Below, piece after piece: positions 1 to 50,456 of a stretch of 50,456 bases of DNA. Below the pieces are notes generated by a model that ran no database searches, was not told where the DNA came from, and was given only the letters and a program-made list of their open reading frames with translations. Position numbers and translations under genes: made by a program. Position 1 is the stretch's first letter; every line of letters starts with the position of its first letter. The DNA lies in the IMG/VR virus record IMGVR_UViG_3300045135_001407, positions 1 through 50,456 of that record; one strand, 5' to 3'. This stretch comes from a virus.

Positions 1-1
1 C

Positions 2-3000
2 GCAGACGTTGATAATGAAGACGTCTTTGTTGTCGTTGATCTATCTGCCGACGAAACCAAAAAAATCACTCTCGCAAATGTTATCGCTGCTGTTGATACA
101 GATACGAACGAAGTATCAAATGTAGTCGCTCTTCAAGCAGGGTTGGAGGGAGCTAACTCTAATCAGGTTGCCATTGCTACTTTTGCTGATGACACAGGAA
201 CTTGGCAAGCTGGTAACCTAGTTCCTAAGGCTAATGGCGTTTATTCTTTAGGTGCTGCTGATGCTCTTTGGAAAGACGTCTTTATCTCTGCAGGGTCTAT
301 CAAACTTGGTTCTGTTACAATTTCAGCCGCTGATGATGAGGGTATTACGATTGCAGGCGCATCAGGTGATACCACTTCAATCGTCACTCCTACAGCTGGC
401 GGCGCTGCAAACGTTAGCGCTAATATTGCTCTACTCGAATCTAATATTGAAATAATTCTTGGGTCAACTGCCGGACAAAACACTCGCATCTCTGCAGAAG
501 AGGCTAATGTAATTAATCTTCAGACAGGACTTGTAGGCGCTAACACAGCTCTCACTAACGAAATCTCAGCTACCAATACAGATGTCACAAATTTAGTTAC
601 CGGTATTGGAGGCTCAAACTCTCGTATCGCCGCTGAAGAAGCCAATGTTATCGCGTTACAAAGTGGGATTTCTGGTTCAAATTCTCGAATTGTTGCTGAA
701 GAGGCAAACGTCATCGCCCTGCAAGCCGGATTGACTGGGGCCAACACAAACATCTCATCAAATGATACTGATATTACAAACCTTGTAACTGGACTAGGTG
801 GATCAAATACCAACATCACAGCTCTTGAAGCTCGTCGCGCCGCTAACACGCTAATCTTTGAAGGCGCTTTTACTGGTTCTAATGTTCGTATAGCAGCAGA
901 AGAAGCTAATGTCATCGCTTTACAAGGTGGCATTGCTGGTGCTAACACCAACATCGCTTCTAACGATACTGACATTACTAACCTTGTTACTGGTTTACAG
1001 GGTGCTAATACAGCTATTTCCAACATCACTGATGGTACCACTGCCTTTACCGGCGAAGTTACTATGAGTGATGATCTTATTATTACTGGTAATCTTACCG
1101 TATCTGGTGATACTACTTATGTTAACACAGAAACTCTAAATGTCGCTGATAATAATATTGTCTTAAACTCTGATCATACAGGAGCACCTACACAAGATGC
1201 GGGTATTACTGTAGAGCGCGGTGACGAAACTGACGCAGTACTACAATGGGATGAAACAAATGACTACTGGGAGATTGATTCTGGTGGGACAACTGGAAGA
1301 ATTTTAACTGTTACTGATTTGACTAATGTTGATACAGGTGTTGCAGGGTCAAATACACGAATTGCAGCTGAAGAAGCTAATGTAATTGCTTTACAAGCTG
1401 GACTAACTGGGGCTAACACTAACATCGCTTCTAACGATACTGACATTACTAACCTTGTAACTGGTCTTGATGGCTCTAATACAAATATTACTGCTCTTGA
1501 AGCTAGAAGAGCAGCTAATACCCTAATCTTCTTAGGAGCACATTCAGGTGCAAACACTCGCATTGCAGCTGAAGAAGCAAATGTGATCGCTCTACAAGGA
1601 GGTATCGCAGGAGCTAACACTGCTATCTCAAGTAACGATACTGATATTACCAACCTAGTAACTGGGTTAGACGGTTCTAATACTACTATCGCTACAAAAG
1701 ATTCAGTCGCTAATGTTTATGCAACGTATCTAGTCGCTAAAGGCGGTATTGACGGTGCTAACACTAACATCGCTTCTAACGATACTGACATTACTAACCT
1801 TGTAACTGGTTTACAAGGTGCTAATACAGCAATTTCTGGTAATGATACTGACATCACTAACTTAGTTACTGGACTAGGGGGAGCAAACACAAATATAACT
1901 GCTGTAGAAACTAGACGCACAGCGAATATTGCTGGCGCTGTTTCTTCTATTACTACTTCAGATTTAACTGCTTCTAGAGCTGTGGTATCTGATGGCTCTG
2001 GTAAAATAGATGTATCTGCAGTAACCGCTACAGAACTAGGTTATTTAGACGGAGTTACTTCCGCAATTCAAACACAACTAGACGGTAAACAAGCTTCTGG
2101 GTCTTACTTAACTGGTAATGAAACTATTACTCTTAGTGGGGATGTATCTGGGTCTGGGACTACTGCTATTACAGTTACAATCGCAGACGATTCTCACAAT
2201 CACGTTATCTCGAATATTGATAATCTCCAAACTTCTTTAGATGCCAAAGATACAGTAGCTAATGTTTATGCTACATACTTAGTAGCTAAAGGAGGTATTG
2301 ATGGCGCTAATACAGCTATTTCTAGCAACGATACTGATATTACTAATCTTGTTACTGGTTTAACAGGAGCTAACACTAATATATCAAGTAATGATACCGA
2401 TATTACTAATCTTGTTACTGGTTTAGGGGGATCTAACACTACTATAGCTACTAAAGATAGTGTAGCTAACGTATACGCAACATATCTTGTAGCCAAGGGC
2501 GGAATAGATGGAGCAAATACAAATATTACAGCTCTTGAAGCAAGACGTACCGCTAATATTGCAGGAGCTATTAGTTCTGTTCTTACTTCAGATTTAACTG
2601 CTTCTAGAGCGCTTCAATCAGGCTCTGGAGGTAAGATTGAAGTTTCTGCTGTTACTGCGACAGAGCTTGGGTATTTAGATGGAGTCACTTCTGCAATTCA
2701 GACACAGCTAGATGGTAAGCAAGCATCAGGATCTTACTTAACTGGTAACGAAACTATTACACTAAGCGGTGATGTTAGTGGTTCAGGAACTACTTCTATC
2801 ACAGTTACTATAGCTGATGACTCACACAATCATGTTATTTCTAATATTGATAATCTTCAAACCTCTCTTGATGCTAAAGACACTGTAGCTAACGTATATG
2901 CAACGTATCTGGTCGCTAAAGGTGGAATTGACGGTGCTAACACAAATATCGCTTCTAACGACACTGATATTACTAATCTTGTAACTGGTTTACAAGGAGC

Positions 3001-3841
3001 TAATACATCTATATCTAATATTACTAATGGTACAACTGCGTTTACTGGTGAAGTAACTATGGGGGATGACCTTATTATTACAGGTAACCTTACTGTAAAT
3101 GGTACAACTGTCACTGCTTCTACTACAAATACCGTTATTGAAGACAACCTTATAGAACTAAATAATGGTGCAGCTTCCAACGGAAATGATAGTGGTATTG
3201 TTATTGAACGCGGATCAACTGGTGATAACGCTTTTATGGGATGGGATGAATCTGCGGATAAGTTTATTGTAGGTACAACCACAGCAACAGGAGCTTCTAC
3301 AGGTAATTTAACAATTACAGCAGCCCCACTAGAAACAGGTGCTTTAGGAGTAACTGGTAATCTTACGATTTCTGGTACAGTAGATGGTCGTGATGTAGCT
3401 ACAGACGGTACTAAGCTTGATGGAATTGAGTCAGGTGCAACTGCTGATCAGACAGCTTCAGAAATTTTAACAGCTATTAAGACTGTAGACGGTGCAGGTT
3501 CTGGTTTGGACGCTGACTTACTAGATGGCCAGTCAAGTGCGTATTATGCAGTAGAAGCTACTCGTTCTTCAAACGCCGCTCAACTTGCTGCAGGTATTGT
3601 TTCTGCAGGAGCAAGTGGTGGTGGATTTGCAACGGTTACTAGTACAGAGCATACAACAGGAACCTATAACTCATATGCAATTGGAATAACAGTTTCTAGT
3701 GTAAATAATGTTTTCGTAAGTATTAACGGAGTATCTCAACGACCCACAGAGTATGTTCTTGGAGCTTCTGGGGCAAATGTTCAATTTAAAGACGCTTCTC
3801 TTGCCTCTGGCTTAGATTTAGAGCTTAGAACAATTTCGTAA
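2..3841 (+). CDS. Giant repeat-rich tail fibre protein (5' end outside window)
   Basis: The frame is open from base 2 with no plausible start, so the gene begins before the window; 1279 codons are visible. The product is an Asn/Thr/Ser/Gly-rich, cysteine-poor fibre. It is built from a heptad-like unit of about 30 residues (NVIALQAGLTGANTNI and NDTDITNLVTGL) repeated more than ten times, which suggests a trimeric coiled or beta-stranded shaft. These alternate with beta modules of the type ITGNLTVSGDTTYVN followed by GITVERGDETDAVLQWDE. The part near residue 1130 (TKLDGIESGATADQTASEIL, then LDADLLDGQSSAYY) is a module common in phage fibres and recurs in the next fibre gene. The C-terminus (about 80 residues) looks like a small beta domain, not a collar tip. 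Role inferred: long side or tip fibre contacting the host. The fold is not proven, but the fibre identity is well supported by the repeat style and the downstream fibre genes. Confidence 0.85.
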   Translation, partial: ADVDNEDVFVVVDLSADETKKITLANVIAAVDTDTNEVSNVVALQAGLEGANSNQVAIATFADDTGTWQAGNLVPKANGVYSLGAADALWKDVFISAGSIKLGSVTISAADDEGITIAGASGDTTSIVTPTAGGAANVSANIALLESNIEIILGSTAGQNTRISAEEANVINLQTGLVGANTALTNEISATNTDVTNLVTGIGGSNSRIAAEEANVIALQSGISGSNSRIVAEEANVIALQAGLTGANTNISSNDTDITNLVTGLGGSNTNITALEARRAANTLIFEGAFTGSNVRIAAEEANVIALQGGIAGANTNIASNDTDITNLVTGLQGANTAISNITDGTTAFTGEVTMSDDLIITGNLTVSGDTTYVNTETLNVADNNIVLNSDHTGAPTQDAGITVERGDETDAVLQWDETNDYWEIDSGGTTGRILTVTDLTNVDTGVAGSNTRIAAEEANVIALQAGLTGANTNIASNDTDITNLVTGLDGSNTNITALEARRAANTLIFLGAHSGANTRIAAEEANVIALQGGIAGANTAISSNDTDITNLVTGLDGSNTTIATKDSVANVYATYLVAKGGIDGANTNIASNDTDITNLVTGLQGANTAISGNDTDITNLVTGLGGANTNITAVETRRTANIAGAVSSITTSDLTASRAVVSDGSGKIDVSAVTATELGYLDGVTSAIQTQLDGKQASGSYLTGNETITLSGDVSGSGTTAITVTIADDSHNHVISNIDNLQTSLDAKDTVANVYATYLVAKGGIDGANTAISSNDTDITNLVTGLTGANTNISSNDTDITNLVTGLGGSNTTIATKDSVANVYATYLVAKGGIDGANTNITALEARRTANIAGAISSVLTSDLTASRALQSGSGGKIEVSAVTATELGYLDGVTSAIQTQLDGKQASGSYLTGNETITLSGDVSGSGTTSITVTIADDSHNHVISNIDNLQTSLDAKDTVANVYATYLVAKGGIDGANTNIASNDTDITNLVTGLQGANTSISNITNGTTAFTGEVTMGDDLIITGNLTVNGTTVTASTTNTVIEDNLIELNNGAASNGNDSGIVIERGSTGDNAFMGWDESADKFIVGTTTATGASTGNLTITAAPLETGALGVTGNLTISGTVDGRDVATDGTKLDGIESGATADQTASEILTAIKTVDGAGSGLDADLLDGQSSAYYAVEATRSSNAAQLAAGIVSAGASGGGFATVTSTEHTTGTYNSYAIGITVSSVNNVFVSINGVSQRPTEYVLGASGANVQFKDASLASGLDLELRTIS
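1891..2330 (+). repeat. Fibre module, copy 1 of a 630-bp-offset direct repeat
   Basis: This stretch encodes the block running from TAVETRR through SDLTASRA, ELGYLDGVTSAIQTQLDGKQ, SGDVSGSGTT and SHNHVISNIDNLQ to AKGGIDGAN. An almost identical block starts 630 bases downstream. Protein identity is very high while many third codon positions differ, so the duplication is older than the last few generations and selection kept the protein sequence. Confidence 0.85.
2521..2960 (+). repeat. Fibre module, copy 2 of a 630-bp-offset direct repeat
   Basis: Second copy of the block at 1891-2330, in the same frame and with the same domain order (ALEARR, SDLTASRA, ELGYLDGV, SHNHVI, DAKDTVANVYATYL). It is a tandem intragenic duplication that lengthens the fibre. 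Confidence 0.85.
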
Positions 3842-3849
3842 ATTTTGAT

Positions 3850-3878
3850 TTGACTCCTACTAAAATATAAGGTAAAGT
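3850..3878 (+). promoter_or_regulatory. Candidate sigma70-type promoter ahead of the small-gene cluster
   Basis: TTGACT at 3850-3855 and TAAAGT at 3873-3878 are separated by 17 bases, in the 46-base gap after the giant fibre gene. The expected transcription start lies within a few bases of the ATG at 3888, and no Shine-Dalgarno sequence sits at normal distance from that ATG. The -10 match is imperfect and the region is AT-rich, so chance occurrence is possible. Confidence 0.4.
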
Positions 3879-3887
3879 ATAAAGATT

Positions 3888-4058
3888 ATGGCACAAAAAG
3901 CAATTCCAACCAACAAAGCGCTATACAATCGAGTTAAGGCAGAAGCCAAACGTAAGTTTGCTGTTTACCCTTCTGCATACGCTAATGGTTGGTTAGTGCG
4001 TGAATATAAAAAACGTGGCGGTAAATACCGTACTTCTACTACAAAAAGGAAGAAATAA
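3888..4058 (+). CDS. Small basic phage protein (56 aa)
   Basis: A 56-residue, strongly basic protein. Its core (ALYNRVKAEAKRKF, then VYPSAYANGWLVREYKKRGG) matches a motif I recognise from many small phage proteins encoded near structural genes; the family has no established function. The C-terminus is a KYRT...KRKK basic tail. The start is the first ATG after the fibre gene, and the stop is followed two bases later by the next ATG. Basic character and location suggest a nucleic-acid-binding or virion-associated role, but this is inference. Coding status is well supported by the recognised motif. Confidence 0.8.
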   Translation: MAQKAIPTNKALYNRVKAEAKRKFAVYPSAYANGWLVREYKKRGGKYRTSTTKRKK

Positions 4059-4060
4059 CT

Positions 4061-4201
4061 ATGCCCGGACATTATGGTAAAAAGAAGCCTATGAAAAATG
4101 GTAAGAAGAAAGCAAATGGTAACGGTGGTTTAACTGCTGCTCAAAAGAAGCTGCCTCCTGCACTTCAGAAAGCGATTTTAGCTAAAAAGAAGAAAAAGTA
4201 A
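4061..4201 (+). CDS. Lysine-rich micro-protein (46 aa)
   Basis: A 46-residue protein with 16 lysines, MPGHYGKKKP at the start and AKKKKK at the end. It has no recognisable domain. Its stop TAA shares a base with the ATG of the next gene (TAATG), typical of translational coupling in this genome, which supports it being real. It belongs to a run of tiny, mostly basic genes between two fibre genes; function unknown. Confidence 0.65.
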   Translation: MPGHYGKKKPMKNGKKKANGNGGLTAAQKKLPPALQKAILAKKKKK

Positions 4202-4443
4202 TGGCGACACTTCGTTATCGCTATCGTGATAAAAAGTCTAGATCAGGGGGTGCTTGGGAACAGGCATCTTCTGATCGTCGTTACAAAGAAAAACAAGACT
4301 GGTGTGAATTCTACACTCCCCTCGGTAGAATGGTCACCAAACCCTCTGGTAAAAAGCCAGGATATATGGGGTATGATGAGTGGTGTGCATCAAAAACACC
4401 ATTTAAAAATCAAGTGATTAGAAATCCAAAAAGAAAATATTGA
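4201..4443 (+). CDS. Conserved-looking small basic protein (80 aa)
   Basis: An 80-residue protein rich in Arg, Lys, Trp and Tyr (MATLRYRYRDKK at the N-terminus, WCEFYTPLGRMV and GYDEWCASKTPF in the middle). I do not recognise the family. Two cysteines (in DWCEF and EWCAS) could bind metal or be structural, but no finger pattern is complete. It starts on the A of the previous stop (TAATG) and lies in the small-gene run between fibres. Confidence 0.7.
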   Translation: MATLRYRYRDKKSRSGGAWEQASSDRRYKEKQDWCEFYTPLGRMVTKPSGKKPGYMGYDEWCASKTPFKNQVIRNPKRKY

Positions 4444-4451
4444 GGGGAATA

Positions 4452-4652
4452 ATGGAACAAGAAAACCAAAATAAAATTTTTATAGATGATAAGGAATATG
4501 ATTTAGCAGACCTTGATCAGGATCAGGTTAAATGTGTTGCTCAACTTAAAGATATTGGTGTAAAACAATCTAATTTAAAAATGCAATATGAACAACTAGA
4601 AGCTGCTAAATCAGTATTCATGACTAAACTAAAATCATCATTGGAGACTTAA
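4452..4652 (+). CDS. Small coiled-coil protein (66 aa)
   Basis: I chose ATG 4452 because GAGGGG lies just upstream at 4442-4447; an earlier in-frame TTG at 4440 has no such site. The N-terminal half (IFIDDKEYDLADLD) resembles small phage proteins with a short beta strand pair, and the C-terminal half (LKMQYEQLEAAKSVFMTKL) is predicted helical coiled coil. The layout of an ID-x-x-x-Y-x-L-x-D-L head with a helix after it is common in marine phages near fibre genes. Function unknown; I infer a structural or chaperone role. Confidence 0.75.
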   Translation: MEQENQNKIFIDDKEYDLADLDQDQVKCVAQLKDIGVKQSNLKMQYEQLEAAKSVFMTKLKSSLET

Positions 4653-4970
4653 ATGGCAAAACCTCGTGGTGGGTTAAAAGCATGGTTCGGAACTGGTAAA
4701 ACCGGCGGCGTTGGAGGCGGCGGATGGGATCGTTATAACTCTCAAGGAAAACGCATTGGAAAATGTGGAGAGGGAGCAAAAGGTGATCCTTATGCAGCCT
4801 GTCTGTCACGAGAAAAAGCTAAAAAATTAGGAAAATCTGGAATTGCTTCTTTTGTTCGTCGTAAACAAGCAGCACAAAGAAAAGCCGGAGCAGGTAAAAA
4901 AGGACAAGGAACTGGTACCCCTGTAAATGTAGCCACAGGCGCATCGCCAAGAAGGAAGGTTAAGAAATAA
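4653..4970 (+). CDS. Basic phage protein of the GLKAWF type (105 aa)
   Basis: It begins directly after the previous stop codon. The N-terminus (PRGGLKAWFGTGKTGG), a central conserved patch (GKCGEGAKGDPYAACLSREKA) and a basic helix (VRRKQAAQRKA) match the pattern of a widespread small domain of unknown function in phages and algal viruses, in which a Gly/Lys-rich head is followed by a cysteine-containing patch and an RRK tail. The extended Lys/Gly-rich C-terminus is disordered. It overlaps the next fibre gene by one base (TAATG). The product may bind nucleic acid or DNA in the virion; this is inference from charge only. Confidence 0.75.
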   Translation: MAKPRGGLKAWFGTGKTGGVGGGGWDRYNSQGKRIGKCGEGAKGDPYAACLSREKAKKLGKSGIASFVRRKQAAQRKAGAGKKGQGTGTPVNVATGASPRRKVKK

Positions 4971-6841
4971 TGGTAACCCGTGTAGATAAATTTCTAGGTG
5001 GTCTTGGTATAGACGCCACAAACAAGTTTGAAGTAGCCTCTAATGCCACTGTTACAGTCGGTAATGGAACTTCTACTGGTAATGTTACTTTAGGTGGTAA
5101 CATAGTAGTTGGAGGTACAGTAGATGGACGTGACCTAGCTACTGACGGAACTAAGTTAGACGGTATTGAATCTGGGGCTACAGCAGATCAATCTGCATCA
5201 GAAATCTTAACTCTTATTAAGACTGTAGATGGTGCAGGCTCTGGGTTAGACGCTGATACTCTTGATGGTGTGTCTTCTGGTAGTTTCTTACGTAGCGATG
5301 CTACTGATAGCGCAAGTGGAGACCTAACTCTTAGCGGAACAGTAAATGTCTCTGGTACTTTGCAACTGGGAGGTACTTCTATTACTTCAACAGCAACAGA
5401 GGTTAACTACACCGATGGCGTAACATCAAACATCCAAACACAATTAGACGGCAAACTAGCTACTGCTGGTGGCACGATGACAGGTGATGTCTTATATAAT
5501 GATAGCGTCAAGGCTAAATTTGGTACTGATAGCGATTTAGAGATTTACCATGATGGATCAAATAGTTATATTAAAGATGTGGGAACAGGTAACTTAAATT
5601 TACTAGCCGATGGCAATGTTAATATTCTTAATGCAGCAGGTACAGAGTTTAAGGCTCAATTTGTTAGTAATGGTGCAGATAACCTTTTCTATGATAATTC
5701 AAAGAAGTTTGAAACCGATTCTGCTGGTGTTACTATCACTGGTAATATTGCAGTAACCGGTACAGTAGACGGTCGTGATATTGCTACGGACGGTACTAAG
5801 TTAGACGGTATAGAATCTGGAGCAACTGCTGATCAAACAGCATCAGAAATACTTACAGCTATTAAAACAGTAGATGGCGCAGGGTCAGGTCTTGATGCTG
5901 ATACTCTTGATGGAATACAGGCTAATGATTCATCAATTTTGAATCCTACAGGTTCTATCATCATGTATGGTGCAGCCTCTGCACCTTCTGGTTATTATCT
6001 CTGTGAAGGTGCGGCTATTTCTCGTAGCACCTATTCAGCACTTTTTGGTGTAATTAGTACTACATACGGTGCAGGCGACGGGTCTACGACCTTCAACGTT
6101 CCTGACTTTAGAGATCGTGCTCCTTATGGTGCTTCAACCTTTACTCTTGGTTCTAAGACAGCTGGAGAAGTTAATGCAAGCGGTCAGAACTCTACTGGAA
6201 CCGGAACATCAGGATCAAGCGGTGCTTCAACTGTAGCCAACAATACAGGCACAGGCACAACAGGTACTGGTACTACCGGAACAGGCACTACAGGGACCTC
6301 AACATCAGGCGGCACAGCTCCAAGTATTCCCGCTTCTACCTACAATACAGGATCAGGAACTTCTGGAGGATCAGGAGCCACTACAGTTGCTGCCAATACT
6401 GGAAACGCAGGTGCAACAACTGTTGCCTCTAATACAGGGTCAGGCGGTTCACACGGACATACTGTAACCACAGCTAGTACTAACTCAACTACAGATAAAG
6501 ACGTTACAGGAGCCATTGCAGCTGTTACAGCAGTAGCTAACGTAGGAAACCATACTCATGCTATTCCTGCATTAACAGTTAATGCACACGCACACTCAAT
6601 TCCGTCTCTAACAGTTAACTCTCATACTCATAGTGTTCCTGCACTATCAATTCCAGCTATGACAGTTAACTCTCACACTCACTCAGTTCCTGGGTTAAGT
6701 GTTCCTGGCCTATCAGTCCCAGGATTAAGTGTTCCAGCACTAACTATCCCCTCTCTTACAGTTAACGGACACACTCATTCAGTGCCAGCACTAACGGTTA
6801 CTCACCCAGGTGTGGCAGTGAAGTTTATTATTAAAACTTAA
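4970..6841 (+). CDS. Collar-domain tail fibre with His-x-His tip repeats
   Basis: A 623-residue fibre. The N-terminal part (GNVTLGGNIVVGGTVDGRD) is a beta shaft. Two copies of the TKLDGIESGATADQ...GAGSGLDAD module shared with the giant fibre lie near residues 55-100 and 270-310. A tail-collar domain follows at about residues 325-400 (PTGSIIMYGAASAPSGYYLC, then GDGSTTFNVPDFRDRAPYGA). After that comes a Gly/Thr-rich segment and a tip with five His-x-His sites (HTHAIP, HAHSIP, three HTHSVP) and repeated VPGLS/VPALT units, ending VKFIIKT. In T4 short and long fibres, His-x-His sites of this kind coordinate metal along a trimeric tip; I infer the same here. It starts by TAATG overlap with the previous gene. 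Confidence 0.88.
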   Translation: MVTRVDKFLGGLGIDATNKFEVASNATVTVGNGTSTGNVTLGGNIVVGGTVDGRDLATDGTKLDGIESGATADQSASEILTLIKTVDGAGSGLDADTLDGVSSGSFLRSDATDSASGDLTLSGTVNVSGTLQLGGTSITSTATEVNYTDGVTSNIQTQLDGKLATAGGTMTGDVLYNDSVKAKFGTDSDLEIYHDGSNSYIKDVGTGNLNLLADGNVNILNAAGTEFKAQFVSNGADNLFYDNSKKFETDSAGVTITGNIAVTGTVDGRDIATDGTKLDGIESGATADQTASEILTAIKTVDGAGSGLDADTLDGIQANDSSILNPTGSIIMYGAASAPSGYYLCEGAAISRSTYSALFGVISTTYGAGDGSTTFNVPDFRDRAPYGASTFTLGSKTAGEVNASGQNSTGTGTSGSSGASTVANNTGTGTTGTGTTGTGTTGTSTSGGTAPSIPASTYNTGSGTSGGSGATTVAANTGNAGATTVASNTGSGGSHGHTVTTASTNSTTDKDVTGAIAAVTAVANVGNHTHAIPALTVNAHAHSIPSLTVNSHTHSVPALSIPAMTVNSHTHSVPGLSVPGLSVPGLSVPALTIPSLTVNGHTHSVPALTVTHPGVAVKFIIKT

Positions 6842-6855
6842 TTAAGAGGGTAAGA

Positions 6856-7137
6856 ATGAAAACATATTCAGTCCGGTATAAATTACCGGGACAACTAAGA
6901 TTTCACAAGTTAACAAACTTGGTAGAAGATGGTTATGTAAATGACCATCCAATGCGGTATTTTATAACCGCAGATAAACAAAGATATGAAATATCACTTT
7001 TAGGCGTATTTCTTTTCGACCAATCAAGGTCTGACTTTATTGAAGACTTAAATACAAGACGAGAAGAAGAAGCTAGAGAAGAGCTGGTAATTGATGAAGA
7101 GGAAGTCATTCCTGGAGTAAAACGACCAGATGAATGA
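6856..7137 (+). CDS. Hypothetical protein with acidic C-terminus (93 aa)
   Basis: ATG 6856 follows AGAGGG at the usual distance. The N-terminal 60 residues (YSVRYKLPGQLRFHKL, then RYFITADKQRYEISL) look like a small beta domain; the last 30 are highly charged and acidic (RREEEAREELVIDEEEV). No family recognised. The end overlaps the start of the downstream oxygenase by eight bases, so the two are probably translated together. Confidence 0.75.
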   Translation: MKTYSVRYKLPGQLRFHKLTNLVEDGYVNDHPMRYFITADKQRYEISLLGVFLFDQSRSDFIEDLNTRREEEAREELVIDEEEVIPGVKRPDE

Positions 7138-7717
7138 TCTCGTAATAGTAGAGAACGCACTTCCAGAAGAGAGTTGTGATTTTCTATCAAAGTTCTGTGA
7201 AAAGTATCCTCAAGCTTTTGTAAATCCTTTTCAAACAATTGAGGCATTTAAAGATAGGACAGTAGCTTATAAAAATATACGTGGAGCAACTGAAACTCCT
7301 TATAATACTGTTTCATCGGTATTAAACTACTCTAGGTTTTTAGGACAACGTGAGATAAACACATTTTATCAAGATCATTGTTTTCCAGAAAACACAGAAC
7401 TTACAGTCTGGAGACAGGGACAAGATATGTCTCCTCATGCTGATAATTGTTGGCAACCAGATGTAGACGAAGAAATTAAAAAAACAAAGCATCCCACTAG
7501 ATTTAGATCATATTCTGGTATATTTTATCTAAATGATACATTTATAGGCGGTGATATATACTTTGTAAATTTAAATTATAGATTAAAACCAAAGAAAGGC
7601 ATGTTCGTAGGGTTTAAAGCTGGCCTTGAACACACTCATCAAGTCCTACCTATAGAGTCGGGTAACCGCTACACTATTGCTATTTGGTACTCTAATATGA
7701 TAGAGTATGCGGAGTAG
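7130..7717 (+). CDS. 2OG-Fe(II) oxygenase, prolyl-4-hydroxylase type
   Basis: A 195-residue protein of the size of a single double-stranded beta-helix dioxygenase. The iron ligands are visible as H103 and D105 (MSPHADNCW) and a distal His, probably H170 (EHTHQVLPI), followed ten residues later by R180 (GNRYTIAIW), the usual 2-oxoglutarate carboxylate partner. The spacing is typical of the P4H-like superfamily, which hydroxylates protein side chains or other substrates using 2-oxoglutarate, O2 and Fe(II). The substrate cannot be read from sequence. Phages of marine bacteria often carry such genes; here it lies between fibre and packaging genes, and a second, different member lies at 25454-26044. 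Confidence 0.88.
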   Translation: MNDLVIVENALPEESCDFLSKFCEKYPQAFVNPFQTIEAFKDRTVAYKNIRGATETPYNTVSSVLNYSRFLGQREINTFYQDHCFPENTELTVWRQGQDMSPHADNCWQPDVDEEIKKTKHPTRFRSYSGIFYLNDTFIGGDIYFVNLNYRLKPKKGMFVGFKAGLEHTHQVLPIESGNRYTIAIWYSNMIEYAE

Positions 7718-7721
7718 AAAA

Positions 7722-8000
7722 ATGGACATTAATGAGAATATCGACACTCTACATGAGCGTACACAGCAATCTAAACTAGAGTTTTCTAGACATGAAGCTG
7801 TGTGTCAAGAACGATATGAGCAACTATTAAAAAACATGGCAGATATGTCAAAAAACATCTCAGAGATGCACAAGGAAATCAATGAACTAAAAATTATGGC
7901 TACCTCTGGTCGTATAAGCCTAAAAACTCTAATTTGGGTAGGATCTGTAGCCGGCGCTGTTGCGGGACTTGGTATAGCTTTAGCTAATTATTTGAAATGA
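7722..8000 (+). CDS. Coiled-coil protein with C-terminal membrane helix
   Basis: ATG 7722 is chosen because GGAG sits at 7711-7714; an in-frame ATG at 7707 would overlap the oxygenase and has no site. The 92-residue product has a helical heptad region at about residues 1-60 (NIDTLHERTQQSKLEF, then MADMSKNISEMHKEINELK) and one transmembrane segment near the end (LIWVGSVAGAVAGLGIALAN). This layout resembles XhlA-type phage proteins that act with holins in lysis, but sequence similarity is only general. A lysis or membrane-anchoring role is an inference. Confidence 0.75.
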   Translation: MDINENIDTLHERTQQSKLEFSRHEAVCQERYEQLLKNMADMSKNISEMHKEINELKIMATSGRISLKTLIWVGSVAGAVAGLGIALANYLK

Positions 8001-8006
8001 GGGTAA

Positions 8007-9269
8007 ATGGATAAATATTTTAAAGTCCCTGTAGAAAGGTTACTTGATAAGATTGTTGTAGGAGAACATAACGGAATACAATTTAATGAGTCTCAATGGG
8101 GGATGGTTGAAGGACTAGAAGATCATCGTTTCTGGACTCATATTTCTGCTAGAAGAACTGGTAAATCTTTAGCTGCTGGTATTTTAGCTTTTGCTAAACT
8201 TTTAGAGCCGGGGAAGCAAGTGATGGTAGTAGCTCCTAACTTTACTCTATCATCAATTATTTGGGATTATGTCACAGATATCATTAGAAACTTACAACTG
8301 GAAGTGGATAGGTTCAATCAAAAAGACAAAGTTGTTAAACTTATCAACGGTTCTACCTTCCGTCTCCTATCGGCTAACAACAGAGACTCACTTGTGGGGC
8401 GTGCTGCTCATCTTATAATTGTAGACGAGGCGGCAATCATCCCTGATGATGAGTATTTTACTCGTGATTTACGTCCCGCTCTTTCTACCTACCCCGATTC
8501 TAGGGCACTTTTTATATCTACCCCCCGTGGTAAAACAAGCTACCTTTACTCTTACTATCTTCGTGGACAAGACCCAGAGTTTGACGACTGGGGGTCAGGA
8601 TTATTTACGTGGAGAGCTAATCCTTTACTAAGTGTAAAAGATATTGAAGAAGCTCGTCGTTCTATTTCTAATAAGATGTTTGCTCAAGAGTATGAGTGTG
8701 ATTGGACTACTACAGAAATGCAGGTCTATAACTTAGATGAAAGTCGTCATCTGCAAGACTTAACTTGGGTAAAAGAAAATCTTAACCGTTTTGAAGTTAT
8801 TGCAGGACTTGATGTTGGTTATCGTGATTTAAATGCTTTTATTGTAATAGCTACGGACGGTGAATATTTTTATGTTATAGATGAATATATTTCTGGAGAG
8901 GTAACAACCTCAGAACTTGCAGAAAATATTAAAGAACTAGAAGAAAAGTGGGAAGTAGAAATGATTTACATAGACTCTGCTGCTCAACAACTTAAAGCTG
9001 ATTTTGCTTATGACTATGATATTTTTTGTGAGAATGCAATAAAGTCTGTAAAAGACGGTATAAATTATTTAGGTGCTCTTATAGACCATGATCGTTTAGT
9101 TTTTGATTCTGAAACTGGTTTTCAAACTTTTACATCAATGGCTAATTATAAATGGAATCCTAGAACAGAAAACCCAAAAACAATTCATGATGATAATTCT
9201 CATGCTTCTGATGCTGCTAGGTATGGTATTTATACTTATGTAAAGACTTCGGCCTCTATTTATGCTTAA
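8007..9269 (+). CDS. terL: Terminase large subunit
   Basis: A 420-residue packaging motor. The ATPase part shows a classic terminase Walker A (SARRTGKS, residues 47-54), Walker B (LIIVDEAA, D140-E141) and the coupling motif LFISTPRG (168-175). The nuclease part shows the three RNase H-fold acidic positions: D269 (IAGLDVGYRD), D323 (MIYIDSAA) and D402 (HASDAARYG). It cuts concatemeric DNA and drives it into the prohead through the portal. No small subunit gene is recognisable next to it. ATG 8007 follows GAGGG; the end overlaps the glycosyltransferase gene by eight bases. Confidence 0.96.
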   Translation: MDKYFKVPVERLLDKIVVGEHNGIQFNESQWGMVEGLEDHRFWTHISARRTGKSLAAGILAFAKLLEPGKQVMVVAPNFTLSSIIWDYVTDIIRNLQLEVDRFNQKDKVVKLINGSTFRLLSANNRDSLVGRAAHLIIVDEAAIIPDDEYFTRDLRPALSTYPDSRALFISTPRGKTSYLYSYYLRGQDPEFDDWGSGLFTWRANPLLSVKDIEEARRSISNKMFAQEYECDWTTTEMQVYNLDESRHLQDLTWVKENLNRFEVIAGLDVGYRDLNAFIVIATDGEYFYVIDEYISGEVTTSELAENIKELEEKWEVEMIYIDSAAQQLKADFAYDYDIFCENAIKSVKDGINYLGALIDHDRLVFDSETGFQTFTSMANYKWNPRTENPKTIHDDNSHASDAARYGIYTYVKTSASIYA

Positions 9270-9930
9270 AGATACTGTTTTAATAATCTTAAACTATAAA
9301 AGAATTAGTAATGTTTACTACCTAGTAGAAAAATTTAAAGGTAAATTACCAATTTATATCATCAATAATAATCCTTCTTTTAAGCTACATCAAATTAAAG
9401 GTGCTGGAGTAATAAATAAAGAAAAAAATGGGTGGTGTATTGAGCGTTGGAAATTTGCTAAAGAATTAGATTATAAATATGCTATCATTTTAGATGATGA
9501 TATAAATCCAAGCTTTCATTGTATAATGAGACTGATAACAGAGATAAGACAAACTCCTGATAGACTTATATCTATTTATGGAAGATCAGGAATAGATAAG
9601 GTTTCTAAATATGAAGACTTGTCAAGTGAGTGGTGCATTGATACTGAATCAGATATTGCAGTAGGAGCCTGTTTATCTGTGTCTATCCCCCACTTAAAAA
9701 CTATATGGAAAGATTACTTAGAGCCTTGGGGTACAAAGGATAGAGGAGATGACATACAAGTATCTTTGTCTATGAGTGATTACTACAAAACTCGACCCAA
9801 AATAATTAAAACTGAAGTTTCCTTATTAAAGGAGGGAGAAGTAGGATTGAACAAGCATCCTGATCATTTTAGTAAAAGATGGAAAGTAATTCAGGATTTT
9901 CGTTCCCCTTTCTTAGCTTCTGAAAATTAA
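9262..9930 (+). CDS. Small GT-A fold glycosyltransferase
   Basis: A 222-residue protein starting with a beta strand and loop typical of nucleotide-sugar binding (TVLIILNYKRISNVYYLV). It has a clear DxD-type metal site (AIILDDDINP, residues 78-80) and a later acidic pair (WGTKDRGDDIQVSLSM, D163-D164). The latter resembles the acceptor-side EDI region of exostosin-like (GT64) and related enzymes, so I place it in the GT-A superfamily without naming a sugar. It is expressed by overlap with the terminase gene and sits in the packaging operon, which is an unusual place; it looks like an inserted accessory gene. It may glycosylate DNA, virion protein or host envelope. Confidence 0.75.
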   Translation: MLKDTVLIILNYKRISNVYYLVEKFKGKLPIYIINNNPSFKLHQIKGAGVINKEKNGWCIERWKFAKELDYKYAIILDDDINPSFHCIMRLITEIRQTPDRLISIYGRSGIDKVSKYEDLSSEWCIDTESDIAVGACLSVSIPHLKTIWKDYLEPWGTKDRGDDIQVSLSMSDYYKTRPKIIKTEVSLLKEGEVGLNKHPDHFSKRWKVIQDFRSPFLASEN

Positions 9931-9970
9931 AGATTGGACACAAAGTTTAGTATTTGGTAAAGTTATTCTA

Positions 9971-10345
9971 ATGGCAGATTTAAAAAGAATTCCTATTAAG
10001 TATATAAGGGATTATATTAAAAAAGACTACAAGTTACGTGATGAGTGTTTTATTTGTAAAGAAAAAAATAATTTAGAACTTCATCATATTTATTCTATAT
10101 CTCAATTGTTTAATGACTGGTGTATCAAGGAAAACATAGAAGAAATTAGTTCTGTAGATTACATTAAAGATCTAAGAGTTAAGTTTTATGAAGATGAGTT
10201 TCAACGGTTAAGTAATGATAATCTTTATACTCTCTGCAAACAACACCATGAAAGATTACACAATTTATACGGACAAAGATATAGTAATCATTTAGCGAAT
10301 AAAATTATAAACTGGTTGAATGTTCAAAGGGAGAAAAATGGCTAA
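9971..10345 (+). CDS. HNH endonuclease
   Basis: A 124-residue protein with a zinc-supported HNH fold: C26-x2-C29 (ECFICKEK), the catalytic HH at 38-39 (LELHHIYS), N84 (SNDNLYTL) and C89-x2-HH with H97 (LCKQHHERLHNLY). Phages with HK97-type packaging commonly encode an HNH protein beside TerL that stimulates cleavage at the packaging site; homing nucleases share the fold. Position directly before the portal favours the packaging role, although the insertion together with a glycosyltransferase could also be a mobile cassette. Its 3' end overlaps the portal gene start by eight bases. Confidence 0.85.
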   Translation: MADLKRIPIKYIRDYIKKDYKLRDECFICKEKNNLELHHIYSISQLFNDWCIKENIEEISSVDYIKDLRVKFYEDEFQRLSNDNLYTLCKQHHERLHNLYGQRYSNHLANKIINWLNVQREKNG

Positions 10346-11600
10346 CGAAGTTCCAGGTTGGAGAAGATGGATATCAGAAAAACTTAACCCTGCCCAGCCC
10401 TCTTTGGCAGCTGCAGAGCCTTATGCTAGTCCAGAAACTATTCTTGATTTTGAACAAGCATACCGCGAAGTAGAAGTTGTTAATAGATCTATTGATATTA
10501 TCATAAATGCTTTAATAGAAGTTCCAATTATAGTAGAAGGTGGTGGAGCAGTAAAAAAAGTAGACAAACTTTTGAATCGTTCTCCTAATCCTTTTGAAGA
10601 TAGAGTTAAGTTATTTCGTAGAGCATTTTTAGACTATATGTTAGATGGTAATGCTTTCTTTTACTATGATCGCACTAATCTTTATGTACTACCTGCTAAT
10701 GATATGGAAGTTATTCCAGATGAGAAGACTTTTATTTCACACTTTAACTTCTTAGTTAGAAATGTTCAGTCTTCTAGCGTATACGGGTACGGTAAGCAAA
10801 CAACGAGACAAGAATCTGCTCTAAAATTTGACACTGATGAGATTATTCACATTAAAAATGATAATGAAGATAGTATCTACCGAGGTGCTCCAAAGCTAAA
10901 GTCTATTAAAAGATTAATTGAACTTTATTATTATTTAATTAACTTCCAGCGTCAGTTCTTTAAGAATAATGGTATCCCAGGTATTGTTTTACAGACTGAT
11001 TCTGTTTTAAGTCCAAAAGTTAAAGATAGACTTTTAGAACAGTGGAGACAGAGCTACTCTACTATATATGGCGGGGCTAGAAATCCTGCTATTTTAGATG
11101 GAGGTCTTCAATTAAGTCCTTTTGGTCAGATTAAATTTTCTGAACTAGACTTTGAAGCCTCTGTAGAAAGAGTTCAGCAAGATATAGCAAAAGCTCTTGG
11201 TGTTCCATATGTTCTTCTAAAGTCTGGTAATAATGCGAATATTGCAGCTAACCAAGTATTGTTTTATAATCATACTGTTATGCCAATTCTTGAACAGTTT
11301 TGTAGTGCATTTTCTCATTTCTTTAACTCAGATATTATTATTCGACCTGATAGAGCTGCTGTATCTGCTCTCAGGTCAGACGAAAAAACACAAGCTATGT
11401 ACTATTCTACATTAGTAAATACTGGTATTATTACACCTAATGAAGCTAGAATAGGTTTGAGATTCCAACATCGTGATGATTGCGATGAAATTAGAATACC
11501 ACAAAATATTACAGGAAGTGCTGTAGACCCGTCTCAAGGAGGCAGACCTACAGAAGATAATACAGATACACCTCCTGATCCTACACAAGGGGATACATAG
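10338..11600 (+). CDS. Portal protein, HK97 family
   Basis: A 420-residue protein. ATG 10338 follows AGGGAG at 10328-10333; an in-frame ATG at 10320 is less well placed. Recognisable features are the N-terminal EVEVVNRSIDIIINAL helix, the central IIHIKNDNEDSIYRGAP segment followed by a long helix (LYYYLINFQRQFFKNNGIPG), and DIAKALGVPYVLL with NANIAANQVLFY before the stem/crown helices. These are hallmark segments of HK97-like portals, which form the dodecameric DNA channel at the head vertex. The C-terminus is a Pro/Thr/Asp-rich tail. It is followed one base later by the protease-capsid fusion gene. Confidence 0.93.
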   Translation: MANEVPGWRRWISEKLNPAQPSLAAAEPYASPETILDFEQAYREVEVVNRSIDIIINALIEVPIIVEGGGAVKKVDKLLNRSPNPFEDRVKLFRRAFLDYMLDGNAFFYYDRTNLYVLPANDMEVIPDEKTFISHFNFLVRNVQSSSVYGYGKQTTRQESALKFDTDEIIHIKNDNEDSIYRGAPKLKSIKRLIELYYYLINFQRQFFKNNGIPGIVLQTDSVLSPKVKDRLLEQWRQSYSTIYGGARNPAILDGGLQLSPFGQIKFSELDFEASVERVQQDIAKALGVPYVLLKSGNNANIAANQVLFYNHTVMPILEQFCSAFSHFFNSDIIIRPDRAAVSALRSDEKTQAMYYSTLVNTGIITPNEARIGLRFQHRDDCDEIRIPQNITGSAVDPSQGGRPTEDNTDTPPDPTQGDT

Positions 11601-11601
11601 A

Positions 11602-14600
11602 ATGGAAAAAATGTTTCATGTATACAGCCCATTAACGGTTGAGAAACGTGCTCCTAAAAAGAAGAAAGGTCTAGTTATTGCAGGTTATGCTAACACCACC
11701 GATAAAGATCGAGCGGGTGATATCATTACTGCCAATGCATGGGCTAAAGGCGTTGATTATTATCGCAAAAATCCTGTTCTTCTTTATCAACACGATCATA
11801 ATAAACCAATTGGGCGTGTTCAAAAGATTTCTGTAGATCGTAAAGGTATTTTTGTTGAGGCATATGTTAGTGACGCAGCAGAAAAACTTCACGGTGTACA
11901 AACACTTATTAATGACGGAGCTTTAAAGAGCTTTTCTGTAGGGTTCCGCGTTAAGGATGGTCGCTATGATCGGAATACAGACACAACACAAATTACTGAT
12001 GTAGAACTTCACGAAATTAGTGTTGTATCCGTTCCTTGCAACCAAGAAAGCTTATTCAGTGTTAGAAAAAGTTTTGAATCTAACGATGAATATGAAGCCT
12101 TTAAGAAGAGTCTCAAAGAGGCTAGTCTAAAAGACGAAGTGAAAATGATGGAAGGCATTTATGTCGGAATAACTGGTAACAAAGCTGGTCATTATCATAC
12201 TATGGAAATGGATGATAGTGGCAATGGTGTTACTACCTATTCCTCTCATGGCCAAAAGCATTATCACAAAATTGTGAATTATACCATTGAAGAAGCAGAA
12301 GGGCACGGTCATGAAATTGTGTTCTTAGTTCAACCTTCTAACAATGTTGATTCACCTGATAAGACAGATGGAGAAGCCCGTCCCATGTCTCCTAGTGAGA
12401 CTGAGGCAAACGGTGGGTCTAAAAATCCTAACTACTCATCTGTTACTCTATATTCTGAAGAGGAGAATACTATGACTAAAGACGTTGAAACAAACGAGAC
12501 AGAAGAAGTCATTGTTGCTGCCGCTGAAGAAGAAGAGAAGGAAATTATTAAGGAAGTCAATCTTGCTGAAGACGTAGACATTGAGAAACTATCTGAGGAA
12601 GATGATGATGAAGAGGATGTAACCCTTTCATCTGATCCTTATGAGCCAATTCCTTTTGTTAATCTTCTTAGTGCAGAAACCGCACAAATTAAAAATGGTG
12701 CTTTTGTAAAAAGTGAGGGTAAAAGGTATCAGACTGTAAAAATTGCTACTGCCCAAAACCCTATTTTTCAATTTTTAGAAGTTGACTTAAACGGAAAATC
12801 ATTAGATAATACAGTTACAATCCCTGCTGAAAATTTATCAGTAGCGAATTTTTGGGACATCGGATCACAATTTGATTTAGATGTTTCAGTAACAGAATTT
12901 AAAAGTCTAAGTGATGGAGAAAGAGCTTCAATTAAAGAAGATTTTGAAAACCTAGTCACACTTTCTGAACAAGAGCTTTATGCAGTAAAAGATAACGAAG
13001 CTGTTAAAAATAGTGAACTTTTACAGGAAAAGCTGAATAAAACAATTAACTTAACCACTGTCCCATCCACAGAATGGAATGATACAAACTACCACATTGC
13101 TAAAATGATGATTAATAACATCGAAAAGCTTAAGAGTATTGACTGCAACGATGGCGAAGAGACTTCCAAGGATCTAGCCTTATTAGTAAACGGTCATAAG
13201 ACTACTAAGACTATAAAGGAGAATGAAACAATGGCAACCGAAAATGCAGGTGATCCAATTGTACTAGAGACTGAAAAGGCTGCTCCTGCAACTGAAACAG
13301 TTGTAGAAAAGGCCGCAGAGGAAGTCTCCAGTGTAAAAGTTGGAGAAAACAACACAGAAAAGCTAGTTGAAAAGACTGGTGAAGCTGTTCTAAAAGAAGC
13401 CGACGAAGTTGACCGCCACGGTGAATCAACCCGTCAAACTCGTGAAGAACTTGATGAACTCAAGTCTCAGATCGCAAAATATAAAGACGAGATTAAAGCA
13501 ATCTCTGAAAGCAAGCATGTCTATCAGGCTCAGAAGACTTCAAGCAAGTATTCTGAGAAAGAAATGGCTAATGCTTTCCTACTTGCTAAGGCTCTCAATC
13601 GTCGTGACCCATTTGATACTAAACTCGGTAATCAGATTAAGGCCGTCACCTCAGTTGATCAGTTCCTAAGCAACTTCTCAACAAATATCTACGAAGAAAT
13701 GGAGCAGCAGCTCGTTATTGCTCCTATGTTCGATAGAATCCAGGTCGATGCGAAGACATTCCGTGTCCCCGTAGCCGATGAGGATACCGACGATCAGGTA
13801 GCACAATTCGCTTCTGGCACATATGCCACAGGCGTTGGTGATACCACAAACGTCCCAACCTCAAACCAGAACGCAATTAAGTCAGTAGACTTTACCCCAC
13901 ACAAGTTCATGGTTACAACCCATCTTGCCAAGGACGAAGAAGAGGATACAGTTCTTCCTCTAATCGACTTCCTCCGTCGCGCAGCAACCCGTCGTCTATC
14001 ACGGTCAATTGATAAGGCAATCCTTCGTGGTACTGGTGCTCTTACAGGCTTCACAGCTAACCCAGGTGGCACATCAACTTATGCCTCTGTTGTTAAGGGT
14101 ATTACCACAATGGTTAACCAAGTTGCTACAGACGGTCTATCAGTTCGCACCGCCGATGGTGATACAAAGGCTTCTGCCGCAAATATCGCATCAGCTCGCG
14201 CTCTTATGGGCAAATATGGTCTACAGCTTGGTGATCACCTCGTATACCTCACCACAATTGAAGGTTACAACGAGCTAGTCACAACTTCAGACTTCCGCAC
14301 AGTTGACAAGTTTGGTCCAAACGCAACATACCTCACAGGTTCTGTTGGTGCAATCTATGGTATTCCAGTTGTTATTACTGAATTCCTTGATAACGTTGGT
14401 TCAAACTCAGCCGACATCGGTGCTCTAGTCTACAAGCCAGGCTGGATGATCGCAGAACGACGTGGTATGGAGATCGAGAGCGAGTACGAACCCCGCCAGC
14501 AGGTCACAGCGATGTATATGAGCACACGCTTTGACTTCAAGGCTCTCTCAACCACTGGCTCAGGCGCAGGTGCAAACGTTTCAACCACCTACGGCTACGC

Positions 14601-14625
14601 TGCAACAATTAGAACCCTTGCCTAA
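11602..14625 (+). CDS. Prohead protease / scaffold / major capsid protein fusion
   Basis: One uninterrupted 1007-codon frame. Residues about 1-165 are an HK97-type (U35-like) prohead protease: GYANTTDKDRAGD, LLYQHDHNKPIGRV with the catalytic His region, and the Ser strand GALKSFSVGFRV. A His-rich insert (about 183-245; GHYHTMEM, KHYHKI, GHGHEI) follows. Next come a highly acidic segment (about 300-345) and an unknown domain of about 200 residues. From about residue 544 there is an Ala/Glu/Val coiled-coil stretch (REELDELKSQIAKYKDEI) like the HK97 delta domain, then the HK97 capsid fold from about 655 to 1007. Two in-frame internal ATGs with good ribosome sites (12472 and 13231) suggest that scaffold-capsid and capsid forms are also made. 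Codons become C-rich in the capsid part, as expected for the most abundant product. Confidence 0.9.
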   Translation: MEKMFHVYSPLTVEKRAPKKKKGLVIAGYANTTDKDRAGDIITANAWAKGVDYYRKNPVLLYQHDHNKPIGRVQKISVDRKGIFVEAYVSDAAEKLHGVQTLINDGALKSFSVGFRVKDGRYDRNTDTTQITDVELHEISVVSVPCNQESLFSVRKSFESNDEYEAFKKSLKEASLKDEVKMMEGIYVGITGNKAGHYHTMEMDDSGNGVTTYSSHGQKHYHKIVNYTIEEAEGHGHEIVFLVQPSNNVDSPDKTDGEARPMSPSETEANGGSKNPNYSSVTLYSEEENTMTKDVETNETEEVIVAAAEEEEKEIIKEVNLAEDVDIEKLSEEDDDEEDVTLSSDPYEPIPFVNLLSAETAQIKNGAFVKSEGKRYQTVKIATAQNPIFQFLEVDLNGKSLDNTVTIPAENLSVANFWDIGSQFDLDVSVTEFKSLSDGERASIKEDFENLVTLSEQELYAVKDNEAVKNSELLQEKLNKTINLTTVPSTEWNDTNYHIAKMMINNIEKLKSIDCNDGEETSKDLALLVNGHKTTKTIKENETMATENAGDPIVLETEKAAPATETVVEKAAEEVSSVKVGENNTEKLVEKTGEAVLKEADEVDRHGESTRQTREELDELKSQIAKYKDEIKAISESKHVYQAQKTSSKYSEKEMANAFLLAKALNRRDPFDTKLGNQIKAVTSVDQFLSNFSTNIYEEMEQQLVIAPMFDRIQVDAKTFRVPVADEDTDDQVAQFASGTYATGVGDTTNVPTSNQNAIKSVDFTPHKFMVTTHLAKDEEEDTVLPLIDFLRRAATRRLSRSIDKAILRGTGALTGFTANPGGTSTYASVVKGITTMVNQVATDGLSVRTADGDTKASAANIASARALMGKYGLQLGDHLVYLTTIEGYNELVTTSDFRTVDKFGPNATYLTGSVGAIYGIPVVITEFLDNVGSNSADIGALVYKPGWMIAERRGMEIESEYEPRQQVTAMYMSTRFDFKALSTTGSGAGANVSTTYGYAATIRTLA
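12461..12474 (+). promoter_or_regulatory. Internal ribosome site and ATG inside the protease-capsid gene (scaffold start)
   Basis: AGGAG at 12461-12465 is followed six bases later by an in-frame ATG at 12472 (residue 291 of the fusion). Translation from here would give a protein starting MTKDVETNE that lacks the protease and begins with the acidic scaffold-like segment. Confidence 0.55.
13216..13233 (+). promoter_or_regulatory. Internal ribosome site and ATG inside the protease-capsid gene (capsid start)
   Basis: AAGGAG at 13216-13221 is followed nine bases later by an in-frame ATG at 13231 (residue 544). It would start a 464-residue protein (MATENAGDP...) consisting of a delta-like coiled coil plus the capsid fold, close to the size of a normal HK97-type capsid precursor. 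Confidence 0.6.
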
Positions 14626-14664
14626 TTTAGATTAGCATAGATTCTGATTAACCTTTAAGGGAGA

Positions 14665-14694
14665 GGGAGGTAGTTTTATCTGCCTCCCTTTCTT
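14665..14694 (+). terminator. Intrinsic terminator after the capsid gene
   Basis: GGGAGGTAG (14665-14673) pairs with CTGCCTCCC (14680-14688), with one T-G wobble, around a six-base TTTTAT loop, and is followed by TTTCTT. It lies in the 94-base gap after the capsid stop and would let capsid mRNA accumulate above the downstream neck genes. Confidence 0.8.
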
Positions 14695-14719
14695 ACTATA
14701 AAACAAGGAGATAATTTTA

Positions 14720-14944
14720 ATGATTGACGAAATTATGAATATTGACGATGAAGATGAGGCCCGTTCTATTCTTATGAAACGCGGAAATGGCCTAGGACAA
14801 GTCGATATGTATATTGAAGAGTGGAAAAAAGCTAAAGCTGCTTCTAAACCAGCTCCTGCTCCAATTAAGAAAAAGGTGGTTAGCGCTACTTCCGTAGAGA
14901 CTGTAGCAGCAGCTAAGCCAAAAACAACAATCGTTACTAAATAA
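14720..14944 (+). CDS. Small acidic-to-basic hypothetical protein (74 aa)
   Basis: ATG 14720 follows AAGGAG at the usual distance and directly follows the capsid terminator. The N-terminal 35 residues are acidic and helical (IMNIDDEDEARSIL, then YIEEWKKAKAA); the rest is an Ala/Pro/Lys linker (KPAPAPIKKK) ending TTIVTK. The region between capsid and connector often holds a small head-associated or rho-like protein, but I recognise no family. Function unknown. Confidence 0.75.
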   Translation: MIDEIMNIDDEDEARSILMKRGNGLGQVDMYIEEWKKAKAASKPAPAPIKKKVVSATSVETVAAAKPKTTIVTK

Positions 14945-14957
14945 AAAGGGGTGAGAA

Positions 14958-16256
14958 ATGTCTAGCAATTATGGTAAATATCCATATGTAACTTTAGCAC
15001 AGATAAAAAATTATCTAAATATTACAAGCTCTAATGAAGATGCTAGACTCAGCAATCTTATTTCTTTTGCTTGTGGTGCGGTAGAAAATTACATTGGACA
15101 CGAAGTTCTAAGTAATTCTTATTCAGAAGTTTTTGATGGCGGAAAGTCTTCAGTTTTTGTTTCCCGACTTCCCTTACAAAATGTACACTCTATTTCTGAA
15201 TATGATGGTACTGCTTACAGAAAATTAAATAACCCACAATCAGACGGATCTTCAGTAACTCGAATTGATTCAAACCATACTTTAACTCGCAGTGGAGGAC
15301 CCGTCTTAAAAACTAGATATAAAAAGTTCGGGGACTCCTCTGTGTTTTTTGACGGCTCTGATGATTTTATATTTTTAGCAGATTCAAATGACTGGTATTT
15401 TGGAGATTCCGATTTTACTATTGATATGCAAGTGAGATCAAATTCTTACTCTGCAAATACTACTTTTATTTCACAAGCTGCAGATGCAGATAATCTTTGG
15501 TCCCTCGGTTATGATACTACAAATGGCTTTACATTTAGAGCAGTGTTTGGAGGTACTGAGGTTGTAAATGTAACACACGCAGCATCAACTGGTTACTCAG
15601 CTAATACTTTTCATCATGTAGAAATCGTAAGATCAGGCTCTTCTTGGAACTTGTACAGAGATGGAACTTCTATCGCTTCACAAACTACTTCTAATGTAAT
15701 GCCTGACATTTCTGCTCAATTAGAATTTGCTCGTCAGAACGTGACTTCTAGTTATAAATATTTTAATGGTTTTATTGATGAAACTCGTATTTCTCATGTA
15801 GCAAGACACACTTCTGCTTTTACTGCTCCTTCTTATCAACATGCGACAGATGATGACACTGTTTTACTAGTTCATTTTGATGGTGCTAATGATAACTCTG
15901 ATTTTGCTGATGATCATGCTTCTGTAGAAGACTTTTTATTCTACCCTAATACTGGTGAAGTTACCAAGAATATTGGAGATGGAACAGGAGACTTCGGTCT
16001 TACAATTGTAGGGGCTGCTGTATTTAAAAACTATCCTCGTGGAGTCCGTGTAACTTATAAATCTGGGTATGACTCTGGCAGTGTTCCTAATGACCTTTTA
16101 ATGGCTACTATGGATTATGCTAAAATGCTTCATAAAGACCGTCAAGAATCTCAAGGTTTCACTTTTCAAGGAGAGAACGTACAGGATAGACAGTTAAGTT
16201 CTAATTTTCCCCCTCATATCCGGCGTATTTTAGATTTATATAGAGTGATCATTTAA
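14958..16256 (+). CDS. Head-tail connector (gp6-like) with inserted LamG-like domain
   Basis: The first ~85 residues (YVTLAQIKNYLNITSSNEDA, then ISFACGAVENYIGH and LPLQNVHSISEYDG) and the last ~110 (FLFYPNTGEV, YPRGVRVTYKSGYDSGSVP, and a final helix with ATMDYAKMLHKDR) together make a complete adaptor of the HK97 gp6 / SPP1 gp15 kind, which docks on the portal. Between them, residues about 125-320 form a concanavalin/LamG-like jelly roll (SVFFDGSDDFIFLADS, DFTIDMQVR, FHHVEIVRSGSSWNLYRDG, GFIDETRIS). The insertion lies at a beta hairpin of the adaptor, so both halves can still fold. GGGGTGAG precedes the ATG. The inserted domain may display a glycan-binding surface at the neck (inference). Confidence 0.85.
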   Translation: MSSNYGKYPYVTLAQIKNYLNITSSNEDARLSNLISFACGAVENYIGHEVLSNSYSEVFDGGKSSVFVSRLPLQNVHSISEYDGTAYRKLNNPQSDGSSVTRIDSNHTLTRSGGPVLKTRYKKFGDSSVFFDGSDDFIFLADSNDWYFGDSDFTIDMQVRSNSYSANTTFISQAADADNLWSLGYDTTNGFTFRAVFGGTEVVNVTHAASTGYSANTFHHVEIVRSGSSWNLYRDGTSIASQTTSNVMPDISAQLEFARQNVTSSYKYFNGFIDETRISHVARHTSAFTAPSYQHATDDDTVLLVHFDGANDNSDFADDHASVEDFLFYPNTGEVTKNIGDGTGDFGLTIVGAAVFKNYPRGVRVTYKSGYDSGSVPNDLLMATMDYAKMLHKDRQESQGFTFQGENVQDRQLSSNFPPHIRRILDLYRVII

Positions 16257-17557
16257 TGCTTAATGTGGTCAATAATGTAAGAGTTACTGGTCCTGATGGA
16301 AGAGTTTTTAAAGGGCCACAAGCTTTAGATTTACTATTTAATTCTAGACAAAAAATAGGCCCTGCTCGATTTTATCTAAAACCTAACAATGAACCTTTAT
16401 CTAGAGCTTTATTTGGTATCTACTCTAGATTATCTAATCTTGTGGATAGAGCCGTTGTCGAAAATTTAGGTGGTACTATTATAAAAGGTAAAGCTGGATC
16501 TGGTGTCATACCTGATTTTATAACCTATGATGAAGAAGGAGAGGTAGCTATATCAGAAGGTAAAGCTATTTCTACAAGAGTAGACGCCTCTGGACAAGTT
16601 ACTAGGGCTAGAGAAATAGGAGTGGCCGGAGGTAAGGGCATTAATTTAAGGCGTACTAGTAGATTATTAACAGGTTTTGTGACTGATGCTACTGGTATGA
16701 CACAATCAGTAGAAGAAGATGTGAATTTTTCAAAATCTTTTATTTCTCAACTACTAGCTTTAAAAAATGATAATAGCGGGTTAAAAGCTTTTTTAAATAA
16801 AAGCCGCTCTCCTGCAGCTATTGCTTTAAGAAAAAACTTTGAACTAAAATCTGCAAATATTAGAGTTCCTATTCAAGTTGGTAATAGAAGGATAGTAAAA
16901 TCAATCGGGTGGTCATGGAAACAAATAAGCCGTAACCCCAGAGCTAAAATAAAAGTAACAGAAGGTAAAAAAGGCGAAGTATTTTTTCAAATATATTTTA
17001 CGGAAGCAGAAGTTAGAGATTCTCTCAACAAAGCAAATGCTCGTTTAGATGTGGAACTAAAGAAAATTAGTAGCCAACTGGCAAGAGATTTAGCAGCAGA
17101 ATTTGCTCAATTTTCTCCTCAAGTAATTAGGTTTTTAAATAGTCAAATGAAAGGTCAATTTGTAATTGAATATGATAAAGGATCTGCTCTTTTAGGAAAA
17201 GGTAGTATAGTAGCCAAGACAAAAAGAAAAAAAGCTGCTACAAGATTAAAAGTTATTTCTGATATTCAATTAACTGCTTTAGTACAGCAGGAGACAGAGC
17301 GCAGAATGCCTAAAGGACCAAAACGAGGAGAGCCTCTCAGTCCTACTGTACTAACTTACAGAACTGGTCAATTTGTAGAATCAATTAAAGTAATGCAAAA
17401 TATAAGAAGCAATATGATTAAATATTACTATGCTCCTAATTATCGTGTACATGAGAAAAGAGGCGCTAGAGCACCTAGATTTTTGCTACAAGGTTCTATA
17501 AGAGAAGTAGTAAAAAGAGTGTATGGAGAACGTTTTAGAATTATAAGAGGTTTTTAA
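16256..17557 (+). CDS. Putative neck / head-tail completion protein
   Basis: A 433-residue, basic protein coupled to the connector gene by TAATG. The N-terminal ~300 residues are not recognised; they contain charged helices (ARLDVELKKISSQLARDLA). The C-terminal ~75 residues (TYRTGQFVESIKVMQNI, then YAPNYRVHEKRGARAPRFLL and a closing helix) resemble the end of HK97 gp10-like neck/tail completion proteins, where a TGxLxxSI strand and a G-x-APRxFL segment precede the last helix. Synteny, after the connector and before the tail terminator, fits that role. The long N-terminal extension is unusual for the family. Confidence 0.65.
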   Translation: MLNVVNNVRVTGPDGRVFKGPQALDLLFNSRQKIGPARFYLKPNNEPLSRALFGIYSRLSNLVDRAVVENLGGTIIKGKAGSGVIPDFITYDEEGEVAISEGKAISTRVDASGQVTRAREIGVAGGKGINLRRTSRLLTGFVTDATGMTQSVEEDVNFSKSFISQLLALKNDNSGLKAFLNKSRSPAAIALRKNFELKSANIRVPIQVGNRRIVKSIGWSWKQISRNPRAKIKVTEGKKGEVFFQIYFTEAEVRDSLNKANARLDVELKKISSQLARDLAAEFAQFSPQVIRFLNSQMKGQFVIEYDKGSALLGKGSIVAKTKRKKAATRLKVISDIQLTALVQQETERRMPKGPKRGEPLSPTVLTYRTGQFVESIKVMQNIRSNMIKYYYAPNYRVHEKRGARAPRFLLQGSIREVVKRVYGERFRIIRGF

Positions 17558-17590
17558 ACTGGGCACGAGTCTGTTTTGAGAATTTAAAAT

Positions 17591-17619
17591 TTGCTTTATA
17601 AAAGTCAATTTGCTATACT
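17591..17619 (+). promoter_or_regulatory. Promoter driving tail terminator and tail tube genes
   Basis: TTGCTT (17591-17596) and TATACT (17614-17619) are separated by exactly 17 bases in the 81-base gap before the tail terminator gene. The start point would fall near 17626, giving a very short leader. With the terminator at 19398-19478 it would define a separate unit for the abundant tail tube protein. Confidence 0.6.
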
Positions 17620-17638
17620 ATGAAAAGGTAGAAAATAA

Positions 17639-18091
17639 ATGGCGTTAAGTCGAAGAAAAGAGATAACCGAGTTATTGGTATCTGAGCTAAAGAAGATAAA
17701 TGGTGATGTTTCTACATTTGACGCTTCATATACCTATAACTTAAACATTTCTAATAATTGCTTTCGTCGTATGAGATTTTTAGACGAAATAAATGATTTT
17801 CCTACAGTGTGCGTAAATGCAGGTACAGAAACCAGAATTTACGATACCGCAGGATTAACTACTGGAGAACTAAACATAAATGTTCGTTCCTATGTTAGAG
17901 CAGAAAACCCTATAACAACCGCAGAAAGTCTAGCAGATGATATAGAACATGTTGTATACAACTTAGGAGATAGATCAAGTATCGGAATACTGGATATGAT
18001 AATAGAAGGTGTTTCTACAGATGAAGGTTTAGTAGCTCCCTTTGGCATACTAGAAATTGATATTTTAGCAAGATACCAATTAAATATATAA
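17639..18091 (+). CDS. Tail terminator protein
   Basis: A 150-residue protein with the typical length and layout of lambda gpU/HK97-like tail terminators: an N-terminal helix (RKEITELLVSELKKI), beta strands around FPTVCVNAGTE and LNINVRSYVRAE, a middle helix (TAESLADDIEHVVYNLG) and a final strand (LEIDILARYQLN). It would form the ring that caps the tail tube and joins it to the head. It directly precedes the tail tube gene, as in most siphophages. The call rests on size, secondary-structure pattern and synteny. Confidence 0.75.
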   Translation: MALSRRKEITELLVSELKKINGDVSTFDASYTYNLNISNNCFRRMRFLDEINDFPTVCVNAGTETRIYDTAGLTTGELNINVRSYVRAENPITTAESLADDIEHVVYNLGDRSSIGILDMIIEGVSTDEGLVAPFGILEIDILARYQLNI

Positions 18092-18104
18092 GGAGTTAAA
18101 TTAA

Positions 18105-19358
18105 ATGTCGGCCCAACTTAACCTACAAAGAAACACAAAAGTGTTTATGTCCACCGTTGATATCGCCAGCGGTGCCGAAGTAACAGCCTTGACTCCTGCA
18201 AACACATGGCAAGTAGAAATTCTTGCTGGTTATGCTGTTTCACAGGCTGCTGCAACTCAGGATATTACATCACTCGAAAGTGGTCTAACACCTGATCGTT
18301 CACAACAAAGATTTAATACTGCCCTAAACCCAGTTGACTGGAACTTCCAGGCCTATCTAAAGCCAACAGGTCTTACAAAGACCGCAGGTGGTTCAAATAA
18401 GGCTGCTGAAGGTAATTCTATGCCTTGTGCTGATTGGTTTATGTGGCAAGCACTAATGAGTAATACTGCTTTTGCTTCTGGATCAGCACTTCAGAGTACT
18501 TGGCAGGCTGATGGTAAATTTGCACTTAGCGAACGAGCTGCTGGATCAAATGTATTCCAGCATTCCTCTAACTTCGCTACTGCAGTTGAATACCATCTAT
18601 ACTTTAAAATGGATAACGTTTTTTATCAGGTTTCTAACGCTACTGTTAACCAAGGTTCTGTTGATGCCGCAATTGATGGCATTGCTACGACCACTTGGAC
18701 AGGATTCGGAACAAACTTGATTGAGCTTCGCGATGATAAACGAAACAATGCTGTTTCTGTATTCGGCGGAACTCTAAATGCTGGTACAGATGTAACAGCC
18801 AACTCTAACCAGTATGCAATGACAGCTGAAGCTTCATATCATCCTTGGAACTCTTATAATGTTTCTGGCACAATTTCATCAGCCAGCTTCATTAAGAATA
18901 GACTTTCAACAATTGATGTTAAGCACGCTGAGAGTGCAACTGCAGCAGGGGTTGACTTTACATTCCCAGTTACAGCACTCAGTTTTGATTACAATAACAA
19001 CATCACATACTTAACACCAGAAGAACTAGCAGCTCTTAACTCACCAATTGGTCAGTTTGCCGGTGCTCGTGCAATTTCTGGATCTCTAAGTGCATACTTA
19101 CGTGGTGGCTCAGATAACTCAGCTCAGTTCTTGAAGCAGATTGTTGAAGATGGTCGTACCTCTTCTGCAGCTACTTCTAACGCTAACCTTAAAATTGGCG
19201 GCGCAACTGCACCATTCTTTTCCATTAATATGCCGAGAGTTCAGTTCGAACTTCCAGTTCATGCTATTGAAGATGTGATTGGTGTTTCTGTCAACTTCCT
19301 TGCCCAAGAAACAACTAAGGGTACTGGAGATGAAATGACACTTATTGTAGAAAAGTAA
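18105..19358 (+). CDS. Major tail (tube) protein
   Basis: A 417-residue protein with a good AAGGAG site before ATG 18105. The sequence is beta-rich and Ala/Ser/Thr/Asn-rich, with NLQRNTKVFMSTVDIASG at the N-terminus, WNFQAYLKPTG in the first sheet and FDYNNNITYLTPEEL later, as in tube proteins of long-tailed phages. Codon choice is more C-ending than in neighbouring genes, as also seen in the capsid part, which suggests very high expression. Its length (larger than the usual 150-250) implies an added outer domain. Order after the tail terminator and before the chaperones supports the assignment. Confidence 0.82.
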   Translation: MSAQLNLQRNTKVFMSTVDIASGAEVTALTPANTWQVEILAGYAVSQAAATQDITSLESGLTPDRSQQRFNTALNPVDWNFQAYLKPTGLTKTAGGSNKAAEGNSMPCADWFMWQALMSNTAFASGSALQSTWQADGKFALSERAAGSNVFQHSSNFATAVEYHLYFKMDNVFYQVSNATVNQGSVDAAIDGIATTTWTGFGTNLIELRDDKRNNAVSVFGGTLNAGTDVTANSNQYAMTAEASYHPWNSYNVSGTISSASFIKNRLSTIDVKHAESATAAGVDFTFPVTALSFDYNNNITYLTPEELAALNSPIGQFAGARAISGSLSAYLRGGSDNSAQFLKQIVEDGRTSSAATSNANLKIGGATAPFFSINMPRVQFELPVHAIEDVIGVSVNFLAQETTKGTGDEMTLIVEK

Positions 19359-19391
19359 ATTAAATGAACTTTGAGGGGGTAAAATTTAATT
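19358..19391 (+). ncRNA. Upstream hairpin with G-rich loop in the tail tube 3' UTR
   Basis: AATTAAAT (19358-19365) pairs with ATTTAATT (19384-19391), exposing a loop that contains GAGGGGG (19373-19379). This G-run is exactly complementary to CCCCCTC (19429-19435) in the apical loop of the next hairpin, so the two can form a kissing loop. The pairing is seen directly in the sequence; whether the RNA folds this way is inference. Confidence 0.5.
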
Positions 19392-19397
19392 CCATGT

Positions 19398-19478
19398 GGG
19401 TGCTCACTATTAACAAACGTCAAACTTGCCCCCTCAGTTTGACAGGCGTTGAAAGCTATAGTGAGCACCCTTTTTATT
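19398..19478 (+). terminator. Long two-tier hairpin terminator after the tail tube gene
   Basis: GGGTGCTCACTAT (19398-19410) and ATAGTGAGCACCC (19458-19470) form a perfect 13-bp stem followed by TTTTTATT. Inside it GTCAAACT (19419-19426) pairs with AGTTTGAC (19436-19443) around a nine-base loop holding CCCCCTC. This is far larger than needed for termination in such a compact genome. It ends the tail tube unit and would reduce read-through into the chaperone and tape measure genes. Confidence 0.85.
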
Positions 19479-19498
19479 AATATAGAGGGGAAAAATAA

Positions 19499-19969
19499 AT
19501 GAGTAAAATCTCAAACTTAATGGCTAAGGAAACAGTAATTGACGTAGAGTTTCCTGATATTGAAGGTTTTGTAGTTAACCTAGTTTATCTTGGTCGAGAC
19601 GACCTAATGAAGATTAGAAATGCAAGTCTTACATACAAATTTAATAAGCGCACTCGTCAACGAGAAGAAGAAATTGATAACGATAAGTTTATTGAAGAAT
19701 ATGCTCGTAGAGCTATTAAAGGATGGAGCGGTCTTAAAGTAGGCTCTCTTCCAAAACTTCTTCCAGTAGATATTAGCGCTATGGATAAAGATGAGGCAGT
19801 AGACTATTCAGAAGAAGATGCACTTGATCTTCTACAAAATTCTACTATTTTTGATCAGTTTGTTACTGATGCCATGAATGACTATGAACAATTTTCGATT
19901 AGTAAAAAGGCTGAAGACGCAAAAAACTCGAAAAGTACCTCCGGCACAACTTCCAAGCAGGGGGAATGA
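19499..19969 (+). CDS. Tail assembly chaperone (gpG-like)
   Basis: A 156-residue protein beginning after GAGGGG. It has a beta-rich first half (VIDVEFPDIEGFVVNLVYLG), a helical part (DKFIEEYARRAIKGW) and a Ser/Lys/Thr-rich disordered tail (KNSKSTSGTTSKQGE). Position before the tape measure and the overlapping next frame match the G/GT chaperone pair of long-tailed phages, which hold the tape measure during tube assembly. A run of five G at 19960-19964, next to the stop, may allow a -1 shift into the following gene. Confidence 0.8.
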   Translation: MSKISNLMAKETVIDVEFPDIEGFVVNLVYLGRDDLMKIRNASLTYKFNKRTRQREEEIDNDKFIEEYARRAIKGWSGLKVGSLPKLLPVDISAMDKDEAVDYSEEDALDLLQNSTIFDQFVTDAMNDYEQFSISKKAEDAKNSKSTSGTTSKQGE

Positions 19970-20011
19970 CCCAGGACCAGTATCTGTTAATGTGTGAACA
20001 GATGGGCTGGG
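19960..20011 (+). other. Candidate -1 ribosomal frameshift site between the chaperone genes
   Basis: The first chaperone ends CAG GGG GAA TGA. The G-run 19960-19964 lets a GGG-decoding tRNA slip back one base and re-pair perfectly, entering the frame of the next gene. Five bases downstream, CCCAG (19970-19974) can pair with CTGGG (20007-20011), enclosing a second stem CTGTT (19984-19988) with AACAG (19997-20001). Re-initiation at the overlapping ATG 19966 is an alternative. Confidence 0.5.
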
Positions 20012-20289
20012 ATCCTAACCCTGATGAAATGCCGCCAGAGGTACATGATTTAAGTTATGAAGCACAACAAGCGTTAAGACTATTTAACGCATTACCTGAC
20101 AAAATAGAAGGTATGAATGGTATATGGTTAGGTAAAGATTACGCAGGTCTAGGAGACATAATGCGTATATATAAAATCGACGACAGTGAAGAAGTTTTTG
20201 ATCTTCTTCAAGTTTGTGTTGTAGAAGCTGCTACTCATTACGAGCAACAACGTAAAGCTAGAGAAGCTGCTTCAAAGGTGAAACGCTAG
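19966..20289 (+). CDS. Tail assembly chaperone, T-like part
   Basis: A 107-residue frame overlapping the end of the gpG-like gene by four bases (ATGA). The sequence (QYLLMCEQMGWDPNPDEMPP, then YEAQQALRLFNALPDKIEGMNG and a final helix) has the small helical form expected of the T part of a G/T pair, which recruits tail tube subunits. It may be made as a -1 frameshift fusion, as an independent protein, or both. Its stop TAG shares a base with the GTG start of the tape measure gene. Confidence 0.75.
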   Translation: MTQDQYLLMCEQMGWDPNPDEMPPEVHDLSYEAQQALRLFNALPDKIEGMNGIWLGKDYAGLGDIMRIYKIDDSEEVFDLLQVCVVEAATHYEQQRKAREAASKVKR

Positions 20290-23200
20290 TGGCAAGTATC
20301 AGAAATATCATTGAGACGATGTTTGTAACAAAGGGGGCAGAAAAAGCTGCTACCTCTACTCAAAATGTTACAAAAGCTCAAACTCGTCTTGGTCAGGCTT
20401 CTGCTTCTGCAGGGCGTCAGTTTTCCGCACAATCAGCGGGTCTTGGTGGTTTAGTTGCAGCATATGCTGGTGCTGCCGCTAACGTTTTTGCTATTACACA
20501 AGCATTCAGTGCTTTACAGAGAGCTTCTAGAGCAGAGGCTACTATTGCAGGTACTAGAACTCTGGCCGCTGCTGTAGGTGAAAGCGCTGATTCTATCATC
20601 GGTAATCTTAGAAAGATTACTCAAGGTCAGCTATCAATTGCTCAGGCAGCTGAAGTCGCTAACTTCCAGTTATCTTCTGGATTTGATTCCAAACAAATTG
20701 AAGGTCTTGCTCTAGTTGCTGTAAAAGCTTCTAAAGCATTAGGTCGTGATTTAACCGACTCTTTAAGTAGGTTATCAAGAGGTGTTGCTAAGATCGAGCC
20801 AGAAATCTTAGACGAACTTGGTATTATTGTGCGTTTAGATGATGCGGTTAAAAAGTATGCTTTAAGTATCGGCAAAGCCTCTTCTGACCTAACTACCTTT
20901 GAACGATCTCAAGCTTTTGCTAATGCAGTTATTGAACAAGGAACTGATAAGTACGCTGCTATAGATGAAAAAGCTTCTTCCACAATTAAAACCTTTGAAC
21001 AATTATCTGCACAAGTACAAGATTTGATCACTCAAATTGGGGGTCTTGTGGCGTCTGCGCTTGGGCCGTTTATTGAGCTTATCTCAGGTAATTTTTTAAA
21101 TGTTTTAGCTTCTGTTGGGTTAGTAGGAGGCTTAGTATTTGGAAAACTAGGACAAGTAGCCAAAGAAGGCTTAAGCAATGCAGGTGCTTCTATTGAAAGA
21201 GTAGGACAATCTGTTTCTAATTTCTTTGATAAAACAGGAGGACAAGGAGCCGCTAAACTAACTGCATCTTTAAAAAAAGTAGATTTAAGTTTTAAAGGTC
21301 TTACAGGACAACTAGCCGGACTAACACAAAAAGAGCGTTTAGCTGCGCAAGGTCTTTTAAAATTAGCAAAAGATGGAAATATAACTGCCGCTCAAATGAA
21401 GCAGTTAGATGTTATTCTTAAAAAAAATACAGGTACTCTAACAACTTTAGAAAAAGCTGCTCTAGCAGCTTCTAAAGGGGTTCAGGGGTTAGGTAGAGCA
21501 GCTTTATTTGCTTCTAAAACTGCTTCTTTTGCTGGTAAAGCATTTAGCCTAGCTGCTAAAGGTGTTAATCTATTTATAGGTGCTATTTCTAAAATATTTT
21601 TTGTAGTTAGTATCATTCAACTTATTTCTTCTACTCTCGGTAAGCTAATTTTTGGGGTTGATCCTTTAGTGGGAGCAGGCAAAAAAGTACAAGAATTCTT
21701 TGAGAAGTTCCGACAAGGAGCACAAAAAGCTAAAGTTGCTGCAGAGGCTGTTACATCAGCTACTCAACAAATGTCAGGACTAGGAGATGTTTTGTCTCAG
21801 ATTACTACTTCCCAAGAACGAAGAGGTCAGTTTTCTTTTATTTTTGGTTCTGGTGAAGCCTCGCCAGAAGAGGTTAGAGCTAGACTTACAAAGATATCAA
21901 ACGCTTTCCAAAAAACTCTTCAAACAATAGATAAACTCTCTGACCCTCGTCAAGTTAGTACAGGGACTGCCATGCTACAAAGAATGGGCATAGTCGATAC
22001 TAGTGGAGTCCGTCAAAGATTGAGAGAGATAACTAGAGAAGTAAGTCAGATGGATCTAGATGGTGCAGAAAAAAGAGCAGAAATTTTAAGAAGAATCGCT
22101 CCAGTTATCCAGAAAGCTTCTATAGAAGGACAGATTGCAGCAGTAAAAAAAGAGTATCGTAATCTAGATGATGTAATTTTACAAAAGTTTAAAGCAACTC
22201 TTGAAAAACAAGCAGAGATTGCCCGTAAAAATAAAGGGTTAGAAGAATCTGTTAGAGATAGTCAAACTGCGGCAGGACAATTAGCTCGTCAATTTGTAGA
22301 AAATTATTTTACAGCTGTTGGTGATGGAACTGCTGTAGCAGGGACAAAACTACAAGAGGTATTTCAAAGCTTAGGTAATCAATATGAAAAGACAGATGAA
22401 GCGGCAGCACAATTTGTAGATTCTTTAGCTCTTTTAAATATACAACTAGGAAAGGATAAAACAATTGATGGAGCCGCTCAAATAGCTCAGTTTGCAGTAA
22501 AACTAGAAGCAGGAACTATGAGTACTGAGCAGCTTTCAAAAGCAATTAATATTCTTGGAAAAGAATTAGAAAAAGCTGAAAATACTGCAAACGGAGCAAC
22601 AGGCGCTATTGAAGCTTTAATATTTGCAGCAAAAGAACAGCAGGCTATAAAAGCTATTGGTGATCAATTTGATAAACTATTCCCTCCCGATGCTCTTAAA
22701 CAGGGAGCACAGTTTGTTATGATTACAAAAGAAAGCATAAGACTGGCTCGAACAGAACGCGAGGTTAGAGAAGCCTCTGTAAGAAGCTTAGTAGAGTTGA
22801 CTAAGTATGAAGGTGACAATAATGTACTAAAAGATAGAGCTAGAAAAAGTCTCGAATCTTTAGCAAGAAGATACCCTCAACTAACTTCTGAAATAGATAA
22901 GCAGGAAAAAGCACTTGAAAAGTTAAATAAACAGCTAACACAGCAGCTCGATACTTTAAGAGGACAACTTACAATACAAAGCGCAGAAAATGCTATCAAA
23001 AATAGGGCTAATGCTATAAAAGATGAGGAATCAGCTCTAAAACGTACAACAGACTTAAATAAATCTAATCTCGCTCTTGAAAAAGAGAGAGTTAGAGTTG
23101 CTAATCTTAAACTGGATCTTCAGATAGCACAAAAAAGAGAAAAAATAGAAGAGTTAAAATATGAATTACAATTAGAGCAACTAGAGTCTAGTAGAATAAA

Positions 23201-25457
23201 AGCTAGAATTGAAGACGCTGACCGTAGAGCTAGATTAAGGCTGTCTGAGCAATCTCAGATTCAGAGTGCTTTCTCTAATCTATTCTCTGATGCAGATAGA
23301 CGAGCACTAGAGCGAAAAGGTCTAGAACTGGATGTCACAAAAGCTGAAAAACTTTTAGAAGAGCAGAAAAGACTATCTCAAAAAGAAATAGAAACAGCTA
23401 AAAAGATATTTACTGAAAGAAAAGCTATTGCAGAACTAGAGTTTCAAAAAGGTAAAGCACTATTAGACCTTCGCAAGAAAGAAATTCAAGAAAATCAACG
23501 TGCTGCTCAAGCAGAGTTAGATGCTCTTAAGAATCGTGGTACGAAAGGTTTAGAGGCAGATAAAACAGATCGAATAAAGATAGCTAACGAAACAAAAGCA
23601 GCTGCTATCGCACAGGCAGAGGCAGCAAAACAATCTCGTGATCTTCAGATAGAGAAAATAAAAGCTGACGCCGACTTCTTGTTAATTCAAGTAGAAGCTC
23701 TTGAGAAGCATCCTGAAGCTATGAGAACTGTATTTAATGGGTTCTTAGTTGGATTTGATAAAATTGTATCTAGAATGCCTGGGGCTACAGCATCTGGGGG
23801 TGCTCCTCAGATCGAGGCTACTACAACTAGTACTAATAATCTTGCAGAAAGAGCTAGAAAATTAGTAGACTCTGCTAATACAGCAGAGTCTACCTCTGAA
23901 GCTATCTTTAAGACACAGACAAAATTAGCAGAAGATGCTGCTACTCAGTCAATAGCAGAAGCAGAGAGACAGTTTAAAAATGAAAAGGCTAATCTAGAAA
24001 ATAGAAAGAAGATTCTTCAAAACAATTTAGATATAGAAAAAGAAAGGCTAAAAGCATTACAAATAGAAGGTCAAATACTAGAGCAAACAAAAAAATCTAG
24101 TATTGCTTCCGCTACCAGAGAAAGAGATTTAGCGATTGCAAACTCTAAAGATAAAGTAGCTGCCGCAGAACGAGAGGTAAATGCTGCTAAAGAAGCGATT
24201 GCATCTTTTGATAAACTATCCGAAATTTTAGGAGACAAGCTAGTTAAAGTTGCTAACAAAGTTGCTGGTATTATAGGCGATAATCTAGCCGATGGTATGG
24301 ATAAACTGTTAGACGCTATTAATGACGGAACTCTGACTATGGATAACTTTAAGCAAGGCTTTAAAGACATGGTGAGAAAGATTCTTGCAGATACTCAAAA
24401 GGCTTTTATGGAAGAGTTTGTCTTACAACCTGTAAAAGATTTTATCGGAGGATTTATTAGAGATTTAGTCTTACCTGATGCTAAATTAGAAGAGGCTAAA
24501 AAGTTTGAAACACTAGCACAAAGTATTAATGAAGGTAATGAAAATGTGGCTAAAGTAACAGGCGATGCTCTTCAAAAGCAGTCACAGACCCTTACTGAAG
24601 TTTTTGGATCAGTTACTAATGTAATGATCGTTGGTCAAACAGGACCTGTTCTAGTTACTACTTCTGGAGCTGGGCTAGGACCACAAGGAGTACTTGGACA
24701 AGCTGGAGCAGATAGAGATGTTCTAAAACAGTCTGATGCTAATATATTTGCCGAAGAAGATGATTTTGGAGGACTATTAGCAGAAACAGGAGATGCTTCT
24801 AAAGGTTTAGGTAATAGTCTTGTAGGAACCACAGAGGCTGTTGCAGGAACTACTGGTGGATTTAACTTACTAAACGGAAAAATTCCCTTACTAAATATGA
24901 GTATTATGGACGTAATCGGTAAACTAGGAGATTTTGGCTCTGGTTTGGTGAAGTCTATTGGAAGCCTATTCTCTGGCATCCTTGGCGGTGGCGGCGCTGG
25001 AGGAGGCGGAGGACTATTTGGAAGTATATTCAGTGGTATTAGTGGTTTCTTTGGTGGCGGTGGCGCAGCTGCTACTGCACCTGCAGCAAGCTCTTTAATG
25101 GGTATTGGTGCAGCTGGCGGTATACTTGTGGCTAGTGGAGGATTAATTAGACAGATGAACTCTGGTGGAACGGTCATGAGAGACCGTGTTCCAGCTTTAC
25201 TAGAGCCAGGTGAGTTTGTGATGAGAAAGAGTGCTGTTGATGCAGCAGGACTTCCCGCTATGCAAGCTATGAATTCTGGAAAGTCTCAACAAAATAATAT
25301 GCCCCCTGTTAAAGTTCAAGTTGAAAATACTGGTCAACCAAAAGAAGCGCAGGCCGATACAAAAATGGACGGGGAAGCAATGATTATTAAAATCATAACA
25401 AAAGATTTAAACTCTAATGGACCTATCAGAAGGAGTATTAGACAGAACGCTAGATGA
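20289..25457 (+). CDS. Tape measure protein
   Basis: A 1722-residue protein with GTG start in a TAGTG overlap. The N-terminus is Ala/Gln-rich helical (SIRNIIETMFVTKGAEKAA), followed by a hydrophobic segment (residues about 255-285, GLVASALGPFIELI...SVGLVGGLVFG) and another near 435-455. The middle is long Lys/Glu-rich coiled coil (about 560-1400). The end has a Gly-rich stretch and the motif VPALLEPGEFVMRKSAV, frequent near the C-terminus of tape measures. It spans the tail lumen and sets tail length; at about 0.15 nm per residue (rule of thumb) it predicts a tail near 260 nm. No peptidoglycan hydrolase motif is evident. The next gene overlaps by four bases (ATGA). Confidence 0.93.
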   Translation: MASIRNIIETMFVTKGAEKAATSTQNVTKAQTRLGQASASAGRQFSAQSAGLGGLVAAYAGAAANVFAITQAFSALQRASRAEATIAGTRTLAAAVGESADSIIGNLRKITQGQLSIAQAAEVANFQLSSGFDSKQIEGLALVAVKASKALGRDLTDSLSRLSRGVAKIEPEILDELGIIVRLDDAVKKYALSIGKASSDLTTFERSQAFANAVIEQGTDKYAAIDEKASSTIKTFEQLSAQVQDLITQIGGLVASALGPFIELISGNFLNVLASVGLVGGLVFGKLGQVAKEGLSNAGASIERVGQSVSNFFDKTGGQGAAKLTASLKKVDLSFKGLTGQLAGLTQKERLAAQGLLKLAKDGNITAAQMKQLDVILKKNTGTLTTLEKAALAASKGVQGLGRAALFASKTASFAGKAFSLAAKGVNLFIGAISKIFFVVSIIQLISSTLGKLIFGVDPLVGAGKKVQEFFEKFRQGAQKAKVAAEAVTSATQQMSGLGDVLSQITTSQERRGQFSFIFGSGEASPEEVRARLTKISNAFQKTLQTIDKLSDPRQVSTGTAMLQRMGIVDTSGVRQRLREITREVSQMDLDGAEKRAEILRRIAPVIQKASIEGQIAAVKKEYRNLDDVILQKFKATLEKQAEIARKNKGLEESVRDSQTAAGQLARQFVENYFTAVGDGTAVAGTKLQEVFQSLGNQYEKTDEAAAQFVDSLALLNIQLGKDKTIDGAAQIAQFAVKLEAGTMSTEQLSKAINILGKELEKAENTANGATGAIEALIFAAKEQQAIKAIGDQFDKLFPPDALKQGAQFVMITKESIRLARTEREVREASVRSLVELTKYEGDNNVLKDRARKSLESLARRYPQLTSEIDKQEKALEKLNKQLTQQLDTLRGQLTIQSAENAIKNRANAIKDEESALKRTTDLNKSNLALEKERVRVANLKLDLQIAQKREKIEELKYELQLEQLESSRIKARIEDADRRARLRLSEQSQIQSAFSNLFSDADRRALERKGLELDVTKAEKLLEEQKRLSQKEIETAKKIFTERKAIAELEFQKGKALLDLRKKEIQENQRAAQAELDALKNRGTKGLEADKTDRIKIANETKAAAIAQAEAAKQSRDLQIEKIKADADFLLIQVEALEKHPEAMRTVFNGFLVGFDKIVSRMPGATASGGAPQIEATTTSTNNLAERARKLVDSANTAESTSEAIFKTQTKLAEDAATQSIAEAERQFKNEKANLENRKKILQNNLDIEKERLKALQIEGQILEQTKKSSIASATRERDLAIANSKDKVAAAEREVNAAKEAIASFDKLSEILGDKLVKVANKVAGIIGDNLADGMDKLLDAINDGTLTMDNFKQGFKDMVRKILADTQKAFMEEFVLQPVKDFIGGFIRDLVLPDAKLEEAKKFETLAQSINEGNENVAKVTGDALQKQSQTLTEVFGSVTNVMIVGQTGPVLVTTSGAGLGPQGVLGQAGADRDVLKQSDANIFAEEDDFGGLLAETGDASKGLGNSLVGTTEAVAGTTGGFNLLNGKIPLLNMSIMDVIGKLGDFGSGLVKSIGSLFSGILGGGGAGGGGGLFGSIFSGISGFFGGGGAAATAPAASSLMGIGAAGGILVASGGLIRQMNSGGTVMRDRVPALLEPGEFVMRKSAVDAAGLPAMQAMNSGKSQQNNMPPVKVQVENTGQPKEAQADTKMDGEAMIIKIITKDLNSNGPIRRSIRQNAR

Positions 25458-26044
25458 TAGAAAAAATATTTTCAGCTTCTATTGGTCTTTATAATTTAGA
25501 AATAAATAATAACCAAATACTAAATAATTTAAAAAAGTTAGAGACTAATCCTCATTCTTTAATTTATAATGGCTATAGTAGTTTGAAAACTGGAGATGAA
25601 ACACTTCTAGAGCTAGAAGAATTTTTAGAATTAAAAAAGCTTATTGCAGATTGTTGTATTAACTATTGTGATAAGATGAAAATTTCCAAAGTTTCTATAA
25701 CTAATAGTTGGTTTAATAAACTGGGGCAAGGGGGAGAAGTTTTAAAACACAACCACCCTCACAGTATTGTTAGTGGTGCTTACTATCCTTTTTATGAAGA
25801 AAACCACTCCCCTCTGACCTTATTAAACCCTGACAATTTTGAAGAATATAGGGAAATAAGTGATCAAATAACTATTGTTCCAAAAACTAATTTGTTAGTT
25901 GTTTTCCCCAGTTATTTAAATCATTTTGTAACGCCTACCAAGGCAAAAGAAAGATATACTATTAGCTTTAACACAACTGCGCTAAAAGTAAAAGAAATAG
26001 AAGAAAGAAGATTGAACTTAAAATGGAGAACACTACGGAGATAA
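25454..26044 (+). CDS. Second 2OG-Fe(II) oxygenase, in the tail module
   Basis: A 196-residue protein. The segment SWFNKLGQGG, then HNHPHSIVSGAYY (H101, H103), FPSYLNHFVTP (H157) and KERYTISFN (R167) reproduces the signature of a 2OG-Fe(II) oxygenase family common in marine phages, in which the first sheet carries a His-x-His/SGxYY element. It differs from the P4H-like enzyme at 7130 and is not a recent duplicate. It is coupled to the tape measure by ATGA and lies directly before tail-tip genes, so it is transcribed with them. Substrate unknown; a tail protein is a reasonable but unproven candidate. Confidence 0.85.
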   Translation: MIEKIFSASIGLYNLEINNNQILNNLKKLETNPHSLIYNGYSSLKTGDETLLELEEFLELKKLIADCCINYCDKMKISKVSITNSWFNKLGQGGEVLKHNHPHSIVSGAYYPFYEENHSPLTLLNPDNFEEYREISDQITIVPKTNLLVVFPSYLNHFVTPTKAKERYTISFNTTALKVKEIEERRLNLKWRTLRR

Positions 26045-26047
26045 ACT

Positions 26048-27025
26048 ATGGCTACATATCCTGATGACGCTACAGTATCCTTAACAGCTTTTGGAACTGT
26101 GGGACAGAAAACATATACTACAACTGGCGCAACAACTGAATTTCCCCTACCTTCTACTATTTCTTTTGTGGGAGAGGTAATTGTTACTATTGATGGTGTT
26201 ACTCAAGACGTTTCTTCTTATTATTTATCAAACTCAGGAGGGTCCATAACTTTTATTGCCGCTCCCGGTGCTACAGAGTTGATCCTTAGAACTATAGATT
26301 TACCAAATAGATTTAGAGTTACACGTTCTTATCCTGCTGTATACTATGCACACTATTCTAATACTTCAGCTACTACAATTGATTCTAATGTGTATCTCTT
26401 AAACGGAGTTCAAACAGCTTTTTCTCTTCCTACCGCAGCACTCGGTCAGATGGCGTCAAAAGATTCTAACTCTATTTTTGTTACTCTATCTGGGCTATTT
26501 CAAAATCCCGATTCTTTTACCTACCCAAGTGCAACTTTAGGAGAAAACGGTATTGATTTACCCATCGCACCTGCTATAGACGATGGAGAGGTAGACTATG
26601 CTAATACTACTCTTGAAATTAGAACTCTTGTTCCTCAAGTAGATTCTATTGGAAGATTTGCAGATATGAGAGACAGAAAACCCTCAAATGGTTTTGTATT
26701 AGATAGAGAGTTTAAAGTAAATAAATTTGAAACTCAGTCAGGATATGAAAAAAGGCGTTTAATGTCTCGCAGACCTAGAAGAGGTTTTGAGTTGACATAT
26801 ACAAATATAACTGGAGTAGAAAAGCAAGCCATAGAAGATTTTTACACACAAAGAAGCGGAGAATTCGAAACTTTTACCTTTGATTTAGCACACATTAATT
26901 CTTCTGGAACAGTTAGAGCTAGGTTCGAAGGTCCTTTAGAGATTGATCAAGTAATTTCTGGAGGATCTGCTCTAACAGATAATTTCTTCACCGTTAAGAT
27001 TAAAATAAAAGAGGATTTTGGTTAA
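26048..27025 (+). CDS. Distal/minor tail protein (lambda M-like C-terminus)
   Basis: A 325-residue protein. The N-terminal ~200 residues contain two similar beta units (QKTYTTTGATTEFPLPS with VIVTIDGVTQ, and SNVYLLNGVQTAFSLP with IFVTLSGLFQ), each giving a hydrophobic strand pair. The C-terminal ~110 residues (RPRRGFELTYTNITGVEKQA, then FYTQRSGEFETFTF) fit the lambda gpM/distal-tail pattern, where an RGxxF segment follows a helix. It begins after GGAG and ends in TAATG with the L-like gene, which matches the lambda M-L order. Confidence 0.75.
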   Translation: MATYPDDATVSLTAFGTVGQKTYTTTGATTEFPLPSTISFVGEVIVTIDGVTQDVSSYYLSNSGGSITFIAAPGATELILRTIDLPNRFRVTRSYPAVYYAHYSNTSATTIDSNVYLLNGVQTAFSLPTAALGQMASKDSNSIFVTLSGLFQNPDSFTYPSATLGENGIDLPIAPAIDDGEVDYANTTLEIRTLVPQVDSIGRFADMRDRKPSNGFVLDREFKVNKFETQSGYEKRRLMSRRPRRGFELTYTNITGVEKQAIEDFYTQRSGEFETFTFDLAHINSSGTVRARFEGPLEIDQVISGGSALTDNFFTVKIKIKEDFG

Positions 27026-28737
27026 TGTCTGGTCGGCTTTACGATTATATTATAACAGTAGCAGATGCTTCTGATTTTGAAAACGGAAATACTTTATTAG
27101 GACTAACTTCTAAAGCGTTTGGTTATATTTCTAATGTTGATACCGCTACTAATAATCTTAAAGTTAAAATGTCAAACTTATTTCAAGAGTATAACGTAAG
27201 TGAAACTGTTACTAGTAATCATTATTTAATTTCTAATGTCTTATCAGTTCAGTCTTTTTCTTCTACTGCTACTTCAAATGAGTTTACTTTAACTGGCGAT
27301 ACTATCCCGGTAGCTAATACCGAATTAGACATATTTGTAGAGGGCAGATATCGACACGAAACTGACTGGTATTTTGAGTCTCCTAAAGTTGTTTTTAGAG
27401 ACTTTGCTCTGCCAGGTGCTAACACAGTTCTAGTTAGAAGACAAACAGGTAACACAGAAGCTAGAACTTATCAAGCCTCTGCTACTCAATTTGGTAATAC
27501 ACAAATAAGTGCTACTTCAACAGTTAGTGCTATTAATAATAGTCCTTTCATAGCTACCTTAAACTCTTATACACAACCTCCTATTGTTAGACTTATAGAT
27601 ATTTATTACCCTGGGGAGTGGTATCCTCCTAATAAGCAAGGTAATCCAAGCGGTTCAGGAGAGGGTTATTCTTGGCCTACTGATATGCCAATTAGAATTG
27701 CAGAAGTGATTGGAGATTTTTACTCTGATCTACAATATAATGTTTCTTTTGGTTCACAAAGTTATATTCCCTACCCAGTAGAAGTAGATGGAATTAACAC
27801 TTCTTCTGACGGTACTATTGACCGTGTGACTTTTACAATGTCTAACTATGATAATTTAATTACTGTTTTTGTTGAGAATCCTTATTTAGTAGGAAATGTT
27901 ACTTCTAACTCTGCTCAAGGGTATGTTAACGGAGAATTAGTTTATGGCCTTGATCCTAGAACTGTTACAGGTAATACTCACTTTGATCAAACAGTTGTAG
28001 ATACAGTTTATGGAAAAGTTAATTCTGCGTGGACTTATGATGAAGCTGTTAAAGAAGGCGAAACATGGAGAAATTTAAAAGCAGACAGTAGAGATTTGTT
28101 AGGAGCGGTGGTAGAGATTAGAACTACATTTGCTTCTCATTTACGTTACTGGCCTGAACACTCAAAATTAGATTTTGTAAACGCTAACGTGGTATCTGTT
28201 TTAAATGGTGGCCCTTACAGAGTTGGAGATAATGTTAAAACAGAGACTTCTTCTACTGTTCAAATTAGTGATATTCAAGAAGATAGAATATTCTTTTTAT
28301 CAGATAATTTAGACGGAGGAGTACTTAATCAAAACTTATATGTTGTTAATGATGACCATGATGAGGAGGCGTATATAAAAGACACTTTTAAAATTACTGC
28401 TTTAAGAGGCTTAGATCAAGAAAAAGCAGAGTTTGAATTAACAAGCTGGTTACAATATTTTAAACTACAACTTCCTAAAAGGAAATATTATAAAAATACC
28501 TGTCAATGGGTGTACAAAGGCTCTGAGTGTCAATACCCAGGACCCGGAGAGCTTACAATTCCCGGTACTTTTCCTGAGAAAAAATCTAATGCGGACCCAA
28601 TATTTGCTAATAATGTATTAGCTGTCTCTGATGCAGATGATGAGTGTGGTAAATCTTATGAAGCTTGTCGTATTAGAAATAATACAATTCATTTTGGAGG
28701 GTTCCCAGGAACAGGAAGGCAGATACCTAAACAATAA
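27025..28737 (+). CDS. Minor tail protein L-like, with four-cysteine Fe-S type end
   Basis: A 570-residue protein. The N-terminal ~380 residues are beta-rich and not recognised beyond the phage tail-tip style. The C-terminal ~140 residues match lambda gpL: a beta part (DTFKITALRGLDQEKAEFEL) followed by C493 (NTCQWVYKG), C502 (ECQYPG), C541 (DECGKS) and C548 (YEACRIRNN), then HFGGFPG. In lambda gpL this four-cysteine region binds an iron-sulfur cluster, and the same ligands are present here. A radical SAM gene follows immediately by TAATG. Confidence 0.87.
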   Translation: MSGRLYDYIITVADASDFENGNTLLGLTSKAFGYISNVDTATNNLKVKMSNLFQEYNVSETVTSNHYLISNVLSVQSFSSTATSNEFTLTGDTIPVANTELDIFVEGRYRHETDWYFESPKVVFRDFALPGANTVLVRRQTGNTEARTYQASATQFGNTQISATSTVSAINNSPFIATLNSYTQPPIVRLIDIYYPGEWYPPNKQGNPSGSGEGYSWPTDMPIRIAEVIGDFYSDLQYNVSFGSQSYIPYPVEVDGINTSSDGTIDRVTFTMSNYDNLITVFVENPYLVGNVTSNSAQGYVNGELVYGLDPRTVTGNTHFDQTVVDTVYGKVNSAWTYDEAVKEGETWRNLKADSRDLLGAVVEIRTTFASHLRYWPEHSKLDFVNANVVSVLNGGPYRVGDNVKTETSSTVQISDIQEDRIFFLSDNLDGGVLNQNLYVVNDDHDEEAYIKDTFKITALRGLDQEKAEFELTSWLQYFKLQLPKRKYYKNTCQWVYKGSECQYPGPGELTIPGTFPEKKSNADPIFANNVLAVSDADDECGKSYEACRIRNNTIHFGGFPGTGRQIPKQ

Positions 28738-29912
28738 TGGCAATAAAAGGATGTATATTACCTTGGATTCATTTACATGGTAATATGAGAGGGGAGTATA
28801 AAGCCTGTTGCTTTTCAGATTCTTTTTCAAATAAAGATTCTTTAGGAGATAATACACAACCTATTATGGATGTGTGGCATGGAACTCCATACATAGAATT
28901 AAGAAAATCTTTTTTAGAAGGGAAAATACCAGAACAGTGTTATAATCCTTGCTTTAAAAAAGATGAGTTAGGTGTTTATGAAAATCCAAAGAATAACGCT
29001 AACAATTTTTGGAAGCATAAAGAATACCTACAAAAAACCCTTACCCCTCCTCCCCCTCCTTATATAGATTTTAGAGTAGGAAATACTTGTAATTTTAGGT
29101 GCAGAACTTGCGGTCCTGCTTCTAGTACTGCTTGGATAAAAGAAGGTAAAAATTTATTTTCAATTCAAGGTAAAAAAGAGGAGCGGTGGGATAATGATTT
29201 GTTTTGGGAAGGATTAGAGTTAATATATCCTAATTTAGAAGTTTTATATTTTGCAGGAGGAGAGCCTTTAGTATTAGAGCAACATTATAAAATACTGGAG
29301 TACTTAATTTCTAAGGGTAAAACTGATATAAATGTTCAGTATAACACTAACCTATCTATTTTAAAATTTAAAGAATATGATCTTTTAGATTTATGGAAAA
29401 AATTTAAAAAAGTAAACTTGTGGACTAGTTGTGATGGGTATAAAAACGTATCAGAGTATGCTAGAAAAGAATTAGTGTGGGAAGATTTTGAGAATAACGT
29501 AGAAAAAGTTAGACCTTATGTCACTACTATTAGTTCTGTAGTGTCAATTTTAACTATATACTCTATGCCTGACTTACTTTTGTGGGGAAAAAGAAAAAAT
29601 ATTCCTGTATTTGGAACCACATTAGTTACTCCATCATATTATTCTCTACAAATATTACCTGAAAATGAAAAAAGAAACATTTTATTATATTATAAAAATT
29701 TTATAGAAAATAATAAAAAAGATTTACATATGTCGGATATACGTCATATGTCTGACTGGTTAAAATATATGAAAGGAGAACTACCTGATAAAGAAAAATT
29801 ATCTTCTCTGTTTAAGAAAAATACTGGACTATTAGATAGAAACAGGAATGAAAATTTTACTGACGTAGTTCCTCAGTTAGCAGATTGGTATAATGGACTT
29901 ACGGTACAATAA
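28737..29912 (+). CDS. Radical SAM protein with N-terminal twitch/SPASM-like cysteines
   Basis: A 391-residue protein. The radical SAM cluster motif is CNFRCRTC (C118, C122, C125; CX3CX2C), followed by a GGEPL SAM-binding motif (YFAGGEPLVL). N-terminal to it lies a CX..CC..CX3C set (C6 in GCILPWIHLHG, C24/C25, C68 and C72 in CYNPC), the auxiliary-cluster style domain that precedes the core in this phage-associated family. Such enzymes modify peptides or small molecules by radical chemistry. The gene is wedged between L-like and K-like tail genes, coupled by TAATG upstream and a 20-base overlap downstream. Substrate unknown. Confidence 0.88.
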   Translation: MAIKGCILPWIHLHGNMRGEYKACCFSDSFSNKDSLGDNTQPIMDVWHGTPYIELRKSFLEGKIPEQCYNPCFKKDELGVYENPKNNANNFWKHKEYLQKTLTPPPPPYIDFRVGNTCNFRCRTCGPASSTAWIKEGKNLFSIQGKKEERWDNDLFWEGLELIYPNLEVLYFAGGEPLVLEQHYKILEYLISKGKTDINVQYNTNLSILKFKEYDLLDLWKKFKKVNLWTSCDGYKNVSEYARKELVWEDFENNVEKVRPYVTTISSVVSILTIYSMPDLLLWGKRKNIPVFGTTLVTPSYYSLQILPENEKRNILLYYKNFIENNKKDLHMSDIRHMSDWLKYMKGELPDKEKLSSLFKKNTGLLDRNRNENFTDVVPQLADWYNGLTVQ

Positions 29913-30321
29913 ATATTTAGGGTTAAATCATAATTATACAGAAAATAACTGTATTACCCTAATAGATTCTATTTATAAAAACGAGCTTAGTTCTAATGTA
30001 TTCGATGGATTATGGGAATACTTAGACTTGCCAGAAGGCAAACCAAAAGATGGAAGAAAGTGGATGAAACGATTTTCAGTGGATTCCTTAGAAACTTGGG
30101 CATCTACGGTTGCTACAAAAGTTAACTTGACAGATTTGCAAGAATATGATGTAATAATATTTAAATCAGGTCGTCTGGTTCCTACCCATTTTGGGTTGTA
30201 TCTATGGGCGAACAAGTTTATTCATTTACCAGAAGGGGGATTCTCTCACATAGACGTGCTAACACAAGAATGGAGAGATCAGATTGCAAGTATATGGCGG
30301 TGGAATGGAATAAATACGTAG
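29893..30321 (+). CDS. NlpC/P60-like tail protein, copy 1 (K-like)
   Basis: A 142-residue papain-like hydrolase of the NlpC/P60 group, the same domain as the C-terminal half of lambda gpK. The candidate catalytic Cys is C20 (ENNCITLIDSIYKNEL) and the His is H99 (LVPTHFGLYLWANKFIHL). The Cys context is less canonical (NNC rather than DC), so activity may be weaker or lost. The next gene is a paralogue. The role would be cleavage of peptidoglycan stem peptides during tail-tip entry, or tip assembly. Confidence 0.75.
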   Translation: MDLRYNKYLGLNHNYTENNCITLIDSIYKNELSSNVFDGLWEYLDLPEGKPKDGRKWMKRFSVDSLETWASTVATKVNLTDLQEYDVIIFKSGRLVPTHFGLYLWANKFIHLPEGGFSHIDVLTQEWRDQIASIWRWNGINT

Positions 30322-30725
30322 GCTGTCCTTTTAAACATTTGGGATTAGACCCTAAAAAAGGAATAGATTGCCTTAATTTAATTATTCATATTTATAAAGA
30401 AGAATTAGGAATAGAGATACCTTATACTTCTAGAGACTGGTGTAATACTGTAAGTGATTATTGGTATGATGCTACTTTTGAAAGACCTTTTGAAAAAGGC
30501 GGCACAAAAGAGTATGGATGGAAAAAAGTTACTGATCCAGAAGAGTTTGATGTTATTACTATGACTTTGGGATCTTCTTTAATTACCAATCATGCAGCTA
30601 TTTATATTGGTAAAGGAAAAATATTACATAGTTTTCAAAACCATAAATCACACATAGCTGTTTATGGTAATTATTTTAAACAATATACGATGGGGATTCA
30701 TAGATGGATAGGTATGCCAAATTAA
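30294..30725 (+). CDS. NlpC/P60-like tail protein, copy 2 (K-like)
   Basis: ATG 30294 is chosen because the domain starts at once (WNKYVGCPFKHLGLDP); an earlier in-frame start at 30204 would add 30 residues with no domain content. The 143-residue protein has C26 (KGIDCLNLIIHIYKEEL), H100 (ITNHAAIYIGKGKILHSF) and H112, a complete NlpC/P60 triad pattern. Alignment by eye with the preceding gene (KYLG / KYVG, then NNCITLIDSIYKNEL / IDCLNLIIHIYKEEL) shows tandem duplication. This copy has the better catalytic context. Confidence 0.85.
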   Translation: MAVEWNKYVGCPFKHLGLDPKKGIDCLNLIIHIYKEELGIEIPYTSRDWCNTVSDYWYDATFERPFEKGGTKEYGWKKVTDPEEFDVITMTLGSSLITNHAAIYIGKGKILHSFQNHKSHIAVYGNYFKQYTMGIHRWIGMPN

Positions 30726-31075
30726 TAGAAGCTTTTACTGCTCATATGAAAGTAGAGCCAGAGCATGAATGTTGTGGTATTATTACTAAAGACTTTTCAT
30801 ATATTCCATGTAAAAATCTTAGTTCCTCTCCTAAAGAAAGTTTTATTTTAGACCCCACAGAACTTCTTAAGTATGCAAATGACTGTTGGGGTATTTTTCA
30901 TAGCCATCCTTTACATCACGACGAGCTTCCAAGTGAGGAAGATAAATATTCTGCTGTATACCGTCAATATAAATTTGTAGTTGGTAATTTAAATGGTACT
31001 TTTTATGAATACTGGTTAAATGATAGAGAGTTTTTACAGTTTAAAAAATTTACGGAGGAAAGTGTATGCTCATAA
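30704..31075 (+). CDS. JAMM/MPN metalloprotease-like tail protein (K N-terminal-like)
   Basis: A 123-residue protein with E22 (EHECCGIIT), HSHP (H66, H68) and SEED (S77, D80), which is the JAMM zinc-protease pattern found in the N-terminal half of lambda gpK. The spacing between the second His and Ser is eight residues rather than the usual seven. In lambda the JAMM and NlpC domains are fused; here they are separate genes in reverse order. It overlaps the neighbours on both sides. Confidence 0.82.
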   Translation: MDRYAKLIEAFTAHMKVEPEHECCGIITKDFSYIPCKNLSSSPKESFILDPTELLKYANDCWGIFHSHPLHHDELPSEEDKYSAVYRQYKFVVGNLNGTFYEYWLNDREFLQFKKFTEESVCS

Positions 31076-31743
31076 CTTTAAATTTTCATCCCGTTCTTCA
31101 GGAGTTTACGGGAGTTGAAAGACACTGTTTTAATGTTTCTAGTATCTCTGATCTAAAAGATGCTATAGCAGTACTATTTCCTAAAATGCGTAGATATATG
31201 TTTCATATCGCTACTAAAAATTTACACAAAGAAAATTTAGTGTATGTTAAGCCTGATGGAGAACTAGTAACAAAAAAAGAGTTTGAATTTGGTATAAAAG
31301 AAGAAGGATTAGAATTAACTCTCTGTCCCTTAGTTGGTGGAGGCGGTAGAAAGTTACTACCTATTTTAATGATTGTTGCTGCTGTTGTAATCATAGCTTT
31401 TGCAGGTCCTATCGCAGCTGGTGTCGGACTAAAAAAGTCTACAGTATTAAAAATGGGTATACAGTTAGCTCTGAGTGGAATGATGCAGTTAATGCAGCCC
31501 ACTCCTAAATCAGGAGCAGAACAATCTAATTCTTCCGAACAAAGAAGAAATAATGATATGTTTGACGCAATGGAGAATACCACAGATCCAAATAGTGGTA
31601 TTCCTCTAATATATGGAAGACCAAGAGTGTCTGGTCAAATGTTAAGTGGGCATGTTGAAACCCTTCAGCACGGAGAAAGTGATGTTATCTTTGCCAGGGA
31701 TGTAATTTATAGTAATATAGAAGAAATTACTACAACAGGATAA
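31066..31743 (+). CDS. Tail tip assembly protein I-like
   Basis: A 225-residue protein with a GGAGG site before ATG 31066. It has an N-terminal ubiquitin/beta-grasp-like domain (ITLNFHPVLQEFTGVERH, then LTLCPLVGGGG), a hydrophobic Ala/Val/Ile stretch (PILMIVAAVVIIAFAGPIAA) and a C-terminal part with DPNSGIPLIYGRPRVSG. This is the standard layout of lambda gpI proteins, which are needed to assemble the J tip and are usually encoded just before it. The conserved IPLIYG motif is typical. It is separated from the J-like gene by an eight-base gap holding a two-codon frame. Confidence 0.85.
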   Translation: MLITLNFHPVLQEFTGVERHCFNVSSISDLKDAIAVLFPKMRRYMFHIATKNLHKENLVYVKPDGELVTKKEFEFGIKEEGLELTLCPLVGGGGRKLLPILMIVAAVVIIAFAGPIAAGVGLKKSTVLKMGIQLALSGMMQLMQPTPKSGAEQSNSSEQRRNNDMFDAMENTTDPNSGIPLIYGRPRVSGQMLSGHVETLQHGESDVIFARDVIYSNIEEITTTG

Positions 31744-31751
31744 TGTATTAA
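31743..31751 (+). promoter_or_regulatory. Two-codon minigene linking the I- and J-like genes
   Basis: The I-like stop TAA overlaps an ATG, giving ATG-TAT-TAA (31743-31751), which abuts the J-like ATG at 31752. The J-like start has no clear Shine-Dalgarno sequence, so a ribosome could be handed from stop to start by re-initiation. Chance is possible. Confidence 0.3.
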
Positions 31752-34700
31752 ATGACAATTATTTATATAGATGATAAACAAGTTCCTTTAATTGAAGGCG
31801 GCGGTGGTGGTGGAGGCTGCTTTTCCGCTGATACTCTTATTGACTTTGATACGTATAAAAAGCCAATTTCAGAAGTTGAAGTTGGAGATAAGGTATGGGC
31901 GTATGACGAAGTAGGAGCTTTAGTTTTATCTTCTGTAACAGAAACATTTTATCATCCTACAGATGAGATATATAGAGTAACTCATGAATATGGTTACTTA
32001 GATATAACTCCTAACCATTGGGTATTAAAAGAAGATGGAACCTTTCAAGAATTAAGAGATTTTGAAGTTGGTGATAATTTAGTAACAGATAACAATGAGT
32101 TATCTGAAATACTTTCTATTGAATTTTTAAGAACTGATGAAGTTTATAACTTTAAAGTTTCTCACTTCCATTCTTATATTGCTAATGGTATTAAAGTCCA
32201 CAACGGCGGTGGTGGAGGTAAAAAAGGTGGTGGAGGTTCTGAAGATCCTAATTCTCTTTTTTCTACTGATATTTTATTTGTAACTCAAGGTCTTGGAGAA
32301 GGTCCTGTATATAAAATTAATCCAAACGGTCCTCAAGATATTGAGTTTAATGAAGGTTTAATTGATGATCTCTTAGTAAACGGGGCTGTTGATGATGAAA
32401 AGTTTTTCGTAATATCAAACACTGGAACAACTGGACAACAAGTTCTTCCTCTCTTTGGGGACTTTACAATGATTCCTCAAAGATTTTCTGGGGCTGTTGA
32501 TCTTAAAAAAGGCAATCTAAATGGAGTTCCAAGGTCCGCTGTAGATAAACAAAATACCTCTCCTGTGGCTCTCACAGCTATTAAACTATACTTTACCGTT
32601 TCTGGTCTACAAAAACAAGATAATGATGGAAACATAAAAGGAGCCGCTGTCACAGTAAAAGGTATTTTATATAATAGAGCAGGAACTGAAGAGATAGCTT
32701 CTGTAGAAAGAACAATTTCTGGTAAAACTAATCAAGCATTCTCTTTTGATTTATACCTTGCTGTTCCTAGCGATAAAGTATCAGATGAAGGGTATAGATT
32801 TACTGTAGAAAAAACTTCAGTAGATGATGACTCTTCTAAAACACAAGAGGCAGTTTCTGTGCATGGTTGGACCGAGGTAGTAGAAGAACCTATTGCTTAT
32901 ACTAGAACAGCTACTATTGGTTACGCTATTAAAGCTTTTGCAGAGCACAAAGGTGCTATGCCTGCTATCACACAAATAGTAAAAGGTCTAATAACAAAAG
33001 TCCCCTCAAACTATAATCAGCCTATTTTAGAAAACGGTGAGATTGACTGGAGACAGGTAGAGGTCTCTAATATTGATAGAGGAGGGTTTGGATATTATCT
33101 TCAAAAATCAGGATCTTCTTCTTTACAAACAGCGGAAGCTCCTGTAATTTATGATGGTTTATGGGACGGAACTTTTGTATATTCTTGGACCCAAAACCCT
33201 GCTTGGCACGTTTACGATTTGTTAACTAACAAAACTTATGGATTAGGAATACCAGAAGATCACATTGATAAATATTCTTTTTATGATTCAGCTGTTTATA
33301 ATGATGCATGTGATGTTACATCTGGTACTTTTATAGGAGTAGATGCTCAAGCAGATGGTACTTACAGATATAAGCCTAGGACTACTAAAGCCGCAGTAGA
33401 AGAGACTCTAGCAGGTCTTCCTGCAGGAACTTCTATTAAAGAACGTAGATTTATATTTGATGGTCTTATAACAGACAAAAAACAAATTATAGATGTTATA
33501 AATATAATTACTCTTAGTTTTAGAGCTATGCTTTACTATAAGGCAGGAAAACTTTACCTATTCCAAGATAAACCAGATGATATGCCAGTTGCTATCTTTA
33601 ATGAAGCAAATATTAAAGAAGACAGCATGAGTATTAGTGGTATAGACGAAGAACAGCTTTTAACTGGTGTTGATATCTCTTTTACTGACGCTACTAACCA
33701 CTATAGACAAGAAGTAGTTAGAATTGACGATGCAAAGGCCCTTTCAGAAAGAAACGGTATAGAAAACGTTTTAGATTTAAGATTTGATGGGGTAACTCGT
33801 AAAAGCCAAGCTATAAGGCTTGGGCAATATATGATTGCAGATAGGAAATATTCTAGAAGGCGTATTGAGTTTGACACTTCTACAGAAGCCTCTGAGCTTA
33901 AGCCGGGAGACTTGATTTCTGTATCTCAAAGAGTTACTAGTGTAGCTTGGGGATACGGAGGTATAATGTTTGAAAATGCTGAAGAATCTAATACTACCCT
34001 AAAATTAGAACATATAACCTCTCCTGCAGTTACCGCAGCAGTTTTTACTTCTAATACTAGTCCTTTGGCTTTAAGAATAGCTAGTGCTTCATCTGGGTTA
34101 GTAGATACATATCTAATTAGTAATACCAGTTATTCTTTAAGTAATACAGCTAATGTTGCTGGGGGTACAGAGATAGTAGAGGTAAATGTTATTGCAAAAT
34201 ATGATCATCCTACTAAATCTTTTACAAGTTTCGGTAGTTATGGTACTCATCATTTACCTAAAAGATTTGATCTTTGGGCGCTTGGAGAGATATCAGATAC
34301 AACCAACATTTATACATCTTTAACAGATAAGCTATTTAGAATAGTTAATGTTCAAAGACTCGTAGATGAAAGAGTTACTTTAGAAGCACAAGAATATGTA
34401 AATAATGTTTATGTTGATTCTGATACTTTAATAGATTATAAACCTTTAGTATTTGGTGATTTATTTGATCCTCTTAAAAAACCTCCAGCACCTCAATTTA
34501 CTCTTCGTGCAATTCCAAAAAGAGATTTAGATGGGTCAGTATACTCAGATATTGAAATTAACTCTGTAACAGATAGAAGTGGTTATTCAAATGAATTTAA
34601 GACCGAGTTTTCTAGGTCTAGACCTATTACTTCACTTAAATTAATTTCTAACTCTAGCCCTCAAGCCTCTAGAGATATTGTAGAAATGAATTTAGACGAT

Positions 34701-37700
34701 ATTGCTGATGTAACAGAAGGAGAGACTTGTATAATTTATGGAAAAAATGGTTATTCTTTTGAATTTGCAACCACCCGTTTGTTAGTTGATGGATACTCTA
34801 GGATAGATGAAGCCCCTGATAAAGCAAATGGTAATATTTCTTTATCAGTATCTGGCTTTGGAGGATTAATTGATAAGAACTTTGGTTCCGATATACATGT
34901 TTTAGATGTAAATAATACCTTTGATTTTGGAGGATTAAAAGGTAATGATAGAATTTCCTTACCTATAAATCAAAAAGTTCAAGGCGGTTCTGGAGACGCT
35001 GCAGGGTTACTTGGTTTTATAGGATCAGATACTAGATTAGCAAGATACAGTGCTAACGTAGTTGCATTTGATAAGTCGGCTCACACAATAAAAATTGACA
35101 ATGACCATTCAGGTTCTTCACAGTTAATAACCCTACTTCCTGACCCTCCTTTTTTCATAAATGTACCCCAGGTAGTTGATCATAGATTTTTTGCTAATAA
35201 TACTCTTTATGTAACTGGTAATTATTTAGAGGTAGTCAGAACAAATGTAGCTACAACTACTAACTTATTTGAAACTCATACCTTCAAACAACCTCTTGGT
35301 ATTTCAGTTAGGCATTCAGGGTTTGTAGATGTATTTTTAAATAATGAAGCAACAACAAACTTCACCTTAGAAAAAGGATTAGACAATTTAGCTAATTCTC
35401 AGGTTAGTATTTCCTTATCCTCTTTACCTACATCAGAAGCTAATATTGATGTTAGAGTCACAGCAAATGTTTATACTCCTCCTATTATCGAAAGAGGAGA
35501 TAATGTGACTTGGAATGTAGGTAATACTTATGGAATTTCAGACACTACTTTTGATCTTGGAGCCCCTTCTTACAACGCTTATCTAACTGCTAATGGTATA
35601 TTTAGAGTTACTTTAGATGATAATATTAAATCTAACGTATCTCAAGCTTATGCAATTAATATTACTCCAAACCCCATTGGAACTGTAGGAAATTTAAATG
35701 TTGGTGCAAAAACTTTTACTTTTGACTATGATCATCTAAGGTTCCCCGGTCTATTAAATTTAGCTAATAACGCAGTTTATAGATTAAACGTTCCTCTAGA
35801 TAGGTTTACTCCTTTAGAATTTGATAAGGGCACTAATGCCCGATATATACACAGAGCAGAACCAGGTGTTCATGCAGTAAGGGCTAGAAATGTTAATAAG
35901 TTTGGGAGGCGTAGTGACTTTGTACAAAAAGAAGTTGTTGTAAGAAACATTCCTATCAAAGCTGTTTCTAACTTAAATATTATAGAAGAAATTTACAAAG
36001 ACTCTACAATTGGTGTAGCTGTTAGAGCTATTATTATATTTGACCATATTGAAGGACAAGAAGTTACTGACTATGAAATTTCATACAAAATAACTGGAAC
36101 TGCTACAGGAGACTTAACGTCTTTTAATACCGTAAAAGTTTCATCTGCTGGTGTAGACTCTGATGGCAAAATCAGGTTTAAAATAGATAATATAGAAAAA
36201 GGGTTAAATACTAACCCTAATGCTGTTACTGCTAGGGTTACCCCTTTAAATAAAAATATTAGAGGCTCTACAGTTGCTAAAACACAAGAAATTATAGGAA
36301 AGCTTGCTCCGCCTCAAAACGTACTAAACTTTGCTGCTGGACAGGCAGGTGATACTCTCGTCTTTGTTTGGAAATATCAAATTGATTCTGTAACAGGTGA
36401 TAATATTGACCTTGATCTAATGGAAGTTCAAATAAGAAGAGTCTCAGGTCAAGTAGCTACAGATCAAGCAAACTTATTAGACTTATGGCCTCGATCTGAT
36501 GAAGTTGCTATCGTTGACGCTCGAACAAACAGAGTTGTTGTAGATATTGATCAGTTTGGGCAATACACATATTTAGCTAGAACAAAAGATACGTCAGGTA
36601 TATTTAGTGAAACAATTGTAGCATCTACTTTTACGTCTATTGCGCAAGCTTTTAATAATGTTTACAGAGCCTACAACGAAGATTCTCCAGGCACTGCAGT
36701 TGTTGCTGGTATTACAAATGCAAATGATGGAGAAACAAACTTTCCAAGTTTTGCCGACTCAAATACTGGAGGATTGGCTTTTGCCAAAGCAGATAGTGAT
36801 TTTGACTCTAGTGTAGTTGACAACTCTAACGGAACTTCCTCTGGATGGAGTGTAATTAGCGGCTCTCCTACAGACTTAAGGGCATTATCAGATGCAGTTT
36901 ATCAAACTCAAATTAGAGATTTAGGTAATACAATAACAGGGTCTATATCTGCTACTGTTGTAGGGGATCAATCTCTTAAATCTACTTGGTTAGATTATAC
37001 AGATCAAATAGGGGGAGATCAAGTAACTGAAGCCTCTTCTGGTGCGGGTATATTGAAAGATATAGATTTTTCTGGTACTTTGGGTATCGGAGAAATTCTT
37101 GGAAGTTCTAATACAGGGGCTGCAACAGTAACATATGGAGCAGAAAATAAGACCTTAGTTAGTGGAGTACAAGGGTCTTTTCCTTCTAATGTATTCGGAA
37201 TTGTTGCTCTAGGTAATTTTGACGGAGATGACTCAAATGCAAATGTCTTTTCTCTAATCGCGGGAGTTGCTAGTGATGATGAAATTGTTTTAGGAGAGTC
37301 TTGGTATGCTAATGGAAGATCTACAGGAAGTAACGGTTTTTCAAATTTAACAGTTGCAGGAACCTCCTATAAACTGGTAAACTTAAAACAGTGGCTAGAT
37401 TTATCTGAGTCATCGACTTTTTATGGGACTGTAGGAATTGTTACAAGTAATCTATTATTTAGATACTCAACAGATAATCCATTCTATGCTAATGGTAATG
37501 TTAATGTAAGCGCCTTCACTACTGTAGCTAATTCTGATGGTTTTAGTAACTTTGTTACAGGTGCAAGAACTTTTAGATACTTCCAATTTAAGTATGAAGT
37601 AATTAATACAGACCCAACACAAGCCGAGTTACTATTAGATCAGTTTAGGTATCAAGTTTCATTAGACGAAAAAACATTCACAGAAATTGTGACTGTAGAT

Positions 37701-37949
37701 ACACAAGTAGTTAATGTAGATTACAGCCAAATGGGTTATACTCAAATTCCTAAAATTACTTCATTATCTGTATCTGCAAGTTCTAATCAAATAGCTTTAC
37801 CACAAGCGGTTATTTTGGATAGAGGATTACAAGGAGCAAATATATCAGTTTATTTTGCGAACGGCGCATCAGCACACAATATATTGACTCCTGATGGAAC
37901 ATCAGACGTTATAACACCACAAGTAGACTTTGCCGTGACAGGAGTTTAA
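31752..37949 (+). CDS. Tail tip attachment protein J-like, with N-terminal Hint domain
   Basis: A 2065-residue protein, the largest gene in the window. Residues 23-151 form a Hint (hedgehog/intein) domain flanked by glycine linkers; the J proper starts near residue 157 (KKGGGGSEDPNSLFSTDILF, then QGLGEGPVYKINPN), which resembles the N-terminus of lambda J. Further J-like signs are ATIGYAIKAFAEHKGAMPAI, WDGTFVYSWTQNPAW with VYDLLTNKTYGLGIP, and PKRKYSRRRIEF-like beta modules up to about residue 900. The rest is fibronectin-like and lectin-like beta domains ending in a receptor-binding tip. J forms the central tip fibre that binds the outer-membrane receptor. It ends four bases before the next collar fibre gene. 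Confidence 0.88.
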   Translation: MTIIYIDDKQVPLIEGGGGGGGCFSADTLIDFDTYKKPISEVEVGDKVWAYDEVGALVLSSVTETFYHPTDEIYRVTHEYGYLDITPNHWVLKEDGTFQELRDFEVGDNLVTDNNELSEILSIEFLRTDEVYNFKVSHFHSYIANGIKVHNGGGGGKKGGGGSEDPNSLFSTDILFVTQGLGEGPVYKINPNGPQDIEFNEGLIDDLLVNGAVDDEKFFVISNTGTTGQQVLPLFGDFTMIPQRFSGAVDLKKGNLNGVPRSAVDKQNTSPVALTAIKLYFTVSGLQKQDNDGNIKGAAVTVKGILYNRAGTEEIASVERTISGKTNQAFSFDLYLAVPSDKVSDEGYRFTVEKTSVDDDSSKTQEAVSVHGWTEVVEEPIAYTRTATIGYAIKAFAEHKGAMPAITQIVKGLITKVPSNYNQPILENGEIDWRQVEVSNIDRGGFGYYLQKSGSSSLQTAEAPVIYDGLWDGTFVYSWTQNPAWHVYDLLTNKTYGLGIPEDHIDKYSFYDSAVYNDACDVTSGTFIGVDAQADGTYRYKPRTTKAAVEETLAGLPAGTSIKERRFIFDGLITDKKQIIDVINIITLSFRAMLYYKAGKLYLFQDKPDDMPVAIFNEANIKEDSMSISGIDEEQLLTGVDISFTDATNHYRQEVVRIDDAKALSERNGIENVLDLRFDGVTRKSQAIRLGQYMIADRKYSRRRIEFDTSTEASELKPGDLISVSQRVTSVAWGYGGIMFENAEESNTTLKLEHITSPAVTAAVFTSNTSPLALRIASASSGLVDTYLISNTSYSLSNTANVAGGTEIVEVNVIAKYDHPTKSFTSFGSYGTHHLPKRFDLWALGEISDTTNIYTSLTDKLFRIVNVQRLVDERVTLEAQEYVNNVYVDSDTLIDYKPLVFGDLFDPLKKPPAPQFTLRAIPKRDLDGSVYSDIEINSVTDRSGYSNEFKTEFSRSRPITSLKLISNSSPQASRDIVEMNLDDIADVTEGETCIIYGKNGYSFEFATTRLLVDGYSRIDEAPDKANGNISLSVSGFGGLIDKNFGSDIHVLDVNNTFDFGGLKGNDRISLPINQKVQGGSGDAAGLLGFIGSDTRLARYSANVVAFDKSAHTIKIDNDHSGSSQLITLLPDPPFFINVPQVVDHRFFANNTLYVTGNYLEVVRTNVATTTNLFETHTFKQPLGISVRHSGFVDVFLNNEATTNFTLEKGLDNLANSQVSISLSSLPTSEANIDVRVTANVYTPPIIERGDNVTWNVGNTYGISDTTFDLGAPSYNAYLTANGIFRVTLDDNIKSNVSQAYAINITPNPIGTVGNLNVGAKTFTFDYDHLRFPGLLNLANNAVYRLNVPLDRFTPLEFDKGTNARYIHRAEPGVHAVRARNVNKFGRRSDFVQKEVVVRNIPIKAVSNLNIIEEIYKDSTIGVAVRAIIIFDHIEGQEVTDYEISYKITGTATGDLTSFNTVKVSSAGVDSDGKIRFKIDNIEKGLNTNPNAVTARVTPLNKNIRGSTVAKTQEIIGKLAPPQNVLNFAAGQAGDTLVFVWKYQIDSVTGDNIDLDLMEVQIRRVSGQVATDQANLLDLWPRSDEVAIVDARTNRVVVDIDQFGQYTYLARTKDTSGIFSETIVASTFTSIAQAFNNVYRAYNEDSPGTAVVAGITNANDGETNFPSFADSNTGGLAFAKADSDFDSSVVDNSNGTSSGWSVISGSPTDLRALSDAVYQTQIRDLGNTITGSISATVVGDQSLKSTWLDYTDQIGGDQVTEASSGAGILKDIDFSGTLGIGEILGSSNTGAATVTYGAENKTLVSGVQGSFPSNVFGIVALGNFDGDDSNANVFSLIAGVASDDEIVLGESWYANGRSTGSNGFSNLTVAGTSYKLVNLKQWLDLSESSTFYGTVGIVTSNLLFRYSTDNPFYANGNVNVSAFTTVANSDGFSNFVTGARTFRYFQFKYEVINTDPTQAELLLDQFRYQVSLDEKTFTEIVTVDTQVVNVDYSQMGYTQIPKITSLSVSASSNQIALPQAVILDRGLQGANISVYFANGASAHNILTPDGTSDVITPQVDFAVTGV
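31818..32204 (+). other. Hint (intein-like) domain coding region in the tail tip gene
   Basis: It encodes C23-N151, 129 residues. The N-terminal block is CFSADTLIDF with EVEVGDKVWAYD, the second block is YLDITPNHWVL (the TxxH position), and the C-terminal block is NFKVSHFHSYIANGIKVHN ending in HN. Seven glycines precede the Cys and GGGGG follows the Asn. No homing endonuclease domain is present. The residue after HN is Gly, not Cys/Ser/Thr, so classical splicing is not expected; cleavage is more likely, as in bacterial-intein-like domains. Confidence 0.88.
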
Positions 37950-37952
37950 AAA

Positions 37953-39254
37953 ATGGCACTATCAGATTCAAATACTTTTGTGCTCCCTTCGCAGGGAGCT
38001 TCTATTGCGGTTTCAAGATCGCAATTCAATAACAGTTTAAAAGCTGTATTATCTAATTTTTATTCAGATGCAATACCAGATAGCGAGAATTTAGTAGAGG
38101 GAGGTAGTTCTCTATCCGCTACTGAATATGATGGTATGTTTTATAGGGCTTCTGATACCGGTGTGATTTATGTTTCTGATAGTGCTATCACTGTTGCCTC
38201 TGGTAGAACAAATCGTCCCATAGGAGGCAACTTTACTAGATATGGTATAGCTTGGAGACAACAAGGAAGTCTTGTAGCAGCAGCGGCTAATATATCAGAC
38301 TTCGACGTAGGAGAAGCTTTTGCGATAGTTAAAGATACTGAAGGGTCCTCAAACAACTCTGTATGGTTAAGAGTTGGTACAACTGGTACTTTTAACGCTG
38401 ACTGGGTTAATTTAAGAACTCCTCAATCAGATACAGTAGCTACTGGTATGATTAATGACCAAGCTATTACAGGACCTAAATTAAACGCTTCTATGACAGC
38501 AATTCCTACAACTGTAATGGAACATACCTCTGCAGTTACAATTACTCCAAGAATAGTAGTTTCTAGCTTTGCGAATAACCAAACTATAGCTACTAGCGCT
38601 GCTATTGAATTAAAAACTGCTACTGTAACTAATGATGTAGCTTTGGGATTCAATAACGGATCAAAAAACGCTTCTATAAAAATGATTCCAGGTAATACTG
38701 GAAATACAGATAGAGGTGTTGGGGTATATACTACTGCAGATGCTCTCGCTCCTATCAGAGCTAACCTAGTAATGCAGTCTGCTATTACTGGTACTACTAC
38801 AGAGTCAACAGCGGCTCCTTTATTACCTGCAGGGGTGACAGTAGCATGGCCAGCATCCACAGCCCCAGAAGGTTGGGTGCTATGTACTGGGCAGGCTCTT
38901 AGTCGAACTACCTATGCTTCTCTATTTGGAGCTTGCGGCACTACTTTTGGATCAGGAGATGGCTCTAGTACTTTTAATGTTCCTGATCTTAGAGGTAGAG
39001 CTATTTACGGAACAAATACTGGAACCATTAACTTAGGGACTACAACTACAGGAGTTTCGTCTGGTTTTACTAATACTACTGATTCTCATGGAGGTCACGT
39101 ACATACCTCTACAACTACAAGTGTTACTAGTACTACAGACAAAGACGCAGCTGTAGCCGTTGCTGTTGCTACTTCACCAACAAACTCTGGAGGGTCGCAT
39201 ACTCACACAGTTACTTTCCCAGGAATTTCAATGAATTATATTATAAAAACTTAG
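37953..39254 (+). CDS. Second collar-domain tail fibre
   Basis: A 433-residue fibre starting after AGGAG. The N-terminal ~280 residues hold beta-rich repeats (SATEYDGMFYRASDTGVIYVS, then WLRVGTTGTFNADWVNL). A tail-collar domain follows at about 290-370 (PAGVTVAWPASTAPEGWVLC, then GDGSSTFNVPDLRGRAIYG). A short tip contains His-x-His sites (HGGHVHTS, HTHTVTF) and ends MNYIIKT, like the collar fibre at 4970-6841. The two share architecture but not the shaft, so they are functional analogues. Confidence 0.87.
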   Translation: MALSDSNTFVLPSQGASIAVSRSQFNNSLKAVLSNFYSDAIPDSENLVEGGSSLSATEYDGMFYRASDTGVIYVSDSAITVASGRTNRPIGGNFTRYGIAWRQQGSLVAAAANISDFDVGEAFAIVKDTEGSSNNSVWLRVGTTGTFNADWVNLRTPQSDTVATGMINDQAITGPKLNASMTAIPTTVMEHTSAVTITPRIVVSSFANNQTIATSAAIELKTATVTNDVALGFNNGSKNASIKMIPGNTGNTDRGVGVYTTADALAPIRANLVMQSAITGTTTESTAAPLLPAGVTVAWPASTAPEGWVLCTGQALSRTTYASLFGACGTTFGSGDGSSTFNVPDLRGRAIYGTNTGTINLGTTTTGVSSGFTNTTDSHGGHVHTSTTTSVTSTTDKDAAVAVAVATSPTNSGGSHTHTVTFPGISMNYIIKT

Positions 39255-39264
39255 GAGATACCAA

Positions 39265-39702
39265 ATGAATACAATTAAATTTAATGCTATTGACATTGAA
39301 GCAAAAACAGTGTATTGTTACTTTAGAGATGTCGAAAATGATGGACCTAGAGCAACACCTGTAGAAAGGTCTTTCCCTTTTGATGCTTTTATGGAAAGAG
39401 AACCTCATCTTCTAAAACTTTTAGAAGGAGATGTGTATTCTTTATACATCGAAGATGCCTATACTGAGAAAAAAGTTTTAGACGGAACTTATGGGCCTAT
39501 GGATGAAGAAGAAATAGAATACTGCAAAAACATAGTTTACAAGGCTTGTAGAGATTTAGAATACGAAGACTTACTAGCCCCTCCTTCTGTAGATGATCAA
39601 ATTGATTCTTTCATTAAAGAATTTTTTGATGAAGATGATAATCCAGCAGAGCAAAAAGACTTTTTAGAAGACTTTTTTAAGGAATTAGAAGAAGATAAAT
39701 AA
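39265..39702 (+). CDS. Acidic hypothetical protein between fibre genes (145 aa)
   Basis: ATG 39265 follows AGGAG. The N-terminal ~90 residues look like a beta-rich domain (IKFNAIDIEAKTVYCYFRD, then LKLLEGDVYSLYIEDAY); the C-terminal ~40 are strongly acidic (FFDEDDNPAEQKDFLEDFF and EELEEDK). No family recognised. Small acidic proteins beside fibre genes often act as fibre chaperones, and this is a candidate by position and charge only. Confidence 0.7.
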   Translation: MNTIKFNAIDIEAKTVYCYFRDVENDGPRATPVERSFPFDAFMEREPHLLKLLEGDVYSLYIEDAYTEKKVLDGTYGPMDEEEIEYCKNIVYKACRDLEYEDLLAPPSVDDQIDSFIKEFFDEDDNPAEQKDFLEDFFKELEEDK

Positions 39703-39721
39703 TTAGGAAGCGTTTATTTAA

Positions 39722-42649
39722 ATGGCACTGACACAAATTACATCACAAGTAATTTCATCAAATGTTATTACAGCAGACTTAGTAGCTTCAAATGCTATTG
39801 TCGGAAGACATTTAGAGCACGGAATCATTACAGCAGAACACTTTGCTGCTAATGTTGTTTCCGAAGGGCCTATTGCTGCTAATATTAACTCAGTTCAATC
39901 TAATGTTGTTGCTACTCAAACAAATGTAAATACTGTTAGTGCTAATGTAGGAAGCATCAATGCTAATGTTATAGCCTATGCTGCTAGAGCAAATGCTAAT
40001 ATAGATATCGTTTCCCAAAATGTTACAAATATTACTAATGATAGTACTGATTTAAATATTGATAATGGTACTTTCTTTATTGATAAGTCAACAGATGGTA
40101 TTGGTATTAGTAATACTGGCCCTATTGGAACTAGTATTACTATAGGCTCTCCTGCAAATATTATCTTTAACTATGGATCAACAGTAGGAGCTAATGTTGT
40201 AATTGGCTCCACTTCAGCAACTACAGGATTTACTTTTGACTTAAGAGGTACTGCTAATACAGGTGCTATTACTGCTACTTCTGTTTCTTCTGCAGGAGTG
40301 GAACTTAGAGCAAATGATTATGCTACTTATCTTATGGCTAAAGGCGGCATCGACGGGGCTAATACTGCTATCTCTAATGAGATTGCGGCTACTAATACTG
40401 ATATTACAAACCTTGTAACTGGTCTTGAAGGTGCTAATACCGCTCTATCTAATGAAATTACAGCCACCAACACAGATATTACAAACCTTGTAACAGGATT
40501 ACAAGGTGCAAATACTAATATCTCTGGTAATGACACAGACATCACAAATCTTGTAACAGGTCTTGAAGGCGCTAACACAGCTATTGATGCCATAGTAGAT
40601 GGATCAACAGCCTTTACAGGTGCTGTTACTATGAACGACGACTTAACAGTTCAAGGTAACCTTACTGTTGCAGGCTCTTTTGCAAATCTTGCAGTTCAAG
40701 ATTCTTTCACTGATGATAGACTTTTATATTTAGCTAATAACTTTACAGGTTCACCATCTCTTGATGTTGGTCTTCTACTAAATCGTGGAAATGATGGTAA
40801 TGTATTTATTGGGTATGATGAATCTCAAGGGGAAGTTGCTCTACTACACAACTTTGACCCTGCTACTAATACAGCTATTTCTGCTTCTGCAGCCGCTAAC
40901 CTTAGATTAAATACTGGTTATTTTGATGCAGGGTCTGCCAGCGCTCCCTCTATTACTTTTGATACTGATCCTAATACTGGTATTTATAGATCAGCTGCTG
41001 AAACTATTACTTTTACTACATCTGGTACTGCTAGATTTTCAATAACTACTACTTCTATGGGAAGTCCTACTACAGGTGGTATTAGATTATTATCTGCAAA
41101 CGGTACTGAGGCTGCTCCTGCATTTAACTTTAGTGGTGATACAGATACTGGTATGTATCGAACAGGAACTGACGGACTTGGTTTCTCAACTGGTGGAACC
41201 GCTGCACTAACTATTGCAGATAACCAAGATGCTTCTTTTGCGAGTAATGTTAATATTGCTGATAGTCAATATATTAGAGTTGGTGATGGCCAAGACTTAT
41301 TGATTTACCATGATGGTTCGTCTTCCTATATTAAAAACACTACAGGCAATTTAACTATTCAAGATGATGATGGTACTTTGGTATTACAAGCAAAATCTGG
41401 AGAAAACAGTTTTATTGCTCGTGCAGATGGTGCAGTAGAACTTTACTTTGATAATGCGAAAAAACTTGACACTAAAACAGATGGTGTAGACATTACTGGA
41501 GAACTTCAGTCAGACTCTCTTGATGTAGATGGCAACGCTGATATATCTGGAACTCTAACTATGGGATCGCATATTATCTTAGGAGATAGTGATGAGATTC
41601 AGTTAGGTGCTTCTACTGATTTTAAAATATATCACGACGGAACAGACTCTACAGTTTATAACTTTACTGGAGATTTACATATTAGAAATACTGCTACCGA
41701 TAAAGATGTTGCTATAGCGTCTGATGACGGTTCTGGAGGGTTAGCAAACTACTTCTTAGCAGATGGTTCTACAACTGCGGCTTTACTATATTTTGGTGGA
41801 AGTGCTAAACTTACAACTAAAACAGATGGCGTAGATATTACTGGTGAGTTACAATCTGATTCTCTTGATGTAGATGGTAATGGTGATATTGCAGGGACCC
41901 TAACAATTTCTAGTGGAGGTCTTGTAGTTCACGATTCAAATGGTGGTTCTACAAACTCATTAGATTTAAATTACAATGGCACTTCTGGAGCTGGTACTAT
42001 TAATGTAGATAGTAATGGAGGAAGTACTTACTTAGCTCTCGGAACTAGTAATTCTGGAACACTTGCAGAAAGACTTAGAATTACTAACCTAGGTAATCTT
42101 TTGGTAGGAACCACAAGTTCAGGATTTAATTTTGATGCTAGAGGAACTTCCAATGTAGGAGTATTTACTGCTACCTCTGTTGCAGCAGATACAGTAGAAT
42201 CTGATGGAGTAGAACTTCGTGCAAATGACTATATTACTTATACCCAATTAAATGCAAACCTTAATGCAGTATCTTCAAATGCTGATGCTAAAGTAGAGAA
42301 AGCAGGAGACTCTATGACAGGCGCTCTTGCTATGGGAACCAATAAAATTACTGGTGTAGGAGATCCTACTGCCCTACAAGATGCCGCAACTAAAGCATAT
42401 GTAGATGGTCTTCTTGGTGCTTCAATTGTTCCTACTTATGTAACTAATACCTCTGTAGGAACTTCAAACGTGATTGCTTTAACCAACTCTCCTGCTAGTA
42501 TTGATAGAATTAGTGTTGCTTTGAATGGTGTCGTACAAGCACCAACCGCTGATTGGATATTTAATGGAGGAAATAACTCAATTCAATATACTGTAGCAAG
42601 CCTTCCCTCTGGCTTAGTCTCTGTAATACAAGCATGGGATACACCATAA
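39722..42649 (+). CDS. Large tail fibre, paralogous in style to the left-edge fibre
   Basis: A 975-residue fibre. The N-terminus (TSQVISSNVITADLVASNAI) is an attachment-like domain followed by NVNTVSANVGSINANVI coiled repeats. Residues about 200-290 contain the same NDTDITNLVTGLEGANTAI repeats and AKGGIDGAN linkers as the giant fibre at 2-3841. Two copies of the module TKTDGVDITGELQSDSLDVDGN occur near residues 580 and 700, each after a DFKIYHDG-type segment. The C-terminus (DRISVALNGVVQAPTADW, then a final IQAWDTP) is a small beta tip similar in layout to the end of the giant fibre. An AGGA site precedes the start. It is probably one of the long fibres. Confidence 0.85.
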   Translation: MALTQITSQVISSNVITADLVASNAIVGRHLEHGIITAEHFAANVVSEGPIAANINSVQSNVVATQTNVNTVSANVGSINANVIAYAARANANIDIVSQNVTNITNDSTDLNIDNGTFFIDKSTDGIGISNTGPIGTSITIGSPANIIFNYGSTVGANVVIGSTSATTGFTFDLRGTANTGAITATSVSSAGVELRANDYATYLMAKGGIDGANTAISNEIAATNTDITNLVTGLEGANTALSNEITATNTDITNLVTGLQGANTNISGNDTDITNLVTGLEGANTAIDAIVDGSTAFTGAVTMNDDLTVQGNLTVAGSFANLAVQDSFTDDRLLYLANNFTGSPSLDVGLLLNRGNDGNVFIGYDESQGEVALLHNFDPATNTAISASAAANLRLNTGYFDAGSASAPSITFDTDPNTGIYRSAAETITFTTSGTARFSITTTSMGSPTTGGIRLLSANGTEAAPAFNFSGDTDTGMYRTGTDGLGFSTGGTAALTIADNQDASFASNVNIADSQYIRVGDGQDLLIYHDGSSSYIKNTTGNLTIQDDDGTLVLQAKSGENSFIARADGAVELYFDNAKKLDTKTDGVDITGELQSDSLDVDGNADISGTLTMGSHIILGDSDEIQLGASTDFKIYHDGTDSTVYNFTGDLHIRNTATDKDVAIASDDGSGGLANYFLADGSTTAALLYFGGSAKLTTKTDGVDITGELQSDSLDVDGNGDIAGTLTISSGGLVVHDSNGGSTNSLDLNYNGTSGAGTINVDSNGGSTYLALGTSNSGTLAERLRITNLGNLLVGTTSSGFNFDARGTSNVGVFTATSVAADTVESDGVELRANDYITYTQLNANLNAVSSNADAKVEKAGDSMTGALAMGTNKITGVGDPTALQDAATKAYVDGLLGASIVPTYVTNTSVGTSNVIALTNSPASIDRISVALNGVVQAPTADWIFNGGNNSIQYTVASLPSGLVSVIQAWDTP

Positions 42650-42659
42650 TGAGGGATAG

Positions 42660-43640
42660 ATGCGAAAATATAGGCAAATAACTACTGAATTAACTTTTAG
42701 ATGTAATGCAAAGTGTCCTGCGTGTCATCGTTTAAAACCTCTAAGAATAAATTTAAATGATGAGCAGTATACATATACATTAGATAGATTTAAACAAATC
42801 TTTTATCCAGAGTTTTTAGAACAACTTGACTGGATTGTTTTAAACGGTAATTTTGGAGACTCTATTATGAACAAAGAGTTTCGTGAAATTATTACATATG
42901 TTAAGAAGTATGGAACTCGTTTAAATATTCATACTAACGGTGGTATACATGGCTCAGACTATTGGACTGATGTAGGAAATATTTTAACGTCAGATGATAT
43001 TATTAATTTTGATTTAGATGGTTTAGAAGATACACACTCTATTTACAGAATTAATACTAGGTTTGAAAATGTATTTAATAATGCTCGTTCTGTTATAGCA
43101 ACTAACCGACCACAAGTACATTGGAAATATATAGTTTTTGAACATAATAAACACCAAGTAGAAAAGGCTAAAGAACTAGCTATCTCAGAGGGTTTTCATT
43201 CTTTTTCTACTGTTAAAACTGGTCGTGATTTTGCAGCACCAAAATCTGGAGATTATGTTCATGCTAAAAAGAAAACAGACTTATCTTCTATCCCAAAACA
43301 AATTATATGTTCGTGGGAAGAATGGGGAAAGTGGTATGTTGCTCCAAATGGTCTAGTATTTAGATGTTGTTGGACAGGAGCACACTACTTTGATAAAAGT
43401 AATGATAGATTTTATTATCTAGATGATATGGAAGAAAAGTTTAATGCTACGAAGATTCCTTTAGAAACTATTATATCATATGAATACTGGAATAAATTAA
43501 AAGCATATTTACAAGGATATGATAGAAGTTTTAAACTTTGTAAGTCTCAGTGTGGAAAATTATTGAGTAGTAGAGAAAAGATTGAAGAGAATTTAACTAC
43601 TGGAGAAAAGACTGTATTTGAAGCTGGGCTTGGAACTTAA
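42660..43640 (+). CDS. Second radical SAM protein with C-terminal SPASM-like cysteines
   Basis: A 326-residue protein starting after GAGGGA. The cluster motif is CNAKCPAC (C15, C19, C22; CX3CX2C) at the extreme N-terminus, in the usual core-first order. A C-terminal set (C217 in ICSWEEWGKWYVAPNG, CC at 236-237, and CKSQC near residue 300) resembles a SPASM/twitch auxiliary cluster domain. SPASM radical SAM enzymes often act on peptides. It is a different architecture from the enzyme at 28737. It directly follows a large fibre gene with only ten bases between, so it is co-transcribed with fibres. Confidence 0.85.
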   Translation: MRKYRQITTELTFRCNAKCPACHRLKPLRINLNDEQYTYTLDRFKQIFYPEFLEQLDWIVLNGNFGDSIMNKEFREIITYVKKYGTRLNIHTNGGIHGSDYWTDVGNILTSDDIINFDLDGLEDTHSIYRINTRFENVFNNARSVIATNRPQVHWKYIVFEHNKHQVEKAKELAISEGFHSFSTVKTGRDFAAPKSGDYVHAKKKTDLSSIPKQIICSWEEWGKWYVAPNGLVFRCCWTGAHYFDKSNDRFYYLDDMEEKFNATKIPLETIISYEYWNKLKAYLQGYDRSFKLCKSQCGKLLSSREKIEENLTTGEKTVFEAGLGT

Positions 43641-43710
43641 TTTAAGAATTTTTAACTGGAAGTAAAATAGTATAAAAGTTATAATAAAAGAAAATTTTAG
43701 GAGATGTCTA

Positions 43711-44580
43711 ATGGAAAATCAAGTAGAACTTATGGGATACACCACCAAAAACTTTGATATTTGTATGGGGGCTGTTCAAGCCTTTACAAAACTAAAAGCA
43801 ATGATTCCTGATATGAGTAAGCAGTCTAGAGAAGATGTGCTTTCAGCAATGAAATATCAAGATGCTATGTTTGGTATTGAAAAAGCTCTTTATGAAATTG
43901 GTAGCACAGAAGTAGATATGGATCAAGTTGAAGAGGCTGTAATGCTATCTCATATGACAACTTATGCTATTGGTATGGTTTCTGCTGAACTTGATATGGA
44001 AATTGTTGATATGTTTGATTATCTTCCCATGCACATTGAACAGATTAGACACCCCTACAAGAAAATTAATCCCGCTTTACCTGATAAAGCTGTAGAAGAG
44101 AAAAAGAAAATGTACGGAGAATTTAGAACAATGGACAAAGAAAAAGAATATGGCGAAGGACGTATGGCTCGTGCTTCTCTTAGAAAATTAATTATGTATG
44201 CTGGTGAAATGCTTAGTATGATTGAACCTGATGATGAAATGGAATCTTGGGTACAAGCTAAAATGGCAGAAATGGATCATATGATTGAAGCAGTTTATAC
44301 TTATTATAAATTTGGTGAGCGTTATGAGCCAAAACCACAAGCAGTCCATGCAGATGAGGATGTGCCAATGCCACCAACTGCACAAGGAATTAATCATGTA
44401 TGTGCTTTATCTGTGCAACATGAGAAGATGGGTTTTGGAATGTGTATTCCAACAACTCACTCATTAGAGGAAGATGGGACTGTTGAATTTTATGATGTAG
44501 TATTTTCTAATGGTATTGCTAAAGGAGTACCAGCAAAGGATTTAAAAATCATAGAATCTAAATCTCATACTCACAGCTGA
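43711..44580 (+). CDS. Putative virion-associated protein, Met-rich (289 aa)
   Basis: ATG 43711 follows AGGAG; the 70-base upstream gap is AT-rich with TATAAA/TATAAT-like stretches but no well-spaced -35. The protein is Met-rich and helical in its first two thirds (ICMGAVQAFTKLKAM, MLSHMTTYAIGMVS). A segment near residues 150-200 (RMARASLRKLIMYAGEMLSM, then ESWVQAKMAEMDHMIEAVY) matches a helical motif that I recognise from structural proteins of marine phages, although its function is not established. The last ~70 residues look like a small beta domain. Called virion-associated by this motif and context only. Confidence 0.7.
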   Translation: MENQVELMGYTTKNFDICMGAVQAFTKLKAMIPDMSKQSREDVLSAMKYQDAMFGIEKALYEIGSTEVDMDQVEEAVMLSHMTTYAIGMVSAELDMEIVDMFDYLPMHIEQIRHPYKKINPALPDKAVEEKKKMYGEFRTMDKEKEYGEGRMARASLRKLIMYAGEMLSMIEPDDEMESWVQAKMAEMDHMIEAVYTYYKFGERYEPKPQAVHADEDVPMPPTAQGINHVCALSVQHEKMGFGMCIPTTHSLEEDGTVEFYDVVFSNGIAKGVPAKDLKIIESKSHTHS

Positions 44581-44581
44581 T

Positions 44582-44722
44582 ATGCCAATTAGAAAAGTAA
44601 AAGGTGGTTATCGTTGGGGAAGCTCTGGTAAAACTTACCCAACAAAAAAGCAAGCAGCTAAACAAGCTGCAGCTGCTTATGCTTCTGGGTACAAAAAACC
44701 AAAAGGAGGTAAAAAGAAATGA
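44582..44722 (+). CDS. Small basic phage protein with KxGGYRWGxSGK motif (46 aa)
   Basis: A 46-residue protein (PIRKVKGGYRWGSSGKTYP, then KKQAAKQAAAAYASGYKKP). This pattern occurs in very many phage genomes near structural and lysis genes and has no assigned function. It overlaps the start of the next gene (ATGA) and contains that gene's strong ribosome site in its last codons. Confidence 0.85.
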   Translation: MPIRKVKGGYRWGSSGKTYPTKKQAAKQAAAAYASGYKKPKGGKKK

Positions 44723-44886
44723 TTGAATGGATTAAAAATAGAATTAAAGAACGGACATCTTGGGATGGCGGTGCTCTTATCGCTGTAGGAGTTATTGGGT
44801 TATTCTTCTCAGCAATCATCCCAATGAATCTTATTTGTTGGTTAGCTATAGCATATGGAGCATGGACTATTTGGAAATCGGAGTAA
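44719..44886 (+). CDS. Small two-helix membrane protein, likely holin
   Basis: A 55-residue protein with a very strong AAGGAGGT site at 44703-44710. After a charged start (MIEWIKNRIKERTSWDGG) it has two hydrophobic segments (LIAVGVIGLFFSAIIP and LICWLAIAYGAWTIW) and a short charged end (KSE). Length and topology match small phage holins, and related RTSWDG...AYGAWT proteins occur in many marine phages. The endolysin is not visible in the window. Holin function is inferred. Confidence 0.8.
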   Translation: MIEWIKNRIKERTSWDGGALIAVGVIGLFFSAIIPMNLICWLAIAYGAWTIWKSE

Positions 44887-44887
44887 T

Positions 44888-45109
44888 ATGGCAGAAGTAA
44901 TTTCTTTAGTAGAGTTAGTAGAATCGAGACTTAGAAAACAACAAGAGTTAGATTATTATATAGAGGTTTTACAAAAACTTCAGTTAAAAGTTTCTGGCTT
45001 ACAAAAAGAAATTAATGTTACTAATATTATTATTGATATGATAGAAAACGAACGAGTCTTATCTGTTGAAGAAAAAAGAGATAAGATAGTTCAACTGGAA
45101 ATAAAATAA
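44888..45109 (+). CDS. Small coiled-coil protein (73 aa)
   Basis: ATG 44888 lies one base after the previous stop, with GGAG at 44880-44883; an in-frame start at 44855 within the holin-like gene is less likely. The 73-residue product is almost entirely helical with heptad character (ELVESRLRKQQELDYYIEVL, then LKVSGLQKEINV). No family recognised. Its place beside the holin suggests a possible lysis-timing partner, but there is no direct evidence. Confidence 0.75.
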   Translation: MAEVISLVELVESRLRKQQELDYYIEVLQKLQLKVSGLQKEINVTNIIIDMIENERVLSVEEKRDKIVQLEIK

Positions 45110-45124
45110 TTTAGAAAATAACTA

Positions 45125-45153
45125 TTGCTAAAAAGACATTAGCAAGATATAAT
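45125..45153 (+). promoter_or_regulatory. Strong promoter overlapping an inverted repeat
   Basis: TTGCTA (45125-45130) and TATAAT (45148-45153) are separated by exactly 17 bases. A perfect inverted repeat, TTGCTAA (45125-45131) and TTAGCAA (45139-45145), covers the -35 element and spacer, so a bound repressor could block it. The expected start point is at about 45159-45161, on or next to the ATG of the following gene. Confidence 0.7.
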
Positions 45154-45158
45154 TTATT

Positions 45159-45332
45159 ATGGCTGATTTAAGATACAAAGGCAAGAAAATGAAATCTCAT
45201 CTTAATAAGATGCTTGCTAAATATCGTCGCGGAGAGTCTATCGGAGCAACTGCAGAAGCTAGGCTTAAGGCTCGTGGTTTGATTAAGAGAAAATCAGGCA
45301 AAAAACGAAAAGGAAAATTAGGAAAATCCTAA
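45159..45332 (+). CDS. Lysine/arginine-rich small protein (57 aa), possibly leaderless
   Basis: A 57-residue, strongly basic protein (MADLRYKGKKMKSHLNKM, then AKYRRGESIGATAEARLKAR and a GKKRKGKLGKS tail). The middle ESIGATAEARLKARG looks like a small conserved helix. There is no Shine-Dalgarno sequence before the ATG, and the -10 element ends six bases upstream, so the mRNA may begin at the start codon. Function unknown. Confidence 0.7.
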   Translation: MADLRYKGKKMKSHLNKMLAKYRRGESIGATAEARLKARGLIKRKSGKKRKGKLGKS

Positions 45333-45356
45333 TCTTATTTCAAAGGAGAACTTAAA

Positions 45357-45617
45357 ATGGCAGTAAGAAAAGAAGTTACTGGTGTTGCAGCAGATCTAGC
45401 AAATGCTTATGATATGAATCCACAGGGTGGGACCGATGCAGGTCCTGGCGCTTCTGGAGACGCAACAGGTAAGAAATATCTAAAAGAAGCACCCGGCCTT
45501 ATTGGTAATGATGCAGGAGCAGATACAAATGCTCATGGTCTTTCAAAAGGTCCACAGAATGGCTCCCTAGGCGTTACTGGGACTTCTCTCAGTGGTAACG
45601 GCAAGGGTCGTTTTTAA
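45357..45617 (+). CDS. Gly/Ala/Asn-rich hypothetical protein (86 aa)
   Basis: AAAGGAG precedes ATG 45357. The 86 residues are mostly Gly, Ala, Asn, Asp and Ser (MNPQGGTDAGPGASGDATG, then GPQNGSLGVTGTSLSG) and are probably disordered. Low-complexity proteins of this kind are found among minor virion components of marine phages. No family recognised. Confidence 0.7.
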   Translation: MAVRKEVTGVAADLANAYDMNPQGGTDAGPGASGDATGKKYLKEAPGLIGNDAGADTNAHGLSKGPQNGSLGVTGTSLSGNGKGRF

Positions 45618-45632
45618 TAGGAGGATAGCTAA

Positions 45633-45872
45633 ATGGCAGGAGCAGCAGGAAAAGGAGAACGTAGGGTTATTATGATAGGTGATAACCGTTATGGTGTGCC
45701 CGAAGAGTATGATCCTGTTCGTAAGCAAAAAACTGTTATGAAGTATCGTGAAGGAGACTCAGCTTCTAGAGAACTCAAAGCGGTATATAACGGAACCGGA
45801 CTTGATCTAGGAACGTATCCTCAAAGACAACTAAACTATGGTAAAAAAGTTGTAAAACAAAAAGGCGAATAA
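45633..45872 (+). CDS. Basic hypothetical protein (79 aa)
   Basis: A strong AGGAGG site precedes ATG 45633. The protein has a short beta-like start (RRVIMIGDNRYGVPEEYDP) and a basic end (YGKKVVKQKGE). Function unknown; the stop overlaps the next ATG (TAATG). Confidence 0.72.
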   Translation: MAGAAGKGERRVIMIGDNRYGVPEEYDPVRKQKTVMKYREGDSASRELKAVYNGTGLDLGTYPQRQLNYGKKVVKQKGE

Positions 45873-46018
45873 TGGATATTCCCGCGTTTTTACAACGATC
45901 TATGCCCAAGATAAAGAAAAAAGCGTACAGCAAAAAGAAAAAAGATTCTATTGCTGTACGCTTAATTTCTGGTAAGGGTATCTCTACAAATAAGAAACCA
46001 AAAAAATTAACTTTTTAA
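45872..46018 (+). CDS. Lysine-rich micro-protein (48 aa) at the convergent junction
   Basis: A 48-residue protein with two lysine clusters (KIKKKAYSKKKK and NKKPKKL). It starts by TAATG coupling and its last 12 bases overlap the 3' end of the methyltransferase-like gene on the other strand. A 13-bp inverted repeat lies inside it, so nucleotide structure may constrain the protein. Coding status is likely but less certain than its neighbours. Confidence 0.6.
   Translation: MDIPAFLQRSMPKIKKKAYSKKKKDSIAVRLISGKGISTNKKPKKLTF
45915..45963 (-). terminator. Intrinsic terminator of the minus-strand operon, inside a plus-strand gene
   Basis: AAGCGTACAGCAA (45921-45933) and TTGCTGTACGCTT (45951-45963) form a perfect 13-bp stem with a 17-base loop. 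Read on the minus strand, the stem is followed by a T-rich tract (TTTTCTTTAT), the pattern of an intrinsic terminator. On the plus strand it is followed by TAATTTCTGG, which is much weaker. Confidence 0.75.
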
Positions 46019-46558
46019 ATAATCACCAAAAGAGTTTTTAAACCAAGCATGTTTACCTGGGGCGCAGATAAAAGGCTGCGCCCTACTTGTTTCTATAACT
46101 TTTTGAAAAACATCATCTATTCCTACAACATCTATACTAAAAAATACTAAATCTTCATGTTCTAGATTAGAGTAGTCATAATCTTTTCCGTCCATGTGAA
46201 CTATATCTAAATTTTTTATTCCGCTTTTCTTTATTAGAAACTGACTAATTTTTACGCACTTCTCATCAAAGTCAATTCCTATCATTTTCATATTAGGATA
46301 TTCTTTATTTAAATCTACTAAACTATATGGATACATTCCTGATCCAACCATAACAAGAGTGTTACATGTTTTAAACTTAGAGGCACATTTCTTTTCTAAA
46401 AGAGTTTCTCTAATCCAGTTTTTTCTGGGCTGTTTACTTCTAAATAACTCATATCTTTCATTTTTTATTATCCATTCTATGAATTTAAATTCAGTTTCTC
46501 TTAGTCCTTTTTTCCAGTTAGCTTCTAGTTTATTAAAAGTTTTCAATTTGTCTGGCAC
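46007..46558 (-). CDS. SAM-dependent methyltransferase-like protein, nicotianamine-synthase style
   Basis: A 183-residue protein starting with GTG 46558, supported by AAGGAG nine bases upstream. The Rossmann part runs LVMVGSGMYPYSLVDLNKEY (glycine loop), MKMIGIDFDEKC (acidic end of strand 2), LDIVHMDGKDYDY (motif near the adenine) and LVFFSIDV. The GSGxxPxS form of the first loop is characteristic of nicotianamine-synthase and staphylopine-synthase-like SAM enzymes rather than ordinary methyltransferases. The N-terminal helical part is short. It may transfer a methyl or an aminobutyrate group; the substrate is unknown. It overlaps the glycosyltransferase end by 26 bases. Confidence 0.72.
   Translation of the reverse strand: MPDKLKTFNKLEANWKKGLRETEFKFIEWIIKNERYELFRSKQPRKNWIRETLLEKKCASKFKTCNTLVMVGSGMYPYSLVDLNKEYPNMKMIGIDFDEKCVKISQFLIKKSGIKNLDIVHMDGKDYDYSNLEHEDLVFFSIDVVGIDDVFQKVIETSRAQPFICAPGKHAWFKNSFGDYLKS
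46060..46094 (+). terminator. Candidate terminator for the plus-strand arm, inside a minus-strand gene
   Basis: GGGCGCAG (46060-46067) and CTGCGCCC (46076-46083) form a perfect eight-bp GC-rich stem with an eight-base loop. On the plus strand it is followed by TACTTGTTTCT, only moderately T-rich. It lies 42 bases after the last plus-strand stop. Confidence 0.5.
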
Positions 46559-47648
46559 TATTTATAGCTCCTTCTAAATTGATATCGTTTTGTTTTGGAA
46601 AGTTATCATCTTCTATGAGTCTTTTTAAATAAACATCAATGTTAAAAAGACTGTGGTAAGAACACACCTTAAACCACTCAAACTCCTCAAATTTATAACA
46701 TCTTATAAGTTGTTCTAATTTATGTCCGTCTTGTCGTGGTATTATAATAGAAGGTATTTTAGCTTTTAAAATATCTGTCGTACTGTTATACCCTCCATAA
46801 GTTATATAAGCAGTACAACTTTCTAATTTTTTAGATAAATTAGGTATGTAATTAACTATCTCTACATTATTAGAAGTTCTTCCCCCAATTTTAGAGAATA
46901 ACTCTACATCTCCTAAAGGTACAATAAAATTAAGGTTAGGGAACTTCTTAACAACTGATCTTAATATTTTACTGTAGATAAAAAATCCTTCCTCTTTATT
47001 TAGCCCACAACTTATATATACATTATTATTTTCTTTTTTATGTTCTTTAATAGCAGGGTTACATACATATCCTGTATAGAATACTCTATTTTTTAAATCT
47101 TTTTCTAATTCTGACCAGTTGTAGTTTCTAACTGCGTCTGCCATTAAAGGCAGATAATTTTCATCTCCATGAATTAAAACTTTGCAATCATAGTGTAGTA
47201 TAGTTTGGTTTATAGTTTTAGCAACCCAATCTTGTACGCTTTCGTAATGAGGTTCGTCCCAAGGAAAATCTCTTATACTAATTATAATTTGAATTCCTCT
47301 TTTTTTACATTCTTCAAACATTGAAAAATATTCATAAGAAAATTGCTGACGACAGAAAGGAAATCCTTCACACACCAATTTTGTTATCTCTGGATGCTTA
47401 TCTAAAACTTTTACTAGTTTAGTCCATCTTCTTCTAACCCTCTCTCGTTGCATCAGAAATTTATAATCATTTTCTAATGTTTCAGGGTTTTCTTCTAAAT
47501 AGTAAGAATGTTCGGTATTATATTTAATAGGAGGATTAAATAATTGATTTATCATTACAAAAGAATTTGCGGGTAAGTTATCGGAGATATACTTGACCCG
47601 CATTGCATGTCCCAATCCTCTATAGTACTGGGTATGAAAAGCAATCAT
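46533..47648 (-). CDS. GT-B fold glycosyltransferase, MurG-like
   Basis: A 371-residue protein. The N-terminal domain starts HTQYYRGLGHAMRVKYIS, the glycine-rich loop typical of MurG/GT28-like enzymes. The C-terminal domain has NNVYISCGLNKEEG, then VEIVNYIPNLSKKLESC and TAYITYGGYNSTTDIL, IPSIIIPRQDGHKLEQ, which is the UDP-sugar-binding region of this superfamily (a GGxxT...E/Q pattern). It transfers a sugar from a nucleotide donor; acceptor unknown (phage DNA base, protein or host surface). The ATG overlaps the ThyX stop (ATGA), so it is expressed with nucleotide genes, which mildly favours a DNA-related role. Confidence 0.82.
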   Translation of the reverse strand: MIAFHTQYYRGLGHAMRVKYISDNLPANSFVMINQLFNPPIKYNTEHSYYLEENPETLENDYKFLMQRERVRRRWTKLVKVLDKHPEITKLVCEGFPFCRQQFSYEYFSMFEECKKRGIQIIISIRDFPWDEPHYESVQDWVAKTINQTILHYDCKVLIHGDENYLPLMADAVRNYNWSELEKDLKNRVFYTGYVCNPAIKEHKKENNNVYISCGLNKEEGFFIYSKILRSVVKKFPNLNFIVPLGDVELFSKIGGRTSNNVEIVNYIPNLSKKLESCTAYITYGGYNSTTDILKAKIPSIIIPRQDGHKLEQLIRCYKFEEFEWFKVCSYHSLFNIDVYLKRLIEDDNFPKQNDINLEGAINSARQIENF

Positions 47649-48304
47649 TCGTTTACGAAATCTCTTATCATAGGAAAGATTGGCTCAATAGCATCAGCAC
47701 ATGCACGAGCTATTTCCATATGTTCTTTTTGAGTTCCATGACCACTACGTAATTCTACATAATGTACCCAAGAACGAAGACTCCCATTCATGTAAAGAGT
47801 TGTTTTAGTAATCCCTTCGGGTAATATCTTACGCGCTTGCTCTTTAGCAATTCCTAATTTAATTGCGGCGTCATACTCTCTTTTAGCTAAAACAGAGATA
47901 CGACGTTGTGCCCACTCCCATTCTCTTTGTAGTTTGGTGTCTTCAACTTCAACAGAATTTTGTCTGTTTTTTGTGTCTTGTAGCCTAGCCTCGCTATAAG
48001 AAAACATATCGCCTTGATCTTCTGGATTTGCGTATCTTTGACTAAACTCTTGAAAAGCAAAACTACGATGTCTTACAATTTGATGTGCAATATCACGAGT
48101 AGTTTGTATTTCTAAACATGCGTTAACCATTTCTAAAGGCGACCAGTGACCGTGTTTAATTAAATATTTAATAAGTTTTTCTGAAGTTTCCTTATTCATT
48201 TGATTAGAAGGGTTAGAAACCCTTGCACAAAAAGCTACTAAATCCTGGCAATTTACTAGTCCTTCCATATCACTACTAGAGTGAGATATTAATTTTACTT
48301 TCAT
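47645..48304 (-). CDS. thyX: FAD-dependent thymidylate synthase ThyX
   Basis: A 219-residue protein when started at ATG 48304, which overlaps the previous stop (TAATG) and follows an AGGATGG site; an upstream in-frame ATG at 48322 would add six residues. The ThyX motif RHR-x7-S is visible as R78-H79-R80 (IVRHRSFAFQEFSQRY). Other family features are HGHWSPLEM near residue 51 and the C-terminal LRSWVHYVELRSG, which binds dUMP. It makes dTMP from dUMP using methylene-tetrahydrofolate, FADH2 and NADPH. The nearby dUTPase-like gene could supply dUMP. Confidence 0.96.
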   Translation of the reverse strand: MKVKLISHSSSDMEGLVNCQDLVAFCARVSNPSNQMNKETSEKLIKYLIKHGHWSPLEMVNACLEIQTTRDIAHQIVRHRSFAFQEFSQRYANPEDQGDMFSYSEARLQDTKNRQNSVEVEDTKLQREWEWAQRRISVLAKREYDAAIKLGIAKEQARKILPEGITKTTLYMNGSLRSWVHYVELRSGHGTQKEHMEIARACADAIEPIFPMIRDFVNE

Positions 48305-48510
48305 TATTTCCATCCTAACCATCTTTTTAAAGCTGAGTGTAGATTTTTAGTGTGTGTTGATTGATACCATATATTAATATTAATTGTTAATATTCCTACA
48401 ATTATTACAGTATGATATATAGATTCATACATCTGATATTCAAAGTATCCAGTAAGTAAGATACCTATGCAAAGTATAATATAAAAAGATATAAGTATGT
48501 ATTTTTTCAT
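48304..48510 (-). CDS. Small two-helix membrane protein (68 aa)
   Basis: A 68-residue protein with two hydrophobic segments (YILISFYIILCIGILLTGYF and TVIIVGILTINININ-like) and a basic end (ALKRWLGWK). It is coupled on both sides by start-stop overlaps (ATGA upstream, TAATG downstream). No family recognised. It might affect the host membrane or superinfection, but nothing in the sequence says so. Confidence 0.75.
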   Translation of the reverse strand: MKKYILISFYIILCIGILLTGYFEYQMYESIYHTVIIVGILTININIWYQSTHTKNLHSALKRWLGWK

Positions 48511-49103
48511 CTTGTTCTTTCTTGTATAACTTTATTTACTATGTGCTTACTTATAGGATTAGTTTTTTCGTGCTCTCTTGAGTAGTTTTTAGCTACAATG
48601 TCTTTGGTTCTTTCTCTTTTCTCTTCTTGTACCCAGTTATTATCTTTAGTCCCTTTGTATTTTTCTCCTGACTCTACTCTCTCAACTTTTTTAATCCTTA
48701 CTAAAGGAAAACCACTAAAAGTTAAGTTAGCTATGATTTCTCCTTGAGAAATGCTCTCATCTTTATCGCCATAATTGTACACAATTAAAGTAATTTCATT
48801 TCTAAAATCATAATCAAATATACTATTTAATACACCTATATTTTTACTTCTTAGTACATTAGAGTTAGTAACTACTTGCATTCTAACTCTAGGATCTGTT
48901 AATTGTACATACAGTCCAGTATATATAGTTTCTACTGATTTTTTAGGTATTAGCTTTTCTTTTAAGCTAGAGTTTCTTAAAAAATATACAGAATCAAACG
49001 GAGACTCTTGTGTAAGTCCCCATTCGATATTAAGCTCTTTTGATAATTGTTGTGCTAGTGTAGAAACTTCGTATAGAACTACCAGCTGTTCACTGTCTCG
49101 CAT
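48507..49103 (-). CDS. Divergent dUTPase-like protein with basic C-terminal extension
   Basis: ATG 49103 is chosen for its GGGAG site five bases upstream; a TTG at 49115 is an alternative. The 198-residue protein contains a dUTPase-type beta fold: VETIYTGLYVQLTDP, VLRSKNIGVL (motif 2-like RS), SIFDYDFRNEITLIVYNYG (motif 3, with Asp in the catalytic place but Phe replacing the usual Tyr) and SISQGEIIANLTF (motif 4-like, GxxIAxL). It would convert dUTP to dUMP, feeding ThyX. The last ~55 residues are highly charged and unlike the family's usual P-loop-like end. Activity is uncertain because of the changes. Confidence 0.68.
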   Translation of the reverse strand: MRDSEQLVVLYEVSTLAQQLSKELNIEWGLTQESPFDSVYFLRNSSLKEKLIPKKSVETIYTGLYVQLTDPRVRMQVVTNSNVLRSKNIGVLNSIFDYDFRNEITLIVYNYGDKDESISQGEIIANLTFSGFPLVRIKKVERVESGEKYKGTKDNNWVQEEKRERTKDIVAKNYSREHEKTNPISKHIVNKVIQERTR

Positions 49104-49933
49104 AGTATCTCCCAAACTTCCTCCCCATTTTTAGCTGCTTCAATTACGTTTTTATTGTATTTTTTAAGAGAGATAAGTTGCTCATTTTTAATGAGTTTAT
49201 CTTTACTTTGATTAAGATTTTGTATATATTTTGATTTACCTTTAAGGGGAAGATTTTCTAGTAAATTAGGTAATGACTGGTAATCTCTAGCAAGCTGTTG
49301 TGCTCTTTTGGGACCTACACCGTCTACTCCTAATATGTTATCGCTTTTATCTCCTTCTAGAATACGAGAAAATAAATATTGCGAGGGTTCTAGGTTATAT
49401 GTTTCATAAAACTCCCCAAGGTCAATTTCTTTTCTAGAGAACATATTAAAAATACTTATTTTGTCTGAGATTAGTTGGTACATATCTCTATCGCTTGTTA
49501 CTATCCAAGTATGTTCATATCTGTCTGATAAATTTAATGTTAGGAAAGTTATGATATCATCTGCCTCTAGCCCTCTGAATTTAAGAGATTGACAAGGTAA
49601 AAGATCGGGAATGTCGTTTAGACAGGCAAAGAACTCTTCATAGTGCTTCTGCTCTTCTTCTTCTTTTGGTTTTGTTCTATTACCTTTGTAAGAGTCAAGT
49701 AACTCCATCCTATAGTAGCTTTTTCCAAAGTCAAAGCATACAATGGTTTTTTCTGCATTGTAGCTTTTAGCTAGGCTTTCTACTGTTCGAATGTAATCAT
49801 TTTGAAAAGAATTATAGTTTTTTCGGTGAAGCCAACGATAAGCTAGATTGTTACCGTCAACAAGAAGTAAAGACTTTGGCTGAGACTTGATATTTTCAAC
49901 TTCAGCTAAGTCGTCCCAAGTTTTAGTGTTCAT
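49079..49933 (-). CDS. 5'-3' exonuclease / flap endonuclease
   Basis: A 284-residue FEN/PIN nuclease. Metal ligands are seen in order: D26 (LLLVDGNNLAYR), D68 (IVCFDFGKS), E123-D125-D126 (GLEADDIITF), D148 and D150 (VTSDRDMYQ) and D195/D198 (EGDKSDNI). A helix-hairpin-helix DNA-binding motif follows (GVDGVGPKRAQQLA). The size and layout match T5/T4-type exonucleases that remove RNA primers and flaps. It overlaps the dUTPase-like gene by 25 bases, and a good promoter lies upstream on this strand. Confidence 0.94.
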   Translation of the reverse strand: MNTKTWDDLAEVENIKSQPKSLLLVDGNNLAYRWLHRKNYNSFQNDYIRTVESLAKSYNAEKTIVCFDFGKSYYRMELLDSYKGNRTKPKEEEEQKHYEEFFACLNDIPDLLPCQSLKFRGLEADDIITFLTLNLSDRYEHTWIVTSDRDMYQLISDKISIFNMFSRKEIDLGEFYETYNLEPSQYLFSRILEGDKSDNILGVDGVGPKRAQQLARDYQSLPNLLENLPLKGKSKYIQNLNQSKDKLIKNEQLISLKKYNKNVIEAAKNGEEVWEILCETVNSW

Positions 49934-49966
49934 TTTTATGTTCTTTCTATTTTTAATTTATAATGT

Positions 49967-49995
49967 ATTATATAATAAATTCAGTCATTTGGCAA
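49967..49995 (-). promoter_or_regulatory. Minus-strand promoter for the exonuclease-to-methyltransferase operon
   Basis: On the minus strand TTGCCA (plus coordinates 49990-49995) and TATAAT (49967-49972) are separated by exactly 17 bases. The -35 is inside the end of the PD-(D/E)XK gene; the predicted start is near 49960, 27 bases before the exonuclease ATG. Confidence 0.6.
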
Positions 49996-50428
49996 TCTTT
50001 TTGTAAACTTTTAACCAGTCTTGGAGTAATCCCATTTTAAAGTTACAGTCAAAGACTTGACAGTGAATTTGGTTTTCTAGCTCTATTTCATCATTCCAGC
50101 ATATGTAATCTTTAGAACGATTCCATCTATAAATAACAAGTGGTTTCTTTTTCATGACTTCTGCTTCTCTAACAGCTTGTCTCCAAAAGTTTAATAAATC
50201 AGAAGATGTAGCAGTTAAAAGCCCGTTCCAGTTTACTTCTGCATAGTGTTTACATTCTATACAATAGGGCCAAGCAGCTGTATCATGAGGAGTCCATAGA
50301 TCACCTTTTAAGTACTCTAAAGAACCACTGAGAGGCATACGTTTAAATTCTATTTTAAGTTCTTTTGTTAATAAGTCTCTTATCTTAGCCTCATAAGCAG
50401 AGCCTTTTATTTTACTACGACTAGCCAA
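49985..50428 (-). CDS. PD-(D/E)XK nuclease, Holliday-junction-resolvase-like
   Basis: A 147-residue protein with the restriction-like nuclease core: E13 (KGSAYEAKIRD), D43 (YLKGDLWTP), and E58-x-K60 (PYCIECKHY), giving E...D...ExK. A later helix contains FWRQAVREAEVMKKKPLVIYR, as in archaeal-type resolvases where a Q/E helix supports the site. Resolution of recombination or replication junctions before packaging is the likely role; a general exonuclease is possible. The start is TTG 50428: an in-frame TGA lies two codons upstream and the next ATG is at residue 31, beyond the essential E13. Confidence 0.8.
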   Translation of the reverse strand: MASRSKIKGSAYEAKIRDLLTKELKIEFKRMPLSGSLEYLKGDLWTPHDTAAWPYCIECKHYAEVNWNGLLTATSSDLLNFWRQAVREAEVMKKKPLVIYRWNRSKDYICWNDEIELENQIHCQVFDCNFKMGLLQDWLKVYKKIAK

Positions 50429-50456
50429 CGTTCATTCCGTGATTCTCAATATAATT

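Follow-up and report, generated by a model that had tools for sequence, protein, structure and literature searches.

A conserved kissing-loop RNA element between the tail tube and tail chaperone genes of a phage family

In siphophages a single operon yields tube protein in large excess over the tape measure and the tail chaperones, a difference usually ascribed to the strength of start sites and to frameshifting. The viral DNA analysed here (50,456 nucleotides, referred to in full as the window) raises the question of whether an RNA structure also has a part in setting this ratio, as two hairpins with mutually complementary loops stand directly behind its tube gene. A preliminary description made from the letters of the window had read them as a possible kissing-loop RNA that could set the tube to downstream ratio, protect the 3' end of the tube mRNA or yield a stable small RNA. 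The source is, we infer, an uncultured T5-related siphophage, an assignment based on the matches of its tube protein (~30% identical to T5-family tube proteins) and its terminase (41% identical to that of Pectobacterium phage My1). The junction is laid out as follows, and the genes 3' of the element encode the tape measure in addition to two tail chaperones.

18105-19358, + strand: major tail (tube) protein gene (PHROG_3575, major tail protein, E 6e-52)
19356-19358, + strand: tube stop codon, TAA
19358-19391, + strand: hairpin P0, with arms at 19358-19365 and 19384-19391 and a loop that holds GAGGGGG (19373-19379)
19398-19470, + strand: arm P1-P2-P3, with a 3' bulge at 19452-19457
19427-19435, + strand: apical loop L3, TGCCCCCTC, whose CCCCCTC is complementary to the P0 loop
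19471-19478, + strand: U-rich tract TTTTTATT after P1, intrinsic-terminator-like
19484-19490, + strand: Shine-Dalgarno region of the chaperone gene, AGAGGGG, the third copy of the motif, complementary to L3
19499-19969, + strand: tail assembly chaperone ORF 1 (PHROG_313, E 2e-17)
19966-20289, + strand: tail assembly chaperone ORF 2 (PHROG_3914, E 7e-16)

Two hairpins with complementary loops

When the window was re-read, every coordinate and sequence given in the preliminary description proved correct. GAGGGGG (19373-19379) and CCCCCTC (19429-19435) are exact complements placed in two hairpin loops, and the 13-bp outer stem, the 8-bp inner stem and the run of TTTTTATT at 19471-19478 are all present. 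P0 is an 8-bp A-T hairpin with an 18-nt loop and starts on the tube stop codon, while the arm that follows is built from the 13 bp of P1 (19398-19410 / 19458-19470) and the 8 bp of P3 (19419-19426 / 19436-19443), the latter capped by a 9-nt apical loop. A middle helix, P2 (TAAC 19411-19414 / GTTG 19448-19451), which comes with a conserved 3' bulge, had been missed, and the complement between the loops in fact extends to 8 bp (TGAGGGGG/CCCCCTCA). The G-C-rich complementarity had been considered unlikely to be accidental in an AT-rich genome, and shuffling agrees: at a spacing of 25-90 nt the window holds three G-C-rich 8-mer complement pairs, two of which fall inside the element, whereas dinucleotide-shuffled sequences contain 0.25 on average. 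Single-sequence folding of the window element was of moderate significance (z -2.2), by a method that cannot score the loop-loop helix (hereafter the kiss).

Conservation and covariation among relatives

Tube-protein searches of IMG/VR, together with one motif scan, yielded 256 usable loci, which were reduced to 98 distinct downstream sequences by dropping duplicates and seven T5-like records; these relatives were chosen independently of the motifs, save for a few that entered via the motif scan alone. All 98 carry GAGGGG and then CCCCTC directly 3' of the tube stop, the first motif lying 11-29 nt (median 17) past the first base of the stop codon and the second 49-69 nt beyond the first. With a covariance model, the window and every family locus searched yield a single copy each, always at the tube/chaperone junction, the exception being L024, where a marginal opposite-strand match (E 0.78) overlaps the locus's own element. 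The element is not a feature of the T5-family (Demerecviridae) tail operon as seen in the seven T5-like records: the model finds no copy there, and in most of them the next gene directly abuts the tube gene. Rfam gave no covariance-model match for the window at gathering thresholds, nor for four relatives at E<=0.5. Likewise, blastn against cultured phages gave no match and a protein search of GTDB genomes no relatives, and searches of an open-access literature library, for the most part at the level of titles and abstracts, found no description of an element at this junction. The element defines a novel family of structured RNA, one that Rfam does not contain.

The stems were analysed in 26 divergent representatives (<82% alike). 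In these sequences the arm folds alone into a common shape, consisting of P1, a 3' bulge that is often GAUAU-like, P2, a small internal loop, P3 and L3, with a mean z of -6.5 against mononucleotide shuffles (over the 26); P1 is 11-15 bp long, compared with an average of 7.6 in shuffled sequences. In the alignment to the model, pairing in P1 reaches 99.1%, with two-sided changes at all 11 of its 11 pairs, and P0 covaries as well, with two-sided changes in 4/5 modelled pairs; a P0-like hairpin is found in the relatives at a median p of 0.02 relative to shuffled flanks. RNAalifold, applied to an unsupervised alignment, recovered both P0 and P1, with two-sided changes in 15/16 pairs. Since G-U cells far outnumber A-C cells in both helices (50:4 in P0 and 23:1 in P1), the selected molecule is the RNA of the + strand.

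The kiss behaves differently from the stems: its core of 6 bp is invariant across the 98 relatives, while the stems vary freely. Beyond the core, the first pair occurs as G-C, A-U, G-U and U-A, and the second as A-U, U-A, C-G and G-C, the latter being paired in 74/98 relatives against 40 expected. Over 45 distinct haplotypes the flanks form 157 pairs, compared with 130.8+-5.4 when partners are dealt at random (0/5000 as good), a comparison in which relatedness is partly uncorrected; a control with slid register, which retains relatedness, agrees with it, the paired cells falling from 120 to <=84. An independent count tool gave a covariation score that was reached in 0/500, with two weaker measures not significant by themselves. 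The compensatory changes between the loops, whose absence the preliminary description had named as grounds for giving up the kissing loop, are found outside the invariant 6-bp core, and the stem covariation to which it had also looked is seen in both P0 and P1. Altogether, a two-hairpin kissing-loop RNA structure is scarcely in doubt, and we regard the predicted structure and its RNA nature, judged from comparative sequence, as near certain. In some clades the outer pairs of the kiss use bases that are also paired within P0, so that there the kiss could reach its full length only at the expense of P0; this exclusion could be a strand-exchange feature of these clades, not a general one.

Predicted function and rival explanations

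A third GAGGGG (19485-19490), overlooked in the preliminary description, is the Shine-Dalgarno sequence of the chaperone gene. The same hexamer is present at 18/26 chaperone starts among the representatives, compared with 1/145 other starts at the same loci. Because the Shine-Dalgarno sequence repeats the hexamer of loop 1, L3 is complementary to two sites; the duplex of loop 1 with L3 is the stronger one in 90/98 relatives (mean -18.6 vs -12.4 kcal/mol). The flanks of the putative Shine-Dalgarno:L3 helix show no covariation (305/5000 dealings as good), and the full GAGGGG Shine-Dalgarno is missing in 8/26 representatives, among which L230, L265 and L276 carry unrelated sites. Moreover, the linkers between P1 and the motif measure 6-9 nt in some members, which makes pairing in cis sterically doubtful unless the arm bends. 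The Shine-Dalgarno copy is, to judge by its distribution, under selection, and its pairing with L3 only putative. A pure Shine-Dalgarno switch was consequently downgraded, given flanks that do not covary and a copy that is missing in several members.

The U-rich tract shows a comparable mixture of enrichment and absence. Over the 8 nt that follow P1, 63% of the bases in the 26 representatives are T, compared with 15% from there to the start codon, and the tract is poor in about 10/26, with nearly none in L295, L331, L080 and L319. Termination is not the sole conserved function, as the tract is missing in some members while P0, the kiss and P1 persist. Nor is the kiss a classical antiterminator, since neither choice of partner by L3 would disrupt P1. 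In many members the sequence likely forms a leaky terminator or a stable 3' end; a pure terminator was downgraded, the tract not being universal.

Comparative sequence supports the structure, and each functional step that follows is one that we infer. The reading that we prefer, whose chances appear evenly poised, is that of a cis-acting element of the tail-operon mRNA, which would combine a leaky terminator or 3' end with a Shine-Dalgarno competition gated by the kiss. The element would mark where the high-copy tube gene gives way to the low-copy genes for the chaperones and the tape measure. In a first layer, P1 and the U-rich tract would form a terminator that leaks, or a stable 3' end, such that most transcripts stop after the tube gene. 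In a second layer, on read-through mRNA, L3 would capture the Shine-Dalgarno sequence and hold chaperone translation down, whereas L3 would release it upon pairing with loop 1, its partner in the stronger duplex. Ribosomes terminating at the tube stop may alter the availability of loop 1 and in this way couple chaperone to tube synthesis, a proposal prompted by P0 lying at the tube stop codon or immediately 3' of it. What the element provides at this junction is probably control over the ratio of tube to downstream products, while the Shine-Dalgarno competition as a real second layer is a tentative suggestion, with the chances somewhat against it. The kissing loop of the preliminary description stands, and among the roles it offered the ratio is the best supported, through the position of the element and its recurrence in an unrelated phage (described below); protection of the mRNA 3' end is possible, given the U-rich tract, and a stable small RNA is without direct support. 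A bolder version, which we consider doubtful, is that the element represents an undescribed class of phage RNA present in at least two unrelated siphophage groups, a kissing-loop translational coupler through which ribosomes finishing the tube gene would gate chaperone synthesis, with L3 choosing between the loop behind the tube stop and the chaperone Shine-Dalgarno sequence.

The rival that survives best is a plain leaky intrinsic terminator with an exonuclease-resistant 3' end for the tube mRNA, in which the kiss merely stiffens the structure and the likeness to the Shine-Dalgarno sequence is incidental. Such a device would suit an abundant tube and scarce chaperones, and it accounts for a near-perfect P1 of 13 bp and for the U-rich tract that most members have behind it, but it needs neither an invariant loop core nor a Shine-Dalgarno copy, and several members that have no U tract still keep P0, the kiss and P1; we therefore regard it as unlikely. 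The contrast between the unvarying 6-bp loop core and the freely varying stems could instead suggest sequence-specific recognition by a protein, with the kissing fold as its recognition platform and autoregulation of the tail genes as the outcome; the tube protein, a chaperone and an RNA-binding protein of the host are examples. Feedback by proteins on their own RNA is known for other phage structural genes and offers a precedent; however, a candidate partner is lacking, and the recurrence beside an unrelated tube protein speaks against the tube protein as the reader, which leaves this explanation quite improbable. Mutually complementary loops in an RNA of ~120 nt also recall phi29 pRNA and, with it, a processed, free or oligomeric RNA whose loops pair between molecules and which acts in assembly. 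We give this very little credence, as the element occurs in one copy, always between two genes and beside a Shine-Dalgarno sequence, no convincing promoter of its own was found and pairing within the molecule is enough. Finally, a hidden small gene or a read-through extension of the tube protein is effectively refuted, since the 28-codon ORF that starts at 19394 in the window is not kept in the other representatives, the frame past the tube stop soon closes in most of them and what is conserved are base pairs.

An unrelated carrier and known systems

Pattern scans of viral contigs returned, outside the family, a single type that convincingly passes the structural filter (L183/L367/L368/L386, two contigs). 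In this GC-rich carrier the element (L183/L367/L368) comprises a 10-bp P0 with wobbles, the kiss CGAGGGGU/ACCCCUCG, a 9-bp P1, a CUGC/GCAG middle stem, a U tract and a GAGGGG Shine-Dalgarno sequence, and it is located directly 3' of the second of two tandem tail-tube-like genes and 5' of an ORF and a tape-measure-like gene. As the hexamers served as the search key, the stems and the location are the sole independent evidence here. The product of the second tube-like gene has no resemblance in sequence to the window family's tube protein. The covariance model R1 finds no match in L183 or L368, which leaves homology with the family element putative and convergence a possibility. The two tandem genes of L368 (1388-2488 and 2501-3766) encode diverged, Phage_tube_2-like proteins that are 26% identical; the second matches Phage_tube_2 weakly (E 0.006), its identification resting on its likeness to the first. 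An exact-pattern scan of GTDB gave 29 hits, which were judged to be chance or REP-like intergenic repeats, with no P0/P1 after a gene stop. Bacterial intergenic repeats (L419-L447, many of them alphaproteobacterial) mimic the motif pattern, with CTCTCCCC...GGGGAGAGGG hairpins between GAGGGG and CCCCTC. The presence of the element at the same junction in all family members examined and in an unrelated phage points to a dedicated RNA device, one that is short, self-contained and readily testable in a reporter.

Parts of this device recall known systems. Like intrinsic (Rho-independent) terminators and attenuators, it has a GC-rich hairpin (P1), followed in most members by a U-rich tract, where it adjoins a highly expressed gene; unlike them, it has a two-storey arm with a conserved bulge, a middle helix and an invariant apical loop that kisses a hairpin upstream of the arm, the U tract is missing in some members and the downstream genes are reached by read-through, as there is no room for a promoter after the element. 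The repY-repZ leader of IncI-type plasmids (ColIb-P9) shares a loop pairing near a stop codon and beside a downstream start, suggestive of ORF coupling, but differs in sequence and layout and works through a leader peptide and an antisense RNA, neither of which is seen here; this likeness is no more than an analogy. Three-segment sequestration of the Shine-Dalgarno sequence in bacterial leaders (anti-SD / anti-anti-SD) has its parallel in the hexamer common to loop 1 and the Shine-Dalgarno sequence and complemented by L3, although the pairing here is of the loop-loop or pseudoknot kind, the main stem stays intact and the Shine-Dalgarno flanks do not covary. With the packaging RNA of phi29 (pRNA) the element has in common a length of about 120 nt and a pair of hairpin loops that complement each other; in contrast, it lies inside the tail operon, gives no evidence of a free RNA or of intermolecular pairing and has no Rfam match. 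By analogy, it would in its working be most like the coupling by a stop-codon-proximal pseudoknot of repY-repZ combined with an attenuator hairpin.

The rest of the structural region offers several separate observations. Near the end of chaperone ORF 1 an in-frame slippery heptamer, A AAA AAC, is located at 19921-19927, and in most relatives AAA AAC stands immediately 5' of the stop codon; on this basis a -1 frameshift that fuses both chaperones in the style of lambda G/GT is likely. A 1007-aa ORF (11602-14625) matches both head maturation protease and major head protein families and is a probable protease-capsid fusion, while the head-tail adaptor ORF (14958-16256) contains a large inserted domain that is like those found in baseplate or virion structural proteins of other phages. 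In or near the structural module there are also two 2OG-Fe(II) oxygenase-like genes (7130-7717 and 25454-26044) and two radical-SAM-like genes (28737-29912 and 42660-43640).
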